Source: Helicobacteraceae bacterium
Lineage (GTDB): Bacteria > Campylobacterota > Campylobacteria > Campylobacterales > SZUA-545
Direction of reading: 5' to 3'
DNA: 54,194 nt
Assembly: GCA_031286325.1 (NCBI GenBank)
Contig: JAITUT010000035.1
Coordinates: 1 to 54,194, forward strand
A program made the translations under genes and the position numbers. Under the pieces are notes generated by a model. The model worked only from the letters and a program-made list of their open reading frames with translations. It was not told the origin of the DNA and did not search any database. Below are positions 1-54,194 of the stretch, piece after piece (the stretch's first letter is position 1; every line of letters begins with the position of its first letter).

Positions 1-749
1 TTTTGTTCGCGCTTACTCGCCGAGTTAGTCGAGCTATCGCTCCTATACCTATGGAAATACAGCGGCTCATTCACAACTCCGATAGTTTTGGCGTAGTAAT
101 ACGCTTGGCGCGATACGTAGTCGTCTTCGCCATACTGATATGGGCTAAACTCGCACTTTTGATATATCTCTCTTTTGACAATTTTGTTCCATAGCGTTAT
201 GTATTCATACGGCGGGTTGGCTATCAACCTATCTTTTGAACAGGGTTTTGGTTTTATATTGTAGGTTTTTTCTGTACTGCCCGCAAAAAGCCCGCGTCCA
301 ATAAGAAGCCCGCACACCGCAATATCCAGCTTTTCTCTGGTCGCTTTCTCCATAAGCAGAGCGAACATATTCAGCTTGAGATAATCGTCGGCGTCTATAA
401 ATATCACATATTCGCCGATCGCGATATCTAGTCCAGCTTTGCGCGAGAGATTCGCGCCTATATTCTCCGCGTTATGGATCGCTTTGATTCTGTTATCTTT
501 CGCGACGTATTCGTCTATTATCGCACCGCAGTTATCGGGCGATTTGTCATTTACAAGTATCAACTCAAAATCAGCAAAAGCCTGCTTGAGTATGCTATCT
601 ACGCACTCTCTTAAATAAGGCTCTACATTGTAGATTGGAACTATTACGGATAGGTATGGCACGGCACGGCACGGTTGGTTGGTTGGTTGGTTGGTTGGTT
701 GGTTGGTTGGTTGGTTGGTTGGTTGGTTGGTTGGTTGGTTGGTTAACAT
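1..749 (-). CDS. Family 2 glycosyltransferase, partial, with a repeat-encoded N-terminus
   Basis: The frame runs off the left edge, so the C-terminus is missing. After the repeat the protein reads [20 protein letters not shown], the classic GT2 nucleotide-sugar-binding strand, and it has a DADD (DxD metal-binding) motif near residue 118. It should transfer a sugar from an NDP-sugar onto a surface glycan at the inner face of the membrane; the substrate cannot be told. The start at 749 (ATG) is in frame through 18 AACC units, which encode a repeating TNQP peptide, then a short CRAV stretch, then the enzyme. A GTG at 662, after the repeat, is an alternative start. No Shine-Dalgarno sequence precedes either start. 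The family call is firm; the start is not. Confidence 0.9.
658..744. repeat. Tetranucleotide tract (GGTT)18 next to (GGCAC)3
   Basis: Positions 673-744 are 18 perfect GGTT units (AACC on the coding strand), and 658-672 are three GGCAC units. Both lie inside the 5' end of the glycosyltransferase frame. Gain or loss of one tetranucleotide would shift the frame, which is the usual structure of a contingency locus for a surface-glycan gene. With 18 units the upstream ATG is in frame. Confidence 0.97.
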
Positions 750-761
750 AGACGTATTATA
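750..761 (-). promoter_or_regulatory. -10 promoter element of the glycosyltransferase gene
   Basis: A perfect TATAAT (761-756, preceded by TGG) sits six bases before the ATG at 749. No good -35 is visible and the upstream DNA is AT-rich, as in many Campylobacterota promoters. The transcript would start at or next to the ATG, so the message may be leaderless. Confidence 0.6.
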
Positions 762-814
762 CCATAATTAATATATTAATATCCCCTGCTTGCAACACCA
801 CTCTTTTGGGCGTG

Positions 815-905
815 AAAGTTTCGCATACGAAACGCAAAGCGTCCTATGAACGTCCGCTGAACGTCCGCGTTCGCAACTACGAGATTGCAGGTCTCTTGAT
901 AACCT
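815..905. repeat. Intergenic hairpin repeat (ATACGAAACG type)
   Basis: The segment holds the hairpin GTTTCG-CATA-CGAAAC (818-833), then ACGC-AAA-GCGT, then a stretch ending in an ACGAGATTGCAGGTCTCTTG-like tail. Similar pieces occur near 42.77, 44.53 and 45.57 kb. The rest of the gap 750-980 shows no gene. Confidence 0.45.
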
Positions 906-980
906 TAACAACGGCAATACAACGCGCATAATCAAAAATATACTATAACTATCCTCTTAAATCCACAGCAGGAGATCGCA

Positions 981-1517
981 ATGCGCACCCTAATCTTCAA
1001 ATCTTTCGCGTTAAGCAATCAGGAGGCGAACAAAGAGGTCGTCGCCATTCTGGATACCAAAATGGCGATCACCCAGCGCCAAGCGGACGCGGGCAGTTAC
1101 TACGGCTCTATTGAAGGGCTGATTAAGCACGTCGCGCACGGCAGCGCGTATTTTCTGAGCTTATACAAAACCGCGCTCGTCGGCAACGCGGCAGTTCAAG
1201 AGGCTACGAAAAACCTCGCGAATCTCGCGATCAACGACAAGCCGCTCGATGTAAACGGCTGGGAAGATTTCAAGAAAACTTTAATCGAATTGGACGCGAT
1301 GTGGGTCAAAGTGGTCGCGGCGGCGAGCGAAGCCGATTTACAAACGCCCGTCAAAGTCAATTGGTTCGGCGCCGCGCGCGATTCCGCGCCGCTTGGGTAT
1401 ATATTCGCCGCTCACAACGCGCACAATATCCACCACCGCGGGCAAATTTCGCAGGTTTTGGACGAGCGCAAAATAGAGAACAACTACTCCGCGATCAACA
1501 TCGCGCATTGGCTTTAA
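981..1517 (+). CDS. DinB-family (DfsB-like) putative metal-binding protein
   Basis: The 178-residue protein has the layout of the DinB/YfiT four-helix fold. Histidines at about 50 and 53 (LIKHVAHGS) and a C-terminal HNAHNIHHRGQI motif match the three-histidine metal site of this family. Members include thiol-dependent transferases, but the reaction of this one cannot be assigned. The start has a good ribosome binding site (AGGAGATCGCA before ATG). It lies 30 bases upstream of the copper ATPase on the same strand, so the two may be co-transcribed. Confidence 0.8.
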   Translation: MRTLIFKSFALSNQEANKEVVAILDTKMAITQRQADAGSYYGSIEGLIKHVAHGSAYFLSLYKTALVGNAAVQEATKNLANLAINDKPLDVNGWEDFKKTLIELDAMWVKVVAAASEADLQTPVKVNWFGAARDSAPLGYIFAAHNAHNIHHRGQISQVLDERKIENNYSAINIAHWL

Positions 1518-1547
1518 GCGATTTTCAGCCATTTAACCGCCAAAGCC

Positions 1548-3647
1548 GTGAAAAAAACGATTTACATCGGCGGAATGACCTGCGCGGCGTGTTCGGCTAG
1601 GATCGAGCGCGTTCTCGCCAAAATGGAGGGGGTCAGCGCCGCGCGGGTCAATCTCGCCGCCGAAAAGTTGTTTGTCGAATTTACAGAGCCCGCTTCGCTT
1701 GAAACGATCCGCGCGAAAATTAACGCGATCGGCTTTACCGCTCTAAATGAACCGCCAAATTCAGCCGACACAGCGCGGATCGCGCGCCTGAAACTCGCGA
1801 TCGCGCTAATTTTCGCGATCCCATTATTCGCGATCTCAATGCTCCCTATGATCGGCGTGAATTTGATCGCCGATTTGCTCGCAAACGCTCTTACCCAAAT
1901 GTTTCTCGCGATCGGCGCGATGATCGCGGGATATAAATTTTTCACAATCGGTTTTAGGAATCTTGCGCGCCTTGAACCGAATATGGATAGCCTAATCGCG
2001 CTCGGCAGCAGCGCGGCGTTTCTTTTCAGCGCGGCGCAGACTTTCCTGATCGCGCTTAGCGATCACGCGGAGCGACACCTATATTTTGACAGCGCGGGAA
2101 TGATTGTCGCGCTGATAATGATCGGCAAAACTTTGGAGGCGATGAGCAAAACGCGCAGCGCAGAGGCGATCAAAGCCCTCGCCGCTTTAGCGCCCGCGAC
2201 GGCGATCGTCTTGCGAAACGGCGCGGAAGTTGAGATCGGAACAAACGAAGTCGCGATCGGCGATCTAGTCGTTATCAAGCCGGGCGCAAAAATTCCTGTA
2301 GATGGCGCGATCACTCTCGGCGCGAGCGAAATTGACGAATCAATGCTAACGGGCGAGAGCCGCCCGGCGGCGAAAAATGTCGGCGATTTTCTCTACGCGG
2401 GCACGATAAATTTGCGCGGATTTTTGCAATTTCGCGCCGAAAAAATCGGAGCGGAGACCGCGCTTTCTAGGATTGCCAAAATGGTCGAGGAAGCGCAAGG
2501 CAGTAAAGCGCCGATCGCGAAATTAGCCGATCAAGTTTCGGCGGTTTTCGTGCCGATCGTCTGCGTTATCGCCGCGCTAGATTTCGCCGCATGGATCGCG
2601 ATCTCCAACTTCGCGATCGCCCTCAAAAACGCTATCAGCGTACTTGTGATCGCCTGCCCGTGCGCCTTGGGACTCGCCACCCCGATCGCGATGATCGCAG
2701 CGACTGGCAGAGGAGCGAAAAACGGGATTTTGATTCGTAGCGGAGAGGCGTTGGAAATGCTTGGGCGCGCGAAATTCGCGGCGTTTGACAAAACTGGCAC
2801 GCTCACCGAGGGCAAACTCACGGCGGGGTTTTCGGGCGACAATGACGCTTTGCGGCTCGCGGCTTGCGCTGAGAGCGCGAGCGAACATCATATTGCGCGA
2901 GCGATCGTAGATTTGGCGGCTTCTCGCGGGATCAGGATTGAGCCGCCATCGCGCTTTGAAGCGTTTGCGGGGCTTGGAATTAAGGCGATCGTTGATGGAT
3001 CGGAGGTTTTGATCGGCAATCGGCGGTTTATGGAATCTTACGAGATCGCGGCGCAAGAGGGCGAAATTTTCGTAGCGGTAGATCGCGTAATCGCGGGGCT
3101 TTTTGAGATTGCCGATCGCGCTCGCCCTGAAGCCGCAACCTTGATCGCCGAACTTCGCGAAATGGGCGTGGAGACCATAATGATCACGGGCGATTCTAAC
3201 TCCGCCGCCGAGAAGATCGCGCGGGAACTTGCGATCGCGCGTTTTCACGCCGAGCGGACGCCGTTTGAAAAGGCGGAGTTGATCGCCGCGTTGCAAAAGG
3301 AGGGCAAAGTCGCGATGGTCGGAGACGGCATAAACGACGCGATCGCCCTCGCCAAAGCGGACGCTGGAGTCGCGATCGCTCACGGCGCGGACATTGCCAT
3401 TGAGAGCGCGGAGATCATTTTGTCGGCGGCGGATTTGCGCGGCATCGCGCGGGCGATTCGCCTCGCGCGGGCAACGATCGCGAATATCAAGCAAAACCTA
3501 TTTTGGGCGTTTTTCTACAACACTTTGGGGATTCCGCTGGCGTGCTTTGGACTCTTAAACCCAATGTTCGCCGCGCTGGCTATGAGTCTTAGCTCCGTCT
3601 CTGTCGCTTTGAACGCTTTGCGCCTTTCAAGGGCGAAGTTACACTGA
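1548..3647 (+). CDS. copA: Copper-translocating P1B-type ATPase
   Basis: The protein has 699 residues. The order is one N-terminal heavy-metal-associated domain (GMTCAAC, metal cysteines at about 12 and 15), membrane helices, the A-domain LTGES motif, the CPC ion-binding motif in a membrane helix (about residue 369), the phosphorylation motif DKTGTLTEG (about 414) and GDGINDA (about 591), then two terminal helices. It should export Cu(I) across the inner membrane. The usual SEHP motif of the nucleotide-binding domain reads SEHH here, so the His is kept but the Pro is replaced. The start is a GTG 30 bases after the preceding gene, without a clear Shine-Dalgarno. A CopZ-like chaperone lies 4 kb downstream. 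Confidence 0.95.
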   Translation: MKKTIYIGGMTCAACSARIERVLAKMEGVSAARVNLAAEKLFVEFTEPASLETIRAKINAIGFTALNEPPNSADTARIARLKLAIALIFAIPLFAISMLPMIGVNLIADLLANALTQMFLAIGAMIAGYKFFTIGFRNLARLEPNMDSLIALGSSAAFLFSAAQTFLIALSDHAERHLYFDSAGMIVALIMIGKTLEAMSKTRSAEAIKALAALAPATAIVLRNGAEVEIGTNEVAIGDLVVIKPGAKIPVDGAITLGASEIDESMLTGESRPAAKNVGDFLYAGTINLRGFLQFRAEKIGAETALSRIAKMVEEAQGSKAPIAKLADQVSAVFVPIVCVIAALDFAAWIAISNFAIALKNAISVLVIACPCALGLATPIAMIAATGRGAKNGILIRSGEALEMLGRAKFAAFDKTGTLTEGKLTAGFSGDNDALRLAACAESASEHHIARAIVDLAASRGIRIEPPSRFEAFAGLGIKAIVDGSEVLIGNRRFMESYEIAAQEGEIFVAVDRVIAGLFEIADRARPEAATLIAELREMGVETIMITGDSNSAAEKIARELAIARFHAERTPFEKAELIAALQKEGKVAMVGDGINDAIALAKADAGVAIAHGADIAIESAEIILSAADLRGIARAIRLARATIANIKQNLFWAFFYNTLGIPLACFGLLNPMFAALAMSLSSVSVALNALRLSRAKLH

Positions 3648-4056
3648 AACTTTGTTTTTTCAGCCCCGCTTGCGCGGATATAAATTGTCCGTCGAGGACG
3701 GAACAAACCGCAATTCGCTAAGTTTCCAAAGACAAGAGCTTTAGTCGCAACGGAAACTTTGTTTGCGCGAGAGGTTATAAAGGTGTGGTAAAAAGGCGAA
3801 TATGAGAGTATTCACAGATCGCGCGATCTTGCGCAAGGCTATAAAGGCATAGCAAAACGGCGAGTATGCGAGCTTTTAGCGTTTCGCTTATGACGAGCGC
3901 ATTCCCTTAATACGCGCTTTTACTTTCGTCTTTTGGGTGCGCCGTGATCGCCCAAAACGCGAAAAAGAATCACAATCCAATTCGGAGCATCTCGTCAAGG
4001 ACTTTTAAGGGCGGGAAAAATTTTTAAGAAAACTGTGAAAAGTGCTAAAAAGGGGC
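3648..4056. other. Non-coding stretch with dispersed and direct repeats
   Basis: No convincing gene is present. At 3682-3700 there is a CCGTC-GAG-GACGG hairpin. At about 3713-3772 lies a copy of the repeat family that ends in GCGCGAGAGGTT. An imperfect 42-base direct repeat follows (3773-3814 and 3838-3879, period 65), with many of the differences being transitions. Confidence 0.7.
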
Positions 4057-4085
4057 TTGACATGGCTTTATATTTATGGTACAGT
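4057..4085 (+). promoter_or_regulatory. Strong sigma-70 promoter of the AT-rich island
   Basis: TTGACA (4057-4062), a 17-base spacer and TACAGT (4080-4085) make a near-consensus promoter. It points into the island of restriction-like and helicase genes. Confidence 0.75.
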
Positions 4086-4149
4086 ATATATAAAGCACGA
4101 TATAAAGGAATTTGAGCCTACTTGCATAGGTTCTGTGGGGAATAGATGT

Positions 4150-4233
4150 ATGTTTAGTGTTTATAGCAGGCGACACGCGGGCAGTAAACTTAAACTCGCG
4201 GATCGGATAATCGAACTTATCGGAGAGCATTAA
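4150..4233 (+). pseudogene. Possible N-terminal scrap of a D12-class DNA adenine methyltransferase
   Basis: The 27-codon frame includes RRHAGSKLKLADRIIELI. This resembles the N-terminus of D12-class adenine methyltransferases (a GSK motif, then an I..LI...H helix), which normally continues into a YVEPF-like motif. Here a stop follows immediately. A perfect AAAGGA-C-TCCTTT inverted repeat overlaps the stop. It could equally be a short unrelated peptide. Confidence 0.35.
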
Positions 4234-4279
4234 AGGACTCCTTTGAAGTTTTTGTGAAAATTATTAGGAGGATGGGAAA

Positions 4280-4618
4280 GTGGCTAAATCTGGATACAAA
4301 CTGTTGCTACTCGCAACAACCGCGCGTAACCCCGCGCGTTATAAAACGCTTATTGATGTTATTTTGGCATTTGACGGACAAATTCTGACGAATACCGTTG
4401 TTGATAAAATTATGTTTGAGTTAGCGGCTCGTAAAATATATGTTCCGATGTACGGACGGCAAACAGCGAGGTTAAAAGAGCAACTTGCTTATGAAGACAC
4501 GCATTTTTCGGATAGCGATACGCTTAAATTTACGGAGTTTACAAAATTCAAAGACAATCTTGACGTTGCCGTGCTTGATACGGTTGCTTTTGTTGGCACG
4601 CATTGCGCTCGACAGTGA
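4280..4618 (+). CDS. Small protein resembling the N-terminus of AlwI-type restriction endonucleases
   Basis: The 112-residue product begins at a GTG with a strong AGGAGG eight bases upstream. The start (LLATTARNPARYKTLIDVI then FDGQILTN) is like the N-terminal TT.RNP.R and FDGQ.LTN segments I associate with AlwI-family type II endonucleases. Those enzymes are several hundred residues long, so this would be only the first part. No catalytic motif is visible. It is AT-rich like the following helicase and lies 32 bases upstream of that gene. The family assignment is from memory of the motif and is tentative. Confidence 0.4.
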   Translation: MAKSGYKLLLLATTARNPARYKTLIDVILAFDGQILTNTVVDKIMFELAARKIYVPMYGRQTARLKEQLAYEDTHFSDSDTLKFTEFTKFKDNLDVAVLDTVAFVGTHCARQ

Positions 4619-4650
4619 ATAGACTTTAAACAATAAAAAAGGAAATAAAA

Positions 4651-4830
4651 ATGCTTGATTTACTCTCGAAACTCAGCGGTTTAGCACATAATAAAATTGT
4701 GGAACCACAAGAAATATTTATTTCATTGCCTTCTAAGGCTGGAAAATACAAATCCCCTTATTATGGACAAGAGACAGTTTGGAATAAATGGTTTAAACAA
4801 CGAAATGATAAAATAATATTATTAAAATGA
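4651..4830 (+). CDS. Detached N-terminus of the helicase (59 codons, frame-broken)
   Basis: This short frame has a good ribosome binding site (AAGGAAATAAAA before ATG). It encodes a typical helicase lead-in ending in KIILLK, then stops at TGA 4828-4830. The next frame starts at ATG 4827 and continues directly with MNTGNGKT, the Walker A motif. Adding one A to the run of four A at 4824-4827 would join the two into a continuous KIILLKMNTGNGKT. The overlap ATGA could also permit translational coupling. Confidence 0.7.
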   Translation: MLDLLSKLSGLAHNKIVEPQEIFISLPSKAGKYKSPYYGQETVWNKWFKQRNDKIILLK

Positions 4831-7112
4831 ATACTGGTAACGGCAAAACGGTTGTCGGTTTAATGATTCTTCAAAGTTGTCTTAACGAAGGCAAATCTCC
4901 TGCCGTATATGTTGTTCCACATTCATGTCTTGTAAGACAAGTGTGCAGAGAAGCAGAATCTTTAGGAGTTAAAGTGGTTACTGACGAAAACGATTATAAT
5001 TATAATAACGGCAAGGCTATTCTTATCATAAATATCCATAAACTTGTCAATGGGCGCAGTGTTTTTGGTATGCGCGATTCTTGCAATTTAGACATTGGCA
5101 GCGTTTTGCTTGATGACGTTCACGCTTGCTTAGACAGGATAACAGAACAATTTTCAATTCGCATTTCGAAAAACCACCAATTGTATAAAGAGTTGCTTGC
5201 GATATTCCAAGGTGCTTGGAAAGCGCATTGCCCCGAAGCATATATAGACATAATTGAGCAATCTGATGCAAGAAAAAATGCTATACTGCCTTTTTGGATT
5301 TGGCAAAACAATTTTGAATCAATATATAAATTGTTAAAACAATATGAGAATAATGATGAAGAAAACAAATTTGTTTATTTTTGTCTTCCTTTAATTCAAG
5401 ATGTTTTGAAAACTTCTAATTGTATAATAACCGCGAGTTGTATAGAAATAACGCCTAAAGGGCTTTCTATCAATAAGATTTCCAGTTTTGATAGAGCAGA
5501 GCGTCGAATATTTATGAGTGCCACTCTTGTCGACGATAGTGTTTTTGTGTCCACACTTGGTTTAATGCCAGATAATATTCCTCTGATTATTACCCCAGAA
5601 AAATCGAATGATATAGGCGACAGAGTAATGCTTTTCCCAAAGCATATCAATTATAATATAACGGATAAAGAGATCCGTCAAAAAGTAATTGCTGTTTCTC
5701 AAAAACATAATGTTATAGTTATTGTGCCTTCTTATGAACAAGCAAAACTTTGGGACGCTAATGGACTGCAAACAGCTACTAAGGATAATATTGATAAATT
5801 TCTAACAGTGCTAAAAATTGAAAACAAACATACAGGGCTTGTTGTTTTTGTAAACATGTATAATGGCATTGACTTGCCAGAAAATGCTTGCCGTCTACTT
5901 GTTGTCGACGGTCTACCGCCGTTAAATAACGATTATAACAAATATGCGCAAAGCATTAGTTCTTCAAACAAATTAGTATTGCGCGAGCAAATCCAAAAAA
6001 TTGAACAGGGCATGGGGAGAGGCATACGCTCCACCAATGATTCTTGCTGTATCGTGCTTATGGGCAATAGATTAGCCGATGTCCTTGTGCGTGGGAAGGG
6101 TATTGATTTTTTTAGTAATGCCACAAAAGAACAATATAATTTATCGAAAGAACTTTGGGAATTATTACGAAGCGAACGTCCTCAACCAACGATTGATGAA
6201 ATTTTTGAATTAGCGGAATATTCATTCAATAAGACCCCCGAATGGATTTCGCGCAGTAAAGAGCGAATTTCGTCAATTTCATATAAAAACACTCTTGTTT
6301 TTGACAATACGATAGTCGCCTTAAGAAAAGCATTTGATTTTCAGCGTATCGGCGAAACACAAAAAGCTGTTGATATTCTTGATTATGCAATAAATGAAGA
6401 AGTTGACGAAAAGTTAAAAGGCTATTTATTGTTTATCAAAGCTGATTATATGAACTTAATTGACCAAAGCAAGGCGCAAGAAATTTTAAAAACAGCACGA
6501 AAATTTAACAGCGGAGTTATTGTCCCAATAGACGGGATCCAATATGAAAAAATGTACAATAAAAAGAAACAAGTTTTAGCGATGCTTGAACATTTGTCTA
6601 AAAATCTGAAAATCCCAAACGAATTTCTTGTTTATATTGATGTTATTCTTGACGAATTAGCTTATAGCAAAAGCCTTAGTGCCTATGGGAGTTTTGAAAA
6701 TTCATTGGAATGTGTTGGCAAAATGTTAGGATTCGTTTCATCACGTCCCGACCATGAGGGTACGGGGGGACCCGATAATTTATGGGGCGTTGGAGATGGT
6801 AAATATTTTGTTATTGAATGTAAAAGCTGTGCAACGGCTACAACGATTTCTAAAGATTACTGCGATAAACTTTGCGGCGCTGTTCAATGGTTTAAACGAG
6901 AATATGCCGAATATGAATGCGTTCCGATTATGATACACACAACGAAAAACATTAATTCATTAGCATCACCACCAGATAATATGAGAATTATCACACCTGA
7001 ACTACTTGAAAAATTCAAGAAAAATATTCGTGGTTTTTTGTCGCGCTTGTTAATAGTAATAATCACAACGACGACAATATTGTATACAAATTATTGGATG
7101 TCTATAAATTGA
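4827..7112 (+). CDS. Superfamily 2 helicase fused to a PD-(D/E)xK nuclease; frame broken at both ends
   Basis: The main frame has 761 residues. Visible motifs are Walker A TGNGKT (residues 3-8), a DDVH box (about 95), SAT in IFMSATL (about 229) and QGMGRGIRS (motif VI, about 393). A helical middle region follows. The C-terminal part has GPDNLW (about 647) and then FVIECKS (about 662), a D...ExK arrangement expected of restriction-type nucleases. The last 25 residues (from about 7040) look random. One extra T in the T6 run at 7034-7039 restores a sensible tail (FFVALVNSN) ending in PKK at stop 7157-7159. With both repairs the protein would be about 836 residues. The role is probably DNA or RNA defence, but the system is not one I can name. 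Confidence 0.8.
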   Translation: MNTGNGKTVVGLMILQSCLNEGKSPAVYVVPHSCLVRQVCREAESLGVKVVTDENDYNYNNGKAILIINIHKLVNGRSVFGMRDSCNLDIGSVLLDDVHACLDRITEQFSIRISKNHQLYKELLAIFQGAWKAHCPEAYIDIIEQSDARKNAILPFWIWQNNFESIYKLLKQYENNDEENKFVYFCLPLIQDVLKTSNCIITASCIEITPKGLSINKISSFDRAERRIFMSATLVDDSVFVSTLGLMPDNIPLIITPEKSNDIGDRVMLFPKHINYNITDKEIRQKVIAVSQKHNVIVIVPSYEQAKLWDANGLQTATKDNIDKFLTVLKIENKHTGLVVFVNMYNGIDLPENACRLLVVDGLPPLNNDYNKYAQSISSSNKLVLREQIQKIEQGMGRGIRSTNDSCCIVLMGNRLADVLVRGKGIDFFSNATKEQYNLSKELWELLRSERPQPTIDEIFELAEYSFNKTPEWISRSKERISSISYKNTLVFDNTIVALRKAFDFQRIGETQKAVDILDYAINEEVDEKLKGYLLFIKADYMNLIDQSKAQEILKTARKFNSGVIVPIDGIQYEKMYNKKKQVLAMLEHLSKNLKIPNEFLVYIDVILDELAYSKSLSAYGSFENSLECVGKMLGFVSSRPDHEGTGGPDNLWGVGDGKYFVIECKSCATATTISKDYCDKLCGAVQWFKREYAEYECVPIMIHTTKNINSLASPPDNMRIITPELLEKFKKNIRGFLSRLLIVIITTTTILYTNYWMSIN

Positions 7113-7276
7113 AAAACACAGATATTATAAACGATTATACCACAACACCAAAAAAATAGGCTGTATCATTATAATTTTTTGAGATTAACGAAACAGATTT
7201 CATTCCACTTCGCACTCTCTCTTTTTCATCGTACCACTTCTTTGTTGCTCTTGTTCTTTCGCCAGACTTCAACTCC

Positions 7277-7495
7277 TCACTGTAAGACCTTCACGTTTTC
7301 AACCTCGTCTTTGAGCGAACGATATTTGTCATAAAGTAAAAGCCGCTTGGCAGTTAATTTCTCGTATTCCGCTTCACATTCTTTCAAGGGCGCGGTCTTG
7401 ACTTTTCCGTTTAAGCAGTATTTCAAGCGTCTGTCCGCGCTTTAACAAAGCTTCATTGCTTGTACATTCCTGTCGTAAAATTCCTCTAAAAGCAT
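7277..7495 (-). pseudogene. Remnant of a mobilisation relaxase C-terminus
   Basis: The minus strand reads a helical segment with TAPLKECEAEYEKLTAKR and LLLYDKYRSLKDEVENVKV. This resembles the coiled C-terminal end of MobA/relaxase-type proteins from conjugative elements. An in-frame TAA interrupts it and no intact frame remains. The whole stretch 7160-7620 is otherwise without a gene. It is consistent with a decayed mobile element beside the helicase gene. Confidence 0.5.
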
Positions 7496-7577
7496 TTTTT
7501 GATTTTTCGCTGTTTTTCTAAACCCAGTTTTCAACCAAACGCAACATTTATCCCCAATGATTTCTTTGCTGTCTTGG

Positions 7578-7606
7578 TTGAAATTAACGAACCTGTACAG
7601 TATAAT
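7578..7606 (+). promoter_or_regulatory. Promoter of the copZ-like gene
   Basis: TTGAAA (7578-7583), a 17-base spacer and TATAAT (7601-7606) lie 24 bases upstream of the ATG. The spacer contains CTGTACAG, an 8-base perfect palindrome (7593-7600), a plausible but unproven site for a metal-responsive regulator. Confidence 0.75.
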
Positions 7607-7630
7607 TCATTGGCATATTAGGAGGAGATT

Positions 7631-7837
7631 ATGGAGAAGGCGGAGTTGAGAGTAGAGGGTATGCGTTGCAACAATTGCAAAAAGGCGATAGAGGGCGCGT
7701 TAAAGGAGATCGGCGTGCAGGGGGCAGCAGACCCCGCGACTAAAATTGTCCGCGTCGAATTTGACCCCAAAATGACAAATATCGCGCAGATCAAGTCGGT
7801 GATTGAAGACGCGGGCTTTGAGGCGGAGCGGCAATAG
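7631..7837 (+). CDS. copZ: Heavy-metal-associated domain protein, CopZ-like copper chaperone
   Basis: The 68-residue protein is a single HMA domain with the metal motif MRCNNC (Cys at about 14 and 17) and a typical C-terminal IKSVIEDAGFEAE helix. Such proteins carry Cu(I) to CopA-type ATPases in the cytoplasm. AGGAGGAG precedes the ATG at good spacing. It is separated from copA by the AT-rich island, so the two may once have been closer together; this is inference. Its own promoter lies just upstream. Confidence 0.85.
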   Translation: MEKAELRVEGMRCNNCKKAIEGALKEIGVQGAADPATKIVRVEFDPKMTNIAQIKSVIEDAGFEAERQ

Positions 7838-8114
7838 GCTTGTTAAAAATTCTCGTTTTATATTATGAGATTATCAAGAAACCCGCCGAAGTTTGTCGTT
7901 GCGGCAAAAGAGGCGATCGTAGGTGATCGCTGAAATACGAGATTTGAGATTAGCCTAAATGACCAGAAACAGATTTTCTCAATAACCTTAAAATTTTATT
8001 TTTTACCTCCGCGTCAATTCTAAAACCGACATTTGGCATAGCGCAAAGCCGTAATAATTCCCGCGATAATTCTTTTTATATTAAAATCCGTCAATCCAAA
8101 CAAAAGGGCGCGAT

Positions 8115-8516
8115 ATGGTTTTAGACATCGTACAAATTCAGAAGATTCTACCGCACCGCGTGCCGTTTTTGCTCGTAGATCGCGTAACCGATGTACGAGT
8201 CGGCGAGTGCGTGGAGGCTTACAAAAATGTCTCCGTTTCGGAGCCGGTTTTCCAAGGGCACTTTCCAGGGCACCCGATCTATCCTGGCGTGATGATCATT
8301 GAGGGAATGGCGCAGGCGGGAGCGGTTTTGGCGTTCTACACCGGCGAAATGAACGAGGAAGCGGCGAAAAATAAGGTCGTCTATTTTATGTCCATTGACG
8401 GCGCGAAGTTTCGCAAGCCTATCCGCCCCGGCGATCGCATAGATTACAAAGTGAGCGTAATTAAACGCAAAGGCGCGATCTGGGTCTTGGACGCGAAAGC
8501 GTTCGTGGATAACTAA
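8115..8516 (+). CDS. fabZ: 3-hydroxyacyl-ACP dehydratase, with an early in-frame stop
   Basis: The hot-dog-fold enzyme dehydrates (3R)-hydroxyacyl-ACP in fatty acid synthesis. The catalytic segment [20 protein letters not shown], with the active-site His and Glu, is intact. The frame stops at TAA 8514-8516 after 133 residues. The same frame then continues for 15 more sense codons, reading VACEAELKAMVVDKE, to a TGA at 8562-8564 that overlaps the lpxA GTG. That tail matches the normal FabZ C-terminus (AEAELKAM-like). The ancestral gene therefore ended at 8564 and the TAA is one substitution away from AAA. The product is probably still active, since the catalytic part is complete. Confidence 0.93.
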
Positions 8517-8560
8517 GTCGCCTGCGAGGCGGAGTTAAAAGCAATGGTGGTAGATAAAGA

Positions 8561-9361
8561 GTGAGCAAAATTCACGAAACGGCAATTATTGAAAAGGGCG
8601 CGGAGATCGCGGACGATGTCGAGATCGGGGCATACGCGTTTATCGGCGCGAAAGTCAGGATCGGCAAAGGGACGATCGTAGGGCATAGCGCGCATATTGA
8701 GGGGCGAACTACGATCGGCGAGGGCAACAAAATTTTTCCGCTCTCGTCGCTTGGTACCGCGCCGCAAGATTTGAAGTATAACGGCGAGGACACAGAACTG
8801 ATTATCGGTGATCGCAATGTTTTCCGCGAGTTTTGCCAAGTGAATTTAGGCACGGCGCAAGGCGGCGGCAACACGCGAATCGCCGGCGATTGCCTATTTA
8901 TGGGGCATACGCACATCGCGCACGACTGCCAGATCGGCAATCGCGTGATCATAGCGAACTTCGTGCCGCTCGCGGGGCATATTGAGATCGGCGATTTCGC
9001 CGTGATCGGCGGGCAGAGCGCGGTGCATCAATTTGTGCGGATCGGGCGCAATTCTATGATCGCGGGGGCGAGCGCGGTGAGCCAAGATGTGCCGCCATTT
9101 TCGCTCGTGGAGGGCAACCGCGCGACTATTCGCGGGCTGAATTTAACAGGTTTAAGGCGACACTTTGACCACGCCGCGATCGACGGCGTTAAAAGCGTCT
9201 TTAAGGAAATTTTCCGCAAAAATCACGCCGCGAAAACCGCCGCGGAAAGTATTCTCGCCGAGCGCGGCGATTCTTTAAGCGCGGAAGCAAAAGAGCTTTG
9301 CCAATTTATCATTGATAGCAAACGAGGCGTGCCGCAAATGCGCGCCGAAGAGAGCGAATAA
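8561..9361 (+). CDS. lpxA: Acyl-ACP:UDP-N-acetylglucosamine O-acyltransferase
   Basis: The 266-residue protein catalyses the first step of lipid A synthesis in the cytoplasm. Hexapeptide repeats of the left-handed beta-helix run through the first two thirds (IGKGTIVG, IGEGNKIF, IGNRVIIAN and others). GHTHIAHDCQIGN contains the catalytic His region, and a C-terminal helical domain follows. The start is GTG at 8561. It overlaps the restored end of fabZ, which supports both a fabZ-lpxA operon and the original length of fabZ. Confidence 0.95.
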   Translation: MSKIHETAIIEKGAEIADDVEIGAYAFIGAKVRIGKGTIVGHSAHIEGRTTIGEGNKIFPLSSLGTAPQDLKYNGEDTELIIGDRNVFREFCQVNLGTAQGGGNTRIAGDCLFMGHTHIAHDCQIGNRVIIANFVPLAGHIEIGDFAVIGGQSAVHQFVRIGRNSMIAGASAVSQDVPPFSLVEGNRATIRGLNLTGLRRHFDHAAIDGVKSVFKEIFRKNHAAKTAAESILAERGDSLSAEAKELCQFIIDSKRGVPQMRAEESE

Positions 9362-9414
9362 ATAAAAAGGTAGAATACCGTCTTTGATTTTATAAAAGCG
9401 CGCGAGAGGTTTCT

Positions 9415-10668
9415 TTGGAACAAAAAATAAATATGAAAATTTGCAGTTTTTGCGGCGCGGAATTGCCGGAAAATCAGGTCTTATCCGCGCAAAAAGGCGC
9501 GGTGAGAATCTGCGCGAATTGCGTTTCGGCGGCGCACAAAATTATGATGGGCTGGCAGCAAAAGCGCGAGCAAGCGCAAGAGGGAATGAACTTCAGCCCG
9601 AAGGGTTTGAAAGAAATTCTAGACTCGTATGTGATCGGGCAGGAGGAGGCTAAAAAGACTTTCGCGATCGCGGTTTATAACCACTACAAGCGCGTCTTTC
9701 GCCAACACGAAATTGAAGACGAGAGCGAGATCGCGAAATCAAATGTCCTTTTGATCGGTCCCACCGGCAGCGGCAAGACTTTAATGGCGCAGACTTTGGC
9801 GCGCTACCTAAATGTGCCGATCGCGCTCGCCGACGCTACGAGCCTCACCGAAGCAGGTTATGTCGGCGAAGATGTGGAAAATATCCTCACAAAACTTCTG
9901 CAAAACGCGGGCGGCGATATGAAAAAAGCCGAGCGCGGGATCGTTTTTATTGACGAAATAGACAAGATCGCGCGACTCGGCGAAAATCGCTCGATCACGC
10001 GCGATGTGAGCGGCGAGGGCGTCCAGCAGACGCTGCTTAAAATCATTGAGGGTAGCTCGGTTAATGTTACGCAGCGCGGCGGGCGCAAACACCCGCATTC
10101 GGATTTTGTCGCGATGGACACGACGAACATTTTGTTTATCTGCGGCGGCGCGTTTGACGGGCTAGAAGATATCGTAGCGCGCAGGATCGGCAAAAATTCG
10201 TTAGGCTTCACGCAGACTCAGCGCGGCGCGAAAGAGACGCGAGAGTTAATTCACCAGCTTGAAAGCGAGGATTTGATCCACTACGGTTTGATTCCCGAAC
10301 TCATCGGGCGTTTGCACGTGATCTCAACTCTGCGCGAATTAGAGGTCGGCGATCTAATGCAAATTCTGACCACCCCGAAAAACGCGCTGATCAAGCAGTA
10401 TCAAAAGTTATTCGCGATTGACGGCGTGAAACTCACTTTCACAGACGATGCGATCAAGGCGATCGCGCAACAGGCGATCAAGCGCAAAACAGGCGCGCGC
10501 GGGCTTCGCACGATCATTGAGAAAGTGGCGCGCGATCTAATGTATGAGTTGCCGGATTTGCAGGATTTGGAAATTGTAATCGGCGAAGAGAGTGTGAATA
10601 AAGGCGAGAAACCGCTTTATATTAAAATGGCGGCGGCGAAAGCCGAACGCGAAAAACTAAGCGCGTAA
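9415..10668 (+). CDS. clpX: ATP-dependent Clp protease ATP-binding subunit ClpX
   Basis: The protein has about 417 residues. An N-terminal zinc finger (CSFCG, then CANC) recognises substrates and adaptors. The AAA+ module has GPTGSGKT (Walker A), VFIDEIDK (Walker B) and a KTGARGLR sensor-2 segment. The hexamer unfolds proteins for ClpP. A TTG at 9415 has GAGAGG five bases upstream, whereas ATG 9433 starts directly before the zinc finger and has only a weak site; I kept the TTG. The position between lpxA and mreB is the usual Campylobacterota order. Confidence 0.97.
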   Translation: MEQKINMKICSFCGAELPENQVLSAQKGAVRICANCVSAAHKIMMGWQQKREQAQEGMNFSPKGLKEILDSYVIGQEEAKKTFAIAVYNHYKRVFRQHEIEDESEIAKSNVLLIGPTGSGKTLMAQTLARYLNVPIALADATSLTEAGYVGEDVENILTKLLQNAGGDMKKAERGIVFIDEIDKIARLGENRSITRDVSGEGVQQTLLKIIEGSSVNVTQRGGRKHPHSDFVAMDTTNILFICGGAFDGLEDIVARRIGKNSLGFTQTQRGAKETRELIHQLESEDLIHYGLIPELIGRLHVISTLRELEVGDLMQILTTPKNALIKQYQKLFAIDGVKLTFTDDAIKAIAQQAIKRKTGARGLRTIIEKVARDLMYELPDLQDLEIVIGEESVNKGEKPLYIKMAAAKAEREKLSA

Positions 10669-10679
10669 AAGGATAGATT

Positions 10680-11732
10680 ATGTTTATGGACAAGGTCATC
10701 GGGCTATTTTCCAGCGATATAGCGATTGATTTGGGAACGGCGAATACCGTTGTGATCGTGCGCGGCGCGAAAGAGGCGGGCGATCACGGTATTCTCATTA
10801 ACGAGCCTAGCGTGGTGGCGGTGCAGAGAGACTCTTTGGGTCGCAACCACATTTTGGCGGTGGGGCGCGAGGCGAAAGATATGCTCGGCAAAACCCCCGG
10901 CAACATTATCGCGGTGCGCCCGATGCGAGACGGCGTGATCGCGGACTTTGAGATGACGGAGCGAATGATCCGCTACTTTATTGAGAAAGTGCATCGCCGC
11001 AAAACTTTTGTCCGTCCGCGCGTGGTCGTGGGCGTACCCTATGGCGTTACGCAGGTAGAGCGTAAGGCGATCAGAGAATCCGTAATAAGCGCGGGAGCCA
11101 GAGAGGTTTATTTGATTGAAGAGCCGATGGCGGCGGCGATTGGCGCGGGTTTGCCTGTGGAAGAACCGCGCGGATCGCTTGTGGTTGATATTGGCGGCGG
11201 CACGACCGAGATCGGCGTTACGAGTCTCGGCGGTTTGGTAATAAGCAAATCTATCCGCGTAGCCGGCGACAAAATGGACAGCGCGATCGTAGATTACATC
11301 AAGAAAAAGCACAACCTTTTGATTGGCGAGAGGATCGCGGAAGATATTAAAATGACAATTGGCAACGCCGTCGCGCCGCGCGAAGCGATGAAAATGGCGA
11401 TCAAAGGTCGCAGCCAAAACACAGGTTTGCTTGAAACCATTGAATTTAACACAGACGACGCCAGAGAGGCTCTGCGCCCGCCCGTGAAAGACATTTTGGA
11501 GGCGGTTAAGATCGTGCTTGAAGAAACCCCGCCCGATTTGGCGGGCGACATTGTGGAAAACGGCATCGTCCTCGCGGGCGGCGGCGCGTTGCTCAAAGGG
11601 CTCGACAAGTTTTTGAGCGAAGAGACGCACTTGCCTGTTTATATCGCCGAAGAGCCGTTGCTCGCCGTTGCCAAAGGCGCGGGTCGCGTGTTGGAAAAGT
11701 TAGAGTTTCTCAAACAGATCGCCTACGAATAA
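10680..11732 (+). CDS. mreB: Rod-shape-determining actin homologue MreB
   Basis: The 350-residue actin-fold protein has DLGTANTVV (phosphate 1), DIGGGTTEIGV (phosphate 2) and LAGGGALLKGL (adenosine). It forms membrane-bound filaments that guide side-wall peptidoglycan synthesis. It starts 11 bases after clpX, so the two are probably co-transcribed. An ATG two codons in (10686) is an alternative start. The gene normally found next, mreC, is absent; an AT-rich hypothetical gene follows instead. Confidence 0.97.
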   Translation: MFMDKVIGLFSSDIAIDLGTANTVVIVRGAKEAGDHGILINEPSVVAVQRDSLGRNHILAVGREAKDMLGKTPGNIIAVRPMRDGVIADFEMTERMIRYFIEKVHRRKTFVRPRVVVGVPYGVTQVERKAIRESVISAGAREVYLIEEPMAAAIGAGLPVEEPRGSLVVDIGGGTTEIGVTSLGGLVISKSIRVAGDKMDSAIVDYIKKKHNLLIGERIAEDIKMTIGNAVAPREAMKMAIKGRSQNTGLLETIEFNTDDAREALRPPVKDILEAVKIVLEETPPDLAGDIVENGIVLAGGGALLKGLDKFLSEETHLPVYIAEEPLLAVAKGAGRVLEKLEFLKQIAYE

Positions 11733-11796
11733 CTTAAACTTCAAGCGGGAGGAAGATTCCCGCTTGGGCGAAAGAAAAGGCGCGAAAAAAGCAAAA

Positions 11797-12897
11797 ATGA
11801 AAAATTTAGAAAAAGCAAACCCATTCAAATCAACCGTTGCAAAAACGGATTTTGGAACAGCAACTACTTTGCTTGCGGACTTTGGCGTTTCGCAACACGG
11901 CTCTATAAATTACAAAGGAAAAACGTTATTGGCGAATTATGTATATGCCGAAAACGAAACATACAAACTGGTTTATACCGTATTTGACAACGATGGAAAT
12001 CACGAAAGTTTCGCGGAAGACGACGGAATTTTACCAACGCTGTTTTTAAGTCCCGAAAATGAAGCCTTTGTTTCCGTTCAGCCCTACGATCCCGATAATG
12101 ATTTGGAAATAAGCATACCTGTTTTTAACCGTGAAAATACGGAATTACCTAAAAGAAACAGACCTTTTTTAGGAAAATTTATGGGAACGGCAAAACAGTT
12201 TTCCATACTTTACGATGGTGATATTTGGTCGGAGACAAAACCAGATAAACTTCTTGCCATTGAATTTAAAGACGGCGCAATCAAGAAAAAACACAATGTC
12301 AAAGTTCCATTGCCAAGAAACAACAAAGTTTTTATAGCCGACAACGAAATTCATTTATTGGCAATTGACGGCAAAAGTTGGTTGCACCGACAAATTGACG
12401 AAAAAGGGAATGTCATTCGTGAAAGAAAAATTCAACCGGGGACAAAATATTTTTCTGAAATATTAAGCCTGTCATTTGAAAAAGAATCATATATTTTATG
12501 TGGAGTAAAAGGGAAAATTTCACTTGAAATTATTTCAACCGACGGCAAAAGCAAAAGTAAAGAATTGGCGGATATTAAATGCGGTTTTTATAACACTTGG
12601 AAACCCGCGAAAATCGCGGAGGGCACTTATGTTACACAATTTAACGGAGATTTGGGCAACGGTTGGTTTACGATCAAGAATGACCAACTTTTAGAACTTT
12701 TTTACGGCAAAGAAGTAAAAGGTTATAAAAACTTGTTTACAAACGAAATTTTAAAAATGAACAACGAACACTTGTGCGTTTCGAATATCAACAAAACAAC
12801 GGAAAACGCCTACGCCGTAGTCTTTTATCCTATGACGGAGCGAGGGCTAAAGAATAAAGAATTGATTATATTAAATAGAGAAATAAAACCGCAATGA
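11797..12897 (+). CDS. Hypothetical AT-rich protein, possibly beta-propeller-like
   Basis: I do not recognise the family. The product has about 366 residues from the ATG at 11797; a TTG at 11764 would add 11 residues. It has many short beta-prone segments with G-N-x or D-G-K turns, spaced as in propeller-like proteins. It lacks a signal peptide, membrane helix or catalytic motif that I can see. Codon use is AT-rich (AAA, GAA, TTT), unlike mreB before it and fba after it. Its stop overlaps the ATG of a small frame that carries a dispersed peptide motif. Acquisition by transfer is likely. Confidence 0.6.
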   Translation: MKNLEKANPFKSTVAKTDFGTATTLLADFGVSQHGSINYKGKTLLANYVYAENETYKLVYTVFDNDGNHESFAEDDGILPTLFLSPENEAFVSVQPYDPDNDLEISIPVFNRENTELPKRNRPFLGKFMGTAKQFSILYDGDIWSETKPDKLLAIEFKDGAIKKKHNVKVPLPRNNKVFIADNEIHLLAIDGKSWLHRQIDEKGNVIRERKIQPGTKYFSEILSLSFEKESYILCGVKGKISLEIISTDGKSKSKELADIKCGFYNTWKPAKIAEGTYVTQFNGDLGNGWFTIKNDQLLELFYGKEVKGYKNLFTNEILKMNNEHLCVSNINKTTENAYAVVFYPMTERGLKNKELIILNREIKPQ

Positions 12898-12998
12898 AAA
12901 ACGAAGAAAAAGAAAGTTTACAAATAAACGCAGGGGCGAATCAACCCTTTTTATCACAACATTTTTTGCCTTTGAGACGTTATGCGGAAAATTTATAA
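12894..12998 (+). CDS. Small frame with the KESLxIN repeat peptide (copy D)
   Basis: This 34-codon frame starts at an ATG that overlaps the stop of the preceding gene (ATGA). It begins MKNEEKESLQINAGAN, closely matching the peptide of the three elements at 35.4, 36.4 and 37.1 kb (MKNEEKESLKINTEAT in the last). The DNA of 12895-12930 is nearly identical to the 37.1 kb copy. A short AGGG...CCCT inverted repeat follows. It may be a repeat element rather than a gene. Confidence 0.5.
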   Translation: MKNEEKESLQINAGANQPFLSQHFLPLRRYAENL

Positions 12999-13010
12999 AA
13001 CGTGATTTGT

Positions 13011-13300
13011 ATGAATGAGTTTGAAGACAAATGGATATGGATATTTCAAGGAGAAAACGCAACTTCTTGTACAGCGGTTTTTACGGAAAAAGAAAAGGCG
13101 GAATTATGGATATTCAAACATTCTCTTTCCGGTAGTTTAACTCGTATGCCTGTAAATAAAAGCGTATATGATTGGGCTATTGAATTAGATTTTTTATACC
13201 TAAAAAAGAATATCAAAAAATGGGAAGTTTTATTCAACGGTTTTCAAGCGCGTATTTGGAACATTCACATTATTGTAATGGCATAAATGTAACAGATTAA
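13011..13300 (+). pseudogene. DUF7710-like small protein, frame broken at a T run
   Basis: The frame from ATG 13011 encodes WIWIFQGENATSCTAVF and SVYDWAIELDF, which I recognise as a small, possibly immunity-related family (DUF7710-like). After the run of six T at 13190-13195 the tail becomes nonsense and ends at 13286. Adding one T restores FFIPKKEYQKMGSFIQRFSS and a stop at 13298-13300, which fits the family ending. This is a single-base homopolymer loss, either real or a sequencing error. The family name is from memory. Confidence 0.6.
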
Positions 13301-13489
13301 GTATAAGAATAAAAATAAAATCGCATTCCGCTACCGCTAGAGCAAAGCTTGGACGCCGAACGGCGCGCGTAAACGCCGAACAATGCTACAACTTCAAATC
13401 CGCTGAACGTTACGGGCGCGGATAGACGCGGATCGCAAATTGTTTTTTGGCATAATCGCTAGATAACCAAAGCGCGCGGGCGAGAAGTT

Positions 13490-13665
13490 GTGTTAGACTT
13501 TAAGTCTAAACTACGGATCGCGTTGCGATCAGGCGAGATTTGCCGCGCGGATCGGTTAGGACGCAAAGCGTCCGTTACCGCGCAGGGAGCGTTACGGCAA
13601 ATTTCAGGAGTTTCCAAAGACTTAAAGTCTTTGGTTGCGGGTCGACTTTTAGTCGGCGCGAGAAA
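13490..13665 (+). repeat. Composite hairpin leader in front of fba
   Basis: The fba leader contains a string of short inverted repeats. These are TTAGACTT-T-AAGTCTAA (13493-13509), GGACGC-AAA-GCGTCC (13559-13573), CCAAAGACTT-A-AAGTCTTTGG (13614-13634) and CGACT-TTT-AGTCG (13643-13655). It ends in GCGCGAGAA, like the other family copies. It is open in the fba frame but is unlikely to be translated, because a strong ribosome binding site lies after it. The stretch 13301-13490 shows nothing recognisable. Confidence 0.75.
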
Positions 13666-13681
13666 TCAAAAGGAGGCATTT

Positions 13682-14605
13682 ATGCTCATAAGCGGCGCAA
13701 AACTTTTGCAAAAGGCAAACGAGGGCGGCTACGCGGTAGGCGCGTTTAACATCAACAATATGGAGATGGCGCAGGCGATCTTTGAGGCGGCAAACGAGGC
13801 AAGTTCGCCGATCATTGTCCAGTCTAGCGAGGGCGCGATGAAATATGCGGGCGGCGAAATGTTGCACGCGATCGTGAAGACTCTGTCGGAGAAATATCCG
13901 CATATTCCGGTCGCGCTGAATCTTGATCACGGCACGAGCTTTGAATCGTGCCTCTATGCGATCAAATGCGGTTTTACGAGCGTGATGATAGACGCCTCGC
14001 ACCACAGTTTTGAGGAAAACCTCGCGATCACGAAAGAAGTCGTCCGCGCCGCGCATGCCGTAGATGTTGGCGTCGAAGCGGAGCTTGGCAGGCTTTCGGG
14101 CATTGAGGACAACATTATCGTAGAGGGCAAAAACGCGAGTTTGGTCGATCCTGACGAAGCCGAAAAGTTTGTGAAAGAGAGCGGCGTGGATTATCTAGCG
14201 CCCGCGATCGGAACAAGCCACGGCGCGTTTAAGTTTAAGGGCGAGCCGAAGTTGGAGTTTGATCTCTTAAAAGTTGTGAAAAAGCGCGTGGGGATTCCGC
14301 TCGTTTTACACGGCGCGAGTTCTATTCCCGACGAGGTTCGCGCGAGCTTTGAGGGCACGGGGGGCGACTTAAAAGGCTCCAAAGGCGTGCCCGCGAACTT
14401 CCTGACTCAAGCGATCGCGGGCGGCATTAACAAGGTGAATACCGACACCGATCTGCGCATCGCTTTTATGGCGGAGGTACGCCGCGTGGTGAAAGAAAAA
14501 CCAAGCGAAATTGATCCGCGAAATTATTTCAAACCGGCTCGCGCCGCGGTTGTTAAAATGCTTTTAGAGCGAATGAAAGTTCTAGGCAGCGCGGGCAAAA
14601 TTTGA
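13682..14605 (+). CDS. fba: Class II fructose-bisphosphate aldolase
   Basis: The 307-residue enzyme splits or forms fructose-1,6-bisphosphate in glycolysis and gluconeogenesis. Class II zinc and substrate residues are seen in NLDHGTSFE, the GTSHGAFKF segment and VLHGASSIPDE, with a late NVNTDTDLR-like segment (KVNTDTDLR). AAAAGGAGG precedes the ATG at 13682; the frame extends farther upstream, but only through the hairpin leader. A terminator follows. Confidence 0.96.
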   Translation: MLISGAKLLQKANEGGYAVGAFNINNMEMAQAIFEAANEASSPIIVQSSEGAMKYAGGEMLHAIVKTLSEKYPHIPVALNLDHGTSFESCLYAIKCGFTSVMIDASHHSFEENLAITKEVVRAAHAVDVGVEAELGRLSGIEDNIIVEGKNASLVDPDEAEKFVKESGVDYLAPAIGTSHGAFKFKGEPKLEFDLLKVVKKRVGIPLVLHGASSIPDEVRASFEGTGGDLKGSKGVPANFLTQAIAGGINKVNTDTDLRIAFMAEVRRVVKEKPSEIDPRNYFKPARAAVVKMLLERMKVLGSAGKI

Positions 14606-14651
14606 TTGAGATCTAGCGCTTTTGCGTTTATGCTTTATCGGATCGCGCTTT

Positions 14652-14694
14652 GCCGCAAGGGAAGAAATTTAATGTCTTATCCCTTGCGGCTTTT
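14652..14694 (+). terminator. Rho-independent terminator of fba
   Basis: An 11-base perfect stem (GCCGCAAGGGA at 14652 and its complement ending at 14690) with a 17-base loop is followed by TTTT. It lies about 50 bases after the fba stop. Confidence 0.75.
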
Positions 14695-14985
14695 GTTCCG
14701 CCTTGCCCGAACGCAAAATCGCCTCGCGCCAGAGGCTTTTTTCGCGCCCTATGCGCGCCCTATGATAAAGAAAAGCTTCCGCGCGGCGTTTTAGATTTGC
14801 GAAACCCGAATGAAACCTAATGAACCTATAAACCCCGCTGCTTGCGGCGGGCAAAGATCGCGAGGGCGAAGCTCAAAAGCGATCTACAAGATTTTTAGAG
14901 GCGAAACCTTTGGTCAAAGCGGGAGCTTTAAGCTCCTGCGAGAAGTTATCGGAATACGCGGAATAAAAATTGCTTATTGCGCATT
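14695..14985. other. Non-coding stretch with a hairpin repeat copy
   Basis: No gene is supported. At about 14895-14950 lies a copy of the dispersed element (CTTTGGTCAAAGCGGGAGC, then a GGAGCTT-TAAGCTCC palindrome, ending CTGCGAGAAGTT). Its end is about 40 bases before the next start codon. Confidence 0.6.
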
Positions 14986-15444
14986 ATGAAAATAACTGCC
15001 GTTTGCCTCTTGCCGCTTATCTTCGCAACTCTCGCGTCCGCCGCCGATCCCGATATGATCGGGCGTCGCGAATTTGCGAACTTTTATATCTCCGACAGCC
15101 TCAAAGAGGAAATTCGCGCTGAAATTATGCGCGATATAAACGCCTCGTTTGAGGCGGCGAAGACGGAGCTCTTTGAGCAGGTGCAGAGAGAGAGCGAACG
15201 GCAACGCAAACTTTACACCGCGCAAGTTGAGGAGATCGCGCGGCAACTCGCGAAAATTAAAGAGGAGTTAGATTTCGTGCGCGAATTAGTCGTGGATGCG
15301 AATTACCTGCGCAACTCCAACGCCGATGTGGTCGCGGGGCTCAAAAAGGAGCTAGACGCGCTCACAGACCGCCTCAAAACCCTTGAAAACGCCGCCTTGA
15401 AAGAGACGCCGCCTGAGATACCTCAAGGCGAGCGCAAACTTTAA
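14986..15444 (+). CDS. Exported coiled-coil protein, hypothetical
   Basis: The 152-residue product starts with a short signal peptide (MKITAVCLLPLIFATLASA). The rest is almost entirely charged helix with heptad-like spacing, from about residue 35 to 140, so it is probably a periplasmic coiled coil. I do not recognise the family. The stop TAA overlaps the waaF ATG (TAATG), so the two are translationally coupled and may both serve the envelope. Confidence 0.7.
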   Translation: MKITAVCLLPLIFATLASAADPDMIGRREFANFYISDSLKEEIRAEIMRDINASFEAAKTELFEQVQRESERQRKLYTAQVEEIARQLAKIKEELDFVRELVVDANYLRNSNADVVAGLKKELDALTDRLKTLENAALKETPPEIPQGERKL

Positions 15445-16433
15445 TGAAAATTCTCGCGATCGCGCCGAATTGGGTCGGCGATATGGTAATGGCGCAAGTT
15501 TTGTTCAAAGCGCTTAAAAAACTTTACGGCGCGGATACAATAATCGATGTCGTTTCGCAGCGGTGGGCGCTTTCGGTCGCGTCTCGTATGGACGAAGTTC
15601 GTAATTTAATTGAGATGAAGATCGCGCACGGCGAATTTGGGCTGAAAAAGCGATACGCGCTCGGCAAACTTCTGCGCGCGGAAAATTACGATCTAGCGAT
15701 CGTAATGACGATCACATTCAAATCCGCGCTGATCCCGTTTTTCGCGAAAATCCCTATCCGCGCGGGGCATTTGGGCGAGATACGTTTCGGTTTGATAAAC
15801 GATATTAAAAAAATCGCTATTAAACGTCCCAGAATGATTGATAAATATATGTCGCTCTGCGATCAGGGCGATCGCGAGATCGCGATTGAATATCCGAAAT
15901 TGCGCGTGGATTTGGAGAATCAGAAAAGTCTTTTGGCGCGGCTTGGGCTGAATGTTGATAAGCCGATAGCCGCGCTCTTTGTGGGCGCGGAATACGGCGA
16001 GGCGAAACGTTATTCGATCGGCAAATTCGCCGTGATCGCAAACAAACTTATTGAAAATGGTTGCCAAATTTGGGTATTCGGATCGGAGCGCGATCGCTCT
16101 TTGGGCGAGGAGCTCTTGCTGGATTCGCCAAAATCCGTGAATTTGTGCGGCAAAACATCGCTAACGGACGCGATTGATTTGATCGCGCTGGCGAAGTTCG
16201 CGATCTCAAACGACAGCGGGCTTTTGCATATCGCGGCGGCGGTTGGGATAAATGTGATTGCGATCTACGGATCGTCCACGTCCGATTACACGCCGCCATT
16301 GACCGACAAAAAAGAGATTGTTTCGCTGAATTTGCCGTGTTCGCCGTGCTTTAAGAAAAGGTGTCCGTTAAAGCACTTAAAATGTCTGCGCGATCTGCCG
16401 CCCGAAATGATTTTGGAGCGCGTGAAAAATTAA
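15444..16433 (+). CDS. waaF: ADP-heptose:LPS heptosyltransferase II
   Basis: The 329-residue GT9-family protein begins with IAPNWVGDMVMAQVLF, the hallmark of WaaF. The C-terminal half has the ADP-heptose-binding stretch ISNDSGLLHIAAAVG and IYGSSTSDYTPP. It adds the second heptose to the LPS inner core on the cytoplasmic side of the inner membrane. A Cys-rich segment (CSPCFKKRCPLKHLKCL) near the C-terminus is normal for the family. Confidence 0.92.
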   Translation: MKILAIAPNWVGDMVMAQVLFKALKKLYGADTIIDVVSQRWALSVASRMDEVRNLIEMKIAHGEFGLKKRYALGKLLRAENYDLAIVMTITFKSALIPFFAKIPIRAGHLGEIRFGLINDIKKIAIKRPRMIDKYMSLCDQGDREIAIEYPKLRVDLENQKSLLARLGLNVDKPIAALFVGAEYGEAKRYSIGKFAVIANKLIENGCQIWVFGSERDRSLGEELLLDSPKSVNLCGKTSLTDAIDLIALAKFAISNDSGLLHIAAAVGINVIAIYGSSTSDYTPPLTDKKEIVSLNLPCSPCFKKRCPLKHLKCLRDLPPEMILERVKN

Positions 16434-16491
16434 CGAATTTCGCCATTGCGGATTAAATTCGCGACATCGTAGGGCGGTTTTGATTTTGAGA

Positions 16492-16827
16492 TTATGTTTT
16501 TTCTTTAACGCTTTGTTTGTATTCCTCGCCCCATTGCCACATAGCGTCGTGTATCAACTTCAAACTTTTTCCGAGTTCCGTCAAAGAGTATTCCACTCTC
16601 GGCGGCACTTCGGCAAAAATTTCACGGCGGACAAGCCCGTTTTCCTCCATAATGCGCAAATGTTGCGTAAGGACTTTTTGAGAAATCCCGTCAAGGGATT
16701 TTTTAAGTTCCCCGAACCGTTTTGTGCCTGTCAGCAAATCGCGAACAATTAAAACTTTCCACCTATCTCCCATAAGAGTTAAAGCTGTTTCAACAGGGCA
16801 AGGCGGCAATTCATATCTTTTTAACAT
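16492..16827 (-). CDS. HxlR-family transcriptional regulator
   Basis: The 111-residue winged-helix protein has the HxlR signature: CPVETALTLMGDRWKVLIVR, then RFGELKKSLDGISQKVLTQ and LVRREIFAEVPPRVEYSLTE. Family members sense electrophiles or redox stress, in some cases through a cysteine at this N-terminal position (Cys 10 here). It is divergent from the NAD(P)-binding protein and probably controls it. The start at 16827 is chosen because a G-rich site precedes it; 16851 is an alternative. Confidence 0.9.
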   Translation of the reverse strand: MLKRYELPPCPVETALTLMGDRWKVLIVRDLLTGTKRFGELKKSLDGISQKVLTQHLRIMEENGLVRREIFAEVPPRVEYSLTELGKSLKLIHDAMWQWGEEYKQSVKEKT

Positions 16828-16873
16828 AAGGTTTCCCCCCGTAAAATCCATTAGTTTCTCAAAAGTAACTACC

Positions 16874-16887
16874 GCACTTTTAAGTGC
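16874..16887. promoter_or_regulatory. Candidate HxlR operator
   Basis: GCACTT-TT-AAGTGC is an inverted repeat four bases upstream of the -35 box of the divergent gene. The position between the two genes makes it the obvious candidate binding site; binding is inferred. Confidence 0.45.
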
Positions 16888-16891
16888 CTAC

Positions 16892-16920
16892 TTTACATTT
16901 GAGCCTTTGTATGTTATTAT
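16892..16920 (+). promoter_or_regulatory. Promoter of the NAD(P)-binding protein gene
   Basis: TTTACA (16892-16897), 17 bases, then TATTAT (16915-16920), with GGAGG and ATG downstream. Confidence 0.65.
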
Positions 16921-16972
16921 ACCAACAAGGGAAGAAATTGTCAAGCCCTAATAATATTTGGAGGTTTCCAAG

Positions 16973-17611
16973 ATGAAAATCGCGGTAATCGGAGCAAACG
17001 GGAAAGCGGGTAGTCTGATAGTCAAAGAGGCGGTTAACAGAGGGCACAATGTAACCGCAATCGTCCGCGACGAAAACAAGGCGGCGGGATTGAAAGCCGA
17101 CAAGGTTTTAGTTAAGGATTTATTCAAGCTGACTTACGACGATGTAAAGGAGTACGAGGTCATAGTTGACGCTTTCGGCGCGTGGAGTGCCGAAACGATA
17201 CCGCTTCATATCAGCGCGACAAAACACCTTTGCGACATTTTAAGCGGTAAAGAAAACAGGCTTATAATAGTCGGCGGCGCGGGCAGTCTTTACGTTAATC
17301 CCGAACGCACGGTAATGCTTATCGACACGCCCGAATTTCCCGATATGTTCAAACCGTTGGCAAAAGCGCAAGGGCAAGCGCTCCAAGATTTGCGCGGAAG
17401 GAATGACGTTCGCTGGACGTTTTTAAGCCCCGCCGCGGATTTCAGAGCGGACGGCGGGCGCACGGGAAAATATAAATCAGGCGGCGAGGAGCTTATGGTT
17501 GACAGTCAGGGAGTTCCGCAAATAAGCTATGCCGATTACGCGATAGCGTTAGTTGACGAAGCTGAAAAAGGCGAGCATATAAAATCTCGGTTTTCGGTTG
17601 TCGCGCAGTAA
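16973..17611 (+). CDS. NmrA-like NAD(P)-binding atypical SDR
   Basis: The 212-residue Rossmann protein starts MKIAVIGANGKAGSLIVKEA, a GxxGxxG dinucleotide-binding loop typical of atypical short-chain dehydrogenases of the NmrA/YwnB kind. It lacks the YxxxK catalytic pair of classical SDRs as far as I can see. Such proteins act as quinone or flavin reductases or redox sensors. The GGAGG site eight bases before ATG 16973 fixes the start. It is divergent from the HxlR regulator, and the PPOX protein follows after a CCGCCAAT-GTTTT-ATTGGCGG hairpin (17629-17649). Confidence 0.88.
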   Translation: MKIAVIGANGKAGSLIVKEAVNRGHNVTAIVRDENKAAGLKADKVLVKDLFKLTYDDVKEYEVIVDAFGAWSAETIPLHISATKHLCDILSGKENRLIIVGGAGSLYVNPERTVMLIDTPEFPDMFKPLAKAQGQALQDLRGRNDVRWTFLSPAADFRADGGRTGKYKSGGEELMVDSQGVPQISYADYAIALVDEAEKGEHIKSRFSVVAQ

Positions 17612-17673
17612 AAAAGCGTTAAATCGCTCCGCCAATGTTTTATTGGCGGGGCAAACGTCGCGGGGGTAATGTT

Positions 17674-18060
17674 ATGTTTGAATACGGCAATTTTTTCACG
17701 CAAAACAAAAACGGCGTTATGGGAACGGTAGATAGCGGAAAAGCAAGAACAAGAACATTTCAAGTCTTGTGGACAGAGGATAACAGGCTGTATTTTTGCA
17801 CAGGCAATCACAAGCCCGTATACAAGCAAATGAAAGCAAATCCCAACGTATCTTTTACCGCTTTGAATGTGCGGACAATGGAATCGGTAAGCGTATGCGG
17901 AACGGCGGTTTTTGTTGACGATAAAGAGGGAAAGAAAAGAGCGTTGGACGAAAATTCGGGAATTAAAGAAATTTATAAAACGCCCGACAACCCCGCCTTT
18001 GAATTGCTTTATCTTGAAGTCTCGGACGTTTCCGCTTTTACTTTTTCAAATTCCAAATAA
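17674..18060 (+). CDS. Pyridoxamine 5'-phosphate oxidase-family flavin-binding protein
   Basis: The 128-residue split-barrel protein reads GVMGTVDSGKARTRTFQVLW, then RLYFCTGNHKPVYKQMKANP. This is the layout of small PPOX-like FMN-binding proteins, in which the N-K-P-V-Y-K-Q segment contacts the flavin. The substrate is unknown. The start ATG 17674 follows a GGGGGT site. Together with the neighbouring NmrA-like protein and HxlR regulator it looks like an oxidative or electrophile stress unit upstream of the macrodomain-sirtuin pair. Confidence 0.85.
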   Translation: MFEYGNFFTQNKNGVMGTVDSGKARTRTFQVLWTEDNRLYFCTGNHKPVYKQMKANPNVSFTALNVRTMESVSVCGTAVFVDDKEGKKRALDENSGIKEIYKTPDNPAFELLYLEVSDVSAFTFSNSK

Positions 18061-18081
18061 GCGATAGCGCAAGAGGTTGCT

Positions 18082-18843
18082 ATGAATAAAAACGAACGGC
18101 TTGAAACGCTGATAAAAGAATTATCGTCCGCAGAGATCCCGTATAGCTTTGAGGACAAATGGCGGCTTTTCCGTTCCCTTGTCAATGTGCGGAAACCTAA
18201 GCCGATAAGCCGCGAATTTCTGAAAATACAAGACGAACTATTACAGTCGCTTATAAAGGAAAAGGGCGTAACCGCGATAGACGAATTGCGCCCGATTAAA
18301 GACAATATTTATCTTTGGCAAGGCGATATTACAACCCTTAAGATCGGCGCGATTGTCAATGCCGCCAATAGCGGTATGCTCGGTTGTTTTGCGCCTTGCC
18401 ACGCTTGCATTGATAACGTTATTCATACATTCGCGGGGGTTCAGTTACGGTTAGAATGCGCGGAGATTATGAAAAAGCAAGGATATTCAGAGCCGACAGG
18501 ACGGGCGAAAATAACAAAAGCGTACAATCTGCCTTGCGATTATATTCTGCATACGGTCGGAGCGATCGTACTCGGCGAATTAACGGAAACGGATTGTAAA
18601 ATATTGTCTTCGTGTTATCGTTCCTGTTTGGAATTAGCGGAGGAAAACGGCGTAAATTCCATAGCGTTTTGCTGTATATCAACGGGGGAGTTTCATTTTC
18701 CGAACGAAAAAGCGGCGGAAATAGCGATTGATGCCGTTACCCGATTTATCGGCGAAAAGCAGAGCGGAATAAAAATCGTTTTTAACGTATTCAAGGATTT
18801 TGATTATGAAATTTATAAACGGCTACTCGGAAAAAATTCATAA
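18082..18843 (+). CDS. Zinc-dependent macrodomain ADP-ribosyl hydrolase
   Basis: The 253-residue protein has an N-terminal helical region, then the macrodomain core GDITTLKIGAIVNAANSGMLGC. The next segment, CFAPCHACIDNVIHTFAG, supplies the Cys/His residues typical of the Zn-Macro class. These enzymes remove ADP-ribose from proteins and are encoded beside SirTM sirtuins, as here. An AAGAGG site precedes the ATG. It overlaps the sirtuin gene by 38 bases, so the pair is coupled. The pairing strongly supports reversible protein ADP-ribosylation. Confidence 0.92.
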   Translation: MNKNERLETLIKELSSAEIPYSFEDKWRLFRSLVNVRKPKPISREFLKIQDELLQSLIKEKGVTAIDELRPIKDNIYLWQGDITTLKIGAIVNAANSGMLGCFAPCHACIDNVIHTFAGVQLRLECAEIMKKQGYSEPTGRAKITKAYNLPCDYILHTVGAIVLGELTETDCKILSSCYRSCLELAEENGVNSIAFCCISTGEFHFPNEKAAEIAIDAVTRFIGEKQSGIKIVFNVFKDFDYEIYKRLLGKNS

Positions 18844-19681
18844 ATTAAAACAAGCGATTGACGATGCGGAAAAGATTGTGATCGGCGCGGGAAGCGGGTT
18901 GTCAACATCGGGCGGGATTGCGTATTCTGGGGAGCGTTTTCAAAAGAATTTTGCCGATTTTATCACCAAATATCATTTTAAAGATATGTTTTCGGCTACA
19001 TTTTATCCTTATAACTCCCCGCAGGAATATTGGGCGTATATGAGCCGCCATATCGTTCTTAACCGTTACGCCGCGCCGGTCGGGGCGGTTTATTATGATT
19101 TGTTTAATCTTATAAAAGACAAGGACTATTTCGTAATCACAACAAACGTAGACCACCAATTTCAAAAGGCGGGATTTGATAAAGAACGATTATTTTATAC
19201 ACAAGGCGATTATGGATTATTTCAATGTTCCGTTCCCTGTCATAATCAAACATACGACAATGAAGAGACGGTTATGAAAATGGCGAGGGAACAAACCGCT
19301 TTATCTGTTCCCAAAGCGTTAATTCCATACTGTCCTAAATGCGGAAAGCCTATCTCAATGAACCTGCGCTGCGATAATTCGTTTGTTGAAAATGACGGTT
19401 GGCGTTTAGCGCAAAGGCGATACAACAAATTTATTGGAGAACGCGCCGATTCAAAGGTTTTATATTTGGAACTAGGCGTTGGCAACAACACGCCAGTTAT
19501 TATCAAGTTTCCGTTTTGGCTTATGACGGCGCAAAATCCAAAAGCAGTTTACGCTTGCGTTAATTTGGGCGAAACGTTTGCGCCAAACGAAATTAAAAAT
19601 CAATCTATTTGTATAGATAATGATATAAGCGAGATAATTCATTCTATACGGCAAAAACTTAATACGGAAATCACGCTATAA
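18806..19681 (+). CDS. SirTM-type (class M) sirtuin, protein ADP-ribosyltransferase
   Basis: The 291-residue protein has a sirtuin NAD pocket (GAGSGLSTSGGI), TTNVDHQFQKAGF, QGDYGLFQC and a zinc ribbon (CPKCGKPI, with further Cys in CHNQ and RCDN). Class M sirtuins use NAD to ADP-ribosylate a lipoylated GcvH-like protein rather than deacetylate, and a macrodomain reverses the mark. In described operons GcvH-L and a lipoate ligase are present; neither is visible here. The start at 18806 has AAGGA eight bases upstream, inside the macrodomain gene. The cluster is lower in G+C than the core genes and was probably acquired. Confidence 0.9.
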   Translation: MKFINGYSEKIHKLKQAIDDAEKIVIGAGSGLSTSGGIAYSGERFQKNFADFITKYHFKDMFSATFYPYNSPQEYWAYMSRHIVLNRYAAPVGAVYYDLFNLIKDKDYFVITTNVDHQFQKAGFDKERLFYTQGDYGLFQCSVPCHNQTYDNEETVMKMAREQTALSVPKALIPYCPKCGKPISMNLRCDNSFVENDGWRLAQRRYNKFIGERADSKVLYLELGVGNNTPVIIKFPFWLMTAQNPKAVYACVNLGETFAPNEIKNQSICIDNDISEIIHSIRQKLNTEITL

Positions 19682-19791
19682 ATCTGTCAAACGCCTTTTG
19701 AAATGTCGCGAAAATTAGAAATCAAATATCATTTTCCAGTCTAGATGGCGCGGCGAAATGCCGCGCGCTATAGTTTTTATTATTCGCCGCG

Positions 19792-19974
19792 CTATTGCTC
19801 GCCGCGAGCGGCTTTGATCGCGGCGGCGCGGATAAAAGAGGCGATTGACAAGCCAGCTTTCTTTGCGCCGTCCGCGATTACCTCGTATTCTTCAATACTT
19901 GTAACGATGTGGATTTGCCGCTCTCGCTTTTTTTGGCTGGGCTTGCGCACATTTTGGTTTCCTTTTGCGCTCAT
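19792..19974 (-). CDS. Small ribbon-helix-helix-like protein
   Basis: The 60-residue product has a basic N-terminus, a short beta segment (RQIHIVTSIEEYEVI) and two helices with SIASFIRAAAIKAA. This is the layout of small ribbon-helix-helix DNA-binding proteins of antitoxins or mobilisation accessory proteins. An AAAGAGAAT site lies in front of the ATG. The frame is open for 78 more codons upstream (to a TTG at 20208) and that part could be translated, but its start is weak. No toxin partner is recognised. Confidence 0.55.
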   Translation of the reverse strand: MSAKGNQNVRKPSQKKRERQIHIVTSIEEYEVIADGAKKAGLSIASFIRAAAIKAARGEQ

Positions 19975-20235
19975 ATAAATTCTCTTTTTTTTGTGCCGCC
20001 CAAATTGAGCGATCGGCGTAATTATTCTCGTGATCGCCGCCCAAAAGCGAGCGTAACTCTCGCGATCAAACGGCGCGATCACGGCTTCGTCGTGATAACG
20101 CGAAACTAACTCGCCGAGCGCGGGTAAATAAGTTTTGAAATATGAGAACGCGCGTTCATCGCCCGTTAAACAATCGTCAATCGTCTCATACCAGACGATC
20201 GCAATCAAGTTATTATCGCCGTATTCCGCGCGAAG

Positions 20236-20976
20236 TCAAAATCTGGCGGAAACCCCAGCAAACGCCCCCGCGATCTTAATATCAAGTTCGCCGTCAAAGC
20301 CGCTCATTTTGTCTTTAACGACAATTTCCTGCTGGCGATAGCCTACCTCCACGGCAAACTTCAACAAAAATTCCAGCGTCAAATCAGCTTTCACGCGGTA
20401 ATCCGCCGCGCGCGAGCCGTCATAACTCACATATTTCGCGTCCGCTTCCAAGCCAATTGGCGCGGCGGGAATGTCAAAGCGCGCGCCCAAATAGAGCGTC
20501 GGCAAAACGCCGCTGCCGCTCGCGCTCTTTTCCGCCCCCGCCCCCGCGACTTTGAGTTTAGCGTCTAAGTTGAGAGCCGAAAGCCCAAGCCGCAAATCCA
20601 CAAGCGGGATTGGCAAATTGTAGTAAGCCGTGATCGCCAGAGTATCCGCTTTGAGATCGGTCGCGGCGTTCGCGGCAAAGTCTTGTCCGCCGAATTTGAG
20701 CGGGATTTGGGCGTCGCCCTTTTCGCTAAACTTGTTCAAATCTACGCGCAAATTCGGCAAAATCGGCACGAAATGCTCCAAATACGCCCAAGCGTAGATG
20801 TTGTTTGACTTATCAAGCCCAGCGTCTTTCGCCTTGAAGCGATCGCCCTCATACTGCGCCTCGCCGCTGATTTTGCCCATAAACGAGCCTACGCCCGCGC
20901 CGAAGCCCAACACATCGGCGCTCATCGTTTGCGCCGCCGCCGCGATCAAAACCGCCGCCGCAACATATTTTTTCAT
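20236..20976 (-). CDS. Outer-membrane beta-barrel protein (TIGR04219-like)
   Basis: The 246-residue protein has a cleavable signal peptide (MKKYVAAAVLIAAAAQTMSA). After it come GFGAGVGSFMGKISGEA, alternating beta strands, and a C-terminal phenylalanine (VSARF) expected by the barrel assembly machinery. The pattern fits the TIGR04219 family of small outer-membrane proteins seen in Campylobacterota. Its cargo or function is unknown. Confidence 0.8.
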   Translation of the reverse strand: MKKYVAAAVLIAAAAQTMSADVLGFGAGVGSFMGKISGEAQYEGDRFKAKDAGLDKSNNIYAWAYLEHFVPILPNLRVDLNKFSEKGDAQIPLKFGGQDFAANAATDLKADTLAITAYYNLPIPLVDLRLGLSALNLDAKLKVAGAGAEKSASGSGVLPTLYLGARFDIPAAPIGLEADAKYVSYDGSRAADYRVKADLTLEFLLKFAVEVGYRQQEIVVKDKMSGFDGELDIKIAGAFAGVSARF

Positions 20977-21147
20977 TACAAAGCCTTTGTTTTGATTTCC
21001 CGCGACGGCTGAAAACCGCCGTTTGCGAGTGGAAATTTTGGATTATAGCAAACTCTCAAAGCGCGCGCAGCGGCGTTAAAACGGTCGCTTACTAGAAACT
21101 TTGCCGATTTCGCAAAAATGTCTTTTGCCGCTAATTTAACGCGAACT

Positions 21148-22215
21148 TCACTTGATCATTCTTCGCAAAATGCCGTTGTTTTCGATCAGATCAATTGCGC
21201 GATCAAACGAATCAGGCTCGCTCAAAATCGTGTAAAACCCAGCTTTGATATTCGGCGCGATCTTTAACGCCTCGATAAATTCCGTTTTGTTGATCGGGTC
21301 TTTCGCCGCTAACTCCCAAAAGCCCGTCTTGTCAAGGATTTCATCTAGCAGATCGCGGTTTGGATTGCCCTGCAAAGCAGCGCACAAATACGCCGCGATC
21401 GCGACTTGAAAGCCGTGCAGCTTCGGCTCCGCGCTGATTTGATCCAAAGCGTGCGAAATTAAATGCTCCGATCCGCTTGCGGGGCGCGAGCTGCCCGCGA
21501 CCTCCATCGCAATGCCGCTCATAGTTAGCGAGGTGGCGAGCGATCGCTGAAATTCCATAGCGTAAATGTCGTAGCTGTGCTTCAAAAAGAGCAAATCCAG
21601 CGAGTTGTACGAGATCATTGAGGCGAAGTCATTTACGTGCTCATGCCCGCGATTGAACGCCTCTTTCCAATCGTAGAGCGCCGTGATTTTGGAGACCATA
21701 TCGCCCACGCCCGAATAGATGTAATTTGCGGGCGAGGCGCCGATGATGTCAAGGTCAATGACGATCCCAAAGGGCATTTTAGATTTGATACTTTTGCGCT
21801 TTTTTTGGACGAGAAGCGACGAGGTTGGCGAGCAAAAGCCGTCGTTTGAGAGGATTGTGGGGGCGCAAATATATGGTTTTTGCAGCAAAAACGCGGTGTA
21901 TTTCGCCGCGTCCAACGCTTTGCCGCCGCCGATACCTACGATCGCATCTGTGTCGTAGGGCAGCGCGAAGGCGGCGTGAGCGATGTCGCTTAACTCTATA
22001 CTCTCGGTAAAAGTCTGACTCAAAACCTCCACGCCGTTTTCCGTGAGCGAGGCGCTAAACTTTGGCTCAATGAGTTTTAGCGAGGATTTGCCCATTATGA
22101 TCGCGATTTTTTTCATCTCTTTGTCGGCGAGATATTTGCCCACGCGGCCTATTTTGCCCGCGCCGATTTTGAGGAGATACGGGATCGCGATCTGTTTTAC
22201 GATTGGAATTAGCAT
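21148..22215 (-). CDS. Glycerol-1-phosphate dehydrogenase-like (AraM/EgsA type) or iron-containing alcohol dehydrogenase
   Basis: The 355-residue dehydrogenase has GIGGGKALDAAKYTA (NAD binding), PTILSNDGFCSPTSSL and GSEHLISHALD. The latter two carry residues typical of the G1P dehydrogenase/glycerol dehydrogenase branch, with metal-binding Asp and His. It would reduce dihydroxyacetone phosphate or a related compound with NAD(P)H. AAGGAGCG precedes the ATG. An HAD phosphatase lies just downstream on the same strand, which fits a path from a phosphorylated to a free polyol; this is inference. Confidence 0.8.
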   Translation of the reverse strand: MLIPIVKQIAIPYLLKIGAGKIGRVGKYLADKEMKKIAIIMGKSSLKLIEPKFSASLTENGVEVLSQTFTESIELSDIAHAAFALPYDTDAIVGIGGGKALDAAKYTAFLLQKPYICAPTILSNDGFCSPTSSLLVQKKRKSIKSKMPFGIVIDLDIIGASPANYIYSGVGDMVSKITALYDWKEAFNRGHEHVNDFASMISYNSLDLLFLKHSYDIYAMEFQRSLATSLTMSGIAMEVAGSSRPASGSEHLISHALDQISAEPKLHGFQVAIAAYLCAALQGNPNRDLLDEILDKTGFWELAAKDPINKTEFIEALKIAPNIKAGFYTILSEPDSFDRAIDLIENNGILRRMIK

Positions 22216-22360
22216 AATGCGCTCCTTGTAGCCGCTTTATTGCAAATTATAGGCTTATTGCGTTATTAAAAACCCCGAAATTCAAACGAAAGATATAAAT
22301 CCCGTTGCGTTCGTGATCGCGCGCGAAGCGGTAGGGCGCGGCGCGCGTTACTGCGGAATT

Positions 22361-22437
22361 TAGCGCATAGGCAAATTTTAATGTTTTCAAAGACAACGTC
22401 TTTTGCCGCAAAAGGAGTTTTGCCCCCTCGAGAAATT
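22361..22437. repeat. Copy of the dispersed hairpin element
   Basis: AAAGAC-AAC-GTCTTT (22389-22403) is followed by a conserved end CTCGAGAAATT. It has the same layout as the copies before fba and at 43.75 kb. Confidence 0.55.
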
Positions 22438-22449
22438 AAAATTAAAACT

Positions 22450-23106
22450 TCACCGCCCCTGCGCTAGAATATAATCCTTGATCGCGCTAAAGTCAGGTAG
22501 CTCGCGATACGCGATCTTTTGCTTTTCGCACTCATCTTTCAAAATTTTGCGCGCGAATACGACATCAGCCAATTTCGCCGCCTCCACATCAGGCGGTCCG
22601 TCTCCGGCGAAGATCACTTTGTAGCCCTCTTTTTTTAACTTTTCTATCAATTTTACCTTTGAAACGCCCGTTTTTTCGTCATAAAATTCGTCTGTTTTGT
22701 CAGGCTCAAACATTACAAGCCCTTGATCTTCGTAGTAGCGCGATCTGTTTGTAAGAAGCCTGATGTAATACTCCGCGATCAGATCGCCGATCAAATAATT
22801 GATGTAATAGTCGCAACCCGCGCTGACGATGTAGATCGGAATGTCGCGATCTTGGCAGATTTTGAAGGTCTCTTTTGCCTCGTTATCCACGCGCATTTTG
22901 TTGATGAGCGCGTGAAATTCGTCGTGGCTGGCGCGAATGGAGCCATACATACTTTTGAGCGCTTTAAAGTGTGTGATTTTGCCCGCCAAATAGTCGCGCC
23001 ACGGTGCAAGCGCCGCCTCGTCAAAAAACTCGTTCGATGTATAAACGAAGAAGTCGTCGTCCGTGATCGTGCCGTCAAAGTCGCTCACAAATGCCCAGCT
23101 TTGCAT
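22450..23106 (-). CDS. HAD-family phosphatase, MtnX-like
   Basis: The 218-residue product has the HAD motif I DFDGTITDDD (nucleophile Asp), motif II-like IVSAG, and motif IV GDGPPDVEAA. The cap region resembles MtnX/PSPase-type HAD-IB proteins. MtnX acts in methionine salvage, but no other salvage gene is here, so only a small-molecule phosphatase can be claimed. ATG 23106 is preferred to the upstream start at 23142 because HAD proteins of this kind begin close to motif I. It lies upstream of the G1P dehydrogenase-like gene on the same strand. Confidence 0.82.
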   Translation of the reverse strand: MQSWAFVSDFDGTITDDDFFVYTSNEFFDEAALAPWRDYLAGKITHFKALKSMYGSIRASHDEFHALINKMRVDNEAKETFKICQDRDIPIYIVSAGCDYYINYLIGDLIAEYYIRLLTNRSRYYEDQGLVMFEPDKTDEFYDEKTGVSKVKLIEKLKKEGYKVIFAGDGPPDVEAAKLADVVFARKILKDECEKQKIAYRELPDFSAIKDYILAQGR

Positions 23107-23305
23107 ATCAATCCTTCGCGGTTTTATGCGGGAGCATAACAAAAAGGCGATTAAATGAGCGGCTTTTAAGACGATTTTTGCCGCTGAAAGCCGCTAAATT
23201 TCGCGCGATTTTCACGATCGCGGAAGAGAACGAGAGTTTATTGGAGCGGTGTTGTCGGCAGGGACGCGACGTTGTGTTTGGGCGGACGCGCCTAACCGCG
23301 AGGCA

Positions 23306-23557
23306 TTAAGCCGCCTCAAGGAGCGACGCTTGCTCAGCCTCTTTAGCTTTTGCCCACTGTTTAAGAAAGGGCATATACTTTTCGCGCATATCCTTTATCT
23401 CTTTGGCAACGGGTTCGAATTCATTATCGTTGTTAATCATTTCATTGAGGATATAAAGCAATCTTGCTTTATCCTTTTTAGCCTCTGGCTTCTTGCATAT
23501 ATACATATAAAGGCTCATCGCGCTTTCATATAAATACTCAAACTGGCTAACTCTCAT
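23306..23557 (-). CDS. Hypothetical 83-residue helical protein
   Basis: I do not recognise this family. The protein is fully helical and charged (KAKEAEQASLLEAA at the end), without a membrane segment. AGAGGTG precedes the ATG, and base composition is lower in G+C than its neighbours. It lies just downstream of a possible ribbon-helix-helix fragment, which suggests a remnant of a small two-gene unit. Confidence 0.5.
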   Translation of the reverse strand: MRVSQFEYLYESAMSLYMYICKKPEAKKDKARLLYILNEMINNDNEFEPVAKEIKDMREKYMPFLKQWAKAKEAEQASLLEAA

Positions 23558-23605
23558 TATTGTACACCTCTTTATTTGTTTTACGGCTTATATCGCAAAT
23601 CCGAA

Positions 23606-23750
23606 CTACGCAAGAGTACCGTCCCGCCGTAGTTTTTCGCGGATCGCGATCTTTGCGTAGGTTGAGAGTTTCATTCCCTCATTGCGGATTAGTTTAACCC
23701 ACTCTTCAGGAACGTTATAAATGATGTGATTTCGCGAAAGGGGCGAGGCG
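23606..23750 (-). pseudogene. Possible ribbon-helix-helix fragment without a clear start
   Basis: The frame reads NHIIYNVPEEWVKLIRNEGM, then KLSTYAKIAIREKLRRDG and a stop. This looks like a small antitoxin-type DNA-binding protein. A TAG closes the frame upstream and no ATG, GTG or TTG precedes the conserved part, so it is probably a remnant. The rest of 23750-23958 shows nothing recognisable. Confidence 0.35.
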
Positions 23751-23958
23751 CATAATTTCTATAATAGGTTTCTCTTATTTAACGTGTAATGTGGCTTAAC
23801 GGAGGGCGAAACCCGTATTAACAGAGGCGTTAATCTCTATTAACGACCTGTAATTTTTCGCCTGTTTTGTCCCCTATTTTGTCCCCCAGCAAAATTTTAA
23901 GAGAGGAAAAACAAAAGAACAAAAGCAAATAAACCGCATAGCCACGCTATTTATTCGT

Positions 23959-24036
23959 GGCGGTCCGGACGGGGCTCGAACCCGCGACCTCCGCCGTGAC
24001 AGGGCGGCGCTCTAACCAACTGAGCTACCGGACCGC
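23959..24036 (-). tRNA. tRNA-Asp (GTC)
   Basis: The cloverleaf has a seven-base acceptor stem GCGGTCC/GGACCGC, the anticodon loop CTGTCAC with GTC, and the T-arm GGTTCGAGCC. CCA is not encoded. It is the last of four tRNA genes in a row on this strand. Confidence 0.95.
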
Positions 24037-24073
24037 AAGAAGAATGCGGCAAAAACACAAGAACAAAGAAGAA

Positions 24074-24146
24074 TGGACGCTACTGGACTCGAACCAATGA
24101 CATCCACCTTGTAAGGGTGGCGCTCTACCAACTGAGCTAAGCGTCC
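24074..24146 (-). tRNA. tRNA-Val (TAC)
   Basis: The acceptor stem is GGACGCT/AGCGTCC, the anticodon loop contains TAC and the T-loop is GGTTCGAGTCC. CCA is not encoded. Confidence 0.95.
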
Positions 24147-24179
24147 GCAACGAAATTTTAGCGAAGTCTTTAAAAGGCG

Positions 24180-24252
24180 CGTCCCCAAGAGGATTTGAAC
24201 CTCTGTCGCCGCCTCGAAAAGACGGGGTCCTTGGCCGCTAGACGATGGGGAC
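24180..24252 (-). tRNA. tRNA-Glu (TTC)
   Basis: The acceptor stem is GTCCCCA/TGGGGAC, the anticodon loop TTTTCGA contains TTC, and the T-loop is GGTTCAAATCC. CCA is not encoded. Confidence 0.95.
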
Positions 24253-24258
24253 CCAATA

Positions 24259-24331
24259 TGACCCGTGTTGGACTCGAACCAACGGCCCTCTCATTAAAAG
24301 TGAGATGCTCTACCGACTGAGCTAACGGGTC
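24259..24331 (-). tRNA. tRNA-Lys (TTT)
   Basis: The acceptor stem is GACCCGT/ACGGGTC, the anticodon is TTT, and the T-loop is GGTTCGAGTCC. CCA is not encoded. This is the first gene of the Lys-Glu-Val-Asp tRNA cluster. Confidence 0.95.
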
Positions 24332-24682
24332 GCAAAACGAGGGCGAATTATGCCCGAACTAAACTTAATAGTCAATAAGAAATGAGCGAGTTTTCAAAAA
24401 CTTTTGCCCTTTACAGTTGAAAACCTGCCTAAAAATCACTAAAAACTCAGAGATAAGGTAAATTTAATATCGCGCCGATCCAAAAATTTTTTTCGAAGCG
24501 ATCTGTTCGCGGCGATCCGCGGAATTATCGCAAGCGGCGTGAAAAATATCAAATTGTCCGAAAGCTCCGCGCCGCGTGTTGAAATCGATGAAGCCGCCGC
24601 GATCGCCGCTATCCTAACGATCACCGCGAGATCGCGATCTTGCGATCCTGCGATCACCGCGATCCGCAAAAACGTTAACTTT
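24332..24682. other. Stretch without a supported gene
   Basis: The region between the tRNA cluster and the next gene is rich in GATCGCG words. It has open frames on both strands but none with a ribosome binding site or a recognisable product. Confidence 0.6.
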
Positions 24683-25423
24683 TCACGCCGCCTTTGTTTT
24701 GCTCTCTATCTCCTGCGGCTCTTCGTCGATCGCGGGGTAATTCAAATCCGCCGAAATGTAGATGTTGATCGCCGCCGCGTCGCGTTCGGGATCGTAGATG
24801 TCGCATTCAAGCGCGATCTCGCGCCACTCCGCGGGTGATCGCTTCACGGCTTTATTAGTGTTGTCAGCGTCTCGTTTGGCGTCCGTAGTGCGCGGAGTTA
24901 GTTCGCCGCGGAACAACAAAAGCATATTTGAGAGCGCTTCAATTTGCTGTTTTGAGGTTAGCTCCGAGCGATCATAAATGTCGCGCCATTGCCCGTAATT
25001 TTTCGCCCGCTCGCGCATTTTGGTAACGGCTGCGGCGCGAATCGTTGAGCCGTCAGGAGAGATGTCCAAAACTTCGCGCCAGCGGTCAAAGTCGTTGCCC
25101 GCATATTCTTCAAGACGTTTTTTGCAGAGATTTGTCAGCGTAGCGTCAGCGTTTGAAATTTCGTGGAGTTGCACCCATTGCGCGGGTTCAAGTGATAAAT
25201 TGGAGATTTTCTCAAACGCCAAAAATCGCGACGGCGTGTCCTCTTTCGCCGAATTATAGACTTCAAGCCACTCGCCCATTTGCGTTAGGTGTACGAAGTG
25301 CTTGAAATAGACTTCGCCCCTGCGATCGGCTAAATTGTTGTAATACCAGATCGCCTCGCTCGTGGTGAGGCGGTTTGGGACATCGTATGGAATCTCTTCG
25401 AGAGAAAGCTCTTTTGTATCCAT
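24683..25423 (-). CDS. Hypothetical helical protein
   Basis: The 246-residue soluble protein has no signal peptide. It has recurrent W-x5-Y/W helix starts (EWLEVYNS, RWREVLDIS, QWRDIYDRS, EWREIALE) spaced at about 40-60 residues, which suggests a helical-repeat fold. I do not recognise a family or active site. G+C and codon use match the core genome, so it is probably long resident. Confidence 0.65.
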   Translation of the reverse strand: MDTKELSLEEIPYDVPNRLTTSEAIWYYNNLADRRGEVYFKHFVHLTQMGEWLEVYNSAKEDTPSRFLAFEKISNLSLEPAQWVQLHEISNADATLTNLCKKRLEEYAGNDFDRWREVLDISPDGSTIRAAAVTKMRERAKNYGQWRDIYDRSELTSKQQIEALSNMLLLFRGELTPRTTDAKRDADNTNKAVKRSPAEWREIALECDIYDPERDAAAINIYISADLNYPAIDEEPQEIESKTKAA

Positions 25424-25496
25424 TTTAGCCCTCGCGGAAAAAGTCTAGCGAGTATATATCGGTTAAAACGGGCGGTTTAGAAACATTTTGAAGCGG

Positions 25497-25694
25497 TTAG
25501 AAGTCAAAAGCGCCAGAGTTGCCGCCGTTCATAGATTTATAAACCGCGCGGCGGTAGGCTTTGCGCGGATCTTCGCACTCCAAAACTTTTTCGCACGCCG
25601 AGCAAGAGTCGATAGATTTACTTTTGCGGCACTCTTTAACGGCGTTCGCGAGACGCTCTAATTCGGCGTTCGGCGCGGGTTTTTCCGCGCTCAT
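25497..25694 (-). CDS. Small conserved Cys-containing protein
   Basis: The 65-residue product contains CRKSKSIDSCSACEKVLEC, with four cysteines that could bind metal or form disulfides. No signal peptide is seen. The ATG at 25694 overlaps the stop of the upstream YbjQ-like gene (ATGA), so the two are coupled. The function is unknown. Confidence 0.6.
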   Translation of the reverse strand: MSAEKPAPNAELERLANAVKECRKSKSIDSCSACEKVLECEDPRKAYRRAVYKSMNGGNSGAFDF

Positions 25695-26017
25695 ACCTTG
25701 ACCGCCGTGCCGTAATAGACGATCTGCGAGATGTGCCATTTGGAGCCGATTAACTCGTAGGAAATCGACGAAATTTTTGTTCCAACGACGCCGTTCGCGC
25801 CGATCTCTTTGGCGTTTCTGAGCATATCAAAAAGAGCCTCGCGATCTGCGTTCTTAAACTCGTTGCCGCTGCCGATTGGGGCGGAAAAGCCGCGCACGAT
25901 CCCTAATGTCTCTTTCGCGCGTCTGTTTGGAATTTCGTTCGTGGTAACGCACGCGATCTCGCCCATTAAAAGCGCGAGCAACTCTCCGTCATCTATTTTG
26001 TTCTCTTGGGATTCCAT
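25691..26017 (-). CDS. YbjQ/UPF0145-family protein
   Basis: The 108-residue protein has the family's pattern ETLGIVRGFS, then AKEIGANGVVGTKISSISYEL. Members form small, often pentameric, possibly metal-binding barrels of unknown role. ATG 26017 has AAGGAGTTTAAT just before it. The frame continues upstream to 26134 through a hydrophobic stretch that I judge not to be part of the protein. Confidence 0.8.
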   Translation of the reverse strand: MESQENKIDDGELLALLMGEIACVTTNEIPNRRAKETLGIVRGFSAPIGSGNEFKNADREALFDMLRNAKEIGANGVVGTKISSISYELIGSKWHISQIVYYGTAVKV

Positions 26018-26387
26018 ATTAAACTCCTTGTTGGTTGTTGCGCGCGCGTTTTTACTAAAAGCGCGGACGCGGCTCACATAAACTATCGTGAGCAAAACGC
26101 CAAATTCTATCAGCGCCGCGAGATGCGCGATCACGAAATTCAGCGGTATCGCAGGCTCATTATTTGATCAACGTTCCGCAAAAATTATAGCGAAAACGCC
26201 GAATATTACGACCGAAAAAACCTGCCGCAAACGATCTTTATAGATCGCGCTTCAAAATTATTTAAGCTAAGCGCGCTAAAGAGCGCGAGAGACAAAATAT
26301 ATAAAAGCTGTTTTAACAGATCGGCTTTTGTTTTAGCGCGAGAATTTCGTTGGGATTTTTTGACGTTTGGCGTCTATAATTTTGCCC
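26018..26387. other. Intergenic stretch, no gene seen
   Basis: The part nearest the YbjQ-like gene is open in frame and hydrophobic on the minus strand. The rest shows no gene, and no clear terminator or promoter was identified. Confidence 0.5.
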
Positions 26388-27410
26388 TCACGCCGCGATC
26401 TCGTTATACACGCTATCGCGCTCTATGGGCAAAAACCCGGCGCCGGCGATAAGATCGGTCATAAGTTTCTGAGCGACGCCGCCCGCGCTCGCCGCCCCCG
26501 CCGCGCTGTTAATAGATTCTTTCTCGATCGTGCCGTCCATATCGTCCGCGCCGAACTCCTGCGCCACGAGCGCGAGTTTCAGCGTCAAGCCGACCCAATA
26601 AGCTTTAATATGCGGAATGTTCGCAAGCACAATGCGGCTAATCGCGATCGTCTTCAAAACCTCTTCGGCGTCCAGCGGGCGGTCAATCTCAATATAGTTG
26701 TTTTTCGTTTGGAAAAGCAGCGGGACAAACGCGTTAAAACCGCCCGTAATTTCTTGTAGATCGCGCAGGCGCAAGAGGTGATCTATGCGGTGCGCGCGCG
26801 ATTCAATGTGCCCAAAGAGCATCGTGGCGTTGCTCTTTCTGCCGCGCTCGTGCCACAATTTGTGGATCTTCAGCCAATCCGCGCTTTTGACTTTGCCGTC
26901 GCAGAGCCTCTTGCGCAGAGTCTCGTCAAAAATTTCCGCGCCGCCGCCAGGCATACTATCCACGCCGCTTTCTATCATACGATCGAGGATATATTCAAAA
27001 CTTTTTCCATAAGTCCGTGCGAGAAACTCAACCTCCGCCGCCGTCATCGCCTTCAAATGAATATCTGGCAAAGCGGCTTTAACGTTGCTGAAAACTTCAA
27101 AATACCACTCTAAGCCTACGTCTTTGTTGTGCGCGCTGACGATGTGAATCTCCTTCGCGCCGCGATCCGCCGCCTCTTTTGCGGTCCGCGCAATCTCTTC
27201 AACGCCCATCACATACGGATTTGGATTTTTTCTGTGCGCCGAAAAGCCGCAAAATTTGCAGTAATCCGAGCAGATATTCGTGGGATTTATTTGGCGGTTG
27301 CGGTTGTAAAAGACTTTGTCTCCGTGCAGCTTTCGGCGAATCTCGCTCGCTCTTTCGCCTAGCTCAAAAAGTTCCAGATCGTAAAGTTTCAGCGCATCGT
27401 TCGCGTCCAT
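26388..27410 (-). CDS. mqnE: Aminofutalosine synthase, radical SAM
   Basis: The 340-residue enzyme of the futalosine route to menaquinone adds the radical SAM adenosyl group to enolpyruvyl-benzoate. The cluster motif CSDYCKFCGF is present at about residue 48. Further family motifs are HIVSAHNKDVGLEWY and GGGAEIFDE. The C-terminal part has LLFQTKNNYIE. AAGGAGCG precedes the ATG. It overlaps the end of the upstream methyltransferase by 22 bases, so the two are likely co-transcribed. Confidence 0.93.
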   Translation of the reverse strand: MDANDALKLYDLELFELGERASEIRRKLHGDKVFYNRNRQINPTNICSDYCKFCGFSAHRKNPNPYVMGVEEIARTAKEAADRGAKEIHIVSAHNKDVGLEWYFEVFSNVKAALPDIHLKAMTAAEVEFLARTYGKSFEYILDRMIESGVDSMPGGGAEIFDETLRKRLCDGKVKSADWLKIHKLWHERGRKSNATMLFGHIESRAHRIDHLLRLRDLQEITGGFNAFVPLLFQTKNNYIEIDRPLDAEEVLKTIAISRIVLANIPHIKAYWVGLTLKLALVAQEFGADDMDGTIEKESINSAAGAASAGGVAQKLMTDLIAGAGFLPIERDSVYNEIAA

Positions 27411-28222
27411 TTTCGCTCCTTAGTTTGCGTATTATACGAAATTAAAGCCCAAGTTAGCGGAGGATCGCGCTCTTCTTTGTCGTCTTTAACTTTGTCAAAA
27501 TAGCGCGCTAACTTCTCTTTTTCAATTTCGCTCAATTCCCCTATGTTTTGCTCAACGTTTTTTATGTAATCGGTTTCGTTCTGATAATGAAAACCTTTGC
27601 CTTCGCTTTGAATGAATTTTAATTCGGCGTAAATTCCCATATTGTAGAGAATGTTTAATATGTAAATGTAATCGGGTTTCGGCGTAACGACTCTGCCGAT
27701 CGCCTGCAAGATAGGCGCGTGCAGGAACGATCCGCCGACTTTGTATGTTAAATATACGCGCATTTTCGCGCGCTTGTTTATGTTGACGAGCGTTTTTTCA
27801 ATATCGCTTACTTCAAGCGATCTGGACGCGATTGCTATATCCGCATACGGAACGTTCGCAAAATCGCCCTCAATATCGGCTTTGATCGGCGTGATGTTCT
27901 TTACGTTTTTTGCTTCGCAATTTCGCATTAAATTATCAAGCGTTACTTGCGAAAAATCAACCGCGTAAATTTTTTCAAATTTATCGCTTATAGCGATTGC
28001 GATTGTGCCCGCTCCCGAACCTAAATCAAGCATAGTTTTAGCGTCTATAAAATCAATTGAGTTTATCAGCGAATTTGGGTAAATCCCGCCGAAGTTATTA
28101 GCCATATTCACCGCTTTTTTATCCCAATCTTTCGCTGTTTTTACGGAAGAATTTGATCGCTGTTTTTGATCGCGGTATAACGCGCCGAAATCGATCGTTT
28201 GAATGTTATTTTTGCGGAACAT
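27389..28222 (-). CDS. SAM-dependent methyltransferase
   Basis: The 277-residue protein has motif I MLDLGSGAGTIAIAIS and an acidic motif II (IYAVDFSQ), then ADIAIASRSLEV. The C-terminal part is lower in G+C. The target is unknown. Overlap with mqnE hints at a link to quinone synthesis, but the sequence is not like MenG/UbiE in its C-terminal half. It is divergent from glnD. Confidence 0.82.
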   Translation of the reverse strand: MFRKNNIQTIDFGALYRDQKQRSNSSVKTAKDWDKKAVNMANNFGGIYPNSLINSIDFIDAKTMLDLGSGAGTIAIAISDKFEKIYAVDFSQVTLDNLMRNCEAKNVKNITPIKADIEGDFANVPYADIAIASRSLEVSDIEKTLVNINKRAKMRVYLTYKVGGSFLHAPILQAIGRVVTPKPDYIYILNILYNMGIYAELKFIQSEGKGFHYQNETDYIKNVEQNIGELSEIEKEKLARYFDKVKDDKEERDPPLTWALISYNTQTKERKWTRTMR

Positions 28223-28257
28223 TTCGCGCCTTTTTGTAAAAATTGATAAAGTATTAT

Positions 28258-30720
28258 ATGCGAAAGGAATTTACAGAACTTTTAGAGGCGGCGATCACCG
28301 AGCGCTTAGGCGATCTTGCCGCCGCGAAGCTCTTCAAAGCCGAGCTCGCGGCGTATTTTCAGGGTTTGCCGGAGAGTTTTACGCCGCACCGCGCGGGAGT
28401 TTCGCCAGCGCGCGCGTTTTTGATCGCGCACGCGCGGGCGATCGAGGATTTTATCGCCGCTTTCTACCGCTATGTTTTGCGCGATTCGTTCGGCGATTTC
28501 ACGCCGCCAAACAGCGTAATTCCGATCGCGTTCGCCGCGCTGGGGAGCTTTGCTCGCGAGCAGTGCGCGCCGCGATCCGATATAGATTTAATGATAGTTT
28601 TTAAGCAAGTTGAAGGCTACAATCTGCGCCCAATCATTGAGCGCGTGTTGCGCCTCGCGTGGGACAGCGGCTTCGCGTTGGGACATCGCGCGGCTGAAAT
28701 TAGCGAGCTCTCCGATATGGCTTCAAGCGACATCACGATCAAAACCGCGCTTTTAGAGGCGCGGTTTATCGGCGGTTCGCGGCTTTTGTGGATTGACGCG
28801 GAGGGCGTTTTGGAACGTTTGCGGCTTGCGAACGCGAGGGGTTTTGCCGCGCTTAAAGCCGCCGAGTCGCGCGAACGCAAGGCGAAAAATCCGATCGCGA
28901 TGGAGCCGAACTTGAAAGAATCCGCGGGCGGTTTGCGCGACGCGAATACGCTTTTTTGGATCGCGCGCGCGATTTACGGAATTTCGCACGAAAAAGATTT
29001 GATCGGCAATGTTTTTGACGAAAATTCTTATCGCGAATTTCATATCGCTTGCGATCTTTTATATCGCGCGCGAATCGCGTTGCATTTACTCACAAACAAA
29101 CACTTTGACAAATTAGTTTTTGATCGCCAAAGAGATGTCGCTTTAATGTTGGGATTTACCGATTATAAAACTAAAAGAGCGGAGAGATTCTTGCTGCAAA
29201 AAATTTTGCATAGCTTGAGAGTTATCGATAGGTTTTCAGATTATTATATTGCGAAAATTTTGGAGAAATTTGAAGATGATTTTGCTACTGAAAATTTTAC
29301 CGCGATCGCGAAAGTTTTGGCGCAAAAACCTAAGCCTTTTCTTTACGATATTAAAGATGTGATGAGGTTAAATAAAAGCGAAAATCAAAGACAAAGATCA
29401 ATCCTAAAAGATATAATTTTAGCGATTTTCGCGCGAGAGGATTCGCATATTATTTTAGAGTGCTTTGATCGCGCGGGGAAACTTGATATTTTATTACCGC
29501 CGTTAAAGGGTATAATTTTCCTTGCGCAATTTGACGGATATCATACGCGACCCGCCGATGAACACTCTATTTTAACATTAAAAAATCTTAATTTATTAAA
29601 CGGCGAAAAATTAGAGCTATTTCGCGCTTTAAGCGAAAGCGATCAAAGACTTTTACGATTAGTCGCGATCTTGCACGACTGCGGCAAAGGAAGTTCGCGC
29701 GATCACTCTGAAATCGGCGCGAAAAGATTTAGAAAATTCGCAAAATTTTTGCAGTTAAAAGACGAAGAAATTGAAAGCGGTTTTACTTTAATAAAATATC
29801 ACACCTTAATTAGTAATATCGCCCGCAAAGAGGATATTCACAGCGATCGCGTAGTTTTTTCATTCGCGATGAAACTTGGCTCAAAACGTTTAATATCAAT
29901 GCTTTATTTACTTACGATCTGCGATATGAGCGCGGTTGCGCCCAATGTTTATACGCATTTTTGGGAGATCACATTAAAAGATTTATATATTAGGGCGATC
30001 GAAGCGTTGGAAAATAGCGATCTAATTAGCGAAGCCGCCTCGCGATCCAAAAAAGAAAAACAATTAAAATCAGATCAGGATTTCGCGTTGCTAAACGATC
30101 GTTTGCAAAGCAAAATTTTCACAATTGATTCCACATTATTTTTCTTAAAATATAAAGCGAATGAAATTATTGAGATCGCCAAAATGTGCGAAGATACGAA
30201 AATAATCAAAATTAAAGCACAAACCGAGCCAATTTTAAGAGTAGATATTATTGCCAAAAAGCCGTTTAATTTAGGCTGGTTTTTGGGCAAACTTTCCAGA
30301 TTTGATTTAGGCTCAATGGACATATTCAGGATTTTTGACGGCGCGAAGTTATTCAGAATGTTTTTTAGAAAACCCCTCGACGAGTCAATTGAGTTTATAG
30401 AAAAACTTGCGATTGACGGCTTAGATATGAGCCGCACAATGAAATACAATAAGCCGCAAATTAAACGAAAGGAAATTGATATAGATATCGATCATTCTCC
30501 GACTTACGCGCGAATGACGCTAAATTTGCCCGATCAACAAGGTTTAATGGCGTTTGTAATTGATATTTTTGATCGCAATGAAATTGACATTGCCGCCGCA
30601 AAAATCGCTACGATCAAAAACAAAGCGAATAATTTATTGTTAATAGAAAAATCAGGCGGTTTCGCGCAAAAAACAAAAGTTTTGATCGCGGAATTAACAC
30701 AGACTAACCCTCAAAAATGA
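28258..30720 (+). CDS. glnD: PII uridylyltransferase/uridylyl-removing enzyme
   Basis: The product has about 820 residues. An N-terminal nucleotidyltransferase domain has GSFAREQCAPRSDIDLMIVF (about residue 96), in which the two Asp bind metal. A central HD domain has LHDCGKG (about 470) and IKYHTLISNIA. A C-terminal ACT domain follows (from about 750). It uridylylates and deuridylylates PII in response to glutamine. ATG 28258 is preferred to a TTG at 28243. The second half is more AT-rich than the first. It overlaps nothing and probably has its own promoter in the short divergent gap. Confidence 0.9.
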   Translation: MRKEFTELLEAAITERLGDLAAAKLFKAELAAYFQGLPESFTPHRAGVSPARAFLIAHARAIEDFIAAFYRYVLRDSFGDFTPPNSVIPIAFAALGSFAREQCAPRSDIDLMIVFKQVEGYNLRPIIERVLRLAWDSGFALGHRAAEISELSDMASSDITIKTALLEARFIGGSRLLWIDAEGVLERLRLANARGFAALKAAESRERKAKNPIAMEPNLKESAGGLRDANTLFWIARAIYGISHEKDLIGNVFDENSYREFHIACDLLYRARIALHLLTNKHFDKLVFDRQRDVALMLGFTDYKTKRAERFLLQKILHSLRVIDRFSDYYIAKILEKFEDDFATENFTAIAKVLAQKPKPFLYDIKDVMRLNKSENQRQRSILKDIILAIFAREDSHIILECFDRAGKLDILLPPLKGIIFLAQFDGYHTRPADEHSILTLKNLNLLNGEKLELFRALSESDQRLLRLVAILHDCGKGSSRDHSEIGAKRFRKFAKFLQLKDEEIESGFTLIKYHTLISNIARKEDIHSDRVVFSFAMKLGSKRLISMLYLLTICDMSAVAPNVYTHFWEITLKDLYIRAIEALENSDLISEAASRSKKEKQLKSDQDFALLNDRLQSKIFTIDSTLFFLKYKANEIIEIAKMCEDTKIIKIKAQTEPILRVDIIAKKPFNLGWFLGKLSRFDLGSMDIFRIFDGAKLFRMFFRKPLDESIEFIEKLAIDGLDMSRTMKYNKPQIKRKEIDIDIDHSPTYARMTLNLPDQQGLMAFVIDIFDRNEIDIAAAKIATIKNKANNLLLIEKSGGFAQKTKVLIAELTQTNPQK

Positions 30721-30918
30721 GATTTTCGCTTTAACCGCAATCTTTCGATCGCGATCGCGGAGTATTGGGAGAAACTTATAGCGAGAGACGATTTTTGTGT
30801 TTAGACAAGAAAGTCAAGCGAGCGGCGCGAAACGGGATAGGCTAAAACGCCTATCCCGACGCCGTGAAGCGAAGCCCCCAAAGCGGTATAAACTAAAAAG
30901 CGATCACGCCCTTAAAAA

Positions 30919-32244
30919 TCAATGGTTTCCACCCGTCAAAATATACCAGCCAAGAATCTCAAATTGAATATACCAAATTATCACCGAGAGAATATAGCCC
31001 ACAAGCACCGTCCAAGCCAGCCGCATATGCGCCATAAAGGTATAGGTGCCGCGCAATTTGCCCATCACGCCCACCCCCGCCGCGCTGCCAAAGCTAATCA
31101 GCGATCCGCCAATCCCCGCCGTCAGCGCGATAAATAGCCACTGATCCACGCCCATATTCGGATTGGCTTTCAAGATCGCGCTCATCACGGGGACATTATC
31201 TACCACAGCGGAGATGAGCCCCACGCAGATATTCGCCGCAGTCGGACCGATAATCTCATACGCGTGCGCGACCATTCCCAGATAGCCCACATAATGCAAC
31301 GCCCCGACCGCCGCCAAAATACCGAAGAAAAACAGCAAGGTATCCGCCTCAATATGGCGCACGCTTTCATAGACATTAAACGATTCGTGCGGCGTCGCGC
31401 GCTTTTGATAATACGAGAACATCATCAAAAGCGACAAGCCGAACATCATTCCCCACACAGGCGGGATATTAAACAAGTTTTCGCACATAACCGCCGAAAA
31501 GATCGTAAAAATACCCAAACCGATCACGATTCTAGCGCCCCGTTTCATATGCACCGCAGGCTCCGTAGTAGGATCAAACGCAGGTTTCTCATCCGGCACA
31601 AAGCGACTCAATAAAAACGCCGTCAAAAACCAACCGCTGATTGAGCTCGGGAAGACAAAGAAAAAGTCAATAAAGGGCGCTTTGCCCGCCTGCCACGCCA
31701 TAAGAGTCGTAATGTCGCCAAACGGACTCCACGCGCCGCCCGCGTTCGCCGCTACGACAATGTTAATCGCGCCCGGCACCAGAAACTCTTTGCGAGTGCG
31801 ATCAATCGTCAGCAAAACCGTAGAAAGAATCAACGCGGTAGTTAAGTTATCCGCCACAGGGCTGATGAAAAACGCGAGCAAACCCGTAAGCCAGAAGAGT
31901 TTGCGGTAGCCGTAGCCCTTGCTGACAAGCACATATTTAAGGGTGTCAAAGACGGAGCGGTTGATCAAAGTCTCAATGTAGGTCATCGCTACGAAAAGAA
32001 AGAAGAAAATCTCGGCGATCTCCTCAACGATGTGCTTGACCTCGTTGTGTAGCCCCTCTGTATCGCCGCCTACGCTCAATGTGTAAAGCCCGATGAGAAT
32101 GAACATAAATGTCCCTATAAACAGGGCGGGTTTAGACTTGTTGATATGATATTTTTCCTCCGCGGCGATAAAGTAATATCCCGCCACAAAGATCGCCAGA
32201 CAGACAAAACCTATCCACTCGTTCGTAAGCGTTGCCTCGTGCAT
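30919..32244 (-). CDS. nhaD: Sodium/proton antiporter NhaD type
   Basis: The 441-residue membrane protein has about a dozen hydrophobic segments. Typical NhaD/ArsB-fold motifs are SPVADNLTTALILSTVLL and ANAGGAWSPFGDITTLMAW; near the end are DNVPVMSAILK and GGSLISFGSAAGV. It exchanges external H+ for Na+ or Li+ at the inner membrane. GGAGG lies just before the ATG at 32244. The frame extends to 32331, but that would overlap the divergent dehydrogenase. Confidence 0.92.
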   Translation of the reverse strand: MHEATLTNEWIGFVCLAIFVAGYYFIAAEEKYHINKSKPALFIGTFMFILIGLYTLSVGGDTEGLHNEVKHIVEEIAEIFFFLFVAMTYIETLINRSVFDTLKYVLVSKGYGYRKLFWLTGLLAFFISPVADNLTTALILSTVLLTIDRTRKEFLVPGAINIVVAANAGGAWSPFGDITTLMAWQAGKAPFIDFFFVFPSSISGWFLTAFLLSRFVPDEKPAFDPTTEPAVHMKRGARIVIGLGIFTIFSAVMCENLFNIPPVWGMMFGLSLLMMFSYYQKRATPHESFNVYESVRHIEADTLLFFFGILAAVGALHYVGYLGMVAHAYEIIGPTAANICVGLISAVVDNVPVMSAILKANPNMGVDQWLFIALTAGIGGSLISFGSAAGVGVMGKLRGTYTFMAHMRLAWTVLVGYILSVIIWYIQFEILGWYILTGGNH

Positions 32245-32318
32245 CGTTGCCTCCAAAACGCAAAATTTCGCTAGTGTAGCAAAATAAGTATAATTCGCTA
32301 AAAAATTTAAGGCTTGTT

Positions 32319-33575
32319 GTGCGCATCGCAATCGTGGGTTTGGGTTATGTGGGTCTGCCGCTGGCGGCGGCGTTCGGCGAAAAGTATGAGACGATAGGTT
32401 TTGACATTAACGCGCGGCGGATCGCGGAGTTGCGCGAGGGAAACGATCGCACTTTGGAATTAACCGCCGATCAAATTAAGTCGGCGAAAATGTTGAAATT
32501 CACAAGCGATTTGGAGGATCTGCGATCGGCGAATTTTTATATCGTTACCGTTCCCACGCCGATTGATTCGCACAAAAACCCCGATCTGACGCCGCTCATT
32601 AGAGCAAGCGAGACGATCGGCAAAGTTTTGAAAAAGGGCGACATTGTAGTCTATGAATCAACCGTTTATCCGGGCTGTACCGAAGAGGAGTGCGTACCAG
32701 TTTTGGAAAAGTTCAGCGGTTTGAAATTTAACGCGGATTTTTACTGCGGCTACTCGCCAGAGCGCATAAATCCGGGCGACAAAGAGCACACGGTTACAAA
32801 AATTAAGAAAGTTACGAGCGGCAGCACCCCAAAAATTGCCGAAAAAGTCGATGAAATTTACCGATCAGTGATCGCGGCGGGGACTTTTAAGGCTAGCGGC
32901 ATCAAGGTCGCGGAGGCGGCTAAGGTGATTGAAAACTCGCAGCGCGACATAAATATCGCCTTTGTGAACGAACTCGCGCTGATTTTCGCGCGCATGGGCA
33001 TTGACACGAGCGAGGTTTTGGAGGCGGCGGGGACGAAGTGGAATTTTTTGCCATTTCGTCCGGGTTTGGTCGGCGGGCACTGCATTGGCGTTGATCCATA
33101 TTATTTGACTTACAAAGCCGAATCGCTGGGCTATCACCCGCAGGTGATCTTGTCGGGGCGGCGCATTAACGACTCTATGGGCGCTTATGTCGCGGCGCAA
33201 ACGATGAAGCTAATGAACAGGCGCGGCGTGTGCGCTTACGAGGCGCGGGTGTTGATGTTGGGCATTACATTTAAGGAGAATTGCCCCGATATTCGTAATT
33301 CGCGGGCGATTGACATCGCGCGGGAGTTGGAGGAGTTCGGCGCGAAAGTTATGATTTACGATCCGTGGGCTGATCCAAGCGAGGCGCGGCACGAATACGG
33401 CGCGGACCTAGAGATCGCGCGCGATCTGCCCGCGGGCAAATTCGAGGCGGTGGTCGCGGCGGTGGCGCACAACGAGTTTAAGTCCTTAAACCCGCGATCG
33501 CTATTAACCGAAAAAGGCGTGGTCTTTGATGTGAAAAATGTATTTGCCAAAGACCAATCGGACGGCAGGCTTTAG
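32319..33575 (+). CDS. UDP-N-acetylhexosamine 6-dehydrogenase (WbpA/TviB type)
   Basis: The 418-residue nucleotide-sugar dehydrogenase has the N-terminal NAD loop [41 protein letters not shown] and the catalytic Cys region [16 protein letters not shown]. The [11 protein letters not shown] wording and length match the UDP-GlcNAc/GalNAc branch used for surface polysaccharides rather than UDP-glucose dehydrogenase. The start is GTG. It probably serves O-antigen or capsule, as the phase-variable glycosyltransferase at the left edge may. Confidence 0.9.
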
Positions 33576-33576
33576 T

Positions 33577-33954
33577 ATGCGGCATTACAAAGTTAACAAT
33601 AAGACAAAAATTATTAACGCAACAAATGTGGAAATTGATTTAGATAATGATGGTTTGTATTCAATTTTATTTAAGTATAAAAATGAATATTTTACTCTTT
33701 GCCGTAATCTTGATGAAGAAGATGAGCAAATCTACATTGAAAACAACGATCAGGGTAATGCAGTATATGTTAATCCTGAAAGAATAAACTATGTTTTGCA
33801 AAATGGTGAGATTGAATTTGATATAGATAAAGAAGTAAAATTTGATATGGATTTTGCAAATAAATACATTATAAAATTTTCTCCTGTTAACACAAAGCAA
33901 TATAATGATATAAAAGAAGCATTGGAAAATATTTTCCGCGCAAATCCCAGTTAG
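33577..33954 (+). CDS. Imm10-like immunity protein
   Basis: The 125-residue acidic protein has NEYFTLCRNLDEEDEQIYIE, NNDQGNAVYV and a closing KFDMDF...IIKFSP...ENIF. This resembles the Imm10 family of polymorphic-toxin immunity proteins. It is strongly AT-rich and starts two bases after the dehydrogenase stop, without a clear ribosome binding site. It opens an array of similar genes with no toxin in sight. A hairpin with the GGTTGTACC core follows it. Confidence 0.55.
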   Translation: MRHYKVNNKTKIINATNVEIDLDNDGLYSILFKYKNEYFTLCRNLDEEDEQIYIENNDQGNAVYVNPERINYVLQNGEIEFDIDKEVKFDMDFANKYIIKFSPVNTKQYNDIKEALENIFRANPS

Positions 33955-33956
33955 AC

Positions 33957-33977
33957 TTAGGTTGTACCTAAGTATAA
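33957..33977. repeat. Hairpin ACTTAGGT-TGT-ACCTAAGT
   Basis: An eight-base perfect stem with a TGT loop lies just after the Imm10-like stop. The core AGGTACAACCT (minus strand) is the same as in the palindromic element at 37.1 kb. It could also act as a terminator, although no T-run follows. Confidence 0.6.
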
Positions 33978-34045
33978 TCATAAAATAAACCCGCAACTAA
34001 AACAAAGAAAAAGAAAATTTGAAAAAAACAAAAGGAGCGAATAGT

Positions 34046-34984
34046 ATGAATGAATACCTGAATAACTTATTAGCGAGAATGTTGGACGATAGCGATAGGG
34101 ATATGCGCCCTTTTGACAGCTCAAAAACTATCCATTGGAAAGCGTTAAGAGAAGCCGAGAAACTTACCGACGAGAGTTTTGTTTCAGAGCTTATTGAATT
34201 TATCGATACCGAAAAAGACAAAGAAAAAAGAGATAAGGCGTATTTTATCCTTGGGCAAGTCGCTAAAAACACGAACAACATAACGGCGATAAAATATCTG
34301 ATCGCTAGAATAGATAATGAAACAGACGAAAGCGTTCTCTGTTCCCTCTTGGAGAGGATTCGTTATTTACAAAAACCTAAAGATATAGATATTCAACCAA
34401 TTATAAGAGCGGTAAATAACAAAAATAGAAACGTAATGCACAGCGCGATATTAGCGTTGGAAAACACCGAAAATGAATCGGTTGAAGATGTTTTGATCGC
34501 TATCTTGGAAAATCCTAAAAGCGACGAATATGATTTAATGTACGCAAATTGGGCTTTGCAAAATGTAGGGACAAAAAAGAGCGTTCCTTGTTTAACAAAA
34601 TTGGTTGCGCGCAAAAAATTAGATGTTTCCAGTTCGGCTTTGAGCGCGATAATTTCAATATCTGATGAAAGTTGTTTGCCGTTGTGTTTAGAACAACTAG
34701 ACAAAGGCAAAATTAAAGCAACGGCGCTTGAGGGCGTTCTGAAATTTGGCAATGAAACAGTTATTCCAAATATAATAAAGCGAATAAAAGAGCTTGTCGC
34801 GCGGCAAAGACAAAGAATAGTTATTGCCGCCAAAGAGAGAAAAACGGAAATAATTGTCGGAATGGAATTTTTACAGAAATATCCCGAAAACGCGGAAGTA
34901 AAGCAAATGTTTGAATATCTACAAACAAAGAAATATGATTTGCTTTGGGAAGAAGAAAAAGAATGGCTAAAGAAAAACGTCTGA
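34046..34984 (+). CDS. HEAT-repeat protein, possible immunity protein
   Basis: The 312-residue soluble protein is built of repeated helix pairs of about 35 residues (for example AYFILGQVAKNTNNITAIKY, then SVLCSLLERIRYL, then MHSAILALENTEN). This is the HEAT/armadillo layout. AAGGAG precedes ATG 34046. AT-rich codon use marks it as acquired. Position and style agree with immunity or adaptor proteins of polymorphic-toxin clusters; no direct evidence of partner. Confidence 0.7.
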   Translation: MNEYLNNLLARMLDDSDRDMRPFDSSKTIHWKALREAEKLTDESFVSELIEFIDTEKDKEKRDKAYFILGQVAKNTNNITAIKYLIARIDNETDESVLCSLLERIRYLQKPKDIDIQPIIRAVNNKNRNVMHSAILALENTENESVEDVLIAILENPKSDEYDLMYANWALQNVGTKKSVPCLTKLVARKKLDVSSSALSAIISISDESCLPLCLEQLDKGKIKATALEGVLKFGNETVIPNIIKRIKELVARQRQRIVIAAKERKTEIIVGMEFLQKYPENAEVKQMFEYLQTKKYDLLWEEEKEWLKKNV

Positions 34985-35031
34985 CTTAAAAAAGTTTAAC
35001 TTGGAGACTAACTAAGACTAACGAGATATTA

Positions 35032-36393
35032 TTATGTAGCGAACATTTTAATATCATCTAGGGCGTCTTGCGCTCTGCCTGAAATATCCTTATCGTTTAA
35101 TTTGTCGAATAGAACAGGAAGAACTTTTGCTTTATTTATTGAAGAATGAATTCTGGCTAAATGCCCTAAACAAGTAACGGCTAAACCTTTAATATCAACA
35201 TTTTGATGATTTGCCAATTTCAGACATTCGTCTTGTATCCATATCCAATCATTAAAATTTAATGTGGCGTACAGCAAAGCATTTGTTACTGTTGAAACCT
35301 CGTTAGATTTTAGGTGTTCAAGAACTTGCTCTTTTGATAATCCCCCGTTCGTCTGCGGTTGTCTCGCAGTTGCCTCTGTGTTTATTTTCAAACTTTCTTT
35401 TTCTTTGTTTGTTATTAAAAATTCCTCTCCCATTGCCAATTCTTTTACTTTATGCGTTATTTCTTTTTCGACGGCGTATTTGCGAAGTCGTTTTATTGGC
35501 TCGCTTGGCGGTTCGTCAGATAAATCATACGTTCCGTAGTGCATTGGAATTAAAACTTTTCCGCCCAAATCCAAAAATATCTGCGCGGCTTCTTCCGGGT
35601 TTGTGTGCGACTCCGACATAAACCATTGCGGCGAATACGCGCCAATGGGAAGCAAACAAACATCAATATCGCCAAATAAATTTTGTATTTCTTTAAACAA
35701 TAATTCATCATAAGCGGTGTCGCCCGCAAAAAATATCTTGGTGTCGCCCGCGATTATGAGAAAACTGCCCCAAAGCGTTTTATTTGCGTCTCTCAAAGCT
35801 CGTCGTCCCCAATGTTTAGCGGGGAGAAAAATAATTCGAATGTCATATCCTAATTTGTATTCCTGATACCAACCCGCTTCTTGAATTTTAACGTTGCGCA
35901 AAGCCTTTTCGCTAAAAAGCCGACTTCCGCCCAAAGGAATAAGCGCTTCTATTTCGGGATTGTTCTCTACCAAAATTTTGACAGATTTTTTGTCAAAATG
36001 ATCGCGGTGGTCGTGAGAGACTAAAAGATAATTGATTGATTTTAGACTATCGGGCGAGCAAGGCAAATTACGTTTGATTGGTATAAGCGTCTTAAAAAAA
36101 CAAGGGTCAATAATCAAACGCGCTCCGTTAATCTTCATCAAAAAAGAAGCGTGTCCCAACCAAACAATGCTGTTATTCTGCATAGCGGAAGGATTAAAAT
36201 TTTGAATTTGCAGCTCAAACGCGTCGTCGCGCTTTTCTTTTCGTTGCGGATTACGACTGAACTGCCACTTAAATACATCGGCGAAAGGAAAGTTGCGAGG
36301 AATCGCGCCATTTTGGAATTTTCCGTCAATGACGATATTTCCCCTCCAACCCTCTTTCACAATGGGCAAGTTAGGATTGCATATTCGCTTCAT
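35032..36393 (-). CDS. Metallo-beta-lactamase-fold hydrolase fused to a HEAT-like domain
   Basis: The product has about 453 residues. Residues 1-330 are an MBL-fold hydrolase of the UlaG/NAPE-PLD type, with SIVWLGHASFLMKINGARL, the metal motif SHDHRDHFDK, GDTAYDE and an HYGTYDL-like late His. A linker with KESLKINTEATARQPQTNGG follows. The last 100 residues are a helical-repeat domain (LSKEQVLEHLKSNEVSTVTN), which would be a complete small immunity-like protein on its own. The start is uncertain: ATG 36393 lies just after GGGGGAG, and the frame is open to a TTG at 36447 inside another copy of the element. Confidence 0.8.
   Translation of the reverse strand: MKRICNPNLPIVKEGWRGNIVIDGKFQNGAIPRNFPFADVFKWQFSRNPQRKEKRDDAFELQIQNFNPSAMQNNSIVWLGHASFLMKINGARLIIDPCFFKTLIPIKRNLPCSPDSLKSINYLLVSHDHRDHFDKKSVKILVENNPEIEALIPLGGSRLFSEKALRNVKIQEAGWYQEYKLGYDIRIIFLPAKHWGRRALRDANKTLWGSFLIIAGDTKIFFAGDTAYDELLFKEIQNLFGDIDVCLLPIGAYSPQWFMSESHTNPEEAAQIFLDLGGKVLIPMHYGTYDLSDEPPSEPIKRLRKYAVEKEITHKVKELAMGEEFLITNKEKESLKINTEATARQPQTNGGLSKEQVLEHLKSNEVSTVTNALLYATLNFNDWIWIQDECLKLANHQNVDIKGLAVTCLGHLARIHSSINKAKVLPVLFDKLNDKDISGRAQDALDDIKMFAT
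35342..35410 (-). repeat. Palindromic coding element, copy A (inside a gene)
   Basis: The coding strand reads AAAGAAAGTTTGAAAATAAA, then an imperfect hairpin CTGCG-AGACAAC-CGCAG, then ACGAACGGGG. It encodes KESLKINTEATARQPQTNGG in frame, between the hydrolase and the HEAT-like domain of the fusion gene. Confidence 0.75.
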
Positions 36394-36397
36394 ATCT

Positions 36398-36470
36398 CCC
36401 CCGTTCGACGAAAGTTTTACGCTCGTCGAGTCTGTCTTTATTTTCAATCTTTCTTTTGCTTCTGCTTTAT
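36398..36470 (-). repeat. Palindromic coding element, copy B (gene junction)
   Basis: The layout matches copies A and C: KAEAKERLKIKTDSTSVKLS and SSNGG-type peptide, a stem CGACGA/TCGTCG, and the end TCGAACGGGG. It overlaps the last codons of the upstream gene and runs into the start of the hydrolase gene. Confidence 0.65.
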
Positions 36471-37070
36471 ATCTTTTATTAAGTTATATTTTTTTTCAAA
36501 GTTATGTATCAGATAATTAATACCCTCTTTGTTTAATTTATCTTCTTCAAATGCCCATCCTATCAGATATTCCAGTAAAGAATTATCATTAATACAATCT
36601 ATAAGAGGACAAATTTGGGTGATGGATAGTTCTTCTGTTGCAGAAAGAATGGCTTTTGAGCCATACTTTATTACTGGAATTTCTATCCAAGCCAAGTCAT
36701 AAGGTAAATGTTCAAATACAAATTTATTTTTTCCAAGTGCAATCAAAAAATCATCATTAACTAACCTATGATGTGTTACAATTTTCAAAAATAATATTTG
36801 TTTATTTTTATTTTTCACTTTTTGTATGCAACTTAGCAAATCACTGGGTTTGTTAATGAGTTTTCCAACAAGGGTGTCAATGAATATGTTAAATAAATAT
36901 TCAAAATCGGTACTTTTACTTTTATTGTCTAATAAATAGTTTAGTATTTTTGAAAATGTTGCTTCATAAGAATATAGAAGGGTTATTAATTTTTTGTCTT
37001 CCTTCATTAAGTCAATAATACTCTCAACATCTTCTTTATTTAGTATTTTGTCATACATATCCATAATCAT
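36444..37070 (-). CDS. Hypothetical helical protein, immunity-like
   Basis: The 208-residue AT-rich protein is all-helical (IIDLMKEDKKLITLLYSYEA near the start). It resembles helical-repeat immunity proteins in style, but I do not recognise a family. Its ATG overlaps the stop of a 32-residue frame carrying the KESLKINTEAT peptide, and its last residues (KQKQKKD) run into the next copy of that element. Confidence 0.6.
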   Translation of the reverse strand: MIMDMYDKILNKEDVESIIDLMKEDKKLITLLYSYEATFSKILNYLLDNKSKSTDFEYLFNIFIDTLVGKLINKPSDLLSCIQKVKNKNKQILFLKIVTHHRLVNDDFLIALGKNKFVFEHLPYDLAWIEIPVIKYGSKAILSATEELSITQICPLIDCINDNSLLEYLIGWAFEEDKLNKEGINYLIHNFEKKYNLIKDIKQKQKKD

Positions 37071-37165
37071 TTAACTTTTACAACCTCTATTTCCCCGTTC
37101 GGCGAAGGTTGTACCTTCGTCGCCTCTGTGTTTATTTTCAAACTTTCTTTTTCTTCGTTTTTCAT
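37067..37165 (-). CDS. 32-residue frame carrying the KESLKINTEAT peptide (copy C)
   Basis: The frame begins MKNEEKESLKINTEATKVQP and ends at a TGA that overlaps the next start codon (ATGA). A tiny upstream frame in turn overlaps this one. The DNA contains a perfect CGAAGGT-ACA-ACCTTCG hairpin. It may be an intergenic element that happens to be open, or a coupled small protein. Confidence 0.45.
   Translation of the reverse strand: MKNEEKESLKINTEATKVQPSPNGEIEVVKVK
37093..37163 (-). repeat. Palindromic coding element, copy C
   Basis: Aligned on the coding strand, AAAGAAAGTTTGAAAATAAA and CACAGAGGC are followed by the hairpin CGAAGGT-ACA-ACCTTCG and CCGAACGGGG. The flanks match copies A and B, but both arms of the stem differ together. 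Confidence 0.75.
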
Positions 37166-37236
37166 CGCGATTTTATTTTATTTCTTTCTGTCATTTTAAA
37201 ATTGCTAAAACCGCTTTGCTCATTTTCAGTTTGGTA

Positions 37237-37962
37237 TCAGCCCGCAACTGGATGGATAGTCAACACAACGTTATTGTTTTCTATACGAAGCCAAAACCTG
37301 ATATTATGGTCAATATGACCGCCAGCCTTGTAGTTTGGGTCGTCTATAAAACCAAAATATTCGCCCCCTTCCGCGCTCATTTGTTTGCCGATGACTTTTT
37401 CAACTTGCTGTTTAAGGTTTTGTAGTGCCGTATTGCCGCCTGTTAGGTATATTTCTAGGCTTTGTACAACTTCGTTGTCTTGATATGAGTCGTACCGCGC
37501 GGTTGTACCCGCAGGCTGTGCGAGCGGCGGAATCTTGAACCTGCTTTGAAATGCTAAGGCGGGAGGCCAGCCGGCGTTTGCGCCTTGCTGGGTTTGCTGT
37601 TGGCGCGGTTGCTGTTGTATTTGTTGCTGCTGTTGCAACGCCTTTTGTTGCATTTGTTGGATTTGCTGTAACTGCCTGTTTCCGTCGTTTGCGCCAATAT
37701 TACCCTGCGGAGGTTGATGTTGTCGTATCAAGTCGCCGTAGGGACTCTCCGCCATTTCTTTCATAACTTCATCACGGATTTCTTGCATCCGCCGCGCTTC
37801 TTTCGGCGTTAATTGTTGTCCTTTGTCAACCTTAGCCTCAAGCTGTTCTAGTTCTTTCTCTAACGCTTCGAGCCTCTTTATATCCTGCGCCTCTGCTTGC
37901 GGCGCGACAGCCGTTCCAAGCGCCGCTAAAACAAACAGCGCAATAATGCTTTTCTTTAACAT
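37237..37962 (-). CDS. Exported Gln-rich protein, hypothetical
   Basis: The 241-residue product has a signal peptide (MLKKSIIALFVLAALGTAVA), then a charged coiled coil (residues 28-75). A Gln-rich low-complexity segment (about 95-128) and a folded C-terminal domain with a GGHIDHNIRFWLRIENN segment follow. It is probably periplasmic or surface-exposed. No family is recognised. G+C is intermediate between the array before it and the core genes after it. Confidence 0.65.
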   Translation of the reverse strand: MLKKSIIALFVLAALGTAVAPQAEAQDIKRLEALEKELEQLEAKVDKGQQLTPKEARRMQEIRDEVMKEMAESPYGDLIRQHQPPQGNIGANDGNRQLQQIQQMQQKALQQQQQIQQQPRQQQTQQGANAGWPPALAFQSRFKIPPLAQPAGTTARYDSYQDNEVVQSLEIYLTGGNTALQNLKQQVEKVIGKQMSAEGGEYFGFIDDPNYKAGGHIDHNIRFWLRIENNNVVLTIHPVAG

Positions 37963-38029
37963 AAAACAACCCTCTCTTTTTGCTCATTTTCAGTTTGGCG
38001 TCAACGCCAAAACCTGATCCTAGATTTTA

Positions 38030-38100
38030 TCAAAAACCGATTTTGGGAGTTTCAAAAGACTTAAAGTTTAAGCTCCCGCGAAAAGTTGGCGATCAGAGAG
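38030..38100. repeat. Copy of the dispersed hairpin element
   Basis: GGGAGTTTCAAAAGACTTAA and AGTTTAAGCTCCCGCGAAAAG-type sequence lies directly downstream of frr. It has the same start (GGGAGTTTC) and end (CGCGAAAAGTT) as other copies. Confidence 0.5.
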
Positions 38101-38120
38101 ACTTTGCCATTTCCGCGAAG

Positions 38121-38678
38121 TTATATTTTCAAAATATCCCCTTCTTTTTCGGCAAGTTTTTTGTCTATCGCCGCGATCGCGTCGTCTGTGATTTTCTGGA
38201 TCGTATCGTGCGCTTTTTTGCTCTCGTCTTCCGTGATCGTCTTGTCTTTTTCGAGCTTTTTAACCTTATTGTTCGCGTCTTGGCGCACATTTCTGGCGGC
38301 AACTTTCGCCTTTTCGCTCATCGCTTTCGCGTGTTTCGCGGCTTCTTTGCGTTGCTCGGAGGTCATTGGCGGGAACGCCAAAATCACCCCCGCGCCGTTA
38401 TTCCCCGGATTTACGCCGATATTCGCCGCCGCGATCGCCTTTTCAATATCCTTGACGAGGTTTTTCTCCCAAGGCGTAACCACGATCGTGTTCGCGTCGG
38501 GAGTCGTAACATTGCCTAACGTGTTAATCGGCGTTGGCGAGCCGTAATAATCAATTTTGATCGCCTCCAAAATTTTCGGCGAGACTTTGCCCGTGCGGAT
38601 CGTGGTGAAATCGTGCGCCAAAGAATCTAGACACTTTTGCATATGGGCTTTGGCGTCGTCAAAAATAGACTGCAGCAT
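38121..38678 (-). CDS. frr: Ribosome recycling factor
   Basis: The 185-residue protein has the standard RRF content: [20 protein letters not shown] near the N-terminus, [14 protein letters not shown] and [15 protein letters not shown]. It splits post-termination ribosomes with EF-G. It begins immediately after secG with no gap, so they form one transcript. Confidence 0.96.
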
Positions 38679-39041
38679 TTATCGCTCCGTTGGCGCGGCG
38701 GGAACCGCTGGCGCTTTGGGCGCGGACGGAACTTGCGTCTGCGACTCAACGGGTAAAGTCGCCGCGGGCAGAGACGGCGCGGGGATAATCGCGGAATCAA
38801 TCACAGAAGCGTCCCGATCTTTGTAATACAAATATGTGAGGCTAATGGAGTTTGCCACCAAAAGAAGCCCGATAAAGGCGGTCGCTTTCGCCAAAAACGC
38901 GCTGGGGCCGCGCGCTCCGAAGAGGGATTCGTTGCTGCCGCTGTAAGCGCCAAGCCCTATACTCGACGACTTTTGCGCCAACACGATTAGCGTCAATAAG
39001 ACGCACAAAATAAATTGCGATATTAGTAGAACGCTTGTCAT
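38679..39041 (-). CDS. secG: Protein translocase subunit SecG
   Basis: The 120-residue protein has two hydrophobic helices (about residues 1-22 and 53-75). The central loop has SSSIGLGAYSGSNESLFGAR, the SecG signature of this phylum. A Pro/Ala-rich cytoplasmic tail follows. It assists SecYE in export. The gene pair secG-frr is usual in Campylobacterota. Confidence 0.93.
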   Translation of the reverse strand: MTSVLLISQFILCVLLTLIVLAQKSSSIGLGAYSGSNESLFGARGPSAFLAKATAFIGLLLVANSISLTYLYYKDRDASVIDSAIIPAPSLPAATLPVESQTQVPSAPKAPAVPAAPTER

Positions 39042-39111
39042 TATGAGAAGCTCCCTTTTGTTAAGTTAAAATGCGGCGCGGATTTTATCCAAAGAAGCAT
39101 AAAGGCTAATA

Positions 39112-39903
39112 GTGGCAAACAGATTTGAGCGTTTTGCGGCGGGTTACAAAGCGCGCAATTTTATTCAAAGGCGGATCGCCTCCGAGTTGATCGCGGAATT
39201 AAATTCTATAAATCTTGCCGCCGCCGAAACTTGCCGCGCGGAGCTTAACGGCAAATTGCCGAAGCGGGAGTTTTGCTTTTGGGAAAAGTTAAAAGTATTG
39301 GATTTAGGCTCGGGAGACGGCGCGGTTTATAGCGCGATCGCGGATTTGAATCCTACAGATCCAGACGCGTCGGCGCGAGAGGTTAAAGAATTTTTCGCGC
39401 TTGATTTTTCTAAATCTTTGCTCCAACTCCACCCAAGCGGCGAAAAAATTAGGAAAATCCGCGCGGACTTTAACGATCCAGACGCGATCGCCGCGCTTCG
39501 CAATTACGCGCCTTTTGATCTCGTGATTTCATCGTGCTCGCTCCAATGGGCTGGCGATCTCGCGAATTTGCTCGCCGCGATCGCGAAACTCACGGACAAA
39601 ATCGCCCTCGCGATCCTAACCGATCGCACGCTCGCCGTTTTGCGCGAACTTTCAAAATCGCCGAAACAAATGCCGAGCGCGGAGTTTCTGCGATCCGCGA
39701 TCGCCCAAAACTTTCCCAAAGCCAAATTTCAAACGCGCTCCTACCGCGCCGAATTTGCCGATACCAAAGAGCTCTTCAAATATATCAGAGAGAGCGGCGT
39801 CGGCGGCGGCGAAAAACGGCTAAACTTTGCCGAAACCAAGCGCCTGATCGCCGAATTTCCGCACAAATACCTAGACTACGAAGCGCTCTTCGCGATCGCC
39901 TAG
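39112..39903 (+). CDS. bioC: Malonyl-ACP methyltransferase-like protein (BioC type)
   Basis: The 263-residue protein begins FERFAAGYKARNFIQRRIAS, as BioC proteins do. It has motif I LKVLDLGSGDGAVYSAI, ALDFSKSLL and SSCSLQWAGDL, where BioC has a NLALQW-like segment. BioC methylates malonyl-ACP to start biotin pimelate synthesis. The start is a GTG after AAGG. The match is good in the SAM domain; biotin function is inferred. Confidence 0.75.
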   Translation: MANRFERFAAGYKARNFIQRRIASELIAELNSINLAAAETCRAELNGKLPKREFCFWEKLKVLDLGSGDGAVYSAIADLNPTDPDASAREVKEFFALDFSKSLLQLHPSGEKIRKIRADFNDPDAIAALRNYAPFDLVISSCSLQWAGDLANLLAAIAKLTDKIALAILTDRTLAVLRELSKSPKQMPSAEFLRSAIAQNFPKAKFQTRSYRAEFADTKELFKYIRESGVGGGEKRLNFAETKRLIAEFPHKYLDYEALFAIA

Positions 39904-39977
39904 AACGCGCCGTTAGAAAAAATTTGTTAAATTTACGCGTATGGGTTTTTTAGTATTATTTTCACAAAGGAGAATAA

Positions 39978-40481
39978 ATGGCTGAAAAGGATTTGGCGCC
40001 GCAACCGCTGAATAAGTCGCTCCAGCAAAAGATCGACGAGGCGGCGAAATCGCTCGACATCGCGCAGGGCGGGCGCACGGTCGTGCGGCTGGGCGCGACT
40101 GATAATCCCAAGAGAAAAACTTTGGAGCTTTTGAGCGGCGAGTGGGACACGCGCAAACCCTGGTTCATCGTAGATGAAACCGGCAAAATTCACGCGCTCA
40201 CCAGCATTGACGCCTTTATGCAATTCATACACTCTATTCATACGGTTTCGGGCGAGAATTTCTCACTTAAACTTGAAAAGGCGATTTGGCGCAACTTTCC
40301 TGTGGATTTCAACGATGTTTGGGCGGTGGCGATCGGCGAACTTGACCTGCGCCTCGCCGAAAACTCAGATACGAAAATTTTAGAAGTTGATATTGAATCG
40401 CTTGTGGAGCGAATCCGCCGCGAGCACCCGAATTTGTTTTACCACATTAAAGAAGAAGCTATAGAGAGCGGCGCGGCGTGA
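39978..40481 (+). CDS. DUF2603/UPF0763 family protein
   Basis: The 167-residue protein has the family's characteristic WFIVDETGKIHALTS, LEKAIWRNFPVDFNDVW and RREHPNLFYHIK. The family is confined largely to Campylobacterota and its role is unknown. AAGGAG precedes the ATG. Its 3' end overlaps the convergent thiE-like gene by 23 bases. Confidence 0.88.
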   Translation: MAEKDLAPQPLNKSLQQKIDEAAKSLDIAQGGRTVVRLGATDNPKRKTLELLSGEWDTRKPWFIVDETGKIHALTSIDAFMQFIHSIHTVSGENFSLKLEKAIWRNFPVDFNDVWAVAIGELDLRLAENSDTKILEVDIESLVERIRREHPNLFYHIKEEAIESGAA

Positions 40482-41061
40482 AGTAGCGGATTGAGGCGAA
40501 GGCGAAAGCTTCTGGTTTCGCTTGCGCTTTCGCGGTTTTTTTGATCGCCCCGATCTCGCGATCTGTCGCGATCCCGCCCAAAGCGATGGTTTTCTTCAAA
40601 ATTTCTATAGGTAAATTCGCGAGAAATTCAACGCCTAAAAGATCGCGCGTATCGCCGCTTTTGTCCGTAGCGAAAATAGGCGAGATCGTTACGAACTTCG
40701 CGCCTTTTTTGATCGCGGATCGCATTTCATTTTCGTTGCGGCAACTTACGATCGTAGTAATTCCAAGCCGCGCCGATCGTGAAATCAGGCGAAATTTCGC
40801 GCCGCTTAAATGCAAAGCGAAAAATTTGAAACCGCGCGATCTTAGCCGCAGGGCGACGTCAAAGCGATCGTGCAAAACAAGATGCGATCTTACGCGCCGT
40901 AAACCGCGTAAAAACCGCATAGCCTCGCGTTCGTAACCAAGAAAACCCTTATCGCGCAAGCAAATAAAATTGGGAAAACGCGCCGTATATGATCGCGCGG
41001 CGTAATGCGCGATCGCAAAACGGGGATAGTATTTAGGATTGGTTATCAGATAGCTTTTCAA
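40459..41061 (-). CDS. ThiE/TenI-like TIM-barrel protein
   Basis: The 200-residue product follows the thiamin-phosphate synthase fold: LRDKGFLGYE near the start, HDRFDVALR, FFALHLSG, ISPIFATDKSGD and IALGGIA. It is close to the family minimum and lacks some of the usual loops, for example the full QLR/RxK pyrophosphate set. TenI-like isomerase activity is an alternative. Downstream of the small atp-linked gene, which it overlaps by 29 bases. Confidence 0.75.
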   Translation of the reverse strand: MKSYLITNPKYYPRFAIAHYAARSYTARFPNFICLRDKGFLGYEREAMRFLRGLRRVRSHLVLHDRFDVALRLRSRGFKFFALHLSGAKFRLISRSARLGITTIVSCRNENEMRSAIKKGAKFVTISPIFATDKSGDTRDLLGVEFLANLPIEILKKTIALGGIATDREIGAIKKTAKAQAKPEAFAFASIRYFTPRRSL

Positions 41062-41323
41062 GGATTTTTTCTAGGAGTTCGCGTTGGCGGCGGCTCTCGT
41101 CAGCGGTTTCAAATACGCGCCGCGCCGCCTCCAAAAAGATTGCGGCTAAAAAGCCGGGTACTAAGCCTAGCATAGCGGCGCTAATCGCGGCGGCGATGCC
41201 TTGCTGGTGCATCGCCACAAAGCCCAGATACGCGCCGCCCGCAGCCGCAACCCACGCCACGCCCGTAACCGCGCCGATCACAAAGTCAAAGCCCGCGCGC
41301 AGTTTAGTGCCCCTCTTCCTCAA
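41033..41323 (-). CDS. Small membrane protein downstream of atpB
   Basis: The 96-residue protein has two hydrophobic helices (about residues 12-33 and 41-62) and a charged C-terminal helix. It overlaps the atpB 3' end by 20 bases. Campylobacter species have a comparable small membrane-protein gene after atpB. A role in ATP synthase assembly is possible but unproven. Confidence 0.6.
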
Positions 41324-42014
41324 TCATTACGGCGCCGCCCAAATATACATAAGTGAGGATCATAAAGATAAACGTTTGCAAAAGCCCAAAGAAAAAGAGC
41401 ATAAAAAACGGCATCAAAGGCAAAGCAAACGGCACCAACAAGAGCATCACCAAGAGGAACATATCGTCGCCCTTGACATTTCCAAAAAGTCGGAAACTCA
41501 GCGACACAACGCGCGAAAGGTGCGAGATAATTTCCACAGGAAACATTAACGGCGAGAGCCATTTCACTGGACCCGCGAAGTGCGCGAAATAATGCCCCGC
41601 GCCGACCGATCTGATACCCTCAAAGTTGTAGTAAAAGAATACGATCAAGGCCATTACTAGCGTGATGTTGATATTCGCCGTGGGCGATTCAAAGCCGGGA
41701 ATTATGCCGATCATATTCGAGGTGAAGATAAAAAGCCCCAACGTGCCGATCAGCGGCACATACTTTCGCGCCCGCTCCTCGCCCATAATATCCGCGCCGA
41801 GTTTATGCGCGCCATCGACAAACCACTCTACCGCGTTTTGCAAGCCGCTTGGGATCGTCCGCAAGTTGCGCGTAACGACAAACGCCGCCGCCGCCACGAT
41901 CGCCGCGATCAAGATCGTGTGCGACAACATTAAATAGACGAAGTTGTGCGAGAGTTCGTCCATACCGATAAGGTGCGCGAAGGAACCAAAAAATGTCCAG
42001 ACCCGCTCTTCCAT
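41304..42014 (-). CDS. atpB: ATP synthase F0 subunit a
   Basis: The 236-residue membrane protein has the essential Arg in [15 protein letters not shown] and a late [11 protein letters not shown] tail. The stretch [17 protein letters not shown] belongs to the proton path. It forms the proton channel with the c-ring. ATG 42014 has AAAGGAG in front; the open frame upstream to 42362 is not plausible as protein. Confidence 0.95.
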
Positions 42015-42095
42015 AACCGCTCCTTTATAAAGCGTATTTTGCGCAAAGTTTAACCAAATAAAACTTATAATGCGTTGCCAACAAAGGAGGCATAT

Positions 42096-42743
42096 ATGAA
42101 AAAGTTTCAAAGTTATAAGTGCGAGAAGTGCGGTTTGGAGGTAGAAGTCCAAAATGTGGGTTCGGGGAATAGCCCGATCTGTTGCGGCGCGCCGATGAAA
42201 GCGGTGAATGAAAAAGTTACGCCGACTAACTTGATGAAAGCGTTCGCGGGCGAATCGCAGGCGCGGAATAAGTATAACTTTTTCGCGGGGATCGCGCGCG
42301 ACGAGGGTTTGCGCCAGATCGCGGACTTCTTTGACGAGTTTGCTTATAACGAGCATAACCACGCGAAGTTAGAGTTCGCGGCGCACGCGAAACTCACGAA
42401 GGGCGCGGAGTGGGGCAAGACGGCGGAGAATCTTTTGGCGGCGGCGGCGGGCGAAAATTACGAGCATACCTCAATGTATCCTGAGTTTGCTCAGATCGCG
42501 AAAGAAGAGGGCTATGACGACATCGCGCGGCTCTTTACCGCGATCGGCAAAGTAGAGGTTGAGCACGAGAAACGTTATAAAGCTTTGGAGGCGAAGTTGC
42601 GCGAACAGGGCTTTTTCGCTTCGGAAGATGAAGAGGCGTGGGTTTGCGACATTTGCGGACATATTCACTACGGGAAAAAGGCGCCCGGCGCGTGTACGGT
42701 TTGCAAGGCGACGCAGGGGCATTTTTATCAGCAAGGGCTGTAA
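42096..42743 (+). CDS. Desulforubrerythrin-type peroxide-scavenging protein
   Basis: The 215-residue protein has three parts. An N-terminal desulforedoxin-like zinc/iron knuckle has YKCEKCG and then ICCGAPM. The ferritin-like di-iron domain has [16 protein letters not shown] and [12 protein letters not shown]-terminal rubredoxin-like domain has [12 protein letters not shown] and CTVCKA. It reduces hydrogen peroxide in the cytoplasm of microaerophiles; a Campylobacter jejuni protein with the same domain set is known. AAAGGAGG precedes ATG 42096. A terminator hairpin follows. Confidence 0.92.
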
Positions 42744-42765
42744 TAATTGCTAGCTTTTGGCTTTT

Positions 42766-42798
42766 CCATAGGAACGTTACGTTCCTATGGGAATTTTT
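42766..42798 (+). terminator. Terminator-like perfect hairpin
   Basis: CCATAGGAACGT, one base, and its perfect complement (42766-42790), followed by GAATTTTT, lies 23 bases after the rubrerythrin stop. The same CCTATGGGA core occurs in an intergenic repeat family, so the terminator may be derived from that repeat. Confidence 0.65.
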
Positions 42799-43205
42799 GG
42801 GGAGTTCTTGATTTACGATCTCATAAACGCGAGATTTTAGCTTACTGAACGATAGAAACGAGGGTTTATTTATAACTCCGCCAAATTGACTTTTAATTTT
42901 AGATCGCGATCAAATTGTCTAGATTACGGTTTTGCCGCGATAACGAAAATTCCTCATTCCAAACTACTCTTTTAATACCGCGCCGCGTCCTAATTAAAAA
43001 TTTTCGCGTTATTAGCATTGGAGATATTTGCGTTGGGCGCCGCCGATCGCGCCGTCTGTTTTTTGAATACAGTCGTTAGCGGCTGTTTTCATATAGTTTA
43101 TATTCTGATTAAAGCGTGATAAAGCAAATTTAATAATGCGAAGCGCGTTTGTTTTTCGAATAAGCGCGGAGAGGAGATCGGCGGTTATTTCAAGGAAATT
43201 TTTGA
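42799..43205. other. Stretch without a supported gene
   Basis: After the hairpin repeat (GGGGAGTTCTTGAT and a CTCATAAACGCGAG-type tail to about 42840) no gene with a ribosome binding site or recognisable product is seen on either strand. Confidence 0.6.
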
Positions 43206-43211
43206 TATAAT
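43206..43211 (+). promoter_or_regulatory. -10 element before the ACGAC repeat
   Basis: A perfect TATAAT lies 30 bases before an ATG that reads directly into the repeat. No -35 is recognisable and the flanks are AT-rich. Confidence 0.5.
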
Positions 43212-43241
43212 AAATTTTTAATTTAACTTTAGGTTTTAAGT

Positions 43242-43352
43242 ATGTTTAGCGCGACACGACACGACACGACACGACACGACACGACACGACACGACACGAC
43301 ACGACACGACACGACACGACACGACACGACACGACGCAGGCGCACGCGCTAG
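43242..43352 (+). CDS. Small frame made of a pentanucleotide repeat
   Basis: The ATG is followed by TTT AGC and then the ACGAC array, which encodes a repeating TRHDT peptide. In the present copy number it stops at TAG 43350-43352. One more unit would enter a frame that runs to TGA 43477 and contains LYPQVFLSST twice. One fewer unit would enter a frame ending at TAA 43463. No known protein family is recognised in any tail, so the gene may be a decayed contingency locus or a non-coding repeat. Confidence 0.35.
   Translation: MFSATRHDTTRHDTTRHDTTRHDTTRHDTTRRRRTR
43256..43335. repeat. Pentanucleotide tract (ACGAC)16
   Basis: Sixteen perfect ACGAC units follow one GCGAC. The unit length is not a multiple of three, so slippage changes the reading frame. 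This is the second microsatellite of the window. Confidence 0.97.
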
Positions 43353-43360
43353 CCGCTCTT

Positions 43361-43451
43361 TATACCCGCAAGTTTTTCTTTCTTCAACATCAAACAGCGG
43401 CGCGTCGTCGCGGTTTCGTTTTTTATATCCGCAAGTTTTTCTTTCTTCAAC
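43361..43451. repeat. 28-base direct repeat, spacing 63
   Basis: The 28 bases at 43361-43388 recur at 43424-43451 with one difference (TATACCCGC versus TATATCCGC). The spacing is 21 codons, so both copies share a frame. Confidence 0.85.
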
Positions 43452-43454
43452 CCA

Positions 43455-43482
43455 ATCTCATATAAGGGGGCTTATATGAGAT
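43455..43482. repeat. Perfect 12-base hairpin with GGGG loop
   Basis: ATCTCATATAAG-GGGG-CTTATATGAGAT is a perfect inverted repeat behind the direct repeats. It has no T-run, so it is not a classical terminator. The stretch 43483-43743 shows no gene. Confidence 0.85.
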
Positions 43483-43743
43483 AAACCTCAAAACCACACC
43501 ATTTTGTTATGTAGGGGCGAACTGCGTTCGCCCGATTTCGCGTTTTGCGAAAGCAAGCGTTCGCCGTAAAGCCTTATGTTCCCGTTGCGTTAAGCGCGAC
43601 GGGCGCAAATTGCCCAGCAGGGCTGAACGGCAATTTGCGAGGTTTTGAGAGGCGAGCGGGCGTTAAACAAAAGCCAACTGCTTGGGTTTTGTAGCCTGCG
43701 AGAGCGGAGGCGATGTTTGCGCGTGAAACGCGCGAACCGCCGA

Positions 43744-43795
43744 GCAAAGCCTTTGGTCGCAAGCGGGAGCTTTGCTCTCGCGAGAAGTTTTTGAA
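43744..43795 (+). repeat. Copy of the dispersed hairpin element before an OMP gene
   Basis: AAAGCCTTTGGTCGCAAGCG, GGAGC-TTT-GCTC and the end CTCGCGAGAAGTTTTT, which stops ten bases before the start codon of the barrel gene. Confidence 0.6.
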
Positions 43796-43804
43796 AGGAT
43801 AAAA

Positions 43805-44392
43805 ATGAAAAAGTTGTTGGCAGTAGTTTTAGCTACGCTTTTTGCTAATGGAGCTCTGTTGGCTAAGGACTCTGGGGCCGAGGGGTGGCAAATCAGCGCG
43901 GGGCTGCATATGAGCAAATTCAAAGTAGAAAGCGAGTCGGAAAATAATACGCCTATTTCGCTCGCGATCGCCAAAGAGATTATGAAAACTAAAAGCGGCG
44001 ATTTGCTTTTGGAGGCATCCTTGATGACTCCAGAAAAGTATGAGTTGAGCTATTACGGTATCGTTGACATCGAAATTAAGACGAAAATGGTGTTTTTCGG
44101 TTCTTTGTATTATCAATTTAATACATCGGTTCCGTCGCTTAAGCCATACGCTGGGTTAGGGCTGGGCTTGGCGTTCCTTGAAGCTAAAGGCGGCTTTTGC
44201 GTAACAGGGTACTGTGAAAGCGATAGTACCTCCGACACCAGTTTAGCTTATCAGTTGGCGATCGGCGCAAACTATTTTTTTAACAAAAATGTCGCCGCCG
44301 GATTAGGTTACGCCATACGCGACTACGGCTCAATTGAAGATGTTAACGTAGATTCAAGCGGACTTTTTTTGTCAGCGACATATAAGTTTTAA
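43805..44392 (+). CDS. Outer-membrane beta-barrel protein, hypothetical
   Basis: The 195-residue product has a signal peptide (MKKLLAVVLATLFANGALLA) and alternating strands. Typical small-barrel features are SLKPYAGLGLGLAFLEAKGG, NYFFNKNVAAGLGYAIRDYG and a C-terminal Phe (SATYKF). It resembles OmpW/OprF-type eight-stranded barrels in style. GAAAGGAT before the ATG serves as ribosome binding site. The upstream kilobase contains a microsatellite that could influence it, but the distance (450 bases) makes this uncertain. Confidence 0.75.
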   Translation: MKKLLAVVLATLFANGALLAKDSGAEGWQISAGLHMSKFKVESESENNTPISLAIAKEIMKTKSGDLLLEASLMTPEKYELSYYGIVDIEIKTKMVFFGSLYYQFNTSVPSLKPYAGLGLGLAFLEAKGGFCVTGYCESDSTSDTSLAYQLAIGANYFFNKNVAAGLGYAIRDYGSIEDVNVDSSGLFLSATYKF

Positions 44393-44823
44393 TCGGAACG
44401 CGGCGCAACGTCCGCTTGTCAAAACTATCGCCGCTCGCGATCTTAAGATCGCCCGTAATGAATCTCCGACGGATTAATCCGCGATCTTAGTCGCGGAATT
44501 TTCCGTCATTGCGAACTTCATAGTCTCCCATACGAAACACAAATCGTTCCTATGGGAGCTTTTCGCCTGCAATCACAACGTCCCAGATTGTTAATAAGAT
44601 CGTTAACTGGAACGTTAATGGAGTCGCGGCTTTCTCTCGCGCCTTGTAGTCCTCCGCATTGCCGCGGACTAACGGGTTTGCCGTAAGGACTATAAATCAC
44701 CATTGCGAACCTACGCGCGTATTGTCCCCAAAAATCTATGATTTCTGGGGAGTTCTTTTCGCCAATCGCCTCGCTAATAGCGAGCCGCTTTGCCGCAGAT
44801 CGCAAAGAGGAGTTAAGAAAGCG
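44393..44823. other. Non-coding stretch with intergenic repeats
   Basis: No gene is supported. Two repeat-like pieces are seen: CCCATACGAAAC followed by TCGTTCCTATGGGAGC (about 44526-44562), and a CCCCAAAAATC/GATTTCTGGGG inverted repeat (44727-44752) followed by AGTTCTT. Confidence 0.55.
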
Positions 44824-45237
44824 TTATTTCACGCTGATCTGTTTTGCGCCCTTTGGCGACACTTTCGGCAAAGTGAGCGTCAAAACGCCGTTTTTGAACG
44901 CCGCTTCAATCGCCTCGCCGTCCGCGTTGTCGGGCAGGCTAAAGCGCCGCTCAAAACGCCCGTAGCGGCTTTCAAGGCGGTAATAATCTTCCTCTTTTAC
45001 CTCGCTCTCAAACTTGCGCTCGCCGCCGATCGTGAGCGTATTGTCTTTCAAGTCTACCGAGATCGCGTCCTTTTCCACACCCGGTAAATCAAGGGTGATC
45101 ACATACGCCTCGCCGTTTTCGCGGGTATTTACCGCAGGGCTGAAACTAGACAAATTCGGCGCGTTTTCGCCGCGTTCGCTGAGCGCCTCTAAGTGTCGGC
45201 GCAACTCTAGAAATGGGTCAAATCTTTGCAGGGACAT
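44824..45237 (-). CDS. hsp20: Small heat-shock protein Hsp20/alpha-crystallin
   Basis: The 137-residue chaperone has the alpha-crystallin core (ITLDLPGVEKDAISVDLKDN, LTIGGERK) and the terminal GVLTLTLPK motif. It holds unfolding proteins in the cytoplasm. GGAGGTTTC precedes ATG 45237. A CIRCE operator about 180 bases upstream implies HrcA control. A dispersed hairpin repeat lies in the leader. Confidence 0.93.
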   Translation of the reverse strand: MSLQRFDPFLELRRHLEALSERGENAPNLSSFSPAVNTRENGEAYVITLDLPGVEKDAISVDLKDNTLTIGGERKFESEVKEEDYYRLESRYGRFERRFSLPDNADGEAIEAAFKNGVLTLTLPKVSPKGAKQISVK

Positions 45238-45244
45238 TTTGAAA

Positions 45245-45325
45245 CCTCCTAAATTATTTCTCGCGGAAAACAAAGTTTCCGCCGCAAGCAAAGGCGTTGC
45301 CGCCTTTGGAAACCAAAGAAATTTG
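45245..45325 (-). repeat. Dispersed hairpin element in the hsp20 leader
   Basis: On the minus strand, GGCAAATTTC and GGTTTCCAAAGGCGGCAACG are followed by GCGGCGGAAACTTTG and the end TCCGCGAGAAATA. It has the same order as the fba leader copy, in the same orientation relative to its gene, eight bases before the start codon. Confidence 0.65.
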
Positions 45326-45414
45326 CCGCTATGCCGCTTTGCGGTAACGCCGCAAGTTTACGCGCTCTGCAAATTTCGTATGCCGCTTTTAACTCTTGCC
45401 GTATTTTCTACAAA

Positions 45415-45441
45415 TTAGCACTCGCGGGTGGCGAGTGCTAA
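45415..45441 (-). promoter_or_regulatory. CIRCE operator (HrcA site)
   Basis: TTAGCACTC-N9-GAGTGCTAA is a perfect match to the CIRCE consensus. It lies just downstream of the hsp20 -10 box, where HrcA would block transcription. Confidence 0.95.
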
Positions 45442-45445
45442 TGGA

Positions 45446-45475
45446 ATAATACAATATTGAGCCTACCATTGTCAA
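45446..45475 (-). promoter_or_regulatory. Promoter of hsp20
   Basis: TTGACA (45475-45470), an 18-base spacer and TATTAT (45451-45446), directly in front of CIRCE. Confidence 0.8.
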
Positions 45476-45708
45476 GTCTTTTGAAGAAATTTTTGCAACT
45501 TTTCTAAAAACGCAAGACAAAGCGCGTTATTTCGTTATTGCGGAGTTGAGGGTTTCTAATAGGAATGCAAGACGTTTCGTATGGGAGCTCTTGATCCGCA
45601 ATCTCGATCGCGAGCCGTTTTACGAGATTAGGCGTAGCGGCGCGAAAATGAAAGCGTTAAGCCAAAACCCGCTAAAAATATATAAATTCCTTTGAAGGTG
45701 GTGCGCCC

Positions 45709-45867
45709 TTGAAGACTTTTCTGGACAATTTAACCAAAGAAGCGAAGCGCGGCTGGCGCGGTATAATAGACGGGTTTAGGTATGAAGACGCGTCCTTGAA
45801 GACTTTTCTGGACAATTTAACCAAAGAAGCGAAGCGCGGCTGGCGCGGTATAATAGAGGGGTTTACG
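45709..45867 (+). repeat. 87-base in-frame tandem duplication
   Basis: The sequence from TTG 45709 is repeated from TTG 45796 with only a few changes near the end. Each copy encodes LKTFLDNLTKEAKRGWRGII and GF. Each also contains GGTATAATAGA, a -10-like word. Confidence 0.9.
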
Positions 45868-47082
45868 CACGGGCACTTTTGGGGCGTCTCATTGCGCTGG
45901 GAGTTCGCGATCAAACTCCTGCCGATCTTCGCGCTGCTAACTTGCGTTTTCTCATACCTAATTTATTCGCTCCTTGAGAGCGAAATTCTAGACGAAGTGC
46001 GCCGCGATATGATTTTGCACTCCAAAATGACCGCCCCGCGCGTTCAAAGCTACGCCTTTGAGATGGAAAAAATCGGCGATGAAACCTATCTGAACCTTTA
46101 TGACGCCGTATTTAGAGACGAAAAAATTGAGATGCCGCCCATTCACACCGCCCTCGTTACAAACCATATTTTGCGCGTGGAAAAAGTGCGCGATGTGCTG
46201 ATCGCGGCGAGCTTATTTTCGTTCGCGCTCGTGCCGATTTTCGCGTTTCTTTACTCGTATTTTCTCGCGCGATCAATTGAAAGAGTCTCAAGAGAGCTGG
46301 CGACAATGAACGAAAAAAGCCTAGAACTAATCACGGACGAGGTCGCGCCGCGCGAGTTAAAGCCTATGGCGGATTCCTTAAACTCGCTGATAACGCGCGT
46401 CAAAAACCACATTTCCTACCAGCACGAACTTTTCGTAGGGCTCGCCCACGAGCTTAAAACCCCGCTCGCCGTGATCCGCGCCAAAAACGACGTCGCGCTG
46501 ATGAAAGATCGCGATGTGGAGAAATACAAAGAAATCCTGCGCGACACAAATCGGATCGTGAATGAAATGAACTCTATGAGCAAGTCGGTGCTGGATTTAG
46601 GTCGAGCCGAATATACGCAATTTGACGCGAAAAGCAGCTTTGATCTCGTGAAATTTCTGCGCGAAAAGATCGCGGATTATGAGCATTTGGCGCGGCGCGA
46701 GCAACGTAACTTGATCGCCGTAATTAACCCGCCAAGCTTTGTTGTCAACAGCCGACAAGGGCTTTATGAGCACATTTTACAAAATTTGTTCAGCAACGCC
46801 CTCAAATTCACGCCGCACGGCAAAACCATAGAAATCCGCGCGTACAAAGAGCGCGGCAACTTTGTGATAGAGGTGATAGACGAAGGGGGCGGCTTGCCCG
46901 AAGGCGTGGATATTTTCGCGCCGTTTTCGGGTAAAGGTAGGCAAAAGGGCGTGGGGCTGGGGCTTTATTTGGCGCACAACGCCGCGATAGCGATAGGCGG
47001 CGAACTCACTTTGAAAAACCGCGCGGACGGCGTAGAGGGAACGATCGCAACGCTCACGATCCAGCCCGAAAGGGCGCTTTGA
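45709..47082 (+). CDS. Sensor histidine kinase
   Basis: The 457-residue membrane kinase begins with two copies of a 29-residue amphipathic segment. Helix 1 follows (IKLLPIFALLTCVFSYLIY), then a periplasmic loop of about 80 residues and helix 2 (LIAASLFSFALVPIFAFLY). The H-box is FVGLAHELKTPLAVI, and the ATPase domain has NLFSNALKF, DEGGGLPEG and GVGLGLYLA. It should phosphorylate a response regulator, but none is encoded nearby. The start is a TTG in the first repeat; the second TTG (45796) would give a shorter but complete protein. It is 41 bases upstream of murC. Confidence 0.88.
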   Translation: MKTFLDNLTKEAKRGWRGIIDGFRYEDASLKTFLDNLTKEAKRGWRGIIEGFTHGHFWGVSLRWEFAIKLLPIFALLTCVFSYLIYSLLESEILDEVRRDMILHSKMTAPRVQSYAFEMEKIGDETYLNLYDAVFRDEKIEMPPIHTALVTNHILRVEKVRDVLIAASLFSFALVPIFAFLYSYFLARSIERVSRELATMNEKSLELITDEVAPRELKPMADSLNSLITRVKNHISYQHELFVGLAHELKTPLAVIRAKNDVALMKDRDVEKYKEILRDTNRIVNEMNSMSKSVLDLGRAEYTQFDAKSSFDLVKFLREKIADYEHLARREQRNLIAVINPPSFVVNSRQGLYEHILQNLFSNALKFTPHGKTIEIRAYKERGNFVIEVIDEGGGLPEGVDIFAPFSGKGRQKGVGLGLYLAHNAAIAIGGELTLKNRADGVEGTIATLTIQPERAL

Positions 47083-47123
47083 GCCGTTCGCTATAATTCG
47101 TGAAATTTTTTGCGAGCGAATTT

Positions 47124-48419
47124 ATGAAACTCAAAATCCACTTTGTAGGTATCGGCGGGATCGGGATTTCGGCGTTGGCGCGGCTCGCGGCGCACGAGGG
47201 GCACGAGGTAAGCGGCAGCGACATAGCCGAGACGCCGTTGGTGGCGAAGCTGCGCGCCGAAAAGATCGCGATCAACATTCCGCATAACGCGGATGCGGTC
47301 GCGGACGCAAATCTTGTGATTCACTCGGCTATCATCAAGCCCGATAATTGCGAAATCCTCGCGGCGCGATCGCGGGGTATTGAAGTTTTGCACCGTCGCG
47401 AGGCTCTTGCGCGTTTGCTCGCCGACAAAGAAGTTTTCGCAGTCGCCGGCGCGCACGGCAAAAGCACGACCACCGCGATTTTAGCAGCGATCTTGGAGTG
47501 CAGCGCGTTAATCGGCGCGGAGGCAAAATCCTTTGGGTCTAACGTCCGTTTTGTAGAGGGCAAAACGCTCGTTTTCGAGGCGGACGAGTCGGACGCTTCG
47601 TTTCTGTGTTGCAACCCAAGCCTCGCGATCGTTACGAACGCCGAACCCGAACATTTGGAGTATTACGGTTACGATTTGGCGCGGTTTTACGGCGCTTACG
47701 AGAAGTTTTTGTCGCTCTGCGAGACGAGAATTTTGAACGCGGAAGATGAATTTTTGGCGCGTTACGCGGGAGACGCCGCGCGCTTGAAGCCGAGCGCGGA
47801 CATTACGAATTTGCGCTATGAGTTAATTGGCGGCGAGCCGCACACGACTTTCGCGCTCCAGGGTCGCGGCGAGTTTAGCGTCTGGGGTTTCGGCGAGCAT
47901 ATCGCGATTGACGCGGCGTTGGCGATTTTGGCGGCGGAGCAGAAGTTGCCGCTTGAAACGATCCGCGCGAAGATCGGCGGTTACAAAGGCATTAAAAAAC
48001 GTTTTGACATTTTGAAACGCGGCGAAAATCTCGCGATCATTGACGATTACGGACACCACCCGACTGAAATTGAGGCGACTTTGAAGTCGGCGCGCGAATA
48101 CAAGCGGCTCGCGGGTTTGAGCAAAGTAGCGGCGATCTGGCAACCGCACAAATTTTCGCGGGTAATTCATAACTTAGATCGCTTCGTAGAGTGCTTTAAC
48201 GGCGTAGACGAGTTGGCGATTTTGCCAGTTTGGGCGGCGGGCGAGGAGTATGTGGAAATTGATTTTGCGGGGAAATTCGCTCGGTATAAGCCGGTTCTCG
48301 CGCGGAATTTGGAAGAATTTGCCAATTGCCGCGATCTTACGCGCGGCTTGATTATCGGCTTTGGCGCGGGGGATTTGACTTATCAGCTTCGCTCGCTGGT
48401 CGCGGCTTCTTCTTCGTAA
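47124..48419 (+). CDS. murC: UDP-N-acetylmuramate-L-alanine ligase
   Basis: The 431-residue Mur ligase has an N-terminal UDP-binding HFVGIGGIGISALARLA, the ATP loop AGAHGKSTTTAIL, EADESDASFL and DDYGHHPTEIEATL. It adds L-Ala to UDP-MurNAc in the cytoplasm. ATG 47124 lies at the family's usual start; GTG 47100 would add eight residues. Confidence 0.95.
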   Translation: MKLKIHFVGIGGIGISALARLAAHEGHEVSGSDIAETPLVAKLRAEKIAINIPHNADAVADANLVIHSAIIKPDNCEILAARSRGIEVLHRREALARLLADKEVFAVAGAHGKSTTTAILAAILECSALIGAEAKSFGSNVRFVEGKTLVFEADESDASFLCCNPSLAIVTNAEPEHLEYYGYDLARFYGAYEKFLSLCETRILNAEDEFLARYAGDAARLKPSADITNLRYELIGGEPHTTFALQGRGEFSVWGFGEHIAIDAALAILAAEQKLPLETIRAKIGGYKGIKKRFDILKRGENLAIIDDYGHHPTEIEATLKSAREYKRLAGLSKVAAIWQPHKFSRVIHNLDRFVECFNGVDELAILPVWAAGEEYVEIDFAGKFARYKPVLARNLEEFANCRDLTRGLIIGFGAGDLTYQLRSLVAASSS

Positions 48420-48792
48420 AACTTCTCGCGCGAATTTTAGTTCCCGCCGCGACAAGGGACTTTAAGTTTCTTGACCCTACGAAAATGTCCGCCCTGCTAC
48501 TCGCGCTAACGCTACAAGCCTCCGCGCCTATTTGCCCCAAAATCTACTATTATTGTCAAGCACTTTCGCTTTTGGCGAGAGGCTTCGCGGTTGCTACGCT
48601 CCGCGCGCGCGATTTTCGTCCGCCCTGCTACTCGCGCTAACGCAAGCTTGCCCGAATTTGTTTTGCTCGCGATCGCAACGGGAATAATAAGTTCTTATCC
48701 GGGCTTTGCGCCAGCAAATTTCGGGAGTTTCCAAAGACTTAAACTTTTTGTAACAAGGAGAGTTTGCCCGCCCGCAAAGTTCGTCCGCAAAG
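48420..48792. other. Non-coding stretch with a repeat copy
   Basis: The gap has no supported gene. CCGCCCTGCTACTCGCGCTA occurs twice (from about 48490 and 48621). At 48713-48765 lies a copy of the hairpin family (GCAAATTTCGGGAGTTTCC then AAAGACTTAAAC). Confidence 0.6.
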
Positions 48793-50628
48793 TCAAGCTA
48801 TAGGAAGTTTTATAATAAATGTCGCCCCGCTATGAATATTTTTCACCTTGATCTCGCCTTTCATATGTTCTTCAATAAAAAGCCGCGCCATATAAAGCCC
48901 GATTCCCGTACCCTTTTTCTTGTCTTTCGTGGTGAAATAGGGTTCGTAAATCCGCGCCAAATACTCCTCCGGAATCCCGCCGCCGTTGTCCTGTATCTCA
49001 ATAATCATCTCTTTGTCAAACCACCAATGAACGGATATTTGCACGCGCCCTTCCGCGACGCCGCTCATTACGATCGCGTCTTTGGCGTTGTTTAGAATTA
49101 TTAAAATCGCTTGGGAAAATTCGCTCTCCAAGCCGTAGGTGTAAATTTTCGCGCCGCTCGTTAAAAAAACGATCTCAATTTTATGGTGCTCAAATTGTTT
49201 TTCCACCAAATTTTTCGTTTCTAACAAGGCGTTTATCACATTAAATCTGGCGAACTTATTTTTGCCGGTGAAGAAATTGCGGAATTCTTCGATCGTGTTG
49301 CTCAAGTATTTAAGCTCTTGCATTATCTTTGAAACGACGTTTTTAATGTAATTTTCATCAACTTTGCCGAAAGTGACAACGTCAAGCATATCTTGCGCGT
49401 GCAGCGAAATGGTGTTCAAGGGTTGCCGCCACTGGTGCGCAATCATACTGAGCGTATCGGAGAGCGCGGCGTTTTTGTTGGATTGCGCAAGCGCCAACTC
49501 AACTTTACGCCGCTTCTTATCCGTTTCATTGCGCTCGTGCAACGCTTGCTTAAGTTTGCCGTTAAGAAGCAGTTTATAGTCCTCGTAATCGGAGAGTATC
49601 GCCAGATCGAGCAGGTAATAGCGATGCCCAAGCAATATGACAGTCGTCGCCAGCACAAGCCAAAAGCCCAGACAAATTCCGACAAGACGTATCATTTGGC
49701 GGTTATATAAGGAGTAATTTAATATGCCTACGATCGCAAGATCGTAATTTTTGATAGGCGCGTAGTATGATGTGGATATTTTCGCGCTCCTGTCGCGATA
49801 GTAAGCTTTGAGGGGTTTTGGAAAGTTTGAGCAATTTTTGCAGACTTCGCCGTATAAGATTTCGGGGTTTTGATTGTTCAAATAGATGTCGCCGTCATAA
49901 GAAATTAGCATAACGTCTATCATTTCGCTTTCGTCAAATGTCCTTATCATCAACTTTTGATAATGCAACGCGAGCTCGCGCAAATATAGGGTCGCTATTC
50001 CGTAACCGGTTAACCCGTCGTCTTTATTGTAAAACGGCTCGACAAAGATCATAACCGGTCCGTTTTTTGTCGAAATCGTTAATACAAAGGGTTTGCCTGT
50101 CGTCGCTTGTTTGTCAAACTGCGGCGCGTAGAGGCTGGCGCGCATATATTCGAAGAGCTGCGTAGAAGACGGACCAGTGGAATAAATTAACTCTTTCTCA
50201 GGGTTCAAAACAAAGATAGAGTTAATTAAATCGCTATGATAAACGTGCTTTGTTACGAGAGACGTTAGAATTTTCCAATCCCGCGTTTTCGCCTCAAGGA
50301 TGGGCGGAATCATAGTATGTATAACGTCGAACACGTTGTTAAAAACGTCGTCGGTAAGGACTTTGAAAACTTCGACAAACTGCTCTTGCGTCCGCTCAAA
50401 ATCGGTTCGCTTTACTTTCGAGTAGATGGGTATATAGCCGATTACTAAAATAAAACTGACGGCAAGACCAACAAAAACGCGAAAAAAGTAGCGCCACCAA
50501 AAGACCTTTTGGAGAATTTCTTTCTGTTCGTCTAAATATCGTCCCTTTTTCTCTTGCTGGAACGAAAACTTCACAAAGTCGCCGAGCGATCTGAAAAAAG
50601 TCGCGAGATTTTTTATGAAATCTAACAC
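48793..50628 (-). CDS. Sensor histidine kinase with periplasmic sensor domain
   Basis: The 611-residue protein has helix 1 at about residues 47-70, a periplasmic domain of about 240 residues with Cache-like features (IYSTGPSSTQLFEYMR, YGIATLYLREL, a CKNC pair) and helix 2 at about 318-340. After that come a coiled-coil, the H-box MIAHQWRQPLNTISLHAQD and the ATPase motifs ILNNAKDAI, DNGGGIPEE and KGTGIGLYMA. The AHQWRQPLN form is common in Campylobacterota. The start is a GTG. No response regulator is nearby, and the signal is unknown. Confidence 0.9.
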   Translation of the reverse strand: MLDFIKNLATFFRSLGDFVKFSFQQEKKGRYLDEQKEILQKVFWWRYFFRVFVGLAVSFILVIGYIPIYSKVKRTDFERTQEQFVEVFKVLTDDVFNNVFDVIHTMIPPILEAKTRDWKILTSLVTKHVYHSDLINSIFVLNPEKELIYSTGPSSTQLFEYMRASLYAPQFDKQATTGKPFVLTISTKNGPVMIFVEPFYNKDDGLTGYGIATLYLRELALHYQKLMIRTFDESEMIDVMLISYDGDIYLNNQNPEILYGEVCKNCSNFPKPLKAYYRDRSAKISTSYYAPIKNYDLAIVGILNYSLYNRQMIRLVGICLGFWLVLATTVILLGHRYYLLDLAILSDYEDYKLLLNGKLKQALHERNETDKKRRKVELALAQSNKNAALSDTLSMIAHQWRQPLNTISLHAQDMLDVVTFGKVDENYIKNVVSKIMQELKYLSNTIEEFRNFFTGKNKFARFNVINALLETKNLVEKQFEHHKIEIVFLTSGAKIYTYGLESEFSQAILIILNNAKDAIVMSGVAEGRVQISVHWWFDKEMIIEIQDNGGGIPEEYLARIYEPYFTTKDKKKGTGIGLYMARLFIEEHMKGEIKVKNIHSGATFIIKLPIA

Positions 50629-50646
50629 TTTACGCCCTGTACTAAA

Positions 50647-50988
50647 TTATTCATACGAGCCCTTGGCGCACATTACGCGGTGTCTTGAATTTTTGTAATC
50701 TACCGTGTGCAAGCCGGCGGCGAAGTCAAAGGCGTACGCGCCGTCAAAGTCAAGCTCGTCGCTCGTCCAATAAGTATCCCTCTGGTAGGGTATTCTGCCG
50801 GCTCTACTAGAGTAGCCGCCCCAAAATGTCGCCTCCATCATCGCGAGGGTGGGCACATTAGCGTCAAGCGAGCGGCAGTATTGCGCCGCGTTGTCCCAAT
50901 CCAGCAAAATCCCCGAATCGTGGAGCTTCAAAGAATCCGCTGCGAGAGCCGCCAAAAAGAGCGCGAACAGCGCGAATTTCCGTGCCAT
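50647..50988 (-). CDS. Exported DUF1566-like (Lcl) protein
   Basis: The 113-residue product has a short signal peptide (MARKFALFALFLAALAA). The DUF1566 pattern follows: LLDWDNAAQYCRSLD, TYWTSDELD and AYAFDFAAGLHTVDYKNSRH, then VMCAKG. Such domains resemble C-type-lectin-like folds and occur in surface or sensor proteins. It lies 18 bases upstream of the histidine kinase on the same strand and may be part of its sensing input; this is inference. Confidence 0.75.
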   Translation of the reverse strand: MARKFALFALFLAALAADSLKLHDSGILLDWDNAAQYCRSLDANVPTLAMMEATFWGGYSSRAGRIPYQRDTYWTSDELDFDGAYAFDFAAGLHTVDYKNSRHRVMCAKGSYE

Positions 50989-51026
50989 TTTAAACCTTTT
51001 AATTTTTGATTATATTAGCGAAAAAA

Positions 51027-52577
51027 TTAAAGCCCGCCGCGATCTTTTGTTTTTAGGCGATCTTTCATCGCGAGGTAACTATTGAGCGACTTAACATACG
51101 CCTCCGCGCTCGCTTTCATTGTGTCAATATCAAGCCCGTGCCCCATCACGGCTGGTTTGGAGTCGTCAAAAATTACCTTGACCGTTACGCGGGCGAGCGC
51201 GTCTTTGCCCTCGCTGACGGCGTCAACTTTGTAATCCATAAGTTGCCCCGAATAGCCGCTGACGCGATCAACCGCCTTGAAGATCGCGTCCATTGTGCCG
51301 CCGCCGATCGCCGCGTCCGTCTTAACCTCGCCGTTCGCGCGGCGGATCGTAACCGCGCCTATTGGAAAGCCGCCGCTGCAATCGCTCAGTTGCAGGCTCT
51401 CCAAAGTAAATTCCGCAGGCACATTCGCGCTCTCGCTCGTAATCAGCGATCTGACGTCTTCGTCGTAGATCGTTTTTTTACGATCGGCAAGTTCTTTGAA
51501 TTGCGCGAAGGCTTTTTTGAACTCCTCTTCGCCCAACTCCTCAAAACCCAATTCTTTTAACTTTTCTTTGAAAGCGTGCGATCCGCTGAGTTTGCCCAAA
51601 GTCAGGCGGTTGCGATCGAGCCCGATGTCCTCCGCGCTCATAATTTCGTAGGTTTGGCGGTGTTTTAAGACGCCGTCTTGGTGGATTCCGCTTTCGTGCG
51701 AAAACGCGTTTTTGCCCACGATCGCCTTATTTGGTTGCGGCTCAATGCCGCAAGTTTCGGCGAGCAGGCGGCTCGCGGCGTAAATTTCTTTGGAGTTTAT
51801 GCCTGTGTCCGCGCCGCCGAATAGATCGCGCCGCACGCGCAAAGTCATCGCGATCTCTTCGAGCGACGCGTTGCCCGCGCGTTCGCCAAGCCCGTTGATA
51901 GTGCATTCGACTTGCCCCGCGCCGCCTAAGATCGCGGCGAGGGAGTTGGCGGTGGCAAGCCCCAAATCGTTGTGGCAATGCACGGAAACGATCGCGCGAT
52001 CCGCCACAAAAGAGCAAATTTCGGCGATAAATTTCTCAAAATCTTTCGGGATCGCGTAGCCTACGGTGTCGGGAATGTTCAGGGTTTTCGCGCCGGCTTC
52101 GATCGCCGCCGCGAGAATCTCTTTCAGAAACGGCATTTCAGATCGCGTGGCGTCCTCGCAGCTAAATTCCACGTCATCAACAAAGCTTCTCGCCAGACGA
52201 ATGGCTTCGCCAGCGCGCTTAACGACCTCTTCGGGCTTCATTTTGAGTTTGTATTCCATATGAATCGGACTCGTGGCGATAAATGTGTGGATTCTCGGCT
52301 TTCGCGCGGATTGTAGCGCTTCGGCGGCGCGGCGAATGTCCTTTTCCGCCGCGCGGGCAAGCGAGCAAACCGCGCTGTTTTGCGCCAGATCGGCGATCTC
52401 GCGGATCGCGTCAAAGTCGCCTTGCGAACTGATCGCGAAGCCCGCCTCAATAATATCCACGCCGAGTTTGTCGAGTTGCCGCGCGATCCGCGCTTTTTCG
52501 GGCGTGGTCATTGACGCGCCAGGACTCTGCTCGCCGTCTCGCAAAGTCGTGTCGAAAATTTTAATTATTCTGCTCAT
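51027..52577 (-). CDS. leuA: 2-isopropylmalate synthase
   Basis: The 516-residue enzyme condenses acetyl-CoA with 2-oxoisovalerate in leucine synthesis. It has [19 protein letters not shown] at the N-terminus, [16 protein letters not shown] (metal His) and a C-terminal regulatory domain with [10 protein letters not shown] and [18 protein letters not shown] precedes ATG 52577. It is probably feedback-inhibited by leucine, as the regulatory domain is complete. Confidence 0.95.
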
Positions 52578-52732
52578 TTGGAATCCTTGTAAAAAATGCG
52601 CGATTTTACCCAAAAATTTTATGGCGATCGCCATTATTTATTACATAATAGTGTTAAACGGCTTTTGAAATCTCCGCAAAAACGATAGTTTTGGAAATTT
52701 CAACTTTAATTTTTTAAGCGGAGCAATATAAA

Positions 52733-52975
52733 TTATTTTATAGCCCCGACCGGACAAGACGAGGCGCAATCTCCGCAGTTGTCGCAATTAGAGTTAATGG
52801 TAGGTCTGAATGAGGCGAAAAAGTCAATAGCGTTTTTGCCGCAAGAATCTTTACACGAATAACACATCACGTCGTTCCACGCGAGGCACTCCATAGAGTT
52901 AATGGCGATCGCTCTCTCTTCTTGTTTTTTGGCAAATTTACCGCCCAGCGCGGCTAAAAAATCGCGGCGATCCAT
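52733..52975 (-). CDS. napF: Short NapF-like ferredoxin
   Basis: The 80-residue protein has MDRRDFLAALGGKF at the start, CLAWNDVMCYSCKDSC and CDNCGDCASSCPVGAI. These correspond to the last two cluster sites of NapF, an iron-sulfur protein of nitrate reductase maturation. The N-terminal half of a full-length NapF is missing. GGAG precedes the ATG. It follows napB, as in the order napA-G-H-B-F. Confidence 0.8.
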   Translation of the reverse strand: MDRRDFLAALGGKFAKKQEERAIAINSMECLAWNDVMCYSCKDSCGKNAIDFFASFRPTINSNCDNCGDCASSCPVGAIK

Positions 52976-53021
52976 AAATACTCCAAAAACCCTCAACCCA
53001 AATCGGGTTGAGGGATAAGGC

Positions 53022-53645
53022 TTATAGCCCGTCGTTGATCTTGTCGATCAAATCGGACTGCGAAGCAGTCTTTTGGTTGCGGAGGACAACGGAGAAGTTG
53101 TTTTTGACTTCAACTTTATCCATAACTTGCGGTACGTGGCAAGCCGTGCAGTTGTATCGCTGCGCGTTGATTCCGTCCGTTTTGTTGATGCCGCCTACGA
53201 AACGCGCCTTGCCGCAGACTTTATAGCCTTTGCTGTCAAAGCGGCAGCTCGTGTCGTTATCTTTAATAACGCCGAGGTGGGTCGCGGGGACCGATTTCAT
53301 ATTCTTATACTCGCCCGCTTTTTGGAACATTTTGGTGTTCTCGGGCGAGTGGCAAGCAAGACACATATTCATATTGGCGTCTATCTGATCCGCGCCCTCC
53401 ATAGAGTGCGGGATCAAAGGCGGCGCGTTCTCGAAAGATCGCGCGATCGGCGTAGATTTGCCCGCCTCGGTATTCACATAGACGACATCTTTGAGCGAAA
53501 CGGAACCTTCCACAACATCTACATCGTTGGCTTTTGTGGTTACCGCCGCTTTTTCGGGCGTTTGGGGGGTGACGCTATCACCCGTACAAGCCGCCATTAC
53601 AAGCCCCGCGATCGCGAGAAGCCAGAACAACTTACTCCTTTTCAT
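53022..53645 (-). CDS. napB: Periplasmic nitrate reductase di-haem cytochrome subunit
   Basis: The 207-residue protein has a lipoprotein-like signal peptide (LVMAACTG). Haem sites are CLACH and CTACH, each with expected distal His (HSMEG, ATHLG). It passes electrons from the quinol side to NapA in the periplasm. Its start overlaps the napH stop by four bases, so the genes are coupled. Confidence 0.93.
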   Translation of the reverse strand: MKRSKLFWLLAIAGLVMAACTGDSVTPQTPEKAAVTTKANDVDVVEGSVSLKDVVYVNTEAGKSTPIARSFENAPPLIPHSMEGADQIDANMNMCLACHSPENTKMFQKAGEYKNMKSVPATHLGVIKDNDTSCRFDSKGYKVCGKARFVGGINKTDGINAQRYNCTACHVPQVMDKVEVKNNFSVVLRNQKTASQSDLIDKINDGL

Positions 53646-54194
53646 TTACTCTCCTTTGTTTTTAGCGTCAGGGCGAAACCTAATGCGCCGCCCTCGCAAA
53701 CCTCTACGCATCTGCCGCACTTCATACATTCAATTGCGGATATGACTATAGCCGCATCGCTATTATCTTTGCTCACCGCGCTCAAAACCTGCTGTTCAGG
53801 GCAGATTTTTTTGCACTCGTAGCAATCGGTGCAGAGCGATCTTTTGAAGATGATTTTAAGCGGCGAAAACTTGCCTACTAACGAATAAAAGGCTCCGAGC
53901 GGGCATATATGACCGCACCAGCCGTTGCGCTGGACGAATAAATCCCAGAGGAATATCGCCGCCGCGCCGCAAAAGCCCAGTAGCGCGCCGAAGTAAAGAG
54001 CGCGCGTAAATAGACCTATCGGGCTGATCGCGTCAAAGACAGCCACGCCCAAAACGAACGACAGGATAAGCGCCAGAACAGCCGCGTAATAGCGCGTAGA
54101 TCGCGGCAGATTCACAGGCTGAGAAAGAGAATTTACCCCAGTCAGCCGCCGCGTTAAAGCCGCCAAATCCGCAATAAGGTTGATCGGGCAGACG
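53642..54194 (-). CDS. napH: NapH quinol dehydrogenase subunit, partial
   Basis: The 5' part lies outside the window; the right edge begins in a VCPINL motif. Two membrane helices, CGHICPLGAFYSL, and the two 4Fe-4S sites CTDCYECKKICP and CMKCGRCVEVCE are present. It feeds menaquinol electrons to NapG and NapB. A TTG-like start at 54166 is only internal. The rest of the cluster (napA, napG) should be to the right. Confidence 0.93.
   Translation of the reverse strand, partial: VCPINLIADLAALTRRLTGVNSLSQPVNLPRSTRYYAAVLALILSFVLGVAVFDAISPIGLFTRALYFGALLGFCGAAAIFLWDLFVQRNGWCGHICPLGAFYSLVGKFSPLKIIFKRSLCTDCYECKKICPEQQVLSAVSKDNSDAAIVISAIECMKCGRCVEVCEGGALGFALTLKTKESK

Follow-up and report, generated by a model that had tools for sequence, protein, structure and literature searches.

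A repeated sequence that probably serves as translation start and joint of orphan immunity and defence cassettes in one Helicobacteraceae species

The window, that is, the whole 54,194-nucleotide stretch of Helicobacteraceae DNA analysed, contains five copies of a short repeat. All four copies given in a preliminary description of this DNA (at 35.4, 36.4, 37.1, and 12.9 kb) are found; the fifth, at about 33956-34040 on the plus strand, is decayed and had not been counted. The copies and the genes that they front (cargo) are as follows.

37093-37181, minus strand: copy 1, full-length; AT-rich stop region, ATG (37165), leader core, hairpin CGAAGGT-ACA-ACCTTCG, and end GAACGGGG
37067-37165, minus strand: leader ORF of copy 1, 32 aa; its TGA overlaps the ATG of cargo 1 (37070) as ATGA
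36444-37070, minus strand: cargo 1, 208 aa protein
36399-36468, minus strand: copy 2, without ATG; hairpin CGACGAGCGT/ACTTTCGTCG and end GAACGGGG
35417-36393, minus strand: cargo 2, metallo-beta-lactamase-fold hydrolase (Lactamase_B_2, 7.8e-31)
35343-35416, minus strand: copy 3, in-frame, start codon mutated; hairpin CTGCG/CGCAG
35032-35342, minus strand: cargo 3, C-terminal piece of ~100 aa joined to cargo 2 via copy 3; helical-repeat-like by eye
33956-34040, plus strand: decayed copy 5; upstream palindrome CTTAGGTTGTACCTAAG, TATAATCATAAAATAAACCCGCA, ATG changed to ACT, truncated core; covariance model E 1.5e-5
34046-34984, plus strand: cargo of copy 5, HEAT-repeat protein (HEAT_2, 6e-13) with its own AAAGGAG Shine-Dalgarno sequence
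11764-12897, plus strand: ORF directly 5' of copy 4, behind clpX-mreB-like genes (names by eye)
12881-12939, plus strand: copy 4; stop region, ATG (12894), and core, truncated before the hairpin
12894-12998, plus strand: leader ORF of copy 4, 34 aa; ends 12 nt before the ATG of cargo 4
12956-12985: stretch resembling ACAATATTTTNCCTTTGAGRCGTTATAC; others at C7:140-156, C7:3487-3503, and C5:8074-8090 of this assembly
13011-13286, plus strand: cargo 4, DUF7710 protein of 91 aa (DUF7710, 4.6e-21)

Copy 1 has the best covariance-model score, 100 bits. The copies at 35.4, 36.4, and 37.1 kb share the end CGAACGGGG, and the pairing arms CTGCG/CGCAG, CGACGA/TCGTCG, and CGAAGGT/ACCTTCG are present, both as described before. 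The copies had also been described as uniformly open in frame, joining or coupling the genes on either side. This holds for copy 3, which fuses the hydrolase to the protein of cargo 3 in frame, but not every copy joins its neighbours in one frame: copies 1 and 4 are separate leader ORFs, and copy 2 has no ATG. The upstream cargo stops (TGA) within copy 2 in another frame. The ORF in front of copy 4, most of which has no Pfam match, ends ...KPQ* on the CAATGA of that copy. Cargo 1 has no match in Pfam, NCBIfam, or PADLOC, and cargo 3 has none in Pfam.

The hydrolase allows the boundary between repeat and cargo to be placed. Its native ATG at 36393 corresponds to residue 19 of the listed ORF. 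A homologue (46% identical, from a genome of the same order) aligns with residues 20-341; the alignment begins right after the Met at 36393 and ends just before copy 3. Since the alignment spans the native ATG to the next copy, the cassette of cargo 2 is one gene from start to end. In this one testable case, the repeat appears to be an addition at the native start.

Next to the islet, a secreted-looking, glutamine-rich protein of 241 aa is encoded at 37237-37962 on the minus strand. It lacks relatives in 15 family genomes and matches no Pfam family; it could be a toxin or a carrier. Elsewhere in the window are a tandem CGACA repeat (43242-43351, ~9 decamer units) and two 76 bp direct repeats (45703-45865, 97% identical, their starts 87 bp apart).

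The repeat is not confined to the window. In the 2.05 Mb genome, a 20-mer pattern with up to three mismatches has 39 matches, compared with 4 for the reversed control, and a stricter 26-mer has 32, compared with 0. Because the matches greatly exceed those of the reversed patterns, the similarity is far above chance. A covariance model finds at least 41 copies at E < 1e-3 in the whole assembly, and endpoint analysis yields 48 candidates, which become ~45 copies when two ordinary host sequences and two double-counted copies are removed. Genome statistics are computed on extracted stretches of the genome.

The search of relatives finds no copy. Exact and degenerate pattern scans give a single match in GTDB genome contigs, a chance one in a Planctomycetia MAG, and two chance matches, at two mismatches, in 100 relatives; there is none in viral contigs or in phages and plasmids. 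Against 15 family genomes, the covariance model gives only weak matches, mostly in two AT-rich ones (G008 and G009), and inspection of these sequences identifies them as unrelated A-rich coding DNA. Rfam detects only tRNAs in the window. Among the collections searched, the repeat is known from one genome, and thus one species, only.

The constant part of the repeat is its 5' half. It consists of an AT-rich stretch with stop codons followed by CAATG AAA AAC GAA GAA AAA GAA AGT TTG AAA ATA, that is, a start codon and a coding leader with the peptide MKNEEKESLKINTEAT... The full unit reads ATAAAATAAAACCGCA ATG AAA AAC GAA GAA AAA GAA AGT TTG AAA ATA AAC ACA GAG GCG ACT GAG GGG CAA ACG CAG CCG AAC GGG G. 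In an in-register alignment of the copies, conservation increases from about -25 relative to the ATG, peaks between the ATG and +35, and then fades. The left edge lies at the ATG or slightly 5' of it. On the right, ~30 copies end raggedly, anywhere between +20 and +46, and ~15-20 retain the whole 3' half including the hairpin (edge at +67 to +72). What is retained throughout is therefore the start rather than the palindrome.

Stop codons precede or overlap this start. Many copies have TAA at -15 and -10, and all 29 copies with an ATG have a TGA overlapping it (ATGA). Stops occur in all three frames before or at the ATG in 16 of these 29, compared with 9% when the upstream bases are shuffled, and upstream ORFs often terminate within them, as does the one ending at 12897. 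Substitutions in the core are nearly all non-synonymous (AAC/ACC, AGT/AGG, ATA/ATG, GAA/AAA), with wobble bases kept and few synonymous changes, indicating that the leader peptide is not what is kept. Compared with host genes, leaders rarely have a Shine-Dalgarno core (3/30 vs 32/78), and their start regions are little structured (folding energy -1.6 vs -9.1 kcal/mol). Both properties fit an initiation module, although the AT-richness of foreign DNA could in part explain both.

Two further sequence features accompany some copies. In some leaders, a second shared stretch, approximately ACAATATTTTNCCTTTGAGRCGTTATAC, takes the place of the hairpin half and closes the leader ORF ahead of the cargo start; it is possibly a second module type. 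The perfect palindrome CTTAGGTTGTACCTAAG lies closely 5' of two copies (33956-33972 in the window and L027:2766-2782), with a diverged form 5' of a third, and is perhaps a terminator or the end of a preceding cassette.

Throughout the genome, each copy fronts a different, recently acquired AT-rich gene, and many of these genes resemble antidotes against the toxins of other bacteria. The cassettes are dispersed over ~20 small islets of 1-4 genes, mostly just 3' of core genes, which include sucC, rpsI, a DJ-1/PfpI gene, and the genes for a sulfate permease and a di-haem peroxidase. The GC content of the islets is 32-36%, compared with ~47-53% around them and 49-53% in those neighbours that were measured in the window. 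The cargo matches six Pfam families of polymorphic-toxin immunity proteins: Imm26 (3.5e-15), Imm22 (3.6e-9), Imm9 (4e-34), SUKH (7e-17), Imm17 (1.9e-8), and PoNi (1.3e-8). Further matches are to DUF7710, HEAT, ankyrin, and pentapeptide proteins, the metallo-beta-lactamase-fold hydrolase, and, weakly, a sulfatase-modifying factor. Methyltransferases adjoin one copy, and are all that PADLOC recognises among ten proteins. About half of the cargo proteins have no family match. Family matches thus demonstrate immunity for a minority of the cargo only, and some of it (methyltransferase, hydrolase) is not immunity. The preliminary description had named a duplicated ancestral gene as another possible source of the similarity; since the cargo families are unrelated, such an origin is excluded.

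No match to the type VI secretion (T6SS) protein VipB/TssC is found in the genome, so that, as far as T6SS is concerned, the immunity genes appear to be orphans. The SUKH genes found in congeners carry neither module nor leader. In one congener (G003, L126), an Rhs-core-like ORF, named by eye, lies beside a weak SUKH match; toxins of the matching kind may thus exist in the genus.

The palindromic 3' half deserves separate consideration, as paired changes in its arms had been taken to point to selection on structure. Of the cells in a ten-pair register, 62% pair, with a covariation score of 0.246, compared with 0.170 in shuffles (1/500) and 0.05-0.15 in slid registers. When whole arms are permuted, p is 0.014 for pairs and 0.003 for run length; both values rise to ~0.09 after near-duplicate arms are thinned. 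Paired arms hold in only about two thirds of the full-length copies, and RNAalifold returns no consensus fold for the aligned copies. Pairing is thus above chance but weakens once similar copies are removed, so that the evidence for selection on structure is suggestive and does not establish it. Template-switch (quasi-palindrome) mutation could also have produced the paired arms. A stem probably belonged to the ancestor of the full-length form. The hairpin goes with the complete 3' half, and cargo can be linked without it; more than half of the copies have no hairpin and still carry cargo.

Copies appear to have exchanged sequence. All eight combinations of three two-state sites, which lie within 26 bp, are observed; copies of the same islet are more alike than expected by chance (p = 0.009). 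Together, these observations suggest exchange between copies and local duplication, although the eight combinations could in part reflect recurrent mutation. In six congeners, frr is adjacent to pyrE (6/6) and sucC to sucD (6/6). In this genome, other genes and islets come after frr and sucC, and pyrE no longer follows frr. Splitting of sucC (C5:642) from sucD (C96:7000-7890) by a simple insertion is ruled out, as sucD is found on a different contig, where it follows an asd-like gene.

On balance, we favour, with moderate confidence, the reading that the repeat is a translation-start module that doubles as recombination homology for orphan immunity and defence cassettes in one species, whose gene order points to Campylobacterales. 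Each cassette would pair the module with a single AT-rich gene of foreign origin; most would lie behind a core gene, presumably riding on its transcription. The module would first end incoming translation, by means of the stops at -15 and -10 and the TGA at +1 that overlaps the start. Ribosomes would then restart at the module ATG, in an A-rich, unstructured context without a Shine-Dalgarno sequence, and would reach the cargo through a direct fusion or via a short leader ORF that ends at the cargo start, as the anatomy of the copies suggests. The same ~40-60 nt would provide shared homology for exchanging cassettes with residents or duplicating them beside residents. Recombination between copies is supported; that recombination is also the route by which new genes are joined, we infer.

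A broader reading in terms of gene capture is more tentative, and we think it rather doubtful as a whole. The joining sequence would be a portable, ATG-bearing start of 40-60 nt that stops ribosomes and restarts them without a Shine-Dalgarno sequence, so that incoming defence genes could be attached and expressed behind core operons by ordinary recombination, with no dedicated recombinase. As we read it, a genome-wide set of orphan immunity genes shares a joining sequence that is probably also the translation start. This offers a testable account of how AT-rich genes of foreign origin that lack a usable start region come to be expressed and exchanged. How orphan immunity genes are gathered is called open even for the recombinase-associated acquired interbacterial defence (rAID) clusters (PMC12247911). 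In addition, the repeat can be used as a probe for more cassettes in the lineage.

Other readings have been weighed against the translation-start module. The palindromic half could be a site-specific recombination site, folded as a single strand or used as a duplex, for a tyrosine recombinase encoded elsewhere, as in integrons or rAID, with the coding leader incidental. We consider this unlikely, though worth some weight: the layout is cassette-like, the cargo includes immunity genes, the hairpin pairs above chance, arrays break off where contigs end (of 48 copies, 19 are no more than 1 kb from an end, compared with 9% expected), and six tyrosine recombinase (PF00589) matches are present in the genome. 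None of the six, however, is on a contig with an islet, in a fragmented assembly where a link could be missed. No integron integrase exceeds the cut-off, the best tyrosine recombinase scoring 109.8 vs 265 bits. The aligned copies show no GTTRRRY/RYYYAAC pair of attC cores; their right end reads GCCGAAC and has no partner core in the 5' arm. Moreover, a site in the palindrome does not account for the cargo of the many copies without a hairpin. Multiple coding copies with a palindromic 3' half, some decayed or truncated, could alternatively represent a selfish palindromic element of the Rickettsia palindromic element (RPE) or MITE type, inserting near gene starts and tolerated because it is open and brings stops and a start. 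Such an element is improbable here. By eye, the aligned flanks show no terminal inverted repeats or target duplications; the copies are tied to foreign AT-rich genes, with none seen within a conserved gene body; and the left edge holds to the start codon, whereas truncation takes the palindrome and spares the coding 5' part.

The foreign genes may have come together from one donor in which the start region was common, the repeat being a neutral leftover with no present role. AT-rich islets, decayed copies, and the one-species distribution agree with this, but in ~45 copies whose cargo differs widely, no part is better preserved than the start region, and there are signs of exchange between copies, which leaves such an origin little likelihood. 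Least probable, in our judgement, is a function of the leader peptide itself as a sorting or docking tag that marks cargo proteins. Unrelated proteins do bear the same N-terminal sequence; core changes, however, overwhelmingly alter the peptide and spare the wobble bases, in several copies the leader is an ORF of its own and not fused to cargo, and some copies have no start codon.

The translation-start module can be compared with four known systems. In Bacteroidales, rAID clusters are co-oriented orphan immunity genes of ~100-300 codons, often SUKH, joined by a conserved repeated sequence (PMC12247911). The cassettes described here are likewise short, co-oriented orphan immunity genes, in islets of 1-4 and with six immunity Pfam families among the cargo. 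The rAID motif, however, is intergenic, beside a tyrosine recombinase, and in one cluster, whereas the motif here spans a start codon and a coding leader, and the cassettes are spread over ~20 islets with no linked recombinase found in the fragmented assembly. In Vibrio cholerae, T6SS orphan immunity arrays are shaped by recombination (PMC5361080). Those arrays are recombination-shaped sets of orphan immunity genes, as the present ones probably are, but they follow displaced effectors where T6SS clusters end on the 3' side, in contrast to dispersed cassettes with a shared 5' module in a genome without a VipB/TssC match.

RPEs are repeated coding DNA with a palindrome, encoding a conserved peptide (PMC10969869), and the preliminary description had likened the repeat to them as a palindromic element inserting in coding DNA. 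It is indeed repeated, coding, partly palindromic, located at gene junctions, and absent from relatives, and its copies share a peptide. The likeness ends there: RPEs are ~150 bp long and lie within unrelated metabolic genes, whereas the present copies are ~60-100 bp, what stays constant in them is a start codon with ~11 initial codons, most have lost the palindromic 3' half, which is dispensable, and they are sited at the 5' end of acquired genes rather than in frame inside unrelated conserved ones.

The ORF-11 leader of attI1 in class 1 integrons is a short coding leader in a joining sequence, which starts cassettes lacking a start by coupling or fusion, and whose peptide sequence matters little (PMC8876359). 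The module likewise is a joining sequence whose coding leader would give cassettes a translation start. ORF-11, in contrast, is one fixed site with a Shine-Dalgarno sequence, whereas here each cassette has its own copy without one, and neither an attC core nor an IntI above the cut-off is present. As the fragmented assembly shows no linked recombinase, no IntI above the cut-off, no attC, and no insertion inside genes, the system is classed as neither rAID nor integron nor RPE. By analogy, the module appears to resemble both rAID, in cargo and layout, and the ORF-11 leader, in supplying a start for cassettes, at once, while being neither.
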